Assembly: GCF_021134715.1 (NCBI RefSeq)
Contig: NC_060023.1
Coordinates: forward strand, 2,728,001 to 2,792,000
Origin: Daphnia pulex
Lineage: Eukaryota; Arthropoda; Branchiopoda; Diplostraca; Daphniidae
Direction of reading: 5' to 3'
Length of the DNA: 64,000 nt
Program-made: the position numbers and the translations under genes
The notes under the pieces: generated by a model
The model's input: the letters and a program-made list of their open reading frames with translations, nothing else
Databases searched by the model: none
Told to the model about the DNA's origin: nothing
Part shown: positions 1 to 64,000 of the stretch, piece after piece
Layout: each line of letters starts with the position of its first letter
How positions within the stretch are numbered: the first letter of the stretch is position 1

Positions 1-2
1 TG

Positions 3-1661
3 ACTTTCATCCATTTGGCCATTCCACTTCTGGGTGGTGTTCTCCGGCTCATCATAGAAGCTCAACTCTTCTTTGGTCCCATGCTCAGTCTCTTAATCAA
101 CGGCTTTTCCATTCTCATCCACGTTATCTGCTTGATTGGACTCTTCATCGACGAGAAATTACTTGTCTTCAAAGTTTTACTTCTTCCTTTGTATCAGACG
201 TTCATGAGTCTTTTCGATCACAACGATCGACACTCGGAGCTCGTCGATTCCATCCGACGGTCAGTGGACGACATGACGACTGGACTTTTCTCATCGACGG
301 ATTTCAAAGACAAAAGTGTTCAACAACTCAACGAGATGTTGACCGGTCGGATGCGCCAATTGTGCACGAATATGACCACATCTTGGTACACTTCTTGTCC
401 GGCATTATTCGCTCGATCGTGTACAGCTTACATCAATCAAACGGAACTAACCAAAATCGACCAGGGATTCGAAGCAGCTGGCCAGTGGTTGACGGGTTTG
501 ATTATGCCGTCCTCAGTTGGCACTGGATCTGTACAGAGAACGCTGTCCAAGCAAATTTGCCAGCAGATATCCAACTCCGCTTGCCGAACCATCGATGTAG
601 CCGCTTATTGCTCGCCGGACGGGACTCTTTACGGCCAAGCTTATCACACGTTCTTGACAGCTGTGGAAAAGCTGAAAGCATCGGTGGTTGTCCAGCCATG
701 GCTTCAATTCAACTTCACTCTCTTCGATTCCGGACCTACAGTTCACATTTCGCTTGACACTGATTGGGTTATGATTGTGCGAAGTATTGCGAGTTTATTT
801 CTGGTCATTTCCACTCTGTTCTTACTCTTACGAGGTTTTATTCAATCGGCTATTTTCGTGCGACGCTACAGAACCAATTTTCAATTTTGTTTTACCAAAG
901 TGGGTGGCATACCTTGGACGTCGGCATTCAACATCCAGTTGTTGGTAAAAGTGTTGTTGTTCTGCCTGAGTGAATGCGTGGTGAGATGGACGCACGAGGA
1001 ACTTCAGAAAATTCAATTCACCGAGCCCGAACAGGGAGACGCTCGTTTGGCGTTTAATGTCCAAGGCAACGGGACGATTGCCCGCATCATGCATTCCATG
1101 CTGGGCGGATTCAATTTGCAAAGCAAATATTGTACCAGAGCCGACAGTTCCGTCTGCACGACTCCCTTCTTTCCGGTAGGCTGGTCGACATGGGTGTCTC
1201 TTTTCTCACTAACCGGATTGTATTTCCTGACCGGATTGTACCGGAACAAATCGAATTACATCATGTGTCGACTCTGCGATTGTTTCATCCTCCGTGTCCG
1301 AAGGGAAAGGAAAGAAATGAAACATAAATTTTCGAGAGAAGAATGTCGAAGGAAACGGTTGGTTATTCAGGAACTGACTGAGGAAGCGCTATCAAGATCC
1401 CGATTAAAAGATAATCAATTGGTGCTCAATTTCTATCGCTCACCTCGACGTTGGTTTCATCACAAATTCACTCCCTGTATTGTACAAGCGATGATCGCTT
1501 ATCACAAATTCGGTGTAGAAAATATTTCCTGTCAAATCTGCTTCCACAGTGTCATTACAAGCCGCTTTAGATGTAAAACTATCCTCTTCTGCCATGAGTG
1601 CAGCATTTACCTCAAACGATGCCCTTGTGTTTGCGGCAGCTGCCACAAAATTACAATTTGA
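3..1661 (+). CDS. DC-STAMP-domain multipass membrane protein with C-terminal RING-like motif, 5' partial
   Basis: The reading frame is already open at the left edge, so the N-terminus lies outside the window; at least 550 residues are visible up to TGA at 1659-1661. Hydrophobic segments lie near residues 5-55 (two or three helices), 250-285, 305-325 and 390-410, with several N-glycosylation sequons in the large extracytoplasmic loop. The C-terminus carries a cysteine cluster (CQIC, then CHEC, then CPCVCGSC) fitting the C4-C4 RING-like tail of the sneaky/SPE-42/DCST1-2 group. In flies and worms these proteins act in sperm at fertilisation, in membrane fusion or breakdown. No intron is seen in the visible part. 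Whether it corresponds to DCST1 or DCST2 cannot be decided here, so no symbol is given. Confidence 0.85.
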   Translation, partial: TFIHLAIPLLGGVLRLIIEAQLFFGPMLSLLINGFSILIHVICLIGLFIDEKLLVFKVLLLPLYQTFMSLFDHNDRHSELVDSIRRSVDDMTTGLFSSTDFKDKSVQQLNEMLTGRMRQLCTNMTTSWYTSCPALFARSCTAYINQTELTKIDQGFEAAGQWLTGLIMPSSVGTGSVQRTLSKQICQQISNSACRTIDVAAYCSPDGTLYGQAYHTFLTAVEKLKASVVVQPWLQFNFTLFDSGPTVHISLDTDWVMIVRSIASLFLVISTLFLLLRGFIQSAIFVRRYRTNFQFCFTKVGGIPWTSAFNIQLLVKVLLFCLSECVVRWTHEELQKIQFTEPEQGDARLAFNVQGNGTIARIMHSMLGGFNLQSKYCTRADSSVCTTPFFPVGWSTWVSLFSLTGLYFLTGLYRNKSNYIMCRLCDCFILRVRRERKEMKHKFSREECRRKRLVIQELTEEALSRSRLKDNQLVLNFYRSPRRWFHHKFTPCIVQAMIAYHKFGVENISCQICFHSVITSRFRCKTILFCHECSIYLKRCPCVCGSCHKITI

Positions 1662-2109
1662 TTCGTATTAAATTATTTAAGATAAAGAAAAATCAAAAAT
1701 GGGTTTAGATATCGGTATGTTTGTCATTTCAAAATACAACATGAAATCTTTCCTAGGAAAATATTTTGATCATTCTCCGCCTTTCTTAAAATCATACTTT
1801 AAAATTAAGTAGTGTAGGTAGAAAACGTTCATAATGTTCTTGACTCACGAAATTTTGCTCATGTTCCTTTATTTTCCTGAAATAAAATGAATCTAGCCGT
1901 GTCGTTTTGAATTTTGCGCGCTGCATTGGCCATCTAGCGTACATGAAGTCAAATCCCTGCTCAAAAGCACGTGCCAGTGTAGCAGAAGACGGATAAAATT
2001 AAAAGCGTGCGACTGAGATTTTCGAAAAGTTTAATTCATCTTCATTCCTCGGTGTTTTTCTTATTTGCTTCATCACAGCTATCTGAAAAATTACGTTAGG
2101 CTATAGAAA
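1662..2109. other. Intergenic, includes 5' region of the DDX31 gene
   Basis: No coding signal. An AATAAA sits at 1881-1886 and may serve as poly(A) signal of the upstream membrane-protein gene. The 5' leader of the helicase gene probably starts in the last 100 bases. No TATA box was seen. Confidence 0.5.
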
Positions 2110-5100
2110 ATGGACAACGGTTTCACGTTAAACCTCACTGATAGTAGTAAACCCACTCAAAATGTTCCAAAGGTTAGCAGTGCATCTGTCAAAATAAGTG
2201 TTGTTAAAAATAAAATGCATTAAATGTCTGTTAGTTTAATTATCATACTGTTCTATTCATTTCAATATTTTTTATCTAGGCAAAACCTATATCACACCAA
2301 GAATATGTTAAAGATAAACTGCCTCTTGTTAGCTTTGCCTCAAAGCCTCGACAGACTGTGAAGTCAGATGGTGTGAAGAAACCTGCATTTTTAGTAGTGC
2401 GGAAAAAAGCCTCACTTCTTCAGAAGAAAACCTTGAGTGAAGTGAAAAATTTTGCAACTACCAATCCCCAATCTATATCTAAAGCTGCTGACCAGCAGTC
2501 AAGTCACAAAACCGAACCACAGAAAACAACGCCAGATGATGCTGGAAAATTTGGAGCAGAATCAAATTTCAAGGCTGTGAAACCCAAAAAAGCAACAAAA
2601 AAATCTTCATCAAATAGAAAATCAAATTGGGCTGTTTCAGATCAATCCAAGTCATCAACAGCTGGTTACAACAACACAGGCATCATATCATCACTTTTCT
2701 TCAAAAACCCTGAAATTCCTGAAGTCACTAAAGACCATGTAGAAGCTACAGAAGAAAATGTATTTTCATCTCAGAGCTTTTCAGCTTTGAAAATCCATAA
2801 ATATTTGGTAAGAAAAAAAATAATAAAAAGATTGTAAAATGGAAGTTTAATTCATATTATTTGTATCATTTTAGATAACAACTTTGGAGAAAGATTTAAA
2901 TTTAAAACAAATGACTGAAGCACAATCTAGGACAATCCCAATCCTTCTGGACAAGAAAGACGCGCTCGTAAAGTCTCAGACAGGAAGTGGGAAAACTCTA
3001 GCATATGCTATCCCAATAGTAGAGGTTTGTTCAAATGCTCTCCACATTAGATAAGCATGAACATATTTTTAATGAAGTATGATTTAAAAGAAATTACAGA
3101 GCATTACTCCAAAAATTGACAGAACCTCTGGTGTATTTGCACTTGTTATTGTTCCCACAAGAGAATTGGTTTTGCAAACTTATACATGGTTCACTAAAAT
3201 TCTAAAGGTACTTTTAACTTTCCATATTTAAAAAATCATATTTATTATCCGATGTTTTACCTACTGTCATTTTTACATTACAGGCCTTTACTTGGGTTGT
3301 GCCCGGCTACTTGATAGGTGGTGAGAAGAAGAAATCAGAAAAGGCGCGTATACGAAAAGGAATGAACATTTTAATTTCTACTCCTGGTCGCTTACTTGAC
3401 CATTTGAGTTCAACACGGAATCTCAATCTTGGTCGCCTTCATTGGCTTGTCATGGATGAGGCCGATCGACTTCTTGACATGGGTTATGAAAAAGACGTGG
3501 CTAGGTACTAATCACTCCATAAAATATTGAATTTAACTAAAATTAAGGTTTTGCTTTAATTTCCAAAATGTCTGTTGTAGAATTCTTAGCATTGTACAAG
3601 AGCATTTCGTGAAAGAAGGCTGCATTGGGAGACGACAAAATGTGATGGTTTCGGCTACATTGAGTAAAGGTGTAGAAAAACTAGCTGGACTGACTTTAAC
3701 GGACCCTGAGTACATAAAATTGTCGGAAGACGACAGCGAAAATCAAGATCAGTTAGTAACACCAACAAATTTGAAGCAGTCGTACATCATCGTTCCACCA
3801 AAACTCCGGCTGGCGACGCTAGCAGCTTTCATCCTATGGAAGTGCACGGTTAGTTAGGAAGAAATAGTCTTCATATCTTATTCAATTGTTATGTTTCCTT
3901 CGTATTATTCTTTTCATGTCTGAATATATTTTGACTTTCTCTTACAGATATCCACCGAAAAGAAAGTATTGATTTTCATGACGACGCAGGATTCCGTAGA
4001 TTATCACGCTGAGCTTTTCAATAGAGTGAGTTATTTTTCTGTTCTTTGTGTTTGTTGTTTATTTCATTTCGTTTTGATTTCATTTCGAACAGGTGTTAGC
4101 AAAACGAGAAGATCGAACCTCAATAAGTTTTTACAAACTACACGGCAGCATGCCTCAAAAGGTACAAAATACTTTTTAATTTTGAAAAATCTGAAAAAAC
4201 AACCTCCGTATTTTATTTTATTATTAATTGTGTTAAATTAGGATCGGACATCTATCTTTAAAGAATTTCGTGACACTGAGAGCGGTGTCCTGTTGTGCAC
4301 AGTAAGTAATCCTATTTCATCCTTTTCTAATTCTTCTGTTTTTATTTTCTGAATTTTGATAAAATACCAACATCATGTTTACATATTTCGCGGTTGTCAT
4401 TTTAGTTAACTAATGGAGTATTTAAAAAATAGGATGTGGCTGCCCGTGGTCTGGATTTGTCGGCCATCGACTGGATCGTTCAGTATAATCCACCTGTAAC
4501 GGCAGAAGAATATGTTCACAGAGTGGGCCGAACAGCTCGAGTCGGCAAATGTGGCCAAGCAATAATTTTTTTGGCACCACCCGAAACAGATTTCGTTCAT
4601 CGATTGGCCAATAGAGGCATCAGGTTAGGCCGTTTTCCCGAAAAACTCAATTCCTGTTTCATCTATCGCTATCTTTTACAATTATGCACGTAATTTAATT
4701 GATTGCGTTTCCTTTTTTGTGCATTTTTCATCGTCATCCTACCAACTCTATAAATCCAGTGTTGTCGAGAAGAATCCAGATGCCATATTAAAGACGTTGA
4801 CCACTTCATGGTCAAAGGTAATTTTGATTTCTTTCAATATAATAGGAAATCTGTTATATTTTCGCACTTTTTCAACGAATGGATAGACGACACAAACAAT
4901 GGAGCAAGCAGCCACTTCTATTCAACTTTGCTTTGAAGAATGTGTTATCGAGAGTTACAATGTTTATGAAATGGCCACCAAAGGTAACAGTTCAGTTTTT
5001 CGTTTAATTTGTTTGCAATTTTTACGTAAAATTATCTTTTGTAGGGTATGTGTCGTTCGTTCGATCGTACGCAGCTCTCCCGAAAGACGTCCGCGATGTC

Positions 5101-7038
5101 TTCAATTTCCAGTCGCTTCACTTGGGTCACTACGCCAAATCGTTCGCCCTCCGTGATCCGCCTGCGCAGATCAACACCAATGGTCGAATGGGTCAACGAA
5201 ATGACCGCATCCAGCCATTTAACACGGCACGTCAACGCAATCCGGCTCTTCTGAAACGGGCAGCCGCTCAAGCACTCGGGTAAGTGAAAAGCAAAGTGTG
5301 TCTGACGTCGTAATCGTCCGTGGCCCGTGGCCGGGATCCCATTGTACTAATGTGGCCGTCAGTGTGACATATCGCGTGTAATGGTCGTTGCTCTGATTTC
5401 TTATACGCCAATCGCACTCACTTAGGCGACTCCTTCTTTCCTGGCGATGGTTTCTAGAATTCACGAGAGCTTTCAGGATGAAAGGAAAGAAGAATCAGAC
5501 GACATTGTCGTTATTTTATTGATAGTGGACATGTTTTTGCTCTCGAAGTAATTGGTCCTTTTAGTATGGGAGGTAGGGCACTCAGCGGTCCACAAATTAC
5601 CTTGAAGTTTCTGGTTTTTCATTTGTTTTTACAATTCCCGCCTATATCCTTTTTTTCTGGCTGTACTAGTAGGAACTCTTTGTTGGCTAACGTCGAATTC
5701 TTAGCAACTCTACGGATAAGTTGATGCTGCCTAGTGCCTATACCCTTATACCGGCCGTAACTTTTTCCCTCATTCACTCTGGTTTGTTTTGGCTTTTCAC
5801 TGTAAACAATTAAGAGAAAAAGGAAAGGGACGAACGACTTTTGGTTAACCTTAGCTACCTCATAGTTTCGCTTGAAATGGGGGATAGGTGGTCAATCATT
5901 ACGTCACTGTGCACATAACTAGAAGAGGCCTTGAAAGATCCGTGATAACCGTATAAGGTGCGAATGGTGCGAATCTATTCGGTTGGTCCTCCATCCCATC
6001 CGTCTTCGAATGCCTATCACCGTTGTTGTAGTTGTCGATCAAAGCCAAATGAGAACTCTCAATTCACGTAAATAAATCGGTGATACTTTGAAAGGCAATG
6101 GGACGAAACATTGAAGAGATTCGTCACATAGCCAAAAAGTTGTTTCGTTTCCGGGGAAAACATTCGTAGACACAAAGACTGATGATTCAAAAAATTAAAA
6201 ACAAGAATGATTCGATAAATGTCCTATTGCTTATGTGTTTCCTTTATTGGACTCTTTTTCCCATATCCGTTGTACTTGCCCGCTTTCGACGCATTTTTAC
6301 AGCTGCTACCGCTGCTTGTGGCCCAGTCACGTAGCTTTTCTAATGGTGCCTGTTTCATTATCATAAATCGAAGGAGGGGAGAAAGGCGAAAAGAGGTCTA
6401 TAAAGTGACTAGAAATGTAATCAAATAGAAAAGTAGAAAGGTCGAAATGGAAACGACGACGTCCGTTTCTAAGTTCTCGAGATCGCCGTTACAAGTGGCG
6501 GGCAAAGTGCACAAACTTGTAAAAGCCGATCTTTTCTTGCTCTTTTGATTCTTTTCATTGAGAGAAATGGCCTCTGCTTTCAATCCACTTGAAGCGGAAG
6601 TTTAGTGTAATTTATCTACTCGCCTTTGACTGTTTGATTCACGTCTGCACGAATTTATCGTCTTATTGTTACTGGACGCAGCCATGGGATTTATGTTTTC
6701 CCGTGATTTCCTCCTTTTTAAAAATCGTTTGGGACATCGCATACAAGTTTACACAAACGCGCAGCCTAGATCCGTTTAGGTGATAGCCCGTGTGGATTTG
6801 TGCAGAACTATTATTTGGCAGTTGAACGTGATACACCTCATCATTGCTAAATGTTACTTTTCCCTATTGGTTTATGTTTTTCATCGACAGATCGGAAGGA
6901 ACTCAACACCAGCCAAACTTTTACGAACGTCAAGCCATGCTCTCGGAATATTCCAGCGGATTGGATCCGGCCCCAGCTAAGAAAATGAAAGTTCGTCCGA
7001 CTTCTGCAGCAGCCCTTGAAATGCGGAATCCGTGCTAA
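2110..7038 (+). CDS. DDX31: ATP-dependent DEAD-box RNA helicase, DDX31/Dbp7 type
   Basis: Fourteen exons joined at GT-AG sites with consistent phase: 2110-2172, 2280-2807, 2875-3024, 3100-3207, 3284-3504, 3581-3848, 3948-4025, 4093-4161, 4242-4301, 4433-4623, 4760-4817, 4887-4983, 5045-5279, 6891-7038; 757 aa. A Lys/Ser-rich N-terminal region precedes the helicase core. Motifs in order: Q motif, QTGSGKT (motif I), PTREL (Ia), TPGR (Ib), DEAD (II), SAT (III), LHGSMPQ (IV region), ARGLD (V), HRVGRTAR (VI). The insert [15 protein letters not shown] after Ia and the C-terminal segment with [17 protein letters not shown] are typical of DDX31/Dbp7, which works in the nucleolus in assembly of the large ribosomal subunit. 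The last intron (1,611 nt) is far longer than the others (66-131 nt) and is the part best preserved in the second copy near 58-60 kb. Confidence 0.92.
5280..6890 (+). other. Long last intron of DDX31 with conserved noncoding blocks
   Basis: This intron matches 58232-59955 over almost its whole length. A 64-nt block at 5364-5427 differs at one position from 58273-58336. Others include about 35 nt near 6031-6065, the stretch around 6345-6370 and a TATA-like TCTATAAAG near 6398, also present near 59500. Short ORFs inside it have no support. The conservation suggests a regulatory or RNA element, but no known structure was recognised. Confidence 0.55.
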
Positions 7039-7798
7039 TTAAATGATGATTTACTCTTGACTTATTATATCTTCAATTGTTTGTTTGTCTTTTCGAAGAA
7101 ATTAACTACAATTCAAAATTGTTCTACCTAATTTGTTTTTTAATCGTTAAGGGTTATTATTATTGGCGAGACAAACTTCTCTTTGTGGTAGTAGATGTAT
7201 TTTTATAGGGGCCCAGCCGGCCCACGCTAAAGTTTTCAACATGCCTGACAGGATCAGAAGTAATTTTGATTGCTGGATACTTACGTACGCCATATCTCCC
7301 TACCCATGGTATTTCAATTTAATTCAGGAAAATAATCGTCAATCTTTAAACTTTTATTTTAAATACAAATTTTCATTTTAGAAATGCATGGTTACCAACT
7401 TATCCCTGATTACAGGTTAACAAATAAATAAGTTTTTCATCTTTTCTTTTAGCTCACGGAAGAAGGTCCACATCTACACTACTAGCAGAATTCAGGGTCA
7501 CCTTTTCATTCCTCGATGTGGAGTTGTGGAGTTGTGGACACATCTGAAAACATCGTACGTATATCAGAAGCCCGATTAATTTATTTTACATGAAAAAGGA
7601 ATTGGTACCAATGGAACATACATTATGTCAACTTTTACATTTTAAAATAACTAATAGGTCTTAAAAACTTTTAATCCATAATTTATTTATTTTTTTCAAA
7701 AATCTTGCGTCACTCGGATCACCTGACGCAAAATTAACATTGTTATTTCGATCGAGAAGCATATTATAAATATAAATATTGTTAAAGATGAATGGAAA
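7039..7798. other. Intergenic between convergent genes
   Basis: AT-rich spacer between the 3' ends of DDX31 (+) and the first DM4/12 gene (-). It holds AATAAATAA-type poly(A) signal candidates near 7420. No ORF or repeat is supported. Confidence 0.5.
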
Positions 7799-8683
7799 TT
7801 AATGTTCATTGGTGTTTATGTTATTGTAAGGTCTTTCGTTTTCAACTAGGTTCTGGCCATCCAAAGGATCTAGATTAGGATGAACAAACACTTCGTGGCT
7901 CTTATTCGTCGAATGGGGCCCGGCAGATTCTTCATGGACATCCGATTGTTCGCTTTCATCTTCGTCGTCCTCATCATCAACTATTTCGTTGGAATCACCA
8001 TCGGAGCGGAAGAGATTGTAAAGTGAGACGGGACACTCTCGGAACTCGCCTGCGCAAGTCATGTTGTGTGATTGCCCTATGTGCTCAGCATCGATGTAAT
8101 CGTGTAAGAAATCGTTTATGCCTCTTTTTGGACTAGAACAAAAAATTATTATTAGTTTTAATTTTATTCAATTTAGACAACTTTAATTACGAAAGTAAAA
8201 TGGTTAGTATCTCTCCGACGACGGTAAACTCCCCGATTGGATTTGTTTGCATTTCGCAAATAGTGCGAAGCAAACAGGCTTTTCCATCTATTCCTGTAGC
8301 TTGCAATATCCCTTCCATGGACTTGTAGATCTGGTACTGGTCATCACCAAATCCCCTGTAGCACACAATAGACTTTAAGTTTTTAAATTTCTCGTAAGAC
8401 ATATCCCGTGTAATATTGGCACCACAATAGCATCTCATCCAATTAAGAGGTAGAGAAATTGATTGATTTATTCACGAAAAAGGCTCGTATTTGTTTTCTA
8501 CCTTGTAGTGTAACCAGCTGTATCGGCGAAAATCGTATCGAGGAATATGGTAACCGGAACCAACAACTGGATGAGTCCACGGATTGCCGTTTTTCCTTTA
8601 TCGTCTACCGCAACCAGCGGCAGGGTCAACTGGTTGTTGATTATCCAGTGAGAACGAAGTAACACAGGAGTGCGGGTACCCAT
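7799..8683 (-). CDS. DM4/12-family protein, paralogue A
   Basis: Three coding exons on the minus strand: 8502-8683, 8191-8355, 7799-8132; 226 aa. The middle exon encodes the family signature (DQYQIYKSMEG, GKACLLRTICE, then a hydrophobic GEILTILL) and the last starts with PKRG...FLHDY and the cysteine motif ending in CPVSLYNLF, followed by an acidic tail. This matches the arthropod DM4/DM12 domain (DUF family, function unknown; usually secreted or membrane-linked). The start ATG lies directly after an acceptor; an untranslated 5' exon ends with donor GAAG/gtacgg near 8777, and a TATA box lies upstream. There is no classic N-terminal signal peptide, only an internal hydrophobic stretch (residues about 35-52). 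The middle exon is exactly 165 nt, as in paralogues B and C. Confidence 0.82.
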
Positions 8684-8857
8684 CTAGACATCAAAATAAA
8701 CATTTCAGGTTTAATTTGATGTAAGACTATATGATTAATAATTGTTTTAAAGAATTGAATTTTATAAAGTCCCGTACCTTCAGCGAGCGTTAAAACGTGA
8801 TGCTACAACTCGGTCGGCAATTGACAACTGTGAGCCCTCACGGAAGTATGAACGTCC

Positions 8858-8865
8858 TTATATAA
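8858..8865 (-). promoter_or_regulatory. TATA box of DM4/12 gene A
   Basis: TTATATAA on the minus strand, about 35 nt upstream of a CACAGT-type start region and followed by the untranslated first exon. Confidence 0.6.
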
Positions 8866-8899
8866 CTGCTTGGTTTTACGTCAACATCCTCTTTTTTAT

Positions 8900-9840
8900 T
8901 GTGATGAGACGGCGACCTTTTACCTAGTCGTCACAACAGTTTAGTTTTATTTAGTTAACTAACGTCTCTGCTCTATGTTGTTAACTTGTTTTACTTCAAC
9001 AATTATTTTATAGGGATCCAAGTTCAATTCAGTATTTCTATCAAAGTTTAACTCGAAATTTCATCCAAAACTGTGCTAGAAAGGACAAGGTCATTTAGGA
9101 AAGGAACCATTTCCTGTCCTTCCTTCCGGGTGTTAACTACTTTTAACCTGCTTGACATGGATGACATGGCCTGAAAATCAGTTGTTCTCGGGGCCAATCG
9201 TCGTCGCTGTGCTTGGAATACTAATAATGTTAACTGTTATCTCTGGATGCGACATTAAGACTTTAAGAGTTCTCATAAGGATACATCTAAAAGGTATATC
9301 TTCGAAATTCCTTCCGACAACATCTCTTTACATCCGTTACTTTTCTAGCGCTGTGACCAATTAATTTTTACAAAACGAATATGTTAACAGAAATTTCGCA
9401 ATCTAAACAAAAATGAAAAGAGGCTTTAGCATCTTTTATTTTCAAGTTCATGCGTTTAGAATTTTTTTAGTACTAGAAACAGTCTTAATTGAATTTATTG
9501 GCAAAATAACTCGTTAGTTTTCATCAGTAAATAATTCCAACACAAAGATTCCATTCAGATTTGTATTTTACAAGTAATTTGGGTTGGGTTTTGAAATAAA
9601 TTAATTCAGCAGTTATTACACATTCATTAATAAATAAAATGCCGCTTCAAAGTAGCGCTTCCATTGCTGTTATTTTAAAGCTTTCCTCTTCTTTCTTCAT
9701 CAGACCGCATTGACAAACTATATTGATATAAGAAAATGCGCCCCTATTGATTTTGTTCTCCGTTCCAAAGGGATATGCTTCTTCTGGACGGACAGTGTGG
9801 TGTCATAAAAAAAATTCGTCGTTAAATGAAAACACTATAA
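8900..9840. other. Intergenic between DM4/12 genes A and B
   Basis: AT-rich spacer. One plus-strand ORF (9152-9364) has a hydrophobic stretch but no splice context, homology pattern or promoter and is not supported. Nothing else recognised. Confidence 0.45.
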
Positions 9841-10696
9841 TTAAAGTCCATTCTCCATTCCGAATGGTTCCTTCTTCCGGACAGACGTGGCGTCCTTTTC
9901 AATTAAAAATTCATGATCAGCTGGCTTGTTCGTTATGGAAGAATGGCTGCTGTGCTTCAAGTTCTCCGTCACTTCAGGATGTGGACTATTCAAATTGACG
10001 AAACTACCTTTGGTAGCTGTATCATCAACCTCACCAGTATTATTCGAACTGAAAAAATCGGAGAGTGACACGGGGCAACGTGGGAATGAATCGGCGCAGG
10101 ACTGGTTGAGTGAACGCCCAACCTTCTCCGCAATCAAATAATCGTGTAAGAATCCAGAAAATCCTTCGTCTCCACTTTTGGGCCTGTTGTGACAACCAGA
10201 AAATCAAAGCGGTAATTATTCGTGTTCAATAAGTTCAACTTCAATTTAAAAATCATTTGTCTGCTTACGTCAGAAGTAAAGTAATGAGTTCGCCAGCCAA
10301 AGTGTATTTCGCTAATTGGTTTCGCTGGATTTCACAGATAGTGCGGAGGAGACAGGCTTTTCCATCCATCCCCGTTATTTGTAAGGCCCCCTCAATACTC
10401 TTGAAGATTTGATACTGGTCGCGTTGCATGCTCCTGTATTTCATTATCAATCCATTAATGCGAATTCAATTCAAAATCAAATCGAACTCCTGAGTAATAA
10501 CAACGTACCTTCCTGCGTTATCTGTCACAACTTTGTCTACAAAGAGAGTGTCAAGAAAAATGGTAAATGGAATCGCCACAGCCACGAGTCCTCGAACTGA
10601 TTTTTTCCCGCTCTCTGCAACTGTTATTAGCGGCATAGTCAACTGATTGGTGATGGCCCATTGGGGTCTCGCTAAAAGGGCATTACGTGCGGCCAT
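9841..10696 (-). CDS. DM4/12-family protein, paralogue B
   Basis: Exons 10509-10696, 10269-10433 and 9841-10183; 231 aa. Structure and phases are the same as in paralogue A: first exon ends in phase 2, middle exon 165 nt. Signature residues: DQYQIFKSIEG, GKACLLRTICEIQ, GELITLLL, then PKSGD...FLHDY, an AEKVG helix, SCADSF and RCPVSLSDFF. The tail is acidic with Ser/Asn/His. The start is chosen because the ATG at 10696 follows an acceptor-like site and the residues after it align with paralogue A (WAITNQLTMPL versus WIINNQLTLPL). A TATA box lies about 260 nt upstream across a 5'UTR intron. Function is unknown for the family; expression in cuticle or gut is common but not shown here. Confidence 0.82.
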
Positions 10697-10951
10697 TTCC
10701 TTTGCACAACTAATTAACGCGAATAAAACTTTGTGTTACTCCGAGGTGAGAGAATTTGGGAATGAATGAGCAGAAAATAATGACGACTTTGATGTGCAAA
10801 ATAACTAATTAACTACCTGTATCTGTCTGCTTAGCGACACTTTGCTTGGCTTTTTCTTAGATCCGCTTAGATCACTACCACCTCTGACACTGACGTTGCT
10901 ACTGTTGACTGCTCACAAGGGACTGTTGACAGAGTCGGAAGTGGGCACAAG

Positions 10952-10958
10952 CTTTATA
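10952..10958 (-). promoter_or_regulatory. TATA box of DM4/12 gene B
   Basis: TATAAAG on the minus strand; the first, untranslated exon would run to the donor ACAG/gtagtt at 10817. Confidence 0.55.
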
Positions 10959-10979
10959 ACCATCAGTAAGGGGGGAAAT

Positions 10980-11992
10980 TCTATTTCCTATCTGCAATCA
11001 GCTTTTTGTCTTCTTAAAAATAGTTTTAATCGAACGCTTGAATTGCGAAGATACCAAACTTGGCTGAAAATCGGCATAATCAAATAAGTCGATTTCTTTT
11101 GGATAATAAAAATTTTATTTTACTTACCCTAAATTTCTTTACGCAGCAAGGTTCAATGAACGAAGAAATATCACAAAAATAAAAATAGGCTGCTACATGG
11201 CTTTTTGACCTTGTATACCGGTGAGAACCACTCAATGGCTCGGCGCTGATTCCGCTTTTTCTCTAAGATTTTGAGTCAAACATTCGAGAGAAGACTGGCC
11301 ATAAGTAACGGTATTTTGTCAAACTCCCGCAAACTCCGTGAAATACTAATTTCATAAATCCCGCTATGATGACAATTAATTACTTAACAGGATACCTATG
11401 TTCGGTAGGGTCTTCAACACTATCGCTAACCCGTATCGAAATTTTTTCTTGTCTGGGTTCTATACATTCCTGAAAAATGTACAGACGGTGCCAACTTGGC
11501 AGTTTGACCCATTTTATTTTTTTAGAGGTTATAAAATAAGAATTTCAAAAAAAAAAAAAAAAAATTACGTACGTGTGGCGAAGGGAAGCGGTCAAATTTG
11601 CTATAACTTGCACAAAATGTTGTGTGCCAAGTTATCAAACTCCCACGCTAAAAGAACCTTTTTCCCGTTTTTGGCTATCTGTTCGATATTACATTATCTT
11701 ATATGTAATATCTATAACCTTCTCTATATTACAATCTATTCAAAAATTAGAAACGTGATGTCGTTCTTAAAGGAAAAAATCATTTTATGTTCAAGTAAGT
11801 ATACAGTTCTGTAATGTAAGATGTATTTCCAGCATTCCGTCATGGGTACATAAACGCACAGTGTGTGAAATGAGAACTATAGTTCAAAATAAATAGGTAA
11901 CACGAATAAATAAATCGTAGTTTGTCGAGTCGATCTATGTTTGATTTTTTTGCCAATTTTTTTAAACATTGCGAACGATGGTGCATACACAT
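10980..11992. other. Intergenic between DM4/12 genes B and C
   Basis: AT-rich DNA with an 18-base A run near 11550. An ORF at 11398-11814 is low-complexity, rich in Lys/Tyr/Ile and not supported. No transposon ends were found. Confidence 0.4.
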
Positions 11993-12808
11993 TTAAAACA
12001 TATCGACCCTGAATTCATCAGTTAAGTGATTCGACCTGTCAGGATCATCTGCATCGATTCCATCAGATTCTTCGTACGGAACTTCTGAATCAACACGTCG
12101 CCCTTCTTCCTGCTCGGCCCTTGCATGGTGACCGTTATGATGATGGTCATGTGGCTTGTCGGCCGGAGTGCTGTACGTGCGCATCATTTTGAATAGAGAT
12201 ACTGGGCATGTGTAATAGGCGGAAGCACAGGATTCTGCGTCCGCTTGACCCAGTTTTTCTGCTTCCAGATAATCCTGCATCATGTTGCCAGCGCCACGTT
12301 TAGGGCTGCATTGAACATGGAAAGAACGAGTGTTATCACGTCAAATAATTTAGGTCCTATGTGTTAAATTTCTAAACGCAAAATTTACGTGAAAAGAGCT
12401 GTGAGGATTTCACCCATAATTGAATAATGGTTGAAAGGGACTTGCTGCATTTCGCAAATGGCTCGCAAAAGGCAAGCTCTCCCGTCGATTCCAGTGGTCT
12501 GCAAGGATCTCTCCAGCGATTTGAAGATGGTGTGCTGATCTTCGCCAATTTTTCTTTAAAAAAATATCAAAATTTGTAATTCATTGCTTTCAAAGTTTGC
12601 CACACGCTTACCTAGATGAGCGGGTTTTCTTTTTCTTAACAAAAAGTCTCTCGAGTTGGATAACTATGCGAAAGATCAGGGAGAAGACGTTGATGTATAC
12701 GAATGCAGGATCACCGAGCACGGAATCCATTGGAGTCTCGATAATGTTCTCAATGGCCCAGTTTGAGCCTTGAATAAAAAGAGGCGAATGCCCAACTCCG
12801 AACGTCAT
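11993..12808 (-). CDS. DM4/12-family protein, paralogue C
   Basis: Exons 12612-12808, 12389-12553 and 11993-12305; 224 aa. Middle exon again 165 nt with the same phases. Signature residues: GEDQHTIFKSLERSLQ, GRACLLRAICEMQ, MGEILTALF; third exon PKRGAGNMMQDYLEAEKLGQ, then CASAYYTCPVSLFKMM. A His-rich stretch (HDHHHNGHH) replaces the plain acidic tail of A and B. The first exon is the most divergent and ends in a Lys-rich segment. The 5'UTR appears split: acceptor TTTCAG near 12830, donor CCG/gtacgc near 12970, TATA box beyond. It is the outermost and most divergent member of the tandem set. Confidence 0.8.
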
Positions 12809-13035
12809 TTTCTAACGATTACTTTTATCCAGACCTGAAATAATGCCAATTAAAAAATAAAAAATATATTTATATGAAATTAGGTTTATTTTTTAAATTA
12901 TTATCGCTAAAAGGACAAATTGGAAAAGTTAAATTTAAATCTAATAATAGGACCAAGAAAAAAGGGATAGCGTACCGGACCTTCCTGAAAGAAGGAAGAA
13001 GCTGCACTATTTCATGGTAAAGTGATGGTCGACGT

Positions 13036-13042
13036 CTTTATA
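13036..13042 (-). promoter_or_regulatory. TATA box of DM4/12 gene C
   Basis: TATAAAG within GATATAAAGAC on the minus strand, upstream of the split leader of paralogue C. Confidence 0.55.
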
Positions 13043-13049
13043 TCGGATC

Positions 13050-14106
13050 TTTCACACACTGCAGAGCTAAAGGGGGATGAACCTTGGCACTTCCGCCTCT
13101 GTGAAGGGAAAGCCACGGCCAGCATCCCAATTAGTAATTTTATTTTGAAAACTCTCGTCTGAAAAGAACTGCATACGGTAAATGTTTTCCGTTAATTTCT
13201 TCTGCAGTTTTACTGCTTAAGTGCAACTACGAATTTCGACAATTACGCCATGTAACAAGTATTTAATGCATATACGAATTATCTTTGGTTGATTTTTCGT
13301 CAATTTGTTTGAGGACGTTATCTCACTGGGCAAGAAAACGTAAGCTTTTAAATTCACTTACTCGTATGTAGACGGATCCGAACGAGACTACGTCAAGTCA
13401 AAATATGGGAAAAAACCGATAAAACTATAGATGAACTAACGTAATAAGCTAATAACTCATCCGGATTCCCGCAATAGAGCTCACTGCTCACCTCGCTTTA
13501 GCGGAATAATGTAAAACCATCAGTTTAGTTTGTAGCCGCTGGCATCTAGTGATTTCACACAAAAGCTGTAGATAATGTTAGCTACCTACCTACGTGGCTG
13601 CGTTAGCAAGGGCGAAGAGCTGTGTGATTTTTTACTATAGTTCAGGAAAATTCAGGATTTTGGCCAAATTTTGGATTTCGTTTAAATCACACGTAATCGA
13701 CCCCAAATTTCACGGAGATCACGAATATATAATTTAATTTGATGACATCTCAATGGTTAAGGCGCTGTGGCTTACTTCCGGTATACTCCCGGAAATTTTT
13801 TTTAAGACTAGCAAGTGAGCTTTGTTCTGTTTACAGTTCTCAATATTGCAAGCTTGATTTTAAGTTTTAAAAATTGCATCTTTAAATCTTTGAGCTAAAA
13901 AACCTGATTATTGTTTCTATCTGTATTATGTAACTTTTATTGCCTAACTAAGAATTGTACTAAATAAGAATTGTTTTTTCTTTATTCAGGTAATGCAGAG
14001 GAAACGTCGAGAAGATGGACACCGAAACGTCGCCGGTATCTCCAAAATGTCAGCGAGGATCATCATTTGTTGTTGGTATTATTCCGTTTGTGTTAGTGTT
14101 AGTTAA
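13050..14106. other. Intergenic
   Basis: No gene recognised. A short stretch at 13745-13770 (CTCAATGGTTAAGGCGCTG) resembles a tRNA A box, perhaps a tRNA-derived SINE remnant, but no B box follows. Confidence 0.4.
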
Positions 14107-14434
14107 CCCGTTGGCTGCCACGCCTTTGTTCTCCCCTAGCTCCTTAGCACGGGCCGCGCTGTTCGGTCTCGTGGTTTTCATGCCGCGGGGTCGGAGAGTC
14201 GCACCAGCCCAAAATTCGCCGTAAGGCGCCTGTTAGGCAATGCACCATAGGGACTTCCCCCTTGTCGATACGGTGATGGATTCTAGAGGTTGTGCATTCC
14301 ATCTTCTCCTGTCACCGTGTCAGCCCGGACTTGTCAGCAATGGCAAGTCCCACCTTGGTCATGGATCCTTCAGACATGGCGCGTAGAGTAGTAGAAGAAC
14401 AATCTACGGGTTGTATGGCGTGGCAGCCAACGGG
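14107..14434. mobile_element. Non-autonomous piggyBac-like MITE
   Basis: The 328-bp element starts CCCGTTGGCTGCCACGCC and ends with its exact inverted complement, and is flanked on both sides by TTAA (14103-14106 and 14435-14438). TTAA target duplication plus CCC/GGG termini is the hallmark of the piggyBac superfamily. There is no transposase; the ORF at 14015-14224 that runs into it is accidental. Perfect ends suggest recent activity. Confidence 0.85.
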
Positions 14435-14700
14435 TTAACTTAAGTGTATGTTTGTATGTATGTATTATGTATTGTATGTCTTATGTTAAACCGTGGTGGA
14501 ATTGTGGGTGGAGGTGGGCAAATAAAACACAATTCTACATTATAACTTATTTGTTTCTCTATGAGTTAGAAAGTATAATACCAACACTTGACTATTCACA
14601 CTATGAACTACAAACACTACCCATGTGTTCTCCAATGATAACCGGCGCATTTCTCTCTTAATAATAATAATAATAATAATGTATTGCATTTAATATTGAA

Positions 14701-14734
14701 TAGCGCCTTTTCCAAATCATGATCAAAGGCGCTA
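14701..14734 (-). repeat. 3'-terminal hairpin of the LINE
   Basis: Perfect 10-bp arms TAGCGCCTTT/AAAGGCGCTA with a 14-nt loop, about 20 nt before the (ATT)n tail. In L2-type elements such 3' stem-loops are recognised by the element's own reverse transcriptase. Confidence 0.65.
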
Positions 14735-14761
14735 TAGCTCCGACAATATACATGGGGAAAC

Positions 14762-17700
14762 TCAATTTTCATATGCCGTTCGAAACAAAAATGTTTTTAG
14801 CTTACAACGAAACTGTGTGAGAGAGAAAAGAGGAGAGTAAGGAAAGAGAGCTAGTAAGCGAAGGTCGGGGGGTAAGGAATTCCAAATTCGAGGAGAGGCG
14901 ACTGAGAATGCTCGATCGCCAAAGCTTTTCATGTGGCTGCGAGGGGTGAAGAGTAGGAGCTGGAAGGAGGAGCGGGATTCACGGCCGGTGTCACGGATGC
15001 TGATTAGTGCACTGAGATATTGTGGCGCGAGACCAACTAAGCAACGGAACACTTGGACAGCAATCTTGAACTCGATGCGCTGACACACTGGGAGCCAGTG
15101 CAGGGAGCGGAGAACTGGAGTGATGGATTCACGTCGGCTTACACCCATGATGAGACGAGCTGCTGAGTTTTGGACACGCTGCAACTTCGCCAGGCGAGTT
15201 GCGGGAAGACCAACCAGTAGAGCGTTGCCGTAGTCAATGTGGGACAGAACAAAAGCATGCACGAGCTGTATCACTGCAGGAAGAGAGAGGAATTTCTTTA
15301 TTCTTGCGATTCGCCTGAGGTGAAAGTAGGACGATTTGCATGACGAATTTATCTGTTGCTCCATTGTTAGGTGAGAGTCAAGTAGAACCCCAAGATTTCG
15401 GACCACAGGAGAGGGAATGATGCTAGCGCCACCGACCACGAGAGGAATAGACGCAATGCGTTTCTTCGCTACATTGTCTTTTGAAGAGACTAGGAGAGCA
15501 TCCGTTTTGTCTTCATTCAGTTTAAGGCGGTTGGCAGCCAGCCATTTCCCTTGTTCTACGAGAGACGCTGTAAGGTTATCGAAAACTCGTTGTTGGTCAG
15601 CTGCAGACAGAGATGGGGTGAAAGAATCATATTCTTGGGAATCGTCGGCAAAGTAGTGGTCAGAAATCCCAAAGGACGAAGCTATTTCGTGCATCGGGGA
15701 GTTGTACAGGATGTAGAGTATAGGGCCTAGCACCGAGCCTTGCGGAACACCGTAAATGAGTGGGGTGGGAGATGACGATACGCCATTGACGCTGACCGAC
15801 TGCTGCCTTTTGTCGAGATACGAGGTGAACCAGGTGAGGGCGAGTCCAGAGACACCAAAGCGAGCAGAGAGGCGGTCTAGGAGAATGCCATGGTCGATGG
15901 TGTCAAAGGCTGCGCTTTGATCAAGGAGAGCCAGGATGACAGCGTCGCCGTTGTCAACCGAAGTGAGGAGATCGTTAAGTACCTTAAGAAGGGCAGTTTC
16001 AGTGGAGTGAGCAGCTCTGTACGCTGATTGCACAGAGGCAAAGAGGGACTGAGACTCAAGATAGGCCACAAGCTGTTTAGCGGCGACACGTTCAAGAAGT
16101 TTAGAGAGGAATGAAAGAAGGGACACAGGTCGATAGTTGGAGAGCACATCAGAATCAAGGTCATGTTTTTTCAACAGTGGGGTAATGAGGGCAAGCTTCA
16201 TATCCTGGGGAAACACTCCAGAGGAGAGAGACAAATTAATTATGTTTGCAATTGAGGGAGCCAATGATGGTAGGCACTTCTTTAGAACAAACGTAGGCAA
16301 TGGGTCAAGAGGGGAGGACTTTGATGCACACGACAATATGAGAGACGAAATTTCACAAACTGTTACTGGAGAGAAGGATGAGAAGGCGACGACGGGTTGA
16401 CGTGTCTCCGGTTCCCAGTTTCCAGCAGCAGCGTCAAGGTTCGCTCGGATGGTGTTGATCTTGGAGACAAAGAAGTGGCTAAACTGCTCAACGAGTTCTG
16501 CTAAGGAATCATGAGTGGGTAGCCGCAGACCAGGTTTGACGAGCAGCAGCGAGTCAACGAGCTTGAAGAGGGAGGTCTTCTTCCCACCAGCTTCCAGGAT
16601 CTGAGATTCAAGGAAGGATCTCTTAGCCAGGTTGATCATCTCGTGGAGATTCCGCAGCTCGCCATGCATGATTTGCTTGTCAATTGTCAGGTTTGTCAGC
16701 TTCCAGCGCCTCTCCAGCCTCCTCACTTTTCTTCTAGCCGCATGGATCTCCTCATTGTCCCACGGATTATCTGGGCGAACAGTGAAGCATCTTTTGACCA
16801 TTGGAGCGTGTGAGTCGAGAACACATGCAAGGCCGTTGTTGTACTGCGACAGAGCACTTTCACAGTCCCCAGCTGGGGACGTAAGAAGTGGCAGCTTTAG
16901 CAGGTCAGAGCAGAAGGAAGAAAAGTCGATTGACTTCAGCTTCCTGAACTCTACCTTCTTGACTGGACGCAACGGGCGGTGTGCCTTGGCGCACCAATGG
17001 ATCGCACGATGGTCACTGATGAAGTCGGATGTGGAAAAATCAACTAGAAAGTTTTCCGACGATCTTGATAACACAAGATCGAGAGTGTGGCCACCGACGT
17101 GGCTAGAGTCAGACACATGCTGCTGAAGATCGAATGAGTCGATTAAAGAGAGAAATGACTGGCCCAGTTGACACGATTTGTCGTCTACATGGATGTTAAA
17201 GTCGCCAACTATGAGCAGGAGACCGGGAGAATGAACCAGGAATTCAAGCAGACTTGCAAACTCATCAATAAACTGATTGGGTTTGTGGGAGGGTGGGCGA
17301 TAGATAACGAGAAGCGTGAAGCACGTAGAGTTGGTGGTAAGGGATGCAGCAAGAAACTCGAACGAAATAGCAACGAAGTCTAAGTTAAGTGGACGAACGC
17401 GCACAGTATCGCGAAATATAATTGCAACTCCCCCTCCGCGCTTGCCTATTCTCGGCTTATGAAGTGACGAATAACCAGCCGGGCATAGTTCGCGTAAAAT
17501 ATCGTCTCCACTATCTTCACGAAGCCAGGATTCAGTAATGGCGACTACATCAAGGTTATGACACACGATATGATGTTGAATAATATACATGTTGCACTGA
17601 ATGGATCGAGCATTAACAAGGGCGCATTGTAAAAACTTTTTGACCGTCAAGCCTCTTCTCACCGATTTTCCGCTCCTTCTGCAACGCTTGGTCGGGCTGC

Positions 17701-17908
17701 GTGAGGCAATGCCCAAGGCTCTTACCGTAAACAATAAGCTGAATGGTAGTAGTGGTGGCACTAGTGGAGAATTGCGAGCAGAGAAAAACTGCTCGGCAGA
17801 CAGCTGATTCGAGAAGCCCTGGGGCGACATGCCGGCAGGACGATAAACAAATGGGCACAGAAAGAAGCAGGAATAACTGAGAACGCCGAATGAAGTAACA
17901 CGAGACAC
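14762..17908 (-). CDS. LINE pol protein: endonuclease and reverse transcriptase
   Basis: Uninterrupted 1048-aa frame. Residues about 95-310 form an apurinic-type endonuclease (TESWL early, GDFN near 236, SDH near 299). Residues about 560-830 form the reverse transcriptase: YRPVSLLS, AAFDTIDH near 669, GVPQGSVLGP near 719, and FADD near 753 in place of the usual YADD. The C-terminal part (HIDYGNALL, LQRVQNSAARLI, LHWLPV) matches the CR1/L2/Jockey tail. No RNase H and no zinc knuckle. Because the whole frame is open, the copy could be recent and competent. The first 90 residues are poorly conserved and the true start may lie further in. The FADD variant occurs in some LINEs and need not be inactivating. 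Confidence 0.88.
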   Translation of the reverse strand: MSRVTSFGVLSYSCFFLCPFVYRPAGMSPQGFSNQLSAEQFFSARNSPLVPPLLPFSLLFTVRALGIASRSPTKRCRRSGKSVRRGLTVKKFLQCALVNARSIQCNMYIIQHHIVCHNLDVVAITESWLREDSGDDILRELCPAGYSSLHKPRIGKRGGGVAIIFRDTVRVRPLNLDFVAISFEFLAASLTTNSTCFTLLVIYRPPSHKPNQFIDEFASLLEFLVHSPGLLLIVGDFNIHVDDKSCQLGQSFLSLIDSFDLQQHVSDSSHVGGHTLDLVLSRSSENFLVDFSTSDFISDHRAIHWCAKAHRPLRPVKKVEFRKLKSIDFSSFCSDLLKLPLLTSPAGDCESALSQYNNGLACVLDSHAPMVKRCFTVRPDNPWDNEEIHAARRKVRRLERRWKLTNLTIDKQIMHGELRNLHEMINLAKRSFLESQILEAGGKKTSLFKLVDSLLLVKPGLRLPTHDSLAELVEQFSHFFVSKINTIRANLDAAAGNWEPETRQPVVAFSSFSPVTVCEISSLILSCASKSSPLDPLPTFVLKKCLPSLAPSIANIINLSLSSGVFPQDMKLALITPLLKKHDLDSDVLSNYRPVSLLSFLSKLLERVAAKQLVAYLESQSLFASVQSAYRAAHSTETALLKVLNDLLTSVDNGDAVILALLDQSAAFDTIDHGILLDRLSARFGVSGLALTWFTSYLDKRQQSVSVNGVSSSPTPLIYGVPQGSVLGPILYILYNSPMHEIASSFGISDHYFADDSQEYDSFTPSLSAADQQRVFDNLTASLVEQGKWLAANRLKLNEDKTDALLVSSKDNVAKKRIASIPLVVGGASIIPSPVVRNLGVLLDSHLTMEQQINSSCKSSYFHLRRIARIKKFLSLPAVIQLVHAFVLSHIDYGNALLVGLPATRLAKLQRVQNSAARLIMGVSRRESITPVLRSLHWLPVCQRIEFKIAVQVFRCLVGLAPQYLSALISIRDTGRESRSSFQLLLFTPRSHMKSFGDRAFSVASPRIWNSLPPDLRLLALFPYSPLFSLTQFRCKLKTFLFRTAYEN

Positions 17909-17959
17909 AGTAGAACAATGGCTATTAAACTAACCAAAGTAAACAAAAATGGCACAAAC

Positions 17960-18474
17960 GGAACACACAGAAAATGAGTTAAGAGTCGGAAGCTCTATTA
18001 CGGTGCTGCCACTCAGGGCGCTATCCAGCAGACGACCGAAGTAGTCTTCATCCCAGAAAGTCTTTCCTTTTCCCTCTAAACAGACATGTTACAAATATTA
18101 AAGACCATTAGTCTATCGAACAGTCCATAAAACGTCACAACCAACTGTTTCTGAGAATAGCGGGAAAAAAGACAACCAAATTGCTCAATAAGGATTGTAA
18201 AATCGTCGGTGCTAATGATCAAACAGCCTTTTCAATCACTTACCATTTCACACGACCAACTAATCTTGGACATTTACCGAAACAGATCAAAACAAGTTAA
18301 GTAATCTCATAAATAATTTATTTTTGAAAAATCTGAAGGACGAACCAATCCAAACCGAATGACTAGTGAATGGATAGACAAGGCAGATAAATCAGAGAAA
18401 TTTTGTAACGAATATGACATGCGAATAAAATTGAAAACTGCATCGCCGCGTGAATTAAAACAAGGCTGCTACGG
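17960..18474. other. LINE 5' flank and 3' flank of the repeat-protein gene
   Basis: Contains the uncertain 5' end of the LINE (to about 18050) and AT-rich DNA downstream of the Tyr-rich gene, with AATAAA-like signals near 18425. No other gene is supported. Confidence 0.4.
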
Positions 18475-20805
18475 TTAATAATACTTCTTTGTGGCTTCAG
18501 TGTAGTAGGTTGGAGCAGCATATGTTGTAGTGTAGTATTTCGGCGCCTCAGTTTGATAGCTCGGAGCCGAGTAATACTTTGGAGCTTCAGTGTAGTAAGT
18601 CGGGGCAGCGTAGGTAGTTGTGTAATACTCAGGGGCCTTGGTGTTGTAGTACGTTGGAGCAGCGTAGGTTGTGGTGTAGTACTCAGGGGCCTTGGTGGTG
18701 TAGTGTCGGAGCAGCGTAGGTTGTGGTGTAGTACTCAGGAGCCTTGGTGGTGTAGTACGTCGGAGCAGCGTAGGTTGTGGTGAAGTACTCAGGGGCCTTG
18801 GTGGTGTAGTACGTAGGAGCAGCGTAGGTTGTGGTGTAGTGCTCTGGAGCCTTGGTGGTGTAGTACGTCGGAGCAGCGTAGGTTGTGGTGTAGTACTCTG
18901 GAGCCTTGGTAGTGTAGTAGGCTGGTGTTGAATAATATTTAGGTGCTTCGGTGCAATAAGTTGGAGCAGCATACGTAGTTGTGTAATACTCGGCGGCCTT
19001 GGTGGTGTAGTAAACTGGCGCTTCGGTGTAGTAGCTTGGAGCGGCGTAAGTTGTGTACACCGGAGCCTCGGTGTAGTAGGTTGGTTCAGCATGATAAGAA
19101 GGAGCAGCCGCGGTGTAGTAAGGTTGGGCTTCGTAATACTTGGCTGCTTCAGTAGTTGTGTAGCTTGGAGCAGCATAATACTTCGGGGCCTCGGTGTAGT
19201 AAGTAGATGCAGCGTATGTTGTTGTGTAGTACTCAGGAGCCTTGGTGGTGTAGTAAACTGGAGTCACAGTGTAGTAGATTGGAGCAGCATAGGTAGTGGT
19301 GTAGTACTCGGCAGCCTTGGTAGTGTAGTAAGTAGGAGCGGCGTAAGTTGTAATGTAGTACTCGGGGGCCTTTGTGGTGTAGTAAACCGGAGCCTCAGTC
19401 TGGTAGTAGCTCGGGGCAGAGTAATACTTTGGAGCCTCGTTGTAGTAGGTGGGACTGGCGTATGTTGTCGTGTAGTAAACTGGAGCTTCAGTGTAGTAAC
19501 TTGGGGCAGCATACGTCGTGGTGTAGTAAGAAGCTGTAGTGCAATACTCGGGAGCCTTGGTGGTGTAGTAAACGGGAGCCTCCGTGTAGTAAGCTGGGGC
19601 AGCATACGTAGTCGTGTAGTACTTGGGGGGGGGGGGGTCGGTGTAGTAAGTAGGTGTTGTGTAGTAAGGCGGTGGCGTGGTGTAGTATTCCTTCGTCGTT
19701 GTTGTTTGGTATCCGCCGTAGGGGAGACTGGAGTAAAACGGGAAAGTTTTTGTTTTCCCCCTATATCTCCCAAACTAATTATTTAATTTCTTTAAAATTT
19801 TGTTTTTATGTATTCCATATTGTAATGAACCCCCCATATTTTTTATATAATTTAATAATGAACCATTTACCCATAAAATACCTTTGAAGTTTCCTCAGAT
19901 TTGTGGGAGGGGCCTATTTTTTGGGGTAATTGAGGACACTGGAGTGGGTGGTAAGGGACGTCCTCCGTTTTCTCTTTTAAATACATTTAAAAAATTTAAA
20001 AAAATTTAAAAAGTGTTCCACTGCATAGACTCTTTGAGTTTATAAATGTTTCAATTTGATTATTTTGGTAATGAAACTTTTTTCTTATATAAACAAAATT
20101 CCTTATGGAGCAGTAGGATATCCTGCGTTGCCAGGTTAGGAAATCAAGCCTCTTTAAAATGCTGTACGCTGATTGGCCCGTAACTGTCCCAAAATAGTCA
20201 AAAACAGCTGTCCCGATTTCCCGATTATGACTCTTTTTTTTTAAAGTTCATACTGTCTAAACTAATCGATCTAAAATTCTAATTTTTGTTTTAAACGATC
20301 AAGAAATGAATCAGCTTCATTTCCATATTAAATTTACATGCCATTAGCGTTTATTTGTTTCTATAAACATAAAATGGCGGAGACAAAAATCTCTAAAAAA
20401 ACCGTTTTTTTAGTTTTGTCAATAACTCATGCAGTTATTGACAAAAATCCACAAAATTTCATGCCTAAGTAGATTATACGTATTTACATAACATACTAAA
20501 TTTTTTTTAAATTTTATTAACATCTAATATTTTTCCCCCCACTGTCCCTTTTGACCCGGTGTCCCGTTTTACTCCAGTCTCCCCTACCCAGGAGACATCG
20601 GTACACCCATGGTCGACCCAGCCATCAACGATAAAACGCCCAACAGCAGCACGACGCAGTAGTTAACTTGACAATCAATAATTTAAACATTAATACTTCA
20701 ATGACAAACATAAAACATAGATAACAAATATAAATGGCAAATTAAAAATTAGAAACAAGGTAGAATTTGGTCACGTCTCGATATAATAAGTACATATTTA
20801 CCCAT
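18475..20805 (-). CDS. Secreted Tyr/Thr/Ala/Pro-rich tandem-repeat protein, frame-broken near its 3' end
   Basis: Exon 1 is only ATG+G (20802-20805), exon 2 20588-20666, exon 3 18475-19727. Exons 1-2 encode a clear signal peptide (MVNYCVVLLLGVLSLMAGS). Exon 3 is about 25 degenerate repeats of the type YYTTKAPEYYTTTYAAPT and YYTEAPKYY; such Tyr-rich repeat proteins are usual in cuticle, eggshell or silk-like matrices. The repeat frame is open from the acceptor at 19727 through a 13-base homopolymer (19625-19637, read as four Pro codons) down to 18703, where two bases are missing relative to every other repeat unit; beyond it the repeat continues in another frame to the stop at 18475-18477. This could be a true truncating mutation or a sequencing slip. 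Intron 2 is a transposon (separate entry). Confidence 0.8.
19721..20584. mobile_element. TA-flanked MITE forming intron 2 of the repeat-protein gene
   Basis: 864-bp element. Both ends read GGGGAGACTGGAGTAAAACG and a few more matching bases, in inverted orientation, and it is flanked by TA on both sides (19719-19720 and 20585-20586), the target duplication of Tc1/mariner-like and related superfamilies. No transposase ORF. On the gene strand the donor GT uses a host G plus the T of the TA duplication, and the acceptor CTCCAG lies within the terminal repeat at 19728-19729, leaving seven element bases in the mRNA. Removing element and duplication gives a continuous host codon frame across the site, so the intron is best explained by the insertion itself. 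Confidence 0.82.
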
Positions 20806-20887
20806 GATTGCGAATTGGTTTTACAATGAAGGCAGTTGGTGACAAATAGTGCGCTGCAGTTGTTACCGTGTCGGAGATGCTCACTCG

Positions 20888-20922
20888 ACTGACTTCAATC
20901 GCCTTTTCTCTCTCCTTTTATA
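20888..20922 (-). promoter_or_regulatory. Core promoter of the repeat-protein gene
   Basis: TATAAAA on the minus strand (20916-20922) with an arthropod initiator TCAGT at 20888-20892, about 30 nt downstream. Spacing and sequence are near ideal. The mRNA would have a leader of about 85 nt before the ATG at 20805. Confidence 0.75.
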
Positions 20923-20929
20923 CGACTTT

Positions 20930-21574
20930 TTGTCACCCAGACCCAGCTTTGCGGCTATTGTACCTGCTTGATAATGATGTAACACGTGTCGTTCTCACCC
21001 AACCTCTACAGTCTACACCAATATGGCAAGTCAAATGTCCCGGCAGAAACACTTGATTCACAGGCCCCGCGATCGCAGTTACTCGATGATACGTAGCTGT
21101 ACACTTGATGATTCCGGGAACTTGATCAACGGTCGCAAACTTGATCGACGATTTCTGCCGGGCATTGACACTCGCAGATGGGAAGCTATCCTCCCAAAAT
21201 CCCCCCTGGCGGCAAGTTCTAAATTTTTTTCTTTTTATGGATATCTTTGCGCTCTCCTCACACACACACTACGTGCTGCGTGAATTTGAGAATAAGCACG
21301 AATGTCGGTCTTCAAGTCAATAAATTTTAAACCCAACAGCCTCGTCTCAAGTATCTGCCAGAATTATAGAGTTGAGCATAATCGTTGTCGTCCAGTCTCA
21401 CTCGTCCGCTTGCAAATTAATTTGTTATTCAGCCATATTCAAAATAGAGATAAAATTACTAGACTTAATACCCTTTTACTAGACTTATTCTCCAATTCAC
21501 GCATCACTTACTGTAGCTTAACTAGTAGGCCTACTAATTTCTGTTATGTGTTGTGTTGTTTTTTATTTGTATAT
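20930..21574. other. Intergenic upstream of the repeat-protein gene
   Basis: No gene supported. The ORF at 21302-21775 runs into a solo LTR and has no conserved features. Confidence 0.4.
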
Positions 21575-22196
21575 TGTTATGATCGCCGCCAACTTGTCGA
21601 CGTTCACACCTTTCCTGGAATTATTCCCCCTTTTCTGTTTCCCTATTTTACTTGTATCTGTTCACCTTATTCCGCGGAACTCGACGATATAGGATCGTCG
21701 AGTGAGTCCCTCTGTATTTCACGTCTCTCTGACGTTGAGTTGGAGTTCTTCTTTGGTTCCTTTGAATGGACTTGAGACCACTCGTGTGTACCCTTTTAAA
21801 CTAAGACGACGTCGCCTTCAGCTCGGCACTCTTTTCCAATAGCGAGGCTATCTCGTGTGACTCTCGTGTGTGAGTACCTTATCTTTGCTTGTCCGTCTTT
21901 ATCCTGTTTATTGTTGAATCGCATATGTGTATTTGCTGGTAACTGGAATGTCACATACATGACCAGTATTCTGTGTATGTGTTAAGGGCCGGAATACCAT
22001 AAGTATGGCCGGTGGGGCGAGTCCAGGCAGACACGGTGTAGTGTGGCCGGTGAGGGACTCGCTAGACTTTGTGGTCCAGGCAGACACGGTGTAGTGTGGC
22101 CGGTAAAGGACTTGTTAAGATTTGTGTCAGGAATAAAGACCGAGCTACTGAGTTATTGTATTTGTTTTCTATGCCCGAGTCCCCGTTTTCATAACA
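21575..22196. mobile_element. Solo LTR
   Basis: 622 bp beginning TGTTATG and ending CATAACA, flanked by identical ATAT (21571-21574 and 22197-22200). It contains AATAAA at 22132-22137, consistent with a plus-strand LTR. A 31-nt unit is repeated at 22021-22051 and 22074-22104. No internal element sequence is next to it, so it is probably the product of recombination between two LTRs. It differs from the Gypsy LTR at 30753. Confidence 0.7.
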
Positions 22197-22313
22197 ATAT
22201 GGAAAATTTCTGTCCACCAGCCCTGTACATTTATACAAATCTTTATTTTCCGTAGCCTGTAATATCCGGTAGACTCTGCAAGGTGAGGTGGACGTGTGTG
22301 TGTGAGGAGAACC

Positions 22314-22406
22314 TTTGCCACCCCGGAAGGCCTACACCAGTACACCCGACTGCCAATGGGAATCTGCCACGCCGGAGACGATTATGGACGACGATTCCAC
22401 GACATC
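22314..22406 (+). pseudogene. Gypsy pol, left fragment of reverse transcriptase
   Basis: Encodes TPEGLHQYTRLPMGI followed by HAGDDYGRR, a Ty3/Gypsy-type reverse transcriptase segment. It ends at ACATC where the Copia element is inserted; the same reading frame resumes at 28283. Sequence upstream of about 22300 no longer looks like pol, so the element is 5'-truncated or rearranged. Confidence 0.75.
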
Positions 22407-22668
22407 TGTTGAGTTTTGTGACTGAACATTAGACTACGAACGTGATTTGACAAGATATTGTATTACAGATACCATGGATGACACAGAATATAATATAGAT
22501 AAGTCTTACCCTATGACCGGTTCTTAAGAGAGTGAAGGGACTGTCACATGGACAGGTAGCAGACGCCAACTATATCTTCCATGAGACATCTAACGGGAAT
22601 GGGGTTAAGCAACACTAAGGTTAAGCAACACCACTTGGGTGCGCTTGAGTTGGAAGGAAATCACAACA
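22407..22668 (-). repeat. 3' LTR of the Copia element
   Basis: 262 bp, TGTTGAG...CACAACA on the plus strand, direct copy of 28016-28277 with about four substitutions. A purine-rich stretch (element strand GAGGGACG) adjoins it as polypurine tract. Confidence 0.92.
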
Positions 22669-24795
22669 CGTCCCTCAAGTTAAGCGCACCCCAAACAAGA
22701 ATATTGGAATTCAAAGGCAAGGAAGAAGAAACGTCCCTCAATGGGTTTGTAAATAAGGATGCAGTTCAAAGGCATTTGAATAATATGAAACTTCATGACA
22801 AATGAGGAAACTTGATCGTCCCTTAATTTAGGCATTCTGAATATTAAGCTCTTGAACACCCAAGTTGTGGCGCAGCATCTCGAATCTCGGAGTCGGCAGG
22901 GCCTTCGTAAAGATGTCGGCTAACTGGAGTTCTGTCTCGATGTAAGTGACATCAATTTTGCCCTCCTGTTGAGCATCGCGTACAAAGAAGAAGCGTACGT
23001 CCATATGTTTTGTGCGTTGATGGAATATTGGGTTGAGAATTAGAGCAATGGCGCCTTGATTGTCGCAACGTAAAGGAACGGTTAGATCGGCACCACCTAG
23101 TTCAGCGTACAGACGTCTTAGCCATATTGCCTCCTTTGTTCCATCAGAGGCTGCGATGAATTCTGATTCTGTGGTGGACAGAGCAACACAGGTTTGGCGA
23201 CGGCTGTGCCAAGAGATGGGACCATTATTGAGGATAAATACTGCTCCAGATGTTGACCGCCTATTCTCCAGATCTCCGGCATAATCCGCGTCGACGTAAC
23301 CACAGAGTTCGTTGCTACCACCACCAAATAAAAGTCCATGGTTGACGGTTTTGCGCAGGTAGGCCAGGATTCTTTTCAGTCCCTTCCAGTGCTCCATGCC
23401 AGGGCTTTGGGAAAAACGTGAAACCTGTCCAACGGCAAATGAGATGTCTGGTCGTGTCAGATTAGCAAGATGCATTAGGAAGCCGACCCCCTCCAAATAA
23501 GGAACATTGATCATTGGGGCTTTTTCTTCTTCAGTGCGAGGGCACATGGATGGCGACAGTTTAACGCAAGGGTCAGCTGGAACGGTGATGGAGCTGCAGT
23601 TTGTCATGCCGAATCTTGCTAGAATGGTTTTCACGTAGTCTGGTTGAGAGAGGTGAATAGTCCGATGAGTGCGGTCGCGTTCGATGTTGACACCAATGAA
23701 TCGGTCTGCTGGAAGAGAGCGTATTTCGAATTCTTTGCCAAGGAATTCAATCATTTTCAGCAGAACTGCATTTTGGTTGCTCAGGATCAGGCCGTCATCT
23801 ACGTACAGGATGAAGAATGTTATTTCCTCATCTGGCTCCCCCGGACGGAGGTGGCGGTAGTAAATGCAGGGATCACATTTAGATCTTTCAAGACCAAAGG
23901 CTACAATGAATTCATTGAATTTTACGTTCCAAACGCGGGAGGCCTGCTTTAAGCCATAGAGGCTTTTGACGAGACGACACACCTCCTCTTCTTTTCCAGG
24001 GATGATGAAACCTTCGGGTTGTTTCATGTAGATTTCTTCTTCCAGTGTTCCATAGAGAAATGCGGTTTTTACATCGAGTTGGATCATTTCAAGATCTTTT
24101 TCTGCTGCAATGGCCATGATCATTCGGAAGGAGAAGGTCTTGGCAACTGGGGCATAAGTCTCGGTGTAGTCGATGCCGTGAATTTGAGAAAATCCTTTGA
24201 TTACAAACCTTGCCTTGTATCGTGGGGAAGTCGTTTTGAAACCGGGCTTGTACTTGCAGATCCATTTGCCTTCGATTGCCTTTCGGTCGGGTGGCAGTCG
24301 GCATAGTGTCCAGGTGTTGTTTTTGATTAGAGAGTTGTATTCTTCATTCATCGCCTCAATCCATAGTTCAGCCTCCGGACAGTTAATTGCCTCACGATAG
24401 GTTTCAGGCTCCGTTGGATTTTGGTTGGCTGCGTCATTAGAAAGAACGGCTTCTTTGGCGACTGACTGGATCTGTCTTTCTCTAATGCGCGTTGACCGGC
24501 GTGGTTGATCGACGCTGTTGGCTTGTGGAACTTCTGCTGCAATTGGAGTGGCATCGTGAGCATCTTGATCTATGATCATTCCAGGTTCCTGAGTAACTTC
24601 GTTGTGAATCAGGGGATCAGTTGGAAGGTTTGACCCTTCGCGAAGTGTTTCGTCTGTGATGAGGGGAATTTCGTCTTCGATTGCAGATACTGGGCAAGCT
24701 TCTTCTTCGTTGGGAGTTTCTACGGTGATTGGGACGTCAGTTTCTCTTGTGTCCATTGATGCTTCTTCGTTGCTTTCAGCGAGCTGTAATTGCTC

Positions 24796-24887
24796 CTTTG
24801 AAGGGAAGAAAGAGAAAAAAAAAATTAATTTACATGAATAATAAGGAGTATGTATATAAGTAGAAATAAAGATATATATATATATTG

Positions 24888-24921
<34 letters not shown>

Positions 24922-25040
24922 GTACTATATGTACAAAACATGGAAACATGTATAGAAATATATATAGCAGTACATATGAATATACATAGAATATATATGT
25001 ATATATGGAAATATAAGAGGAAATATGTATGTGAACGAAC
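24796..25040 (-). other. Intron-like gap in Copia pol between integrase and RT, with TA microsatellite
   Basis: 245 nt, donor AAAG/gttcgt and acceptor cttcaaag/GAG. The upstream segment ends after a Lys codon and the downstream frame begins at Glu in the same phase and stays open into the RT segment. The gap holds TA/TATATG repeats. Confidence 0.65.
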
Positions 25041-27213
25041 CTTTGATGGTAGTAGATCCTTTGCTATATGGTCACGGTAAAGAATGGTTTCATCGATTTT
25101 GACGTCTTTGCTTACGACAATTTTTCCAGTTGTAGGAATGTAGATTCTAGATGCGTTTTGAGTTGAGCAGCGACCGACAAAAAAACCTTCTTGACTACGA
25201 GGTTCTAGTTTTGATGAGACGGTTGGGTTTCTGACAAAAGCTTTTGATCCAAATATCCTGATGTGAGTCATGTCGGGTTTCTTTTCATTCCAGTACTCAT
25301 AGGGGGTGAGTTGGGCAGTTCTTGATAGGACCCGATTCTTTATGTAGGTGGTGTATGAGATGGCTTCTGCCCACAAGCAGGCGGGTAGGCCACTTTCAAT
25401 TATCATACATCGGACTGGTTCTAAGAGGGTCCGGTTGAGACGTTCTGCTGAGCCGTTTTGTTCTGGTGTGTGAGGAGCGCTGGTTTCATGACGAATCCCA
25501 TGTTGGGCGAGCCACTCGGCGTTTTCTTTGTTGAGATATTCTCCTTTGCCATTGTCCGAACGAAGTGTGAGCATGTAGAAGCCGGTTTCGTTTAAGAGAA
25601 GAGCGTGGTAAAGTCGAATCAAGGCCGGAACTTCATTCTTCCTTTTCATGAAGTAGACTGTCGTGTATCCGCTATAGTCGTCCTTGAAGGTGACAAAATA
25701 ACGGGCTCCTCCGATGCTTGTGGTGGCAATGGGACCCCATACGTCTGAGTGGGTCAGTTCACCGATCCTTGTTGCTCTGTTCCTTCCCGTTTTCAGAGGT
25801 ATTCTGGAAAATTTGCCAAGCTCGCAGTTGGAACAGAGTGTCGCTGGGATGTCACGGTCGCCATTGATGTTTAATCCAATGGTCAGATCTTCTTTTACCA
25901 TCTTCAGGAGTGTGTGGTAGCCTAAGTGACCTAAGCGGCGATGCCACGTGATGATTGATGCTCGAAGATCTGCTCCAAGCGCGACGAGAGTGAGAGGTTG
26001 GATGTTGTCACTCTGGGTCGAATGAATGTCATTTTTTGTTTCTCCCCGGTGAGGACTGTTTCGCCGTTTCTCTTAAAGAGAACCTGGGGAAAGATAAAAA
26101 AAAAATTGTGAATGGTTTGTTTTGTAACTGGTTCTGAGGATAATATGATACCTTGTTATCGTCAAATGTGACTATTAGACCATTGGCAGTTGCTGCACTC
26201 ACGGAGAAGAGGTTTGAGCCAAGTCCAGGGACATATAGAACTTCCGTTAATGTCTTGGATGTTGTTGTCTGATCAACTTCTACAATAACGTCAATGTTGC
26301 CGACGCCTAGAGCGTCCAGTTCAGAGTCTCCGATGCCTGGGATGAGAGAGAAAAGGTTTGAGATGAGAAGTTCGTTCCTTTTGGCCAAAAAAAACTTGAT
26401 TATTTACCTTTAACAGACCAAGTGCCGGCTTTGATTGGTTTGAAGGTTGTGAAAAAGCTTCTTTGGTCACTCATGTGTTTGGAAGCACCTGAGTCCACGA
26501 GGAATGTCAGTATACTTCTCGGATCCAGATTTGATAAAGACAGTAGGGCGTTGGATGAATTGGATGGGTTGCCCCCACCTCTGCCTCTACCTCGTCCTCT
26601 TTTCGTGGTGTTCCAGTTTGGGGGGTAGCCGTGTTTTTGGAAACAGACCTTTTCTTCATGGGTTGGGCTGTTGCAGTGGCCACTGGTGGGTTGAGTTAAA
26701 TCTTTGGCGGCTGGTGAATGCAGCTTCATTGTTGTGTTCCGTTTTTGTTTGGTAAGACTTCAGAACGCTTTCTTCAGTTATGAGTCGCTGCAGTAGATGA
26801 TCAAGAGTCCGGTCATTCGCTGGGAGACTGGTCCAAACAGTCCTGACGATTCGGAAGTTTTCCGGAAGTGTTGCAAGGGCCTTGGAGACAAGTTGGACTT
26901 CAGGCATCGTCTCCTGTTAAGGAGAGAAACTTGATCAGTAGGGAAAAAAATGAATGATATAAGAAAAGGTACCAGCTGTATGTTTGAAGTCGTAGTATTG
27001 TTGCCATAGAAGATGCAGCTGTTCTTCGGTTTGGAGCTGATATTGTAGATTTAACTTCGCCCATATTTGTGCCGCATTGAGGCCAGGAGTGTATAAGTTT
27101 TCTTTCATTTTTTTCGTAATCGAGGCAAATATGAAGTTAATAGCGGTGATGTTTTTCCTCGTCCATAGCCTTATGGCTGCATCATTCAGCAATTCACCAG
27201 CTTCATTTCGATC

Positions 27214-27809
27214 CTACAATAGAGGAAATATGAGGTTAATATGATGAACATAAGAGTATTAACAAAGTATACATATTGAATGCAATTATACATATATGTG
27301 TAGAGATCAACTGCAGCGTTAAGGCTGATTAGATTGTTCTGTGTAAAAAAAAGGCAATGGAATGGATACCATGCAAGCTTGTTGATGTGACTACACATTG
27401 AACAATAGAGTAAGCAGCGTTAGGGCTGATTGACAAAGTCTCTGAATAATTACAGAGCAATCGAGCAGGCTGAGCAGCGAGCAGCATGAAGGCTGACTGA
27501 TTTAAGTTTGCAAAGAGCAGTAAAAAATAAACAGCGTTAAGGCTGACTGTCTTGTCTTCTCAGTGACTGCAGTGCAGTATTGAAAAATGAGCAGCATGGA
27601 GGCTGACTAATATCAGTTTTGCAAGTGAGAAATATTTAAAAAAAGGCAGCGTTAAGGCTGAATGCAAAGTGCTGTTTGTTCTGATTAAGTGGATTGTCCA
27701 TACGACAATCACACTCCTCAAACTGCATTGAACATTTAATAAGACATGTGCTGATAGAACGATACAGCTGAAATATTTACAAAAGGAATAGAATGAGTGA
27801 GATTGTTAC
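27214..27809 (-). other. Intron-like gap in Copia gag with dispersed short repeats
   Basis: 596 nt, donor GAAGAG/gtaaca and acceptor attgtag/GAT, phase 0 on both sides. At least six degenerate copies of GCAGCGTTAAGGCTGA occur near 27313, 27415, 27472, 27531, 27592 and 27646 on the plus strand. Confidence 0.6.
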
Positions 27810-28015
27810 CTCTTCTGGGAGTACTTCATTACCCAACACTACGTCTTTCAAGTCATGGTGTTGGAAGACTAAATCAATTTCAAAATTCCACTCTCGGTGG
27901 TTGGTGCCATCGAATTTTGGCAGGTGGGCAATTGCCCTTAAAGGTTGGTTATCTTGGATCTCGTTCTCGGCCATTGTCAGTCAGTGTTCAGCAACGTAAC
28001 TCTGGGCCCGTAACC

Positions 28016-28277
28016 TGTTGAGTTTTGTGACTGAACATTAGACTACGAGCGTGATTTGACAAGATATTGTATTACAGATACCATGGATGACACAGAATAT
28101 AATTTAGATAAGTCTTACCCTATGGCCGGTTCTTAAGAGAGTGAAGGGACTGTCACATGGACAGGTAGCAGACGTCAACTATATCTTCCATGAGACATCT
28201 AACGGGAATGGGGTTAAGCAACACTAAGGTTAAGCAACACCACTTGGGTGCGCTTGAGTTGGAAGGAAATCACAACA
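28016..28277 (-). repeat. 5' LTR of the Copia element
   Basis: 262 bp, partner of 22407-22668; the primer-binding site lies at about 28002-28015. Confidence 0.92.
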
Positions 28278-30580
28278 ACATCTTCGGTCACCTCCGCAGC
28301 ACAGCCAGATGCATGGAGGACCTCATCATCTACTCCGCCACGTACGAAGAGCACTTAGAGTTAGTCCGCGCAGTTTTCAAGACGGCCAGCGACCACAACG
28401 TCGGCTTCAACCGCGCCAAGACGACCTTTGCAGAGCCGACCGGCTTGTTTGCCGGCTACGTAGTGTCGGAAGATGGCTTTCGCCCAAGCCCAGATTTGAC
28501 GCGTGCCATCAGAGAATTCCTACAGCCACGGAACGTCACCGACCTTCTGTCATTCTATGGGCTGTGCCAGCAGGTCGGTAACTTCAGCAGCAAAATAGCA
28601 GCAGCACTAGCCCCCCTCTCTCCACTGCTAAAGAAAAACGTGGAATGGAGCTGGAACGCGCAAGAAGAGACAGCTTTCCAGACCGCAAGAAAAGAACTGG
28701 CGCAGGTACAAGAGCTCGCGTTCTACAACCCAGACCGCACCACGTCGATGCATCCCGCCTTCACGGCCTAGGTTTCATCCTAAAGCAACAAGACCCAGCG
28801 ACCAGCAAGTGGCAACTAGTCCAAGCCGGATCCCGGTTCCTTTCGTCGGCCGAGTCCAGGTATGCGATGATAGAACTGGAATGCCTGGCGGCCGCGTGGG
28901 CCATGAAGAAATACAGACCATTCCTCGAAGGACTACCGGCGTTCGACCTCATCACAGACCACCGGCCGCTGATCCCAATTCTCAACGAATATTCACTGGA
29001 CAAACTAGACAACCCGCGACTTCTTCGCCTCCGCCTCCAAATGACCCGCTTCATATCTACAGCAAAATGGGTCCCAGGCAAGATCAACGTCGAAGCAGAC
29101 GCACTCTCAAGAGCGTCAGTCGAACGCGCATATGAAGCAGACGAGCTAGCAGAAGGACCCAGCACCTTCCGAGCAAAAGGCGCGTTAACCGGACTCATAG
29201 CCGGATCACCCAACCAGTCACCCGACCTGAACCTGAAAGCTATCCAGTTGGCAGCAGATGCCGATCCCGTCATGACGTCCCTCCGCGAGACAATCATTGC
29301 CGGATTCCCGAACGACAAGTGCAACTTGCCGGAGCAGCTGCGCCCATTCTGGAACGCCCGCCACCAGCTGGCCATCGACGAGGACGACGAAACAATTGTA
29401 ATGGGCCCCCGCGTAGTAATATCTCGCTCCATGGTCCGCCAAACAATCCAAGTCCTGCTAGGTATGCACCAAGGAGCCAGCAAGATGCGCCAGAGGGCCC
29501 GTTTATCCGTATTCTGGCCAGGGATGGATGTCGACATAGCCAACGCGGCAGCCGCCTGCGACTCATGCAACAGCCGGCTAGCGTCCCAACCCAAAGAAAC
29601 CATCCGCCAACACGAACCAGCCACGCGCCCCTTCGAACTCTTACACGCAGATCTGGGAGAAGGCAACGGGTGGCATTTTTTAGTCATCGTGGATCAATTC
29701 AGTGGGTGGCCCCACTTCACCATGTTCCCAAACAAGAACACCACGGCACGACGTCTCATCGACGAATTCCGCAGCTTCTTCGTCTCAATTGGAGGCGGTC
29801 CAATCAAAATCTGGTCCGACAACGGACTCTTCCCCGCGGCCGAGTTCCAAGACTTCCTGCGTGATTGGAAGGTCGGATGGGAGTCATCATCACCGCATTA
29901 CCCGCAATCCAACGGCAGAGCCGAAGCAGGAATCAAGGCCATCAAAGCCCTCGTGGCCGGATCACGAACGGGCAAACGCACCCCGCATGAGCCTCCAGTC
30001 GCCCGCCCAACTAATCTTCAACCGACCCATCCGCGACGGTTTACCGGCGCACAGGAGATCCTTCGCGTCAGAATGGCAAAAGGAGGCCAGAGAAATCGAG
30101 CAGAGTCAACGAAAAATGCTGGAGAAGACGACCAACTACTACAACCGCGACGCAAAGGATTTCCCGGAATTGACCATTGGCGACTACGTACTCATCCAAC
30201 ATCCAGATTCCAAGCGATGGACTACACCAGGAGTGGTGGTGGAAACTGGCCTAAACCGGGATTACATGGTCAAAACACCATCCGGCCGAATTTTTCGGCG
30301 AAATCGCCGTATGCTCCGCAAAAGAACGGTGGTAATGCCGGGGACGATTCCACCAGCCAAAAACGAACCAGTAGCAGCAGTGGAACCAATTCGACCAATC
30401 CCCCCCATCGAAAGAGCAGCGCCGACCACAACACAGCCGGAGAAGAGAACGGACGGGCAACCTGGCCAGCAAGTTGGAGTCGGGCGCGGCCAAGGACGCG
30501 GCCGGATTCCGCCTATACGCCAGTCAACCCGCATCAGCGTGCCAAGTAACCGATACCCGGCAGAAGAGTGGACCAAATAA
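28278..30580 (+). pseudogene. Ty3/Gypsy pol, right part: RT end, RNase H, integrase
   Basis: Continues the RT frame at 28283 (MEDLIIYSATYEEHLELV) into the RT thumb, then breaks between about 28715 and 28755 just before the RNase H Asp motif (DASRLHGLGF). RNase H, an H-C-C zinc region (LLGMHQGASKM..WPGMD..CDSCNS) and the integrase core follow: first Asp in LLHADLG, SDNG, and Glu in QSNGRAEAG. A second break near 29960-29990, with missing residues, precedes the C-terminal part (SPAQLIFNRPIRD, GDYVLIQHP, IRQSTRI), which stops at 30580. The two breaks and the Copia insertion make it non-functional. The 3' LTR follows after a polypurine tract. Confidence 0.85.
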
Positions 30581-30714
30581 CAAAACAAGAATCCAATCCA
30601 ACCAAACCAGAATCACCATACCATGTTTATGTTTCACCATTCAGTAAATTGTTTTTTTTTCTCATTGTATTAAGCGCCAATCCCTCCCCAGAAGTACCCG
30701 AAGGGACGCGCCTT

Positions 30715-30946
30715 AAAAAAAAAAAAAAAAAAAAAAGGAAAAGAAAAAGACATGTTGTAACCTCGCCCGCCAGAGGGCACACACACCCGACCCACCATCT
30801 CGGCTGACAGAGCAGACGGTCGAGCAGTCTCCACGCGACTAGCTCAGCAGACGGTCGCAGCGTAGATCCATCTCACTCCCGTGCTAATTTGTATTCTCTC
30901 TCTCGACTCGTGTAAGTTGAATAAACGTGCATCACGAGTCTCAACA
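30715..30946 (+). repeat. Gypsy polypurine tract and 3' LTR
   Basis: A long A/G run (30715-30750) precedes the LTR at 30753-30946 (194 bp), which begins TGTTG, ends CAACA and has AATAAA at 30920-30925. The 5' LTR is not in the window. Confidence 0.7.
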
Positions 30947-31068
30947 GAATCCACTCAAGCGAGAAGCAACCTATTAATAAACATTTGTAATAATACATTT
31001 CTATTCAAAATTAAATTAAATTGCATACCAAAAAATTATCCAATCCAAGAATCTCTTATTGTTTTTCT

Positions 31069-31626
31069 TTAGCCATTTCCTTTACCATATGATTTTGATA
31101 TTCGTTCAACTTTAATTTTCCTTTTTATCTCAATAGATTCTTCTTTTATGACATTCAAAACTTTAATTTCATCCTCTCGTTTCTGGATCAGTTTTCTCAA
31201 ACCATCATTTTTCTTCCGTTGACCTTGAAGCCGCAAGATTTCTTTGTCTAATTTGATTCGTCTGGTCTCAATTAGAATAATTTTTTCAGTATTTTTTCTG
31301 ATGTTAGATTCCTCTACAGTAATTGCTCGATGAATGGCTTTTTTTGTCTTCTTTAACTGATGAATTTTTAAAAAATGTTATTATGGCGCCCTCTAGTGCT
31401 TCATTTTTTTCTAAATTGGCTAATTCTCCCAAAACAAAATTGGCTTTTTTATAAATTCCTTCAGGGATATTCTTTATTCTTTACACGTAAATAATTTTTG
31501 ACTCAAAAGATGATTCAAATCAGAAACACTTAGTAAAAAAATTTCGAACTCCAAGTCAAATTCGGTTTCAGTTTTGACAGCAATATCAGAAGTCGGCCTA
31601 TCAGAAGCAACAGCTTGTTCGGCCAT
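31069..31626 (-). pseudogene. Broken coiled-coil ORF
   Basis: From ATG at 31624-31626 the frame reads MAEQAVASDRPTSD and an acidic region, stops at TAA near 31475, and coding-like sequence goes on in a second frame (KNIPEGIYKKANFVLGEL) and, after an A run near 31340, a third (ITVEESNIRKNTEKIILIE) through a Lys/Glu/Ile-rich predicted coiled coil to TAA at 31069-31071. No introns bridge the breaks. It may be a decayed gene or retrocopy; the family is not recognised. Confidence 0.5.
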
Positions 31627-31934
31627 TGAAAATCGCTGAAAATACACAATAAATGAAATATATTACCAAGAGGCAGATCCAGCATAAGATATAAAGCTGA
31701 TACAAATTCACACAGAAAGCCAAAGCCAAACACGTTTTAATGGAAAATAAATTAACCTGTTGAAATTAAAAACAGAGTTTTCTTTGATAGTGCAGGAGTA
31801 AAGATTTGTTATCACAATGGTGAGTATGTGACAGTTATACACTACACAGTAACGACTAATAACGAAGCACAAGCAGTCAGCAATGAGTTCATGAGGGCAC
31901 TACGGAGTACGGATACTGTGGATAGATACGGTAG

Positions 31935-32440
31935 TAGGGACTTCCAGTTCGAACATAGCCTACTTTATTATAGGAAGCCCAACGGTTTGGGCTTTTTTTG
32001 GAAGCCAATTTGGGTTCCCTTCCTCTTATTTGGCTCCGCCCTAAGTGGACCCACGGGAGCCAATTTATCGTCTAGTGGCGATATTTGAAAACACGGATTT
32101 GTTTACGTTTCTATCGATATGATTTCGTTTGCGAAGGAATGGAATCAGATTGAAAGATGGAGGCCATTGTTTGTTTGTGAGTTTGCTTTGTTTTGTTTTC
32201 ACCCCGGTTCTGTAGCAAATTCGTTTGAGAAGTAATCCCCATATTAGAAAGTAGGAGAGAGAGAAGTAGGAGGTGTCATTATTTCGCTCACCAGATGGCC
32301 CCCCTGGGTCCACTTGGAGGATGCTAAATCGGAGGAAAGGTGAGCAAAGTAGGCTTCACTTTTCCAACACGCGAGAGATATCCTTCCTTTGGGCTTCCTA
32401 TAATAAAGTAGGCTATGGTTCGAATGAAGTCCAGTGCCAC
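31935..32440. mobile_element. Foldback (long inverted repeat) element
   Basis: The left arm (about 31935-32085) and right arm (about 32285-32440) are inverted copies, best near the ends: CATAGCCTACTTTATTATAG and flanking bases on both arms, and AAGTGGACCC...GGGTCCACTT further in. The middle (32090-32280) is unique. No ORF or clear target duplication, so the exact ends are uncertain. Confidence 0.65.
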
Positions 32441-32738
32441 CTGGTGGATCAAGAATCCAAAACTCTTTCACCTTGATTTTTAATTTTTCACAGAATGAAT
32501 TGATAGACTAGGCCAGGTAGATGACGGACTAGGCTAACGTCTGAAGTTGCCTGAAGCGAATAAAGCCCCTTGGTCGCCTTAATGAACTTATCTTAAGATG
32601 AACTTATCTTTCATCAATGTGGTGCATTTGAGAATTCACAAAACAATAAAAGTAAAGGTTCAAACTTGCCACGCAAGTTATGTCGTGCCGCAAGTAAATG
32701 ATGATCACCTCTCGGAGTTAGTAGCGGTAGCCGGTAGG

Positions 32739-32783
32739 TCTCATGGCATGGCATGTATTATCCTATTATGCCATGCCATGAGA
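32739..32783. repeat. Perfect 16-bp inverted repeat
   Basis: TCTCATGGCATGGCAT and its complement separated by 13 nt; a stable hairpin in DNA or RNA. No gene context; it lies in the spacer 32441-33114, where nothing else is recognised. Confidence 0.6.
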
Positions 32784-33114
32784 GCCAAGAGAGAAAGTCA
32801 ATAGTACCATTTGCCATCATTTGCCATTTGCCAGCGTCAAAATCGACCATCATTTATAATTTTGTACTGGAATTACGCCGGAAGTTATATACATGTATAG
32901 CTTAACTAGTGAGCTGACAACAAATTCACTAGATTTATGAATTACACATTCTGAGAAAAGCAGTTTTAAAGTCGCCATAATAATTTTATTAATTGCGTAA
33001 CAATTAAAAAAAGACTCGAGAGGTGGACGGACTAGGACGGAAACAGGAACGATAATAAAAGGACGGTATCTTGGCTAAGAAAGTGCAATAAAAGAGGGGA
33101 TGATCCCAGTGAGA

Positions 33115-36100
33115 TCAAAATATAGGGCTAGAACGACTTGAACGGCAAAACGGACATTGATTTTTCTGTAAATAATGCAGCTCATAGTCATCAGCGTGGA
33201 ATATCTTATTGGAATGTTTACAATGCTTGAGCGCCACATCAGGCAAAAAGTTGCGGTAGTACTGGCTGGGCAAGGGGGACGGCCATCGGCAAACAATCAC
33301 TTCGGTTGGTTTCAATTGAAGCAAAGCGTCACGATTGAGAATGATTTTAGACGTCTGGTCTCGTAACTTTGAAGAAACCAAGTTTGAATTTAGAAACAAA
33401 TTAAACGAAAATAGCTCACATATTTAAAATGTAAATCAGTTAGTTTTACCTGGTGGGAGTAAAAGTAGGACGAAAAGGGATCCGTTGACTGTCTATCGTT
33501 TTCGTATAGTTGATAGTCTTCTCCATTCTTTAATTCGTTGTTTGCTTTCGGAGGTTCAGTTTTTATCAACTGTAGGGCTTCTGCAGCTGAGATGTCTTCC
33601 TCCACATAAAATTCCACCAAAGGAAGGATCTCTGTGAAAAAATAAAATAAACTCAAGTTTGGGTTTCCAAGAAACCGCTAAAGTAGAATTTTACCGAAAG
33701 AAATGAAAGAAAAGATGAAATTTTCGCCACAGTGAATGCAGCAGTTTACACGCGGATTATACAGCGGATTGCTCATGGAGCATCGGCAACAAAGAGGAAG
33801 GAGGTCCTCTGCGTCTTGGTACGGTTGGGCGCGGATACTCAACACCGCCAAGTTGACACTCTCCTGAAACTGAACAGGTATCTTCAGACTCTGCAGCAAC
33901 GTCACAGCATGCTTCGCCGTCTTGTATGCGCCTAACGTCTTGGCGTATTTCATCAAGGAATAAACCACTGCGAATCGACTGATGCCATTTAATGGACCCT
34001 TTAATCACAAAAAACGTAATCATTCATCATTCATTCTACGGTTCAGATTTTCTATGAATCAATTACGTGGAGTGTTTCGTGAAGAAGATAACGCGCTATG
34101 TTAAATAATGCTTCCGGCAAACTGGAAGTGAAAGGCTCATTCTAAAAAAAAATAATTAACGAAAGACTTGAAAACTTCACTTTTTGTTCCATACTAATTT
34201 AGAAGCACAGATAATTACCGTGAAGCGATGGATTGCTTGATAAGCATAATATGCCAAACTCTTGCGTTCTAAAGCGTGAAACTGAGTAACGTGCTTCAGT
34301 GCTCTGTTTGACAATTCCCCGTTCATTAAGGTTTATTATTATTATTATTGTTTTTTCATTCAGAAAGTTTTTGTAGAAATGGAATAGCTAACGCTTTAGT
34401 GGCCAACTGGAGCCGATGTTTGGCGAAGAGCCAGAAGAAATGTGAGGCGTCTTCGTATTTGTTTAACGCCACGGAGTTCATTGCTAGTGTGTTGAGAACT
34501 CGCTCCGCTTCGTCCAAACAACCCACTCCGTAATAAGCTGAAAAAGCAAAAATTTTTAAGACAAACCTCTTCATTTTTCTTCGAAATTAAAAATGTTTCA
34601 CCTTGCTGAGCTTCGATAAATTGCTCCTGTTTGGCCAGCCAACGAGCATAAGGTAGGTAAACATTTCGACTGATATCGGGATGCTGCTTGGCGAGTGCCA
34701 GAGCTTCAAAGCGCCACACTCAACCAAAGCGGCAGCCAGAGCAGTCGTATCACCAAGACGCCGCAGGATGTCACAGGCCAGCTGGACTGATCCCAATCGA
34801 CGAAGATGGTCTGCAATGATGCGTAACGTTGACGCTTGGTCCGTTGCGTCCAGTCTTCGAGACGCGTCAACAAGCCTGTACAACATTTAAAACATTTTTT
34901 AGTCCTGGATAATTTCAAAAGTGATTTACTAATCGACTCACATGGATGTCCATCCGTTGGCAGCGATAATCTCAACAGCTTTGAGAATTTCACCGGCATT
35001 CAGGTACATTTCTGCTGCGGCTCGTGGGTCGTGAATATCTTGCGCCCAATCCGCCCGTTTTTTCAGGATGTTCATCCGTTCGGTCGTACTGTCTCCGCCG
35101 AGATACTTCTGGGCTTGATCAAAAAGGCGCAAATCGGTGAAGAGAGCCACCGCCTTGTCGCTACGGCCGCACTTGCGGTACAAGCGAGCCTCTTCGTTGA
35201 ACTTTCCCTGCCACGCAAGGATGTCGCCGATAAATACATTGTGGTTGATATTCGCCTGTGGTCCTCCCAGCCGCTTTCGATTGGCGAATAATTCCATCAG
35301 CTCCAGGTATTTGTAGTCCTGGATACGTTGGAACGCCTGTGTGGCAATGTCCAGTTCCAGCGCATTGACCGACTCGTGTGCCAGCTGAACCAGTCGGCCT
35401 CCGTCACGCCCATACAAGCCACTTCGTAAGCTTCGCGGTAGAGCTTACGGTCAAGATACTGGTACATGGGTGAACTGACAGAGGCACCTGAAGGGTGGCC
35501 ATGCTATATCCCTGCAAGCAAAAGATTTTGGCGCCGTAGATCCCACGACGTAGCCTTGAAACTTTTGCTGATGACAGGGAAAATTCGATGCTTTGATGTT
35601 CAACCAGTTCTGACCCGAGAAGCAAACCATATCTTCGCAGTGAATGTTCCAAGCGACGCTATTAGCATGTGGCTCCTACATTCACAATTTAGTTGAAAAT
35701 TGTTCTGTTTGAATTTGGGGAAAAGTTTTGGAACTACCTGAGAAATCAATTCACTGTTGCTCAATTGATAGACAGAGCAGGTATTGTTGTCATCTACAAT
35801 GGCCACCTTTTGGCGTGAAGAGCTCAAGTCCAGGCAGCGGATACGGACACTGATCTTGAGCAACTCCACCGGGAAAGGGTTATCTAAAAATATTTTGGAC
35901 ACCTGGCCATTCTTCAAGCCTAGCAGGAGACCCTCTTTGTTGGCCGGTTCGCCGACGATTTTTATGTAGCGCACGGGTGAATCTAACGTCCACTTGCGTT
36001 CCTTGACGCCCTAAAAGTTCACCGACTGCAGTTTCTTTTCCTGAACGAAACAAAAAAAAACCCAGACAGATGTGATACGTTAGATAAAAATTTTGCAAAG

Positions 36101-37258
36101 AAAATCATAAAAGATTTACGTGACACAGAATGATGTGGTTGGTACAAATGACCATAAGGCTGCATTCGAAATTCTGACTGATTTTTTCCTTGATGACATA
36201 GTGCAGCTGTTCGCCTTCCTGTTGCTCGTAAATCATGAGTTTTTCTTGCAGCTGGACCTAGAAGAATCCAACAATAACAAGACATCATCATCCGGTCACA
36301 TATTCCTGCGCATTGCACGACGACTTACCGCTAAGCGACTTTTGTAGATGGCGATTTTCTTGATAAGGTCACGGCAACAGATACGCACTTTTTCCTCCGT
36401 CAGTAAGTGGTGGACTACCACGTCTGTCAGATGTTCTCTATTTTTCGAAATAACAAAGTAAAACGGCATTTTAAATTAAGCTCATTCACACGATCCTTAA
36501 CAATACCTGAATGCGTAGCGTTCTTTATAGAGACCGTGAACGGTGCTAAATATCAGCTGGTGACAACCGACTGTTCCGTCTTTACTGCCAACGGCCTACA
36601 AGCAACAGATAGAATTTTAACGTTTAAAAATCTAAATATGTCAAAATTTTGAATGGCGTTTCTTACCACAACTGTGCTGTTTTGTTTGGTTGTCGTGGCC
36701 CAGACCCACTTACTACACCCAGCTATGGAACCGAGAGCATATCCTTCGTTACTAAAGAGCTGACACTGTCGGTTGGATCCACAGACAAGTAGATAGTCAC
36801 CACCGGCGTGACGATAAGGAACTATTCGGCAAGCGTTGAAACCCAAAGGTTTCTCCGAACGGATCTAGTAAATTCATACAATAACATTCAATTTTTAGAG
36901 GAAAGCACTTGTTGAAACAATGATATCTGATATACTCATACTTGTTTTCCGTTGGGGAGGTGGAAGGATAACGTTCTGTTACCCCAATCCGTGACACAAA
37001 GCATTTCTGCTTGGTCAGTCCTACCAAAAGAGATTTTATTAAATGACGAGAGGGAATTAATTAGCATTATGTAAACAACAACATGTACCTGTTGATGTTC
37101 CAGCACAAGGCCCATACTGGTGACTGATTGCCTCCTGGTCTTTCAATTTTAGATTTTTCATCTCCAGACTAGAATACAAAAGTTATGAGTTATCATGAAG
37201 TTTAAAATATTTTAAGAATGTTTATGCATACCCTGTTTCGGATGGAAATTGTGTCTCA
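33115..37258 (-). pseudogene. IFT122: IFT122 (intraflagellar transport complex A) pseudogene, 5'-truncated
   Basis: Minus-strand exons: about 37232-37258, 37089-37168, 36942-37020, 36667-36864, 36507-36595, 36329-36437, 36120-36257, 35738-36040, 34942-35675, 34602-34875, 34393-34537, 34219-34303, 34067-34141, 33695-33998, 33450-33631, 33115-33366. They follow IFT122 from the late WD40 repeats (HLPNGKQ, QCQLFSNEG, GLKNGQVSKIF) through the TPR-like region (AAEMYLNAGEILKAVEI) to the C-terminal Cys pairs (CCRCS, CPFCRS). IFT-A works in retrograde ciliary transport. All junctions are GT-AG and in phase, yet the frame has a TAG at 36011-36013 and single missing bases near 35535, 35471, 35388 and 34706. 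The first WD40 repeats are absent beyond 37258. Either a decayed duplicate or poor local sequence; truncation favours a pseudogene. Confidence 0.8.
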
Positions 37259-37654
37259 CACTTACTCTGTCCTATCTCTGACCATGGGTATGTAGAGACT
37301 CTCCATACCCCTGCTCTGACAGAACACCACTTGCAGGTTGCAGCGCAAGCCGTAGTTACAAGGGCATGGTCTGGGCATGACCATGACAAGGGGTTGCGTT
37401 GCGGTTGCCGACTCTTTTTGCAAGTGCAATTTGGGAAAAATGGGAAAAATTTTAGGATGTTGCAACGTTGGATGCTTCGTCTGTGTTTGCTCAGTATCTG
37501 CTGTAAAGTTTAGTTTCTGTTTCCGAACATTTTATTCAATTTCGGGTTGTAATAACACATCATCCGCTGCTATCTGTCCAACAGCTCTAGCATGCCGCAA
37601 GTTTTTACGGTTCCGTTTTTGTGGCGTATCTGTGTTAATTTTATCGCAGACAAT

Positions 37655-39521
37655 ATGGAAAAGTTCTCTAAGAAATCGTCGACAAGCGAACTGGAAGCCA
37701 TCGATGCAGAGGCTGTCCCTTTCTGCAATTTCCAAGAATTACGTAATAAACCAAATACTTTTATTCAATCACCGTCTTCGTATTGTCTTACATTATTTCA
37801 CGTTTAGCTTCCACTGTTTTGGAAGAACTTGTCAAGACTCTCAGCACAAAACGCAGAGATAATTATCGACAATTCATTGCTCTTCTGATGGTCCCAAATT
37901 TGAGTACTTTAAATCTTTCTATCTGTGATAAGAATGAGCTTTCCCACCTTGTTCCTCTTGCAGCAAAAAATTGCCCGGTCAGTATAAAATCAAGTTTTAT
38001 CATTTTTATATAAATTTTATAACCGATTTCTACATTTTACAAAGTAAAGAATCTGACAAGTTTAGTAATAACGGGTCGTCCCTACATCGAAGAAGACTAC
38101 TTTAGTTTCATTCAGAATTTTACTAAATTAGAAATATTAAATATATCCAAGACATACACTCCAGAAAAGTTCTGGAACATTCTTGGAACACATTGTAAGG
38201 ATCTAAGGTATTAGTTTTATCAAATTTCATTTGAAGGGATTTTGTTATTCTGATTAATATCTCATATAATTTTTATTTGCACAACTTATATAGGGAGTTG
38301 TATGCCTCACAAAGTCTATTGACTGACACTGGGATTGAATGGTTGTGTGTTATTGGGAAATGCAAGTCTATTCAAATTTTGGATCTGACAAGGACGGCAG
38401 TGACATACGAAGGAATTACTAAGGCTCTCGAACATTTGCCTTCCTTGAGAAAACTAAAGCATTGGCAAACTATTAGAGTTCTGGCTCAAATCTATAAAAG
38501 GGCAGTAGATGAAAAGTTGAGCGATATTCCCAAGTTTACCTTATCTTCGATTAAAAGCACTAACTTTACGCCGAAGTGGAATCGTGATGTTGGGTTAGCA
38601 GATGTTGGGTTAGCTGTCCATATTTGTCCTTTGATTACCGAATTACATATACATAGTTATCTGACCAACATTACGGACAATGACCTACTGGGCTTACTAC
38701 CACTTGAGAAGCTCGAACACTTCTATATCTCTTTAAGTCTCAATGCCAATTTCACATTTGATGGCGGTCTAACTCCATTCCTGAAGGCTACAGGAAACTC
38801 ATTGAAGGAACTCGATATTAACATGGTCCTCGAAGTCGACTACATTCCTACAATCACTCGGCATTGTTCAAATCTGCGCTCCCTCGGTCTCTACTTTAAT
38901 CACACTCGGCTCTGTTCCGTAGGGCAGCGCAATTCTTTCAGTCGCAATCGGACGAAGTTGGAGCGACCGATATTAAATTATCTCGAAATACTTAATCTAG
39001 TGGAACCAAGATCAATAATTCATCCCGAAAGCCTTTGCCTGTTGTTATCATCCCCTTCTCTAAAGTCTATAAGTATAAGTTCTTGTGGCACCCTTACTGA
39101 TGATATGTTACAAGAGGCCGCCAATCTCCATTCGTTCAATAAGCTCGAATCCTTTGAATTGAGTGAATGTAATTTAGTGACTATCAAAATTTTGGATCTG
39201 TTGATGAAAGCGACTAATCCTCTTGAATGGATTTGGTTAACATGGAAACAGAGGGAGCCGAAGGGTTTTAAAAAAATTCTTTGTCGTTGGAAAAAGCAAA
39301 TGGCAAAGAATCACTGGAATGTCAGTTTGTCGGCTGACTATTATGATGACGTATCTGATGTCGAAAGTGAAGATGAAGAAATAACCGATAGCGATGAAGA
39401 AATATCTGATGTCGATAGCGAAGAAATATCTGATAGCGATAGCGAAGATTCCCCAGCTGAAGATAGTGAGGAATCTTCATCCACCGACAGTAACGAAGAA
39501 TTACTTATCATTGATGGATAA
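37655..39521 (+). CDS. Leucine-rich-repeat protein with acidic tail
   Basis: Four exons: 37655-37742, 37808-37977, 38050-38207, 38294-39521; 547 aa. An in-frame ATG at 37592 would add 21 residues; 37655 is chosen for its better context. An N-terminal helix (LPSTVLEELVKTLS) is followed by irregular 25-30-residue leucine-rich repeats of the RNI/F-box-protein type (LSTLNLS, LTSLVITG, LEILNISKT, IQILDLTRT, LKELDINMV, LRSLGLYFN, LKSISISSC). The last 70 residues are almost only Asp, Glu and Ser. No clear F-box, signal peptide or membrane segment. Such LRRs bind proteins; the partner is unknown. It is divergent to the IFT122 pseudogene, only about 400 bp away. Confidence 0.78.
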
Positions 39522-41567
39522 TTACAACGATGGCAGTATTTCTTTTGGTTTAAAACTTCTCATTTATTTTGGATGGTAATTAAAAAGTTGGCTGTGAAAA
39601 ATAAAAACATCAAACTAATAACACTTGAGTTCTGATATTTATCAACAAGAGCGTCGCTGAATGGAAGTTCAAACGAATTTCCCTTATAATAGCAAATTTC
39701 GCTAGAAAAGTGGGAAAAAAATTGCTTAATTCAAATCGACCTTGAAAATGTACTGCAGCCAACTCAAATAGCCTACGTTGGATGGCTACCTGACTGAAAA
39801 AGCTGATTATTTTCCAGACTGACCCAGAAAATGAAACCCAATCACTGGAAACAAAATACGTCGCGTTATTACAATGGTAATTCATTTCTTAAATAGGACG
39901 GTCAAAGAGGTTAAATAGGACGGTTAAATAGGACTCGATAAGAGCATTCAGTGGATGGACGATGCCTGATATCGATATCAATCGGGTTATTCAACTTTGG
40001 ACTAGCAAATAGTGGGAAATAGTTATAATTAATACTGCGTCCTACCTTGAAGCCTTGGAAATACCGTCGAGCAGGCACCTCCTCTTGTTGAGGGCTCCGC
40101 CCACACAGAAACTGAGAGTTGACATCAGGGAGATCAGAAGAGACAGGCATCGGGTATCTCCGTTTCAACGTATAGGGAAGCTTGATAATGAATGTCATTT
40201 AAACGACACGCAGCATATTCACAGTAGAGGACCCCATTGAGGCAAAACGAATAGCTTTCTTTTTGCATTCCGCATCTCTTCGGAAGCGACCAACTCGCCC
40301 TGGCAGACTGGCAGTGCTGGAGAATAACTCGACTACCCCGACTCCTGATGATTTCTGCTAGCTCGGATCATTTTTGTCTTCTTCGACGTCCTGGCCAATT
40401 GCCATCGATACCAACGAGTCGAAAAGTCGTATCGGAAAAAAAGACATCGGCAGGAGCTCTCAAGTAAGATTTTACAGAGCTGCCTTCGCTACTGCATCAG
40501 CCGCCTCCCTGTGAAGATATTTGGCAGACAAAGTCGAAGAATAAAAGAAAGAGCAACAATTGTTAGAACACAGCAGCAAATATGATATTCTAAAAACCAA
40601 ATAACTTACTGAACCGGTGTGGTGTTGTGCTATTTGCTATTTAAGTTACACCAAACGATTCTTCTTGAGCACCAGTAACATGACAGTATCTAACCTCTGG
40701 GTTTGCTGTACTCTGTTCCTTGTACACCGTTCCATTGGCTACTATCTAGTTACATGTAGAGAAAAAGAATTAGTTAGTTACAGTTAGAGAAAGGCAAAGT
40801 AAAGGAACCACACAAGTGAGACAGATAACCTAGACTTAATTTAGCAGAGGTTCACGTTTCCTGCTTAGACATTAAACTGTTTAACTTGAACTGGATTCAT
40901 CAAAGCTATTTTCTATACCTTTTTTGGTTTTTGGATTTTAAACAGCAAATTTTTGTTGAAATGGCATGGTGTTCTAGAGTTTCAATTTCTTTTAATTTTC
41001 TTTTTTCTGGATGACTTATTACTCTTTAGTCTTTACTGGTTAATCAGCTAGTTGGAGTCATGAATGAAAAAGACAATCCCTTGGAGTAGCTGTCACTTAC
41101 AAGAAAAAATAAACACTATAAGCATGGACAAATAAAACACAATTTTTCCTGTTTAAAAAAAACTAGATAAAGATGATATATCACCATTTCAAAGCACAAT
41201 TTCATTGCCCTGGGCTATTACAGAAAAATCCACAAGAATTTTAACAATAACATAAGGAAAACCTTAATGAAATTATTCGAAATCAAAATGACTTAACCCA
41301 AATTCGTTATCCATAATTCGTCGATAACACAACAACTGGTTATCCATTTTCTTTACGGTTACATGGAACATGGAACAGAACCTTCGAGATCCATTCAGTC
41401 CAGTCACACGCTTTCTAGTTTAAGAAGCTACCGCTGAAAGCGCTTTGTATACAAATGAGTCAAACGACCATTGACCACGTAGCAACGCAAGTCTCAACGT
41501 AAGTTCATCGTACACACTAGCTAGCTAGCTACACACTGAGTACACATCGTAGATTCGTCGTCAGTTC
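39522..41567. other. Intergenic
   Basis: No supported gene. Minus-strand ORFs at 39610-39885 and 39911-40198 lack domains, promoters or splice partners. No transposon ends recognised. Confidence 0.45.
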
Positions 41568-42538
41568 ATGCAAACTGGTAATTATTTAATCAAGTGGTAC
41601 CCAACTGACAAAATGCATCCCTGTGAAAACTTCAAGTTCTGTGGCAGAACTTTTGAAAAACGGTTAAAGATGCACAATCATTATAAGAATTGCATGATTG
41701 AACGTGTTTGTCCGATATGCCGCACTCGACCGAGGTTCAAGTCAGAGTCTGGCTTCCGTAACCATGCACTAATGCACAAGGTAAACTATTTTAACATTAC
41801 AAGTTTTCTGTAGTTAGATTTCATTAATTCATTTGTTTAAGTTTTTTTAAATAATTTTAAATGTTCTCCTGTTTACTATTCAGCGAAATGTACAGCCATT
41901 GATTTTTGGTATCGGTCGGCCTACCTCTACTGAGCCGATTAATGGAATGGAAGTCGTTCCAAAGGAAATCCCAATTCCGAAATCCAGCAACGTCCAGGAA
42001 ACAACAACAGAAAACGACGATGATGTGGAAGTCATTCCAGAGGAAATCCCAATTCCGGAATCCAGCAAGGTCCAGGAAACAACAAAAAAAGAAAGCGACA
42101 ACGATGGACATTTTTCCAGGGATGAAGTATTGGTGAGGATTGAAAAATTGGTAAGAAATACATTTTTTTTTTTTTTATTTTAGCCATATCACCAATTATA
42201 ATTCCATTTATTTTCCCACCTTTTCAAATTTCAGAATTCCACCTACAATAATTTCATGGAGCATTCAGCTGTTATTGCCAAAAACTTGCGGCTGAAGGAA
42301 GAAAGACAGGAAAAAAGACTCACTCAATTACAAAATTCATTAGAGAAGATAAGAGCACTGAGGTAATCTTTTTTTTCAAATAATATTTATATACATCTTT
42401 ATTACACTCATTTATCATTGGCAATTTAGAAATGCGCAGAAGAACAAAATTGGGCAATTTTTGAGGAAGAGGCGCAAGATGGAGTCCGCTACAGAACAGC
42501 CTTGTTGCGCGAAGATCAAGTTCATCCCGCACTCTTAG
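41568..42538 (+). CDS. Small zinc-finger protein with internal duplication
   Basis: Four exons: 41568-41770ish (donor after CACAAG), 41884-42150, 42235-42362, 42430-42538, phases consistent; about 230 aa, or 15 fewer if the ATG at 41613 is used. The N-terminus has two Cys/His clusters: CENFKFC with H and C further on, then a C2H2-like CPICRTRPRF with NHALMH. A duplicated acidic segment follows (EVVPKEIPIPKSSNVQETT and EVIPEEIPIPESSKVQETT), then a charged predicted coiled coil (EERQEKRLTQLQNSLEKI) and a basic C-terminus. No known family recognised. The upstream CGTCAGTTC could be an initiator. Confidence 0.65.
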
Positions 42539-45500
42539 AAGCTTACCTAAAAAGAAAAGAAAAGAAAAATTAAATCAATTTCATTAATGTTTATCATTAC
42601 TCAAGTTTTTAAATAAATTTCCTTTCTTCATTTTTAAATAATTTTACTTTTATCATTATTTCACAACTATGATAATTGACTAATTGTATAACTTAATCAT
42701 TACTCCGCCATCTATCACACTACACAAGGAACATCGTTGGCGGGACACTAGTGAAGCTCCCTACGAGTGTATTGCATGCAAAGATTCCGTACGCAATTAA
42801 AAATCCAATTATTTAGATCCCCCATTACGTTCAGAAACTCCATTTCTTCCTCTTCTGTTTGGTCAGTTGTAGTTAAGTTCTCAAATGCCGTTTGCAGATC
42901 TTTTTTTATCTTTATTCAGAACAATTGTTGTTTTTATTCAGTTGTAAACTCCTTTGCGGTGCGCTGCTTACGGAGAGTCCTTACTCGGCTTACGTCGTTC
43001 TCGTTAATTGCTGGAGTTGCTCCCGATCTTCTTTTACGTTTTTTCCGACGATGACATGAGAAATCATCATCGTAGATTGTGTTGAAAGTAGAAAGCAGCT
43101 CAAACTCGTTACAAGCAGGATGAAACTAAGCTGTGTTGACGCCCATCAGTGTCATCTAGTGTTGCGATAATCAAGCTGTAGCTAATGGTCTGTGGGCAAA
43201 GAAGAAAAAAAAAAGATTATTTTTATCACTTTTGATATCATACCAATATGCACAAGGTTTCCCAATGTCTTCGCCGATTTCGACACGGTACTACAGCGTG
43301 ACAGATGCAGCCTTTACCACTAAGTTACTACTACGACACAGTGACACACTATAAAACTAAGCATTCCAAAACACTCTTAGCCAGAAACCCTTTTTAAGAT
43401 AAGATCGACTTCCGGTAATAGTTCATACCGGATGTGCGATAAAAAAAATCAACCCAACTACTAAATCTAACTCTTACTTACTATTAAAAAAACTAACGAG
43501 ATTAACAGATCAGAATAAGCCAGACCGATTTTTACCTAGCATAAGACGTGGGACAATCTTTTAAGCCGTTGTACTCGAGTTGACTACTGCTACCGGTATG
43601 AGAGCTGTTGAACCCTGAATGGAAAACCCTGATTGTTTGTGTTCTGTTGTGAAGGCAATAAATACACAACAATAATGAGAGTGCAATTATACGGCCGCGT
43701 AGTACTATTACCATCGCTAAAACTGGACGTGTACAAACCATCGCCGTAAACGCAGCCTTTTCAGCGATCATGGAACCATGACGCTGCCCAGCAGAATGAA
43801 TGGAACAGTGGCTTCAAATGCCGAATGGTGAACAGCGATCTTATTTGGTACGACACCGGAAAAATCGGCTGAGGAGTGGAAGTTTTCTTTGCTGGATCTC
43901 CATATGGCTGGAGTGAGTAAGCGGGTTGGTCTTGGAAGAGATATGTGAGCTGTTGCGCCAGGTTTACTGAAAAGTTACTTAAGCACATAAACAAATTGTG
44001 GAATATTATAGTTTTTGTTCAAAACCCAAAAAATCACAATTAAATTACTTTTAACTTACAAAAACGCAGAGAACTGTGAGCCACTCGGATTAAAAATAAA
44101 TATTTTTTGTGGTGAATAAGGTGGCTCTTAAACAAAATAAAATGTTCAATTTGATCTAATAAATATTTAGAGCTTTTTGGTACTAGTTGACAAATTTAGT
44201 TTCCTGTGTCAAGGCCTCAAGGGTTCCATTTTACAAACTCAACTATCCATGATTGTGTGCATCTTCTCATGCACTGAATACTTAACATTTAGCCTCACTC
44301 ACAGATACGGTTAGAATAGAATTAAGAGGGAAAAAAATGTAGAGAAAATAAAACCGGAATTAGCGGTAGCGATTTGATCGTTGATTCAAACCGATTCTCG
44401 GAACGGAATGGAACGGGAGGTAAAGTCATTCCACGTCAATGGAATACTCAAATGTCGTCGCACTTATGTGTGCAGAAGTTGTGGCCTGGTTCTGGTCTGT
44501 CTGCTGTCTCACATTGCTTGTCGATCATCATTTAGTTGGAGGATGAGTATAAATTTTGAAGGTGACTTTCAAACCTTCAAAAAATAAAGCTTTAGCTCAG
44601 CTGTAATAAGGTAATGGGAATGAAAATGGTAATGTTGTTAAATGCAGTAAGATAGTCTGACCTTTTGAGATTGACTAAAAGTGAAGGTATGCAGCATTCA
44701 TTGTCGAGTTCAGCAGGTTCAATGTCCGGTTTTGAAATATTTGCATACAGAGAAGTGAGCATGTGATGCATTTTCTATTGGCCCTTGCTAACCTGTTAAT
44801 TAATAAGTGAAAAATTTCATAAAAATTAAAAACAAAAAAATTTGCAATAATTACGATAAACACATTTTCAAGCAGTGGATGTGCATTGAAGATAAACATA
44901 TTGTCACAGATTTGGGGATTCAAAGTAGGCTAATGGTTGCAGTTAAGAACCATTAACGTCCAACCTTGCTCTTTTCTCAGAATAATTGTTATGCATTTCA
45001 AGCCTCAAACTGGTTTGTGTGTGTTCTCTCTATTTTATACTAGCATAATTAACAAATATTCCATAAAACAGTCACAACTCACAAGAAGATCAAAGCAGTT
45101 AAGTCATTAACGATACAATCCAACGCCCGCCGTCAACCGAAAAAGGCAGGCGGGATTGGAATGGGAATGACAGTCGACAGACTAAGCAGAGTAGCAGACG
45201 ACAGTGGACATTAGTATGATTCGATAAAGTAGTACGAAATTCCTCTACTAGGTGTCTTATAAAGAATAATGATCGCGGCTTTTTCAAAAATGTTGCGAAG
45301 TTTGTAATAAACTAATAATAAGCCAATAAAATATATCAACAATTGAGTAGAGTTTACGTAGAGATGAGATGATAGTTGAGTTGAGTAGAAATAATGAGTT
45401 TACAATCTCGTATGAGAACTTGAGAAGTTGAGAGTTCCAAGCATGAAAATGTTGATATTTAAAGACCTTAATGTTAAAAGGCAATCGGATCAAATCGGAT

Positions 45501-46020
45501 AGTTTTTCATAAATCACAAGAGTGAGGATGCCAAGATTTAATGGCTTCGTTCGATGATCTATTCGTAAGTGACTGGATGGCAAACAACATTTAATTTCAC
45601 AATTACTTCAGATCTTATAATCCTCAGTCTCAGTTAATATCACCTTTATGATTTCGCTGCTCATTTTACTTACACAAACGAGCTCTTTTAATTAAATCCA
45701 CATCAATTATATTGATACTACCAATTTGAAAATAATAAAATTCTCCAATGGCCCCGCTCTATACTAAGCCTCAATGCAAAACCGAAGCATTTCTTGTTTA
45801 CCCCTCTTTTATGTTCGCTTGAAAGGTCCTCTATTGAGAACATCTCGAACCAACTAACATGACACTTAAACTCTTCCGCACCGTAAGAAAAAAAAATATT
45901 ATACTTTCGGCTAATATAATAATGTGGAAAAAAAAGCGTCAGCACATTATAGGAATGGAAAGAAAAAAGAATTTAACTTTTCCTATGCACCCGTGACTGC
46001 ATAATTGTCTTATCTTTTGG
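42539..46020. other. Intergenic with one weak exon candidate
   Basis: Mostly AT-rich DNA without supported genes. A minus-strand stretch (43541-43771) opens with ATG, contains a hydrophobic segment like a signal anchor (VLRGRIIALSLLLCIYCL) and ends at a good donor (TGCTAG/gtaaaa), but no convincing partner exon could be joined in frame. No repeats with ends were found. Confidence 0.35.
42934..43125 (-). other. Possible last exon of an unrecognised gene
   Basis: After acceptor CAGCTTAG on the minus strand, 63 codons without a stop run to TAA at 42934-42936, with a basic cluster (HRRKKRKRRSG) like a nuclear localisation signal. There is no start codon and upstream exons are not identified. Confidence 0.25.
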
Positions 46021-47275
46021 TTTGGAGCACATCAAATTGTTGGAAGAGACGGAAGTGTAAATCAAGACCCCAGTTAAAGTGACGCTCGAATCCTCATCAT
46101 ACCATCGAAAAACAAACCTACCAACGACACTGTCGGCCTTTGTGTGAATGCACGGTTAGTTTTGATTATTTTCAAAGACTTATACTATAACGCATTTAAA
46201 AAAAATATCCTGTTTTATAACTTCTCTCTCTCTACGACACTTTTCTTTTTGCACACCATCTTTTCGCTGTTTCTTGACAGGTAGTGTATCTGCGGAGAAG
46301 AAAGTGCTGAATTTTTTTACGACGGCCCAGGATTATTGCGCAGATTACCGCATCGAGCTATTTTATTTTATTTTCTCCCAACCAGGTGAGCTATTATTTT
46401 TCCTCGAGCTTTTTCTGTCGTCGTCCCTGTCTGACACACAATTTACGTGGAATTCAGCGGTTTTGAGAGCTGGGCTCGAGGCGTTGGCGGCTCGGCGTAT
46501 TTAATTGACCATTAGGGAAATGTGTTTGTTGCGCCGAATTACCGTGGGATCGATTGAGTCATTGATGGTTTTTTTCTTTTTTTCTTTTTTGCTCTCGTTT
46601 ATTTCTTTCAAAATTCCCACCAGGTGTTGGCTGAAAAATCGGGGAAGGTCGGACTTCAATCAACTTTTTTTTTTAAACAAACTGCCGACGGTGCAACAAT
46701 ATGCCCCAGAAATATACGCACAATATACACGTTTAATATTTCTATTCATAAGGCAACCTTATTCCCTCGATAGGTGGCGTTCACGCCCATTTCAGACAGT
46801 TTTGGAAGCTAGAATTTATTATTTCATTTTATTTTTCTTGAAAGGGAGGAAAGAAAACACACACAAGCATTTCTCGCCTTTTCTGTATGTAATAACAGCC
46901 GGTCGAGAGAGTCTTTATGATTCACGTCATACCTGGAATTATGTGGCAATTCGCCACCGATTACCATTTTCGGTTGCCTCTTTTCGCTGCTAATGACGGC
47001 CAGTATTTTGATGTAGTTTCTCCCCCCTTCTTTCTTTTTTGTTGCTTTAACGATCCCGAATCCCAAAAGAGCCAGGGCGTTCCGACGTTGCTAATGTGTG
47101 TGAAGAAGTATATCTTTTTCCCTATTTTTTATTTTTAATTTTATTTTTAATAATAAGCTTCTTTATTTTTTGTTTTTGTTTTTCTATTGTGCGCAGGATC
47201 GGGACGGTAGAGAGACCATCTTTTTACAAGGAATTTCACGACACTCGAAAAAATAAGCGGACGCCCTATTGTGTA
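46021..47275 (+). pseudogene. Decayed copy of DDX31 exons 6-9
   Basis: Same order and strand as the functional gene. The exon 6 end is at about 46021-46154 (CATCAAATTGTTGGAAGA versus CATAAAATTGTCGGAAGA; donor CACG/gttag kept), exon 7 at about 46281-46386, exon 8 at about 46624-46710 (GTGTTGGCTGAAAAA versus GTGTTAGCAAAACGA), exon 9 at about 47197-47275 (GATCGG, GGAATTTCACGACACT). Many substitutions and frame-changing indels make it non-coding. Exons 1-5 were not found upstream. Confidence 0.75.
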
Positions 47276-50200
47276 CGTTAAATTGCTCGTTTTTCGTCTC
47301 TCTGCGCGCTCTAATAGAATTTTGCGCATTTTCTCTCTAGCCGGGAAATTTCATTTTTTTCTTTTCTTTTTTACATTTTTCCATCTCTCACACACCACTT
47401 TTCTTTCGTTTATTTTTCAACCCGTTATATACAAAAGAAAAGAAAATCGTTTGAAGGTAAAAACACCTGACGACTGTTTTGTATATAAGGGGTTGCCCGA
47501 TGGGGGTATAATGTGAGAAAAAAAAATGTTGAAGAGAAATATAATAAGAATAGACCGAGTTCTTCTCTTGTGTCGAATTCGACGACAAAAGACTTTCGGA
47601 CACCTTGTGGTCAAAATAACTTTTCGGGTTGTTGCCGAAGCCCGATGGCCGGCTAAGATTATGGACCACAGTCGTAGAGTATTAGACTAGTAGAGGTGGG
47701 CGCACAGGTGTCGCCCATTGAAGCCCAGGCATACATACATATACCCGCCGGTCCTTTTTTGGGGGGATATAACAATCGTATATAACAATAGCCACTGAAC
47801 TGCGGGTTCCTCTAGGCGACAAAAGACTTGTACGTACATCAATCGGCTAACACAGTTTTATGCGCTGTTATAGGCCTATGTTATATAATAAAACTGGCAA
47901 CAGCCGACGAAATCTCCCGCTTAGTGACGAATGGGAGGATGCGCATTGGAATTGGAACTCTGTCGAATTGCCTTTATTTCGCCCTCTAGATGATTTGAAT
48001 GCGCTGGATCTCTATGATATGAATTCCCTGCTGGATACATTTATTATTTTGTTTTTTTTCTCTTCGGCTGAGAGAGATGAAGCGTGAACGATGTCTGGTC
48101 AGATCTCAGCAGGGGCAGAGCCAAGCTATATATCGTGCTTTCCGTGTTATTTCCAAATGAGAAAAAACAAACAGACAAAAAACCAAACAAAAAAAGTAAA
48201 TCGAAACTTGTTGGGCATTATTATTATTATTTAGTTTCTCGGATTCGATTTGTCGTCTGGATTGTTTGTTGTTCTCGGCACAGCTGGTCGCTCTGCACGC
48301 ATATGTGTGTGTGCTGTACACAGTGGCGCGCGTCGAATCTATCCAACATTTTTCGCTCCCGATATCCGCCTGATAGTTCTATAAATCGTTCGTTAACAGA
48401 CATTTTTTGTTTCGTTGTGTATATAGAGACGGGAATGGCATTTTACTTCTTCACGTCTTTTCACTTGCTTGTGTGTATTTTTCTTCGGCTAAGTTATTGT
48501 TACGATTATTGCCACTAGGGCTGGCGGCTGGCTGCTGTTATTTGCTTCCTCTGCGATGCTGATGGCCGTCACGAAAAGAATTTGACACGCGCACCCAAAA
48601 AAAAAAAGCCAAAAATGAATGCGCTAGAATATATCTAAAGCAAAAAGGTGAACTTATTACACGAAATCTTTGAAATAAAAAATAAAAGAGCTGTAAGGGG
48701 AAGAATCTGGAACGTTTTCTCGACACGATCGGTCACTAAATTACACAGCGCATGTCTTGAAATTATTATTTCCATTCTCGCTGCTGCGGAGATTTTCAAC
48801 CAACATTTCGGGTCTCTTTAAAAAAAAAAAAAAAAAAAAATCTTTTCCTACCTGAATTTTCCCATTCGCTATGGTCAAATCATGTTTTACATGATAACCT
48901 CCGCGACCAACCCAAAAAGAAAAAAAACTACAACTTTTCTTTGTTTAGCCAAGTCTGGGAGTATTAAATAAATTTAAAAAAGAAAAAGAAATAACAGTCG
49001 ATTGATGCTGATTATACCAAATAGACGAAGAACCGGATCCGCACGAAAAACTCTGATCGTCGTCGTATATATACATATTCGGCTGGATGGATCTGTTAAA
49101 TCGCAGTGAACCAGCAAAACAGATATCGTTGATTATTCCCCCTCAAACTCACAAATAATAAAATAAAGAAGCGAAAAACAAGAAATAATAAAAGAAACAC
49201 ACATATCACAGTCTCCATTTCCTAATTCATCGAAGAAAAAACCAGGCGCTGGGTGTATGTACCAACAGACGGTGCCGCCGCCGTCGTCCGGAGCAGCGCG
49301 CGGTGTTTCATTTCCACAACAATGTTCACATCACAAGCGATTCAATCGAGCGACTAAGCCGCCATCTCGTATTACCCATTTTGTTATAGTCAGCTGAGAC
49401 AGAGAGAGAGAAGCAACATTCCTTTCTCGGTCGACCAAATTGACGTAAGTTATATAATAGGAGCTATAGGGAAAAAAAAAACAAATAATCGAGTTTCCTT
49501 CGTCGTATATACGATTCAAGATTGTTTTAATTGAATTGCCATTCTCGTCCGCTGCATTTTGATGATTATTCTTTTGTGTGGTGGCTTTTTATCGCCCGGC
49601 CGCATCTATATAACCATACTACTATGCTGGACGTGTTGGTGGTCGAGTCCATCTCTCTCACCTCTCTCCCTTTTTGTCTTGTTTGTGTATATTTCTTTTA
49701 TTCCTTTGGTTTCCCCTTGAAAAAAAAAGAGCTACGCTGACGAATCAATTATGCGTTATGTGTGTGTTGGCCCGGTGCGAGAGATTGTCACTCGGTCGGT
49801 CGGCGCTGCGCTGCGTTGCTCAACTTGCAGCCCCGTTTCTCCCGTCATTTCTCCCGACAGAAACATGTGCCGAAATAAAATTCAAACGCCCCGAGTTGTT
49901 TGGAATGTTTCAACAATTTCACCCAAAGTTGTTTCTATACCAAAGGACCTGCTATCCTATTATACAATTATACATTCATTTTTTTGTTTTAGTTTCCATG
50001 GTTGGAGTTAATTTTTTTGTCAAAAATTTATAATTTCAATCGACGGTGATGGATCGGACGGACTGGGCCAACCGATGAGAACCGGAGCAATCCGCAACCA
50101 AATCATTGGGTTCTCTTTTTATTATTATTATTAGTTTGCGTCATTTTGGAAATCATTATTTTTTCTACATTCGAGGTACGTGCTCGAGCACGTACCGAAC

Positions 50201-53200
50201 GACCAAGTCCCAGATGCGCACTTGACTATCATTTTCGCCATCCGGCCGTGACTGCAATGTTCATTCGTATACATCTCAAAAGATATGAAAGAGACGGGCG
50301 ATAGTACATGTAGACAAGGTCTTTCTTCATTAGTCATTCCGCGAGTTCTTCTTTTTTGTCTTTTCTCGTCATGCCCTGCATACCGAATGAAGGCCCCTTG
50401 GCTCGTTTTCTAAACTCTTTTGTCATCAAACTAATGGGGAAAGAAAAAAACGGTAGAAGATAAGGGGCGCCATAGCGGAGAGAACGTTTTATGGTGCTGG
50501 TGTACGCATTTTACCAAACAGCTTTTTGGCCGGCCAGCAGCAGCTAGCTAATACATATATGTGTGTGCTTTTCAGATGCAGTTTTTTCCTGGTATAAACG
50601 AGGAGGGCCATTGAGGACGACGCTGGTGTTAATTGAGCATTCCATCATAGGCACTTTGTCAGCAGCCGATTTGAGAGGTTAAAGCTTTTTAAAAAAAAAA
50701 ACAAACTGATCACATGTCGCGCCTTTTGCGCGCTGCGCATTTCAGTTTGAACTGCAGTTTCTTACATCTCCGTTTTTCTTGATGAGGACGCGGGAAAATA
50801 ATTGCCGGCTCTGACATGACGACCATTACCAGATCCAAATTTGGGTGAGGGGGGAATGGTCACGAGAGTTACGAACATGACTAAATTGCCAGATTTTCAA
50901 AACGAGATATATAAACATTTTTTTGTTGTTGCACAGTAATTAAAAATTGTTTGATATGGAAGCCAATAATGCTGGCCACGAGTTGTTTTTCTTATAGACG
51001 CTTTGGTATTTTCTCTCGTCTGTGAATCAGAGAAGCCCAACAAAAACACGTTTTTCGATCGGGTTGTCCTTATATTGATCGACGATGAGAAATTGGACGG
51101 ATTAACTCTTTTTTCGGTTATAACAAAAATCAAATAGCGAAAAATTTTATTAAAAACAGAAAGTCTTATGTCGTCCAACATTTTTTCCAATCCATTGGTT
51201 CCTATATATAAACCGCGCGCTGCTGTGTGCTTTTTTGGCTCTCTTCTTATTATTATTTGGTCTCTTTCTTTTTCTCGATAAGGTAGCGATAAGGCAGCGG
51301 CGGCAGCGATGAATCAACCATTTTCTTTTCTTTCCCTTCTATATAATAGTGGGCGAATGGTTGGCGTGCCTGAATGTGAAATGCGAGCGATGTGTAAATA
51401 ACATTTCCCCCCTTCTTCTTCTTCTTCCTCTATAACACGATTTACACCGACTGTAATAGCCGCGCAAGTTTTTGCCCTTTTTGTTTTTCTTCGACCAGTT
51501 TTCTTGAAAATAATAAAAACGACAGAAAACAACCCGGTCCGTAAAAGATATACGGTCCGCGATTAGCCGGTTAAGCGACGACGAGAGAGCTCTCGATATT
51601 ATATTCATTTGATATTTATTTTTTCGGGATGATAAGAAGATGATATGATGCCCAGGTCGGTCCTGATGCGATGTGTTGGAGAATATACATAACTGTCCAG
51701 CGCAACGGGTGGCGTATCTATCTAGACGGCGTGTGCTCTCTCTCTTTTTTTAACTGCTGTTTTGGTTTCCTCAAAGATATAAAACACACAAAATGTTGGA
51801 AGATGCTTTCCCGCACGGGGGGTACATATATCTTCTATACCCCCTTCTTTTTGTGTACATTTTTTTCCTTGGACTTGTTTGGGTATATTTGACACGGGGC
51901 GATCGACAGTTGAATGCCTCCGCTCTAAGGATTGTTTAAGCAAACATCGGGGGCGAAATGCTATAAGGCCAGCCGCATTCCGAATCGCCCGGCGTGAGGG
52001 TTCAATATCCCAGTAGCTGCTGCTGGGCGCCGGACTGCGTGAGGAAAAGTAGCAGTTGGCTTAGGCACGTTATATAACATACCTTTCTACAGCTCTAAGC
52101 TCGTGCGTCTATCTGGAAAAGAAAAAGATGAGAGCAACAGACAAGAGCATAGACAGACACACACACACAGTTGGTTATCGGCTGTGGGCTGCTGCTGGCT
52201 GCCGGTCTATTCCGCCGTGCTGCCGTTTTGGAATCTGATCTCCCATCATCATCTTTTCTTCTTTTCTTTTTTGATTTATTAACGGCTGGCCCTGCGGGCG
52301 GTTTTGTTCTTTTCTGATATTGTCGGCGTGTGGTGGATGATGGTGGTGGTGATGGTGGGTGAAGAGCGTGTCTGTTGGTTTTTGCTCTCCGCTTCCTTAT
52401 TTCTTTGATGATTATTCACTATAACAGGGGATAGCGCACGCATCTCTACACAGCACACAGCCGGACATATGAATGTTTTTTGGATAAACCTCTGGAATTC
52501 GATACGCGCCTCTGTTTTTTTTGGGTTCCTTTAAATCTTATTCGATTGCTAGGAATGCACAGTTCAATATCGATCCGTGACTGGGCTCTTTGAACTCGCC
52601 TGTGTCTATATAGATCCGGAGAGTCAGAAATGGCCCAGCTATTACCTAGACCGCTGGAACTCTCGTCTCATTTTGATTCGTCTAAATTCGTCGAGGTGGT
52701 GAATTTATTTGTTTGGAAATCAAAATAAATAAGAGGACGCCCCTTGTTCTCTTTGAATACGTCGTGAGATATCCAATCTCTGATAAGAGCAGCCGAAAAC
52801 TAAGAGCAAATCAGGTTATGCGGTGGGAGTTTAAATATTTTCTCCGTTGGAAGAAAAACAAAACGAACGAAAAGTTGATGGCAGTTGATTTTTTCTCTCT
52901 GCAACTTATGGAACTTATTATTTCACATCAAATACCGTATTATGTGCCACTGTTATTATCGTTGTGTTATTACACACGACCGTCGTGGTATGATGGCCGG
53001 GCCCAGCCGGGCCCGCATTCAGGAGCTCTAACGAAACACGCGATGCTGATTAGAGCTGGGAAACGTCACCAGTCTCTACACACAGCACAGACTGACACAC
53101 CTTGAACAGTTGAAAACATGAAATAATCAAAAGAAAATAATATTATGTTATAACCGGATAGCGCGCTTCTCTCATCCTCGTCGTCATGATGGATGTGTGA

Positions 53201-56131
53201 ACAAAATAAAATAAAATAAAGAGACTTGGCCCGTCTTATCTCTCTCTCTCTCGTTCCGGCTTGACTACCGTTTCTTATTTCTTGGCCGGGAATAATAATA
53301 CGCCACACAAGTCCCTTCCGTTTTTTGTTCAAGTTATTTTTTCGGAGGCGTTTGAATGGACGATGCCGACACTCAAGAACAAGAGTCCAGCAAGTGTGTA
53401 TGCTGCCCACTTTGTTTCTCCGCACAGATGGCGGCCCAGCACGGTATAGAAAAAGAAACTCAGCCGATGACAGGGGAGGTGGTGAGGGACAGGTGAGAGT
53501 AGTTGATGTTTTCCTTTTGATAAGAAAAAGGGAGCGCGCACAGGTGGAAAGAATAGAGCGAATCTGAGGTTGGTGGTGTTGGTGGCCCCCAAAGGTCTTT
53601 CCAAAAAGTCAATAAGTGGTCCGATTCATTTTCGGGGCCGGCCCTTTCGTTCCGCCCTGTCCGCAAGCCATAAGGTTACGTGTATTGACTCTTTTCCCTC
53701 CACAGCAGAAGGACTTGACGCGTATGGTGCGCACTTGATTCTCAGCCGCAAACTTCCCATCAGCATGACTTCTTTATTCTTAAAAAAACCTTGGGTTGTC
53801 TTTTTATATACTAGATTATATTTAATCTGATATTCCCTTTTTCTTTTTCTCGACACGTCAAAGAGGATCGAGACCTCCATTCTTTTATTTTTTCGCGGCA
53901 ATTGTTCTCTCAATGAACTAGCGCTCATTCTATCTCACGCCATCTATTACTATATACATCCATCCATTCTTTCTTTTTTTGGGTTTTATTCTATAGCTCC
54001 CCCCCCCCCTTTGAGGAGTTCAAATCGCCACTTGTTTTGGAAAGAGGTGGGCCGCCGGGGGGGAGAGAAGTGTATTACAAATACCTGTTGTTACACAATA
54101 AAAGAAGCGGGGGTAAGACAAAAAATAAAAATTTCAAATGGGCGATGAGACATGTCACACACAGTCGATAAAAGAAAAATTCAAAAAGACACAAGGCGGT
54201 TTTTTTGAAATTTTTTGATTTTGTTGGTTTTTGTGTTCAAATATTTTTTTAAAATTTTTATCTCTGATTATTTCTTCGTTGGAGAAATGAGAGGAGAGAT
54301 TGTTGTCTATAAATCAAGCTCCTCTATACACACACACGTAGAAAAAAAAAGAATCAAGAAGAAAAGGAAATAACCGAGAAGGAACTGGTTTTGGCAGCGC
54401 TGGGCTCGCGACATGTCGCGATGAAAACAAGTATTCAAATCTTTAGATTTTTCTTTCTCTCTCGACAGTTGAGTCTTTTTTTTCCTTTTCTTCTTCTTCT
54501 CTTGTAACCACTTTTTCTTCTTCTTTCGTCCGATTTTTTTGTTCCCCCTCTGTGTGTCCTTTGCCCGACGAGCCCCTTATTCATCGTCTATTAATGACGG
54601 ACTGACATTGTTAATGGCCTCGGACACAAATCCATTATTCCCGATAACAACCGGCAAATGGCGGTGTCCGAGGCTTGTTCTTCTTCTTTTCTTTTCTTCT
54701 TCTTCTTCTTCTTCTTCTTCTTTTTCATTCAAAAGTCCGACTCGCTTATATAATATAGCCACCGCGCGTTTTATTCTATTCGAGGCTTTAATATGCTCAT
54801 GTTGTGTGTGTGTGTGTGTGTGCTGTGTGTGTCTTTCTTCTTTTTCCCTTTGTGTCATCCGCCTAGCTACTTTCATGTGTATAAGATATTGAAAGAGTCC
54901 AAAAGGGTTGTCAGACATATACAGCAGAAGAAAGTCTTTTATTTATATTTTATTTCTTTTTGTTTTTGTGTAATTTTTTCTGAATTCTCGGAAATTCGGT
55001 TTAGTTTATCATTTTAAAATTTTCTTTTTTTTCTTTCTTTACCTTGCGAAATTCCCGGACGCCATTTACATGCAAATGACCCCGATCGTTCTCTCTCTCT
55101 GACGTGTATAATTGGATGCGCTTATATATTTCAACAGCCGGATTCTTCTGTTTTTATTCTTATCAGTTGAGAGTCATGTGGAGACTGGAGACATTCTTTT
55201 GGAGGTTTTTAAATTGAATTTGAAAATTGAAATGTCTTCCATTCTCCAACATTTGGATGATTGCTGCCATTTGGCGCGCGCATATTTCAAACTTTTGATT
55301 CCAAACAGAATATACATACGGGTTTTGTGAGAAACGAAACGAGCGTATCCGGTTATTACGCGGTGTCAATGGCGACTGTCGGTTAATGCGCTCGGACAGA
55401 GAAGGAGTTGTGTTTCAACTAATGATGATTAGATTATAACCTAAAGAAAAGAAATTCGAAAAAAGGGCTGGCACTCGCTTTTCTATATGCTGCTAGCTGC
55501 TGCTGCTGCTGTCTGCTGGGTGTGAAGCGGTCGACCTTACACGCACCTGACACCTTTACACAGATAACCGAGGGGGGTCCCCTTTTTTTCTAGATATTAT
55601 TTCTCCAGTTTTACTTTTACACCAATTTTCTTATTAGATTTCTCTCGATTTTTCTAGAGCGCTAGCATCTCCCGGGCTGCCGCCCGTTTGAAAGGGGGGC
55701 GCGGGGGTGGAGTCCAAGCTGTCGCCTGTACACCATACAAAATGAATCCTCTTCTTCTTCTTTTAAAATAAATAACACGGTAGGGAATAGAAGAAAAGGA
55801 CGAAGGAAATACAACACCGACAATATAAGTAACTGACACCATCTGCTTTTGAAATTTGTTTCTTCTACCCTCCTTCGCTTGTGTTTTCTGCCCTTGATTG
55901 AAGTTTTGTTCTTATACATCCACCCTCTCCACCTGTATATCTATTTTTTTACCTGCTATAGACCCGCACAGTTTTCAATCCAGCCCCGCCTATTTTTCTT
56001 TCTTGTGGGGTGAGTGTAAATGATTGTGCAGGATATACATTCAAATTATTTGTATTTTTTTGGTTCCGCGAATGATTTTTTTAATTCTCCGCGAGTTGAT
56101 AGGCTATATAGATTGACGTCATCAATTCCAG
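47276..56131. other. 8.9-kb microsatellite-rich noncoding DNA between DDX31-copy exons 9 and 10
   Basis: In the functional gene the corresponding intron is 131 nt. Here there are homopolymers, CT/CTT tracts (for example near 54700), TG tracts (near 54806), TATATA stretches and stop-rich frames. No transposon with recognisable ends and no ORF with domain-like composition was found. It may be accumulated insertions or an intron of an unseen larger gene. Confidence 0.45.
50175..50196. repeat. Perfect 22-bp palindrome
   Basis: GGTACGTGCTC followed directly by its complement, centred on CTCGAG. Each half has TACGTG, the core bound by bHLH-PAS/ARNT-type dimers. Possible regulatory site; no gene assigned. 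Confidence 0.5.
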
Positions 56132-56315
56132 GTGATTTCCCCGTGGCCTGGAATTGACGTCGATCGATTGGATGGTTGTCCATTTGCGATCGCGGTAACG
56201 GCCGGGGTCCTGGGATAGGGCCAGTCGATCATCTCCTTGCTGGCGCCGCTGTAGACGACGGATTTTTTCTCCATCGGGCCGGCCATCATCGGCTGGCCAA
56301 AAACAGAGGCATCAG
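56132..56315 (+). pseudogene. Decayed copy of DDX31 exon 10
   Basis: After a retained acceptor (ATTCCAG), CCCGTGGCCTGGAATTGACG aligns with CCCGTGGTCTGGATTTGTCG of motif V, and the stretch to AACAGAGGCATCAG with CAATAGAGGCATCAG at the exon end. Frame lost; the donor GT after ATCAG is changed to CT. Confidence 0.75.
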
Positions 56316-57700
56316 CTTCGTCGACAATGTTGATGATGATGACGATAATATTTCTCCGATTTGGATTTGATTTTTTATTTATTTGTCTATCGGCATCTCA
56401 CAGGAATCTTGACCTTATTCTCCGACCGGCAGGTAGAGAGATTTCTCATTCACGTCGACATATAATGGCGCAACGTCCTTTAGCTTTACCTTTTATTGAT
56501 ATCCACCTGACAAGCTCAGACAGTCGGTTGTCTATCGCATTTAAACGTCTATAGAGAACGATTCCAAGTAGCATAGCAGTCGGTGCTGCTACTGTGTGGA
56601 GGGGTGGACATTTAAGGAATAAATTAAATCGATATTCTATGTACAACCGAACCAAAATAAAAACATTCGAAAAAAGGGGAGAATAATAATTTTATTTTTA
56701 AATGACGATGATGATGACATACCAACAGCACAGCAGCATTGCCGCCCTGAATCGAACAAAACGGACACCGATGCGATACAGACGGAGAATACCAAGCGAT
56801 CGATTGCGCTCTTCTTTTTCAAATTTCCCGCCGACACACTTTTGTATTTTCCAGCGCAATAGTTTTTCTCTTATTGTTTCGTGTTGCTCCGTGTCTGGGC
56901 CTTCATTTTGGTACACATCGACGACAACTGGTCACGCTATGCGAACCAGATGGCGCCGATACGAGTTTTTGGTTTTTTATTTTTATATTTGAAAAACAAA
57001 ATATTTCCCTCTCAAATGACAGAAGGAACGAAATCAGCTTGTTTTCTTTGATGGTGGTGAGGAGGGGGGGGGGGGTTTGATTTCCTCCCAAAATGCGATC
57101 GCCCTTGGGATCGGTTTGGGTCGCAGCTCTCCAATCATCCATCAACGACATGCCAATAATAATCAAATAGTCAAACTGGTAGGAGAGATGGGCACGATTG
57201 GGGAAAAGAAAAAATAAACTCGGGGAAGCGACACAAGGAGAAAAGACCGTGACCAAACGTCATTTTTTTATTCTTTTCAAAAAATAAAATATATAAAACC
57301 TGATCCGGCCGACTGGACTTCTTCTTCGCCGGCGCTCTCCATCTTTTTTTCTTATATTACCTTTGCTCTACACGTGTTCTCGCTCGTTTTATTTCTTTAT
57401 ATGTTTGTGTGTCTATTTTTTTTTGTGTTTTTTGTTGCTTAATTATTATTATAAATTCCTATTATGTTTCACCGGTCTTGGCCGGTTCTCTTCTCTTTTT
57501 TTTTTTGTTTGTGTGTCTCCCCCTCTCCGTTCCAATTGATCGGATCGCTTGATTAACCGCCATTGTCTTTTTTTGATTTATTAATTTTGATTTCGTTTTT
57601 CAATTTTCTTTTTGGGGAGTTTTTTTGTTTTTAAATGTTCGATTTTCTTAGCGCGCGCGTTTTGTCCGTCGGCCCGATCCGGCCAGCTCCGATATTCCAG

Positions 57701-58231
57701 TGTCGTCGAGAAGAATCCAGATGCTGATCAAACCATATGATCGATCGATCTTTTTCCGTTTGGGGTTTTTTGTGAAGGTTGAAAGTATTATATATACTAG
57801 TATAATATCTATATCTTGTTATAAGAAATGAAAAGAGCGAAACTCTATCTGTTTTTTCAATGAGCTATTTGTCATCACGTTTCACCACACTATACGCTCA
57901 CCTTGGAAATTTCGAGGAAAGTGGTCGTCGATCCATTTCGATCGTTTCGAAACGGCCCCACTACTACTGAAGGTGATGACGATTTTCATTTGGACGTGGG
58001 AAATTGGCTGGTCGAGTTTGAATCGCTAGTTTAGATCCATACTGATCCGAAAATTGGCCTTGCGCATTTGATTTTCATCATCTCTCTTTACGTATCATTA
58101 CGTTTGATCATATTAATTTAACTTCCGCAATCATTTCCAGTTCGCCGTCCGTGTTGACCCGCCGAGGGTCGAATGGGTTCAACCAAACGACCGCGTCCAG
58201 CCATTCAACGGCCCTTCTATCGCCCACTCGG
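57701..58231 (+). pseudogene. Decayed copy of DDX31 exons 11 and 13
   Basis: 57701-57735 follows an intact acceptor and matches the exon 11 start (GTCGAGAAGAATCCAGATGC). Exon 12 was not found. 58141-58231 matches the second half of exon 13, e.g. GGTCGAATGGGTTCAACC and CGCGTCCAGCCATTCAACGG, ending CACTCGG/gtataag like the functional donor. Confidence 0.78.
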
Positions 58232-59955
58232 GTATAAGTGAATAACAAAAGTGTGTCGTGGACGTCGTCATCGTGACATATCGCGTGTAATGGTCGTTGC
58301 TCTGCTTTCTTATACGCCAATCGCACTCACTTAGGCCATACTCTTTTCTTCTTCCCTGGCCATTGGTTTCTATAGAATTCACCAGAGCTTTCAGAATCGA
58401 AAGAGCAGACGACATCGTTGTTGTTTTTATTGAAAGTGAAACATGTTTTTGCTCTCGGAGTAATTGGGCCTTTTAAGTATATCGTAAGGGTTTTTCACTC
58501 GCCCGTTCTAGTCGGTGAGGCTCGCAAATGATAATGACCCAAGAAGTTTCGAATTTATTTCCATTTGCTCTTTTGAAATTCCCGCCTAAATCATTTTTTC
58601 TTTCTGGCTCTACTAGTACAGTTAAATCTTTTTGAGGATTGTTGGGCTTGTGTGTCGATTTATTACAGCCAGTCCGCCGGATTATTGTTGATAGGTTGCC
58701 GGCCATGATTTGTTTTCTCTCTAATGTACGTCTGGGAATCGGTTTGGGTTGGCCAAGGAAAGAAAAAGGGGAACGTCTGGCGGAAAAAGATTAAGAGAGA
58801 AATGTAGAAGGTACATGTATATATATATAATAAAGGCAGGAAAGAGACTTTTGGTTAACCTTATAGCTACCTCATCGTTTCGCTTGAAATGGGGGGGGAA
58901 TAGGTGGTCCATCATCACGTCATCCTCTGCTGTGTGTGTGTGTGTCTATAACGATACATAGAAGAGGCCATGGAGGATCCGTGATGGTCAGACCGTATAA
59001 GGTGCGAATCTATTCGGCTGCTGATCCTCCGTGCTGGTCCCATCGATCTTCCAATGCCTATATCGCCCGTTGCTGTTGTCGATCAAAGCCAAATGAGAAC
59101 TCTCAATTCCCGCGCGAGCCCAGCAACTCTAAATCGGTGGTTCTCTACAAAAGGCGATGGGACGAAACACTGATGCTGGGCGAGAGGCAGAGATTCATCA
59201 CCCAAAGTCCCAAAAAAGTCAATTTCCGGACACGGACCGAGAAATCATTCCAAATGGCACAACAAGCAGCCAAAGTCGATTTTCACATGAATTTCCACCA
59301 AAAAGATTCGATGATTGTCCTTCACATTTTGCTGTTAATGTACGTATTTTTCCGTATATCCGCATTGTGTCTATACTTGCAACACTTATTTATAGCTGCT
59401 GTGCTTGTGGCTCAGTCACGTTTCGGCAGCAGCTTCTAATGGCGGCTGTTTCATTATCATAAATCGAACGAGGGCGGGAGAGAGAAAGGCCGAAAAAAAG
59501 GGTCTATAAAGCGACTGTGTAGAGAATCAAATAGAAAGGGAAGAAATGTACATGGCAAACGAACTGTACGTACATAAGTTTGCCGAGATGGCCGTTTGAA
59601 AGTGGCGGGCAAAGTGCACAATCTTGTCAAATCCAATCTCTTTTCTTGCTCTTTTGATTCTTTTCACTGTGAGACAAATGGCCTCTGCGCTTTCAATCTA
59701 TATACTTGAAGCGGAAGAAGTTTAGCGTTTGATTTATCTACTCTGCTGTTTGATTCACGTCTGCGGGAATTTATCGTCTGGCTGTTGTAATACTGAACGC
59801 AGCCGTGCGATTTATTCTAGATTTTCCCGCGATTTTCTCCTTTTTTAAAAATCGTTCAGGAGACCACATACACAAGTTTACACGAGCGCTTAGCCTCAGT
59901 TTAGATGGTAGATTTGTGTGCGCAGTTATTATTTATAGCTGTTGAGCGTGAATTG
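58232..59955 (+). repeat. Second copy of DDX31 last intron, strongly conserved
   Basis: Co-linear with 5280 to about 6830 almost throughout, ending just before the place of exon 14, which was not recognised. Blocks include 58273-58336 (63 of 64 identical), the region around 58851-59110, 59450-59520 and 59700-59950. It is better preserved than the neighbouring exon copies, with added poly-G and TATA tracts. Confidence 0.8.
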
Positions 59956-62900
59956 ATATCTAGCGCTATCTTCTCACCTGAGGGGGTTCGTTTTTCTTTG
60001 CTAGCCAACACACAAACACCCACCTTTTAATTTCAAATTTCCAGCGAACGAAGGGGGGGGGGGGGGATTTAAATCTCTTTTCAACCCTCCCACTTCCATC
60101 CTTCCATCGGCGATTCACCCTCAACTTCCCAGTTGCTTTTGTGGTCCGACTCTGCTGGACTCATTTCCGGCCATTAGGAACTAATCTAGTGTAACGCGCT
60201 TCGAGAAATGATAATGACCAAGAATAAGAAATAACTACAGACACACTGTGTATATATATATATCTTTGTGTGTAAAGCTCAAGCGAAATAGAAAGAAAAG
60301 TACGTATACGCTAGTAAAAGTGTATACTGTATAGACTATATAATCCCAGCCATCAGGCTCTTTTCCATTTGCCATTAAAAAAGGAAACCAAAAACTCTTA
60401 ATTGATGACAATAGAGAGCTAAAAGAGATGGGGGGGGGATGTCGTATAATGGGAATTATATAGCCGAGTTTGTGTGTGTGTGTCTAAAGTAACCGAAAAT
60501 TGAAAGAAGGAAAAGTATAGTCTAAAAGTTTTCTCGTCGGCGGCGGCGGCGGCAGCGGTGGTAAATATAATAAGCGCAACAACAACAACATCTATAGTTG
60601 TTGTTTTTTCTGCGTAAAAAAAAAGGAGGAAGAAGAAGAGAACTTAATCGCTTTACAACTTCCCAACAGCAGCACAAGAGCCGAGCTTATATTATTGGCT
60701 GGCTCTCAGTGTGCACTTCATTTCAAACGATTCGCCAGAATTGTTGAGGTTTTTTAAATCCCCTTAGCTTTCGTGATGTTATTTCACTCGGCAGGGGGTA
60801 ACAAACACCACACCGACACAATCAAATTCATTTCTCTATTCAAATGAGTATAATCAATTAAAGTACCAAACCGAAGAAGATTCAAATTCAATTTGATTCA
60901 CAACCACGAATCAATTTAAATTCAAACAATTGATTCAAATATACAAGCGAATATAATTTTAACCGCAAACAACCAAATAATTGGCCATGGTCAATCATTT
61001 ATTTCTATCCCCGCAGCAAACAAAAAATAATCATTCCGCGCATAGAGTGTATGATTTGAATTTTCCCTCCGCTCCCTAATAATAAGGAAGAGGCGAAAAC
61101 AAATGAAGAAAGAAAAACTAGACCCCGGGAACGTTTAAAAAATCATTGACACTTTCTCTAGCTCCCATCCAATAGAGTTCCCAGAAAAAAAAAGGGAACC
61201 AACCGAGTCAAATAGGTGTACACAATGCTATAAGTAGTCTAAGTTAATAATTCAAACACAAAGAAAAAATAACCTTCTTCTATACTTCTTGGGTTTGGCT
61301 GCCGCCGCCGCCAGACTCGATGATGATGGCCACCCGGCTGGCTGCTGGCTGCTGCTGCCTCCAACGTTTTAGCTTGTTCACACAGCCGTGTGAAACCTGC
61401 AATCATATTCGTCAGGTACCGCGCTACCACCATCTCTATACTACACTCCCATTAAGTGAAAAAAGATAAGCGAAAACCCGGCCGCGCCATTTTTAAAAAA
61501 GGAAAAAGAGAAAAGCCGATAATGCGCTAAAAAATCAAACAAGCGCGGAAAAATGATAAATATGCCCGAAAAATCTAATAAGGTGGGAGAAAAATTGGAA
61601 AGTGAAAGACAAATTATATTTCAGCGAGGGAAATGGTTTCGCGACTCTCATTACGGGGCGGTATTTTTGATTTAAAGTCGACAAAAAAAATGTTTTTTTT
61701 TTCCTTTTTTAAATAGAAAATTTCCCCCTCTCAGGTGTGTATATATGCACAGAGGAGATGATGTGGTCGCTGGCTGGTGTGGTATAGACAAACACCAAAA
61801 GAATAAGAGAGAGAAGAGAGTGTGGCTATTAATGTGACGGTGTCAGTAAAAACCTTGTAACTAGAGAGCGCCTACGCTCCATCAGCAGCTAGAGGCCTCT
61901 AGTTACTTCTCTGATTTCTAATAACTAAAAAAAGCCCCTCTTTTGCTGTGTGTGCTGCTGCCCTTCTAAGGCTTATATTATCACAAGAGGAGGGGGGAGA
62001 TTTTAATACACACACAAGACACTTGCTGTTAAGAAAAAAAAAACTTTGTGTGTGAGCCAAACGACGATGGTGGTAGCAATCATCCGTTAATCGCTTGCCT
62101 CGTTGTCTCCTATTTTTTTAAACACAGCCAGCGAGTAAAACCTTTGTGTGTGTTAGTTAGACATTTTTACCTGTGCTGCAAGTATCATCCCATTTTTCCT
62201 TCCTGTGTGTGTGTGTGTCTATTACCACCACCCACACACTTGCAACCCTCCTCCCTCTTGTCGTTATATTATTGTGATCATATTTTTCTTTTCCCTCTGC
62301 TTCTGCTGCTGCTCTCGGATGTGTCTCCAGCTCCGTGGGAAGATTGGCCGTCAACTTTTCTTTACTTCAATTTTGTCATCTCCCCCTTCTCTCCTTCTGT
62401 TGTCGGGTTATGTGACGAGATAAAAAGAAATGAGCCACACACACACAAGTAGCTTATGCGAAAAAATATGAAGTTCTATTTTATTTTAAACGAAAATATC
62501 GTGTTACTAAACCACCCGGAATAATAAACCACCCGAGCTGTTATGTTGTTGTTGTTGTGTCCACTTCTCTTCTAAATATCTAATAATATCACATATAATC
62601 TTTATAAACCACCACAACCACCATTCCCTGTATGTAACCAAGCAAGCAACGAGACGCGTACGCTTTTGTATATATTGTGTATACGTCCTATATAAAGCGA
62701 TTGTAATCACCTGCTGGGCAGGCCGCCGGTTATTCATATCTGTCATCGCGCGGCCATCAGAGGCCAGCAATAAAAGAAAAAAAGGGGGAAAAATAATAAT
62801 AAAACGGGAATATGCGATATAATATTTGTCAAATATTTAATAGTAGACTACACTACCGGTAGTAAGTATATAGTGGTTGGGAGGGCTTTAGATCTAAATA

Positions 62901-63900
62901 ATAATATCGACTGAATCAAATATTGAATGGCATAGCCACATTGTATCGTGTTCGAATAAGCGGAGCATATCGGAGGAAATAAAAAAAGAGACAGACAGAT
63001 GTTCTTGTTTTAATCCACCCCCTATACATCAGCCTAGCGACAAAATAATATCTCAAAAGAAAATAAAAAAGAAAATCGATGGACAGAAATTGATAAAAAA
63101 AATTGAGACATAAGCAGAAGCTCAGAATGTGTTTAACACCAAACAAGTCGAGCGTGTCGCAAACACACAGCAATGTCATGCGCTCATGTCTAACTACGAT
63201 TATAGAACTTCACTACTAGCTACTAGCTAGAATACATTTCGGATGCCCGGAAATAGTTTGGAAACTTATGAAGGCCCAGCAGTATATAGTCAAAATATGT
63301 TTGTTTATATCTATACAATTTCATTTATTTCTTTTTTTGTTTGTTTTTCAATTGGAATGTTACGCACATCCGTTTCTCTTTAGCCTCTCTCTCTCTCTCG
63401 GAATATATAGTGACGTGAGTCTCGACTAATATCTCTATACCTTTTACCTGATGGGCTACCGAGAAAAAATATCCCAACATTTTTTCAGGGCCATTGAATC
63501 TGCCGAGTTTCGGTGGAAAGGAAAAATATAATATTAGAACCAAAACGCGCAGCACAAAACACTCGCCGTCCGTCCGTTAAGTAAGTATAATATTTCTCCT
63601 TTTTCCACTCCGCGTATAATCTTTACGAGCGCCTCTTATTTTCTAATTCCAAAGTAGTCATAACGCATGTTTTATTACAGCCTACACATATTCCATGTCT
63701 CTCGGAGATTGTCAGCTGTGTGCGCAACCGAAAAAAACAAACAAAAAACAAACACAGAAAAACTATATGGTGATGAGAAGTTTCCTCTCTCGTCTATTTT
63801 AACTTGTCGTCTTTTTCTCGCTGTTCTTGTCTTACCTTAATTAGGATGTAATGAAACATCCGACGTATAGCGCCCGGCAATTACGGTTTTCTGGGAGCTC
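59956..63900. other. Simple-sequence-rich noncoding DNA
   Basis: G runs (60053-60065), a GGC tract near 60540, CAA/AAC tracts, TG tracts and TATATA. A minus-strand ORF at 61239-61433 is Ala/His/Arg low complexity and unsupported. No gene recognised. Confidence 0.4.
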
Positions 63901-63909
63901 TCAGCTACA

Positions 63910-63936
63910 TATATAGGCTTGAGAGAAAGCCACAAC
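63910..63936 (+). promoter_or_regulatory. Candidate core promoter near the right edge
   Basis: TATATA at 63910-63915 with an initiator-like CCATCA near 63935 and a donor-like CTGT/gtgagt at about 63952, as expected for a short leader exon of a gene continuing outside the window. Weak evidence in a TATA-rich region. Confidence 0.3.
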
Positions 63937-64000
63937 CATCAAGCAACGACTGTGTGAGTAGGTTTAGGTTATATAGCTCTTAAAAGTCGTTTCCGAAAAA

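Follow-up and report, generated by a model that had tools for sequence, protein, structure and literature searches.

We find that the insertion splitting a coding exon in the window, the whole 64,000-nt stretch of Daphnia pulex DNA analyzed here (C7:2728001-2792000), belongs to a family of short DNA transposons whose target preference and inverted ends leave it ready to serve as an intron, at least on paper. Judged by dinucleotides and their position only, a splice donor and a splice acceptor are present on at least one strand in 48/52 copies and on both strands in 23/52; this combination is what is new here, the class of mechanism being known. For the gene in the window, we put at a little short of even the chance that an ISL2EU-like, GTAC-preferring and intron-ready element is at least partly spliced out of the transcript, and we rate splicing slightly above the simple inactivation of a dispensable duplicate. 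We infer that the spliceosome uses these predicted sites and that a protein product is still being made from this gene.

The element is a non-autonomous, MITE-like DNA transposon of 864 bp (19721..20584, no strand assigned) with 23-bp perfect terminal inverted repeats (TIRs), flanked by a TA target-site duplication (TSD; copy 1, 19719..19720; copy 2, 20585..20586) that is a single TA in the empty paralogues. The sequence-only reading had described an 864-bp element with more than 20 bp of perfect inverted termini and TA on each side, splitting a coding exon, and all of these features were confirmed. The TIR starts with GG (GGGGAGACTGG...), and the outermost 18 bp of both inverted ends read, on the outgoing strand, TTTTACTCCAG/TCTCCCC, a pyrimidine-rich acceptor (slashes mark splice or duplication boundaries). 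In the window, an 18-base TIR-plus-TA motif with at most three mismatches occurs at two places, which are the two ends of the element, against 0.02 expected from shuffles. Genome searches covered 133.19 Mb in the 13 contigs of one assembly and, when up to two mismatches were allowed, returned 147 termini, against 0 with the reversed control, as well as at least 39 near-full-length copies, that of the window included, which are 88–100% identical to the window element among the best 40 of 151 candidates. Several subfamilies have nearest-neighbor divergences of 0.000–0.008 across 46 aligned full copies, and on these distances the family is young and the product of a recent burst. The window copy lies 0.043 from its nearest relative, L021, and 0.061 from the majority, and three further copies (L072, L073 and L076) form a diverged subfamily that is ~74–77% identical over the aligned parts.

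A relative of 5.85 kb at C2:7551881-7557733, whose right end is exact and whose left end has two mismatches in 18 (one in the TA), matches the Pfam families DDE_Tnp_4 (1.5e-17 and 7.6e-20, in two frames), HTH_Tnp_4 (8.5e-16) and, on the strand opposite to the transposase, YqaJ (2.3e-8). The window element has the features of a MITE, being short and non-coding, with TIRs, a TSD, many similar copies and a coding relative with matching ends, and it was presumably mobilized by this relative. As described in PMC4482050, ISL2EU transposons encode a DDE/HTH transposase with a THAP domain and a second gene, YqaJ, have TIRs usually starting with GG, average ~4.84 kb, occur in animal hosts only and duplicate AT in A/AT/T. 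The GG-starting TIRs, the DDE/HTH relative with its YqaJ gene and the animal host are shared with that description, pointing to an ISL2EU-like DNA transposon (PHIS superfamily) of which the window element is a non-autonomous copy. The target differs, being TA in G/TA/C and not AT in A/AT/T, and we therefore use the term "ISL2EU-like" instead of filing the family as a member of ISL2EU. No THAP domain was detected in the fragments examined: the gene is in pieces, and a 123-aa frame lying upstream of the transposase frames had no Pfam match. Tc1/mariner, considered for the TA duplication, was dropped given the DDE_Tnp_4/YqaJ relative. Within the genus, ISL2EU holds the most full-length DNA transposons of D. 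pulex PA42 (50 of 112; PMC5427498) and is one of the clades for which gains are recorded in D. magna (one event; PMC8594854).

The host is a tyrosine-rich secreted-repeat gene on the minus strand, without a matching family in Pfam, and the element splits its exon 2. The predicted coding part of exon 1 (20802..20805, minus strand) is ATGG followed by a GTAAAT donor, in a region closely matched in paralogue L010, and an intron of 135 nt separates it from exon 2, which starts at 20666. The 5′ part of exon 2 (20588..20666, minus strand, 79 bp) is a signal-peptide-like region as judged by eye; the 3′ part (18683..19727, minus strand) encodes the tyrosine-rich repeats. Owing to a 2-nt deletion near 18706, which shifts the frame, the reading ends at a premature TGA (18685-18683) and not at the native TAA (18477-18475), leaving the last part of the native coding sequence (18475..18682, minus strand) out of frame.

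A homology search of the contigs revealed many relatives of this gene. The closest, L010 (C7:2407754-2408077), has 97% protein identity over the query and an uninterrupted exon, and a text-pattern scan of nine paralogue loci found the exon uninterrupted in seven (L010, L012, L013, L014, L015, L018 and L019, of which L013 and L014 overlap), while the pattern failed to match L016 and L017. The empty site reads CCTGAGTACGGCGG in L010 and CCTGGGTACGGCGG in L012, the latter being the target inferred for the window gene; L013, L014 and L015 have other bases at the GTAC. Because these sites are uninterrupted, these seven relatives are intron-free at this position and the insertion duplicated the TA within a GTAC, which supports the earlier proposal of a TA-duplicating DNA transposon that entered a coding exon and brought a potential 3′ splice site with it. 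Relatives of the tyrosine-rich gene often come as inverted pairs of equal score, ~1–11 kb apart in three examples (C9:1416558(+)/1425319(-), C7:11029613(+)/11040825(-) and C1:4614437(-)/4615603(+)), as if the family often lay in near-perfect palindromes, although a larger repeat with such arms, or the assembly, could also produce this pattern.

The predicted intron spans 860 nt (19728..20587, minus strand). Its donor, ...CCTGG/GTAGGG on the gene strand with 20588 as the last exon base, takes its GT from host base 20587 and the T of the TA, and its acceptor, ...TTTTACTCCAG/TCTCCCC, has its AG within the terminal repeat, with 19727 as the first exon base and the exon side continuing as TCTCCCCTACGG. 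This junction (20588/19727) is the one first read from the sequence, with a donor of host G plus the T of the duplicated TA and an acceptor inside the TIR. The predicted spliced reading, ...PMSPG-LP-YGGYQ..., loses one host base (G) and gains seven element bases (TCTCCCC). The accompanying claim that two codons (Leu-Pro) are added and the downstream frame is kept holds for ~340 codons, but not beyond the 2-nt deletion, which that reading does not mention. Across 632 contexts that varied in sequence and phase and had no stop beforehand, the predicted +6-nt scar creates 0 new stops.

Several features weigh against splicing here. The usual donor consensus has A at +4 and T at +6, and GTAGGG, which has neither, is an imperfect donor. 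Within the last 80 nt of the predicted intron, a single strict yUnAy branch-site match was found, at −7. The genome was also searched for a spliced copy of this junction, allowing up to three mismatches, and none was found. At 860 nt, the predicted intron would be ~12 times as long as a typical D. pulex intron (median 63–77 nt; PMC5427498).

To place the window copy in its family, 60 loci were fetched by place among the termini listed, and 52 of these gave two ends; L059, L068, L069, L070, L071, L075, L078 and L079 gave no two ends under the limits of the script and were left out, while L037 and L043 (damaged left ends) and the diverged L072, L073 and L076 stay in the 52-copy denominators. TA is present on both sides in 50/52 copies, the other two being those with damaged left ends. 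The target is GTAC at 23/52 copies, compared to 3.0% of 8314 TA contexts in their flanks, with G preceding the TA in 36/52 and C following it in 35/52. Counted by strand-side, a GT donor is present on 71/104 and an intact AG on 103/104, and the exact 20-mer end TTTTACTCCAGTCTCCCCTA on 78/104; as background, ~34% of TA sites, summed from the flank TA table, would yield a donor on at least one strand. As read from these copies, the intron-ready anatomy is a rule that follows from the site preference of the family, beyond one lucky insertion. A GTAC preference that is a side effect of target choice by the transposase is a simpler explanation than selection for splicing.

The mechanism that we propose is as follows. 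An ISL2EU-like element entered exon 2 in one duplicate of the tyrosine-rich repeat gene, duplicating the TA. Since a GTAC target places a G ahead of the TA on either strand, insertion creates G/TAGGGG, a GT donor, and with this donor and the acceptor carried by each inverted end, removal as an intron would be possible at GTAC sites in either orientation. Splicing at these sites would leave a scar of +6 nt that keeps the frame and makes no stop, and in the window gene the element would be at least partly spliced, giving PG-LP-YGG. A broader version holds that the family is a two-way introner, in which GTAC donors and inverted-end acceptors on both strands would make an exonic insertion an intron either way round, with a +6-nt scar free of frameshift or stop, and in which a still-active family would be providing an animal genome with new introns or with 3′ splice sites that are portable. 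We consider this extension unlikely, though not far-fetched.

We also examined other copies in or near genes. Open frames of at least 100 aa run across 13/52 empty sites, compared to 27% of 623 control TA positions taken from single flanks (~1.2 kb at most loci), which are shorter than the joined empty sites. There is no excess of open frames at insertion sites in this comparison, and hence no sign of exon targeting. Inspection of the 18 longest frames of the 52 copies identified five as host-like (L020, L029, L039, L063 and L073), four of them with a sense-strand GT; a donor in 4/5 host-like exonic cases, the window copy included, is too small a sample to differ from the base rate of 71/104. 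The copy at L063 (1201-2071; C5:5469817-5470687) is young, 0.007 from its nearest relative, and sits, one base inside an exon and right after the host acceptor, in a gene that Pfam (4e-20 and 3.6e-15) assigns to AMP-binding enzymes. Joining the element acceptor to the host donor would keep the frame there, with a predicted change of V to SPL, and the match to a 95–96% identical paralogue is split at the site by a 44-nt gap, as expected of a host intron.

At L073 (C3:5749886-5750706), in the diverged subfamily, three relatives of the frame (78–84%), all from that contig, run through the site, and a sense-strand G provides the donor. L029 (C12:2667163-2668032) also has the sense-strand G, its one relative is at 68% with three stops, and its frame has no Pfam and no solved-structure match, so that it may be counted as a host-like exon only tentatively. 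L039 has a possible coding frame, whose best other relative is at 54% with stops, and lacks the sense-strand GT. No Pfam match was obtained for the frames of L029, L039, L073, L062, L057, L038, L026, L066 or L065. Three further candidates were rejected: the 576-aa frame at L021 looks by eye like a Gypsy-type polymerase, making this a transposon within a transposon (the sense-strand base ahead of its TA is T), that at L038 has 17 uninterrupted relatives elsewhere (86–98%) and is a repeat, and that at L062 matches its own locus only.

The strongest alternative for the window gene is a plain gene-breaking insertion into a dispensable duplicate, with little or no splicing and with splice-like ends that are coincidental. 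If the element is retained, the reading meets an immediate in-frame TAG made by the insertion, and the peptide ends after 28 residues. The same copy carries the 2-nt deletion that shifts its last part, and its dN/dS against L010 is near neutral at 0.86 (7 synonymous and 19 non-synonymous changes over the first 250 window-copy codons, gaps left out). This copy thus shows signs of relaxed constraint and may already be decaying, and the deletion, the dN/dS and the TAG on retention together make inactivation a live rival, one that the many related genes and the lack of excess open frames at insertion sites also favor. Against it, the ~340 codons downstream are still open, and a poly-C tract within them (19625-19637, 13 C on the gene strand) has gained 6 nt relative to L010 in frame, adding two prolines; the upstream region and exon 1 also closely match L010. 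Moreover, L010 too has repeat-breaking changes, and the dN/dS is therefore not specific to the window copy, as both duplicates look relaxed. On balance, we regard gene breakage as a real possibility, but one that we lean against.

Splicing could also use other sites, either joining the exon-1 donor to the terminal-repeat acceptor, such that the signal-peptide exon is skipped, or starting at an internal donor, GGA/GTAAAA, which is present in the TIR of the window copy. The 79-bp length of the first part of exon 2 and the GTAAAT donor of exon 1 would suit skipping, and at L063 the corresponding joint of host donor and element acceptor would keep the frame. In the window gene, however, skipping would shift the frame and cost the signal peptide, and with the internal donor a TAG stays in frame (this donor gives a stop in 120/632 contexts), so that both would yield null proteins, and we judge such splicing improbable. 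It is very improbable that the insertion is a low-frequency or somatic allele, or an artefact of the assembly, with no consequence for gene structure: the search covered one assembly and the identical copies within subfamilies suggest that polymorphism is likely, but the exact TA duplication, the intact ends and a divergence of 4.3% from the nearest relative and 6.1% from the majority fit a real insertion.

At least partial splicing at the predicted sites remains our preferred reading, and it has precedents of several kinds. Insertions of maize Ds/dSpm and C. elegans Tc1 into exons are partly removed by the spliceosome, with splicing that was measured and is often imprecise. The window element shares with them an exonic transposon insertion; unlike them, it would leave a precise in-frame scar, here on paper only. 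Closer in design are the introners of PMC9860276, which carry a 3′ splice site and obtain the 5′ site from the target duplication, whereas others add codons (Aureococcus, legend of Fig. 2F-G). Our family is like introners in its DNA-transposon ends, the acceptor inside the element and the donor drawn from host bases or the duplicated target, but unlike them in its 2-bp TA TSD within a GTAC target, its length of 864 bp, splicing that is predicted only and the absence of a coding-frame excess. A 3.1-kb insert described in work on pink bollworm cadherin, ~90 bp of which resemble ISL2EU, is not a parallel.

The sequence-only reading had also invoked frequent intron gain in Daphnia. Such gain is published (PMC4202315, PMC5427498), but the 90 new D. 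pulex introns of PMC4202315 average 77.7 bp, and direct repeats and double-strand breaks are stressed there, not 860-bp transposons. The window insertion resembles recently gained D. pulex introns in being a recent insertion into a coding exon of the same species (PMC4202315, PMC5427498). It differs in its predicted 860 nt, compared to ~72–78 bp (medians 72–76 bp) for gained introns that were checked by cDNA or RNA-seq/EST, and the parts of these two reports available to us describe no transposon source. Titles and abstracts on introners, Daphnia intron gain, transposons and ISL2EU contained no description of this element family as introns, with most subscription journals outside the scope of that search.

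The origin of introns is a long-standing question for which Daphnia is a main animal model. Among animals and land plants, PMC9860276 has introners in two groups only, both of them animals, and its main text names Daphnia in the reference list only. If copies are spliced, a single young family would offer natural replicates of the step from transposon to intron, as its copies are recent and near-identical and lie in both orientations, in exons and outside them. An ISL2EU-like element with a G/TA/C target is of modest separate interest.

Several minor observations were made along the way. An element copy at L077 (1201-3457; C8:7436165-7438421) has grown to 2.26 kb by inserted DNA, and its left flank, outside the element, contains a frame that by eye is reverse-transcriptase-like. 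A 1653-bp copy at L064 (1201-2853; C7:4572879-4574531) consists of two element-matching parts with ~770 bp of other DNA between them and is probably a nested insertion. In the window itself, a 1055-aa frame on the minus strand (14762-17929) resembles by eye the protein of a non-LTR retrotransposon, including an endonuclease and a reverse transcriptase part, and frames at 22828-26759 (minus strand) and 28169-30612 (plus strand) resemble, also by eye, pieces of retrotransposon polyproteins.
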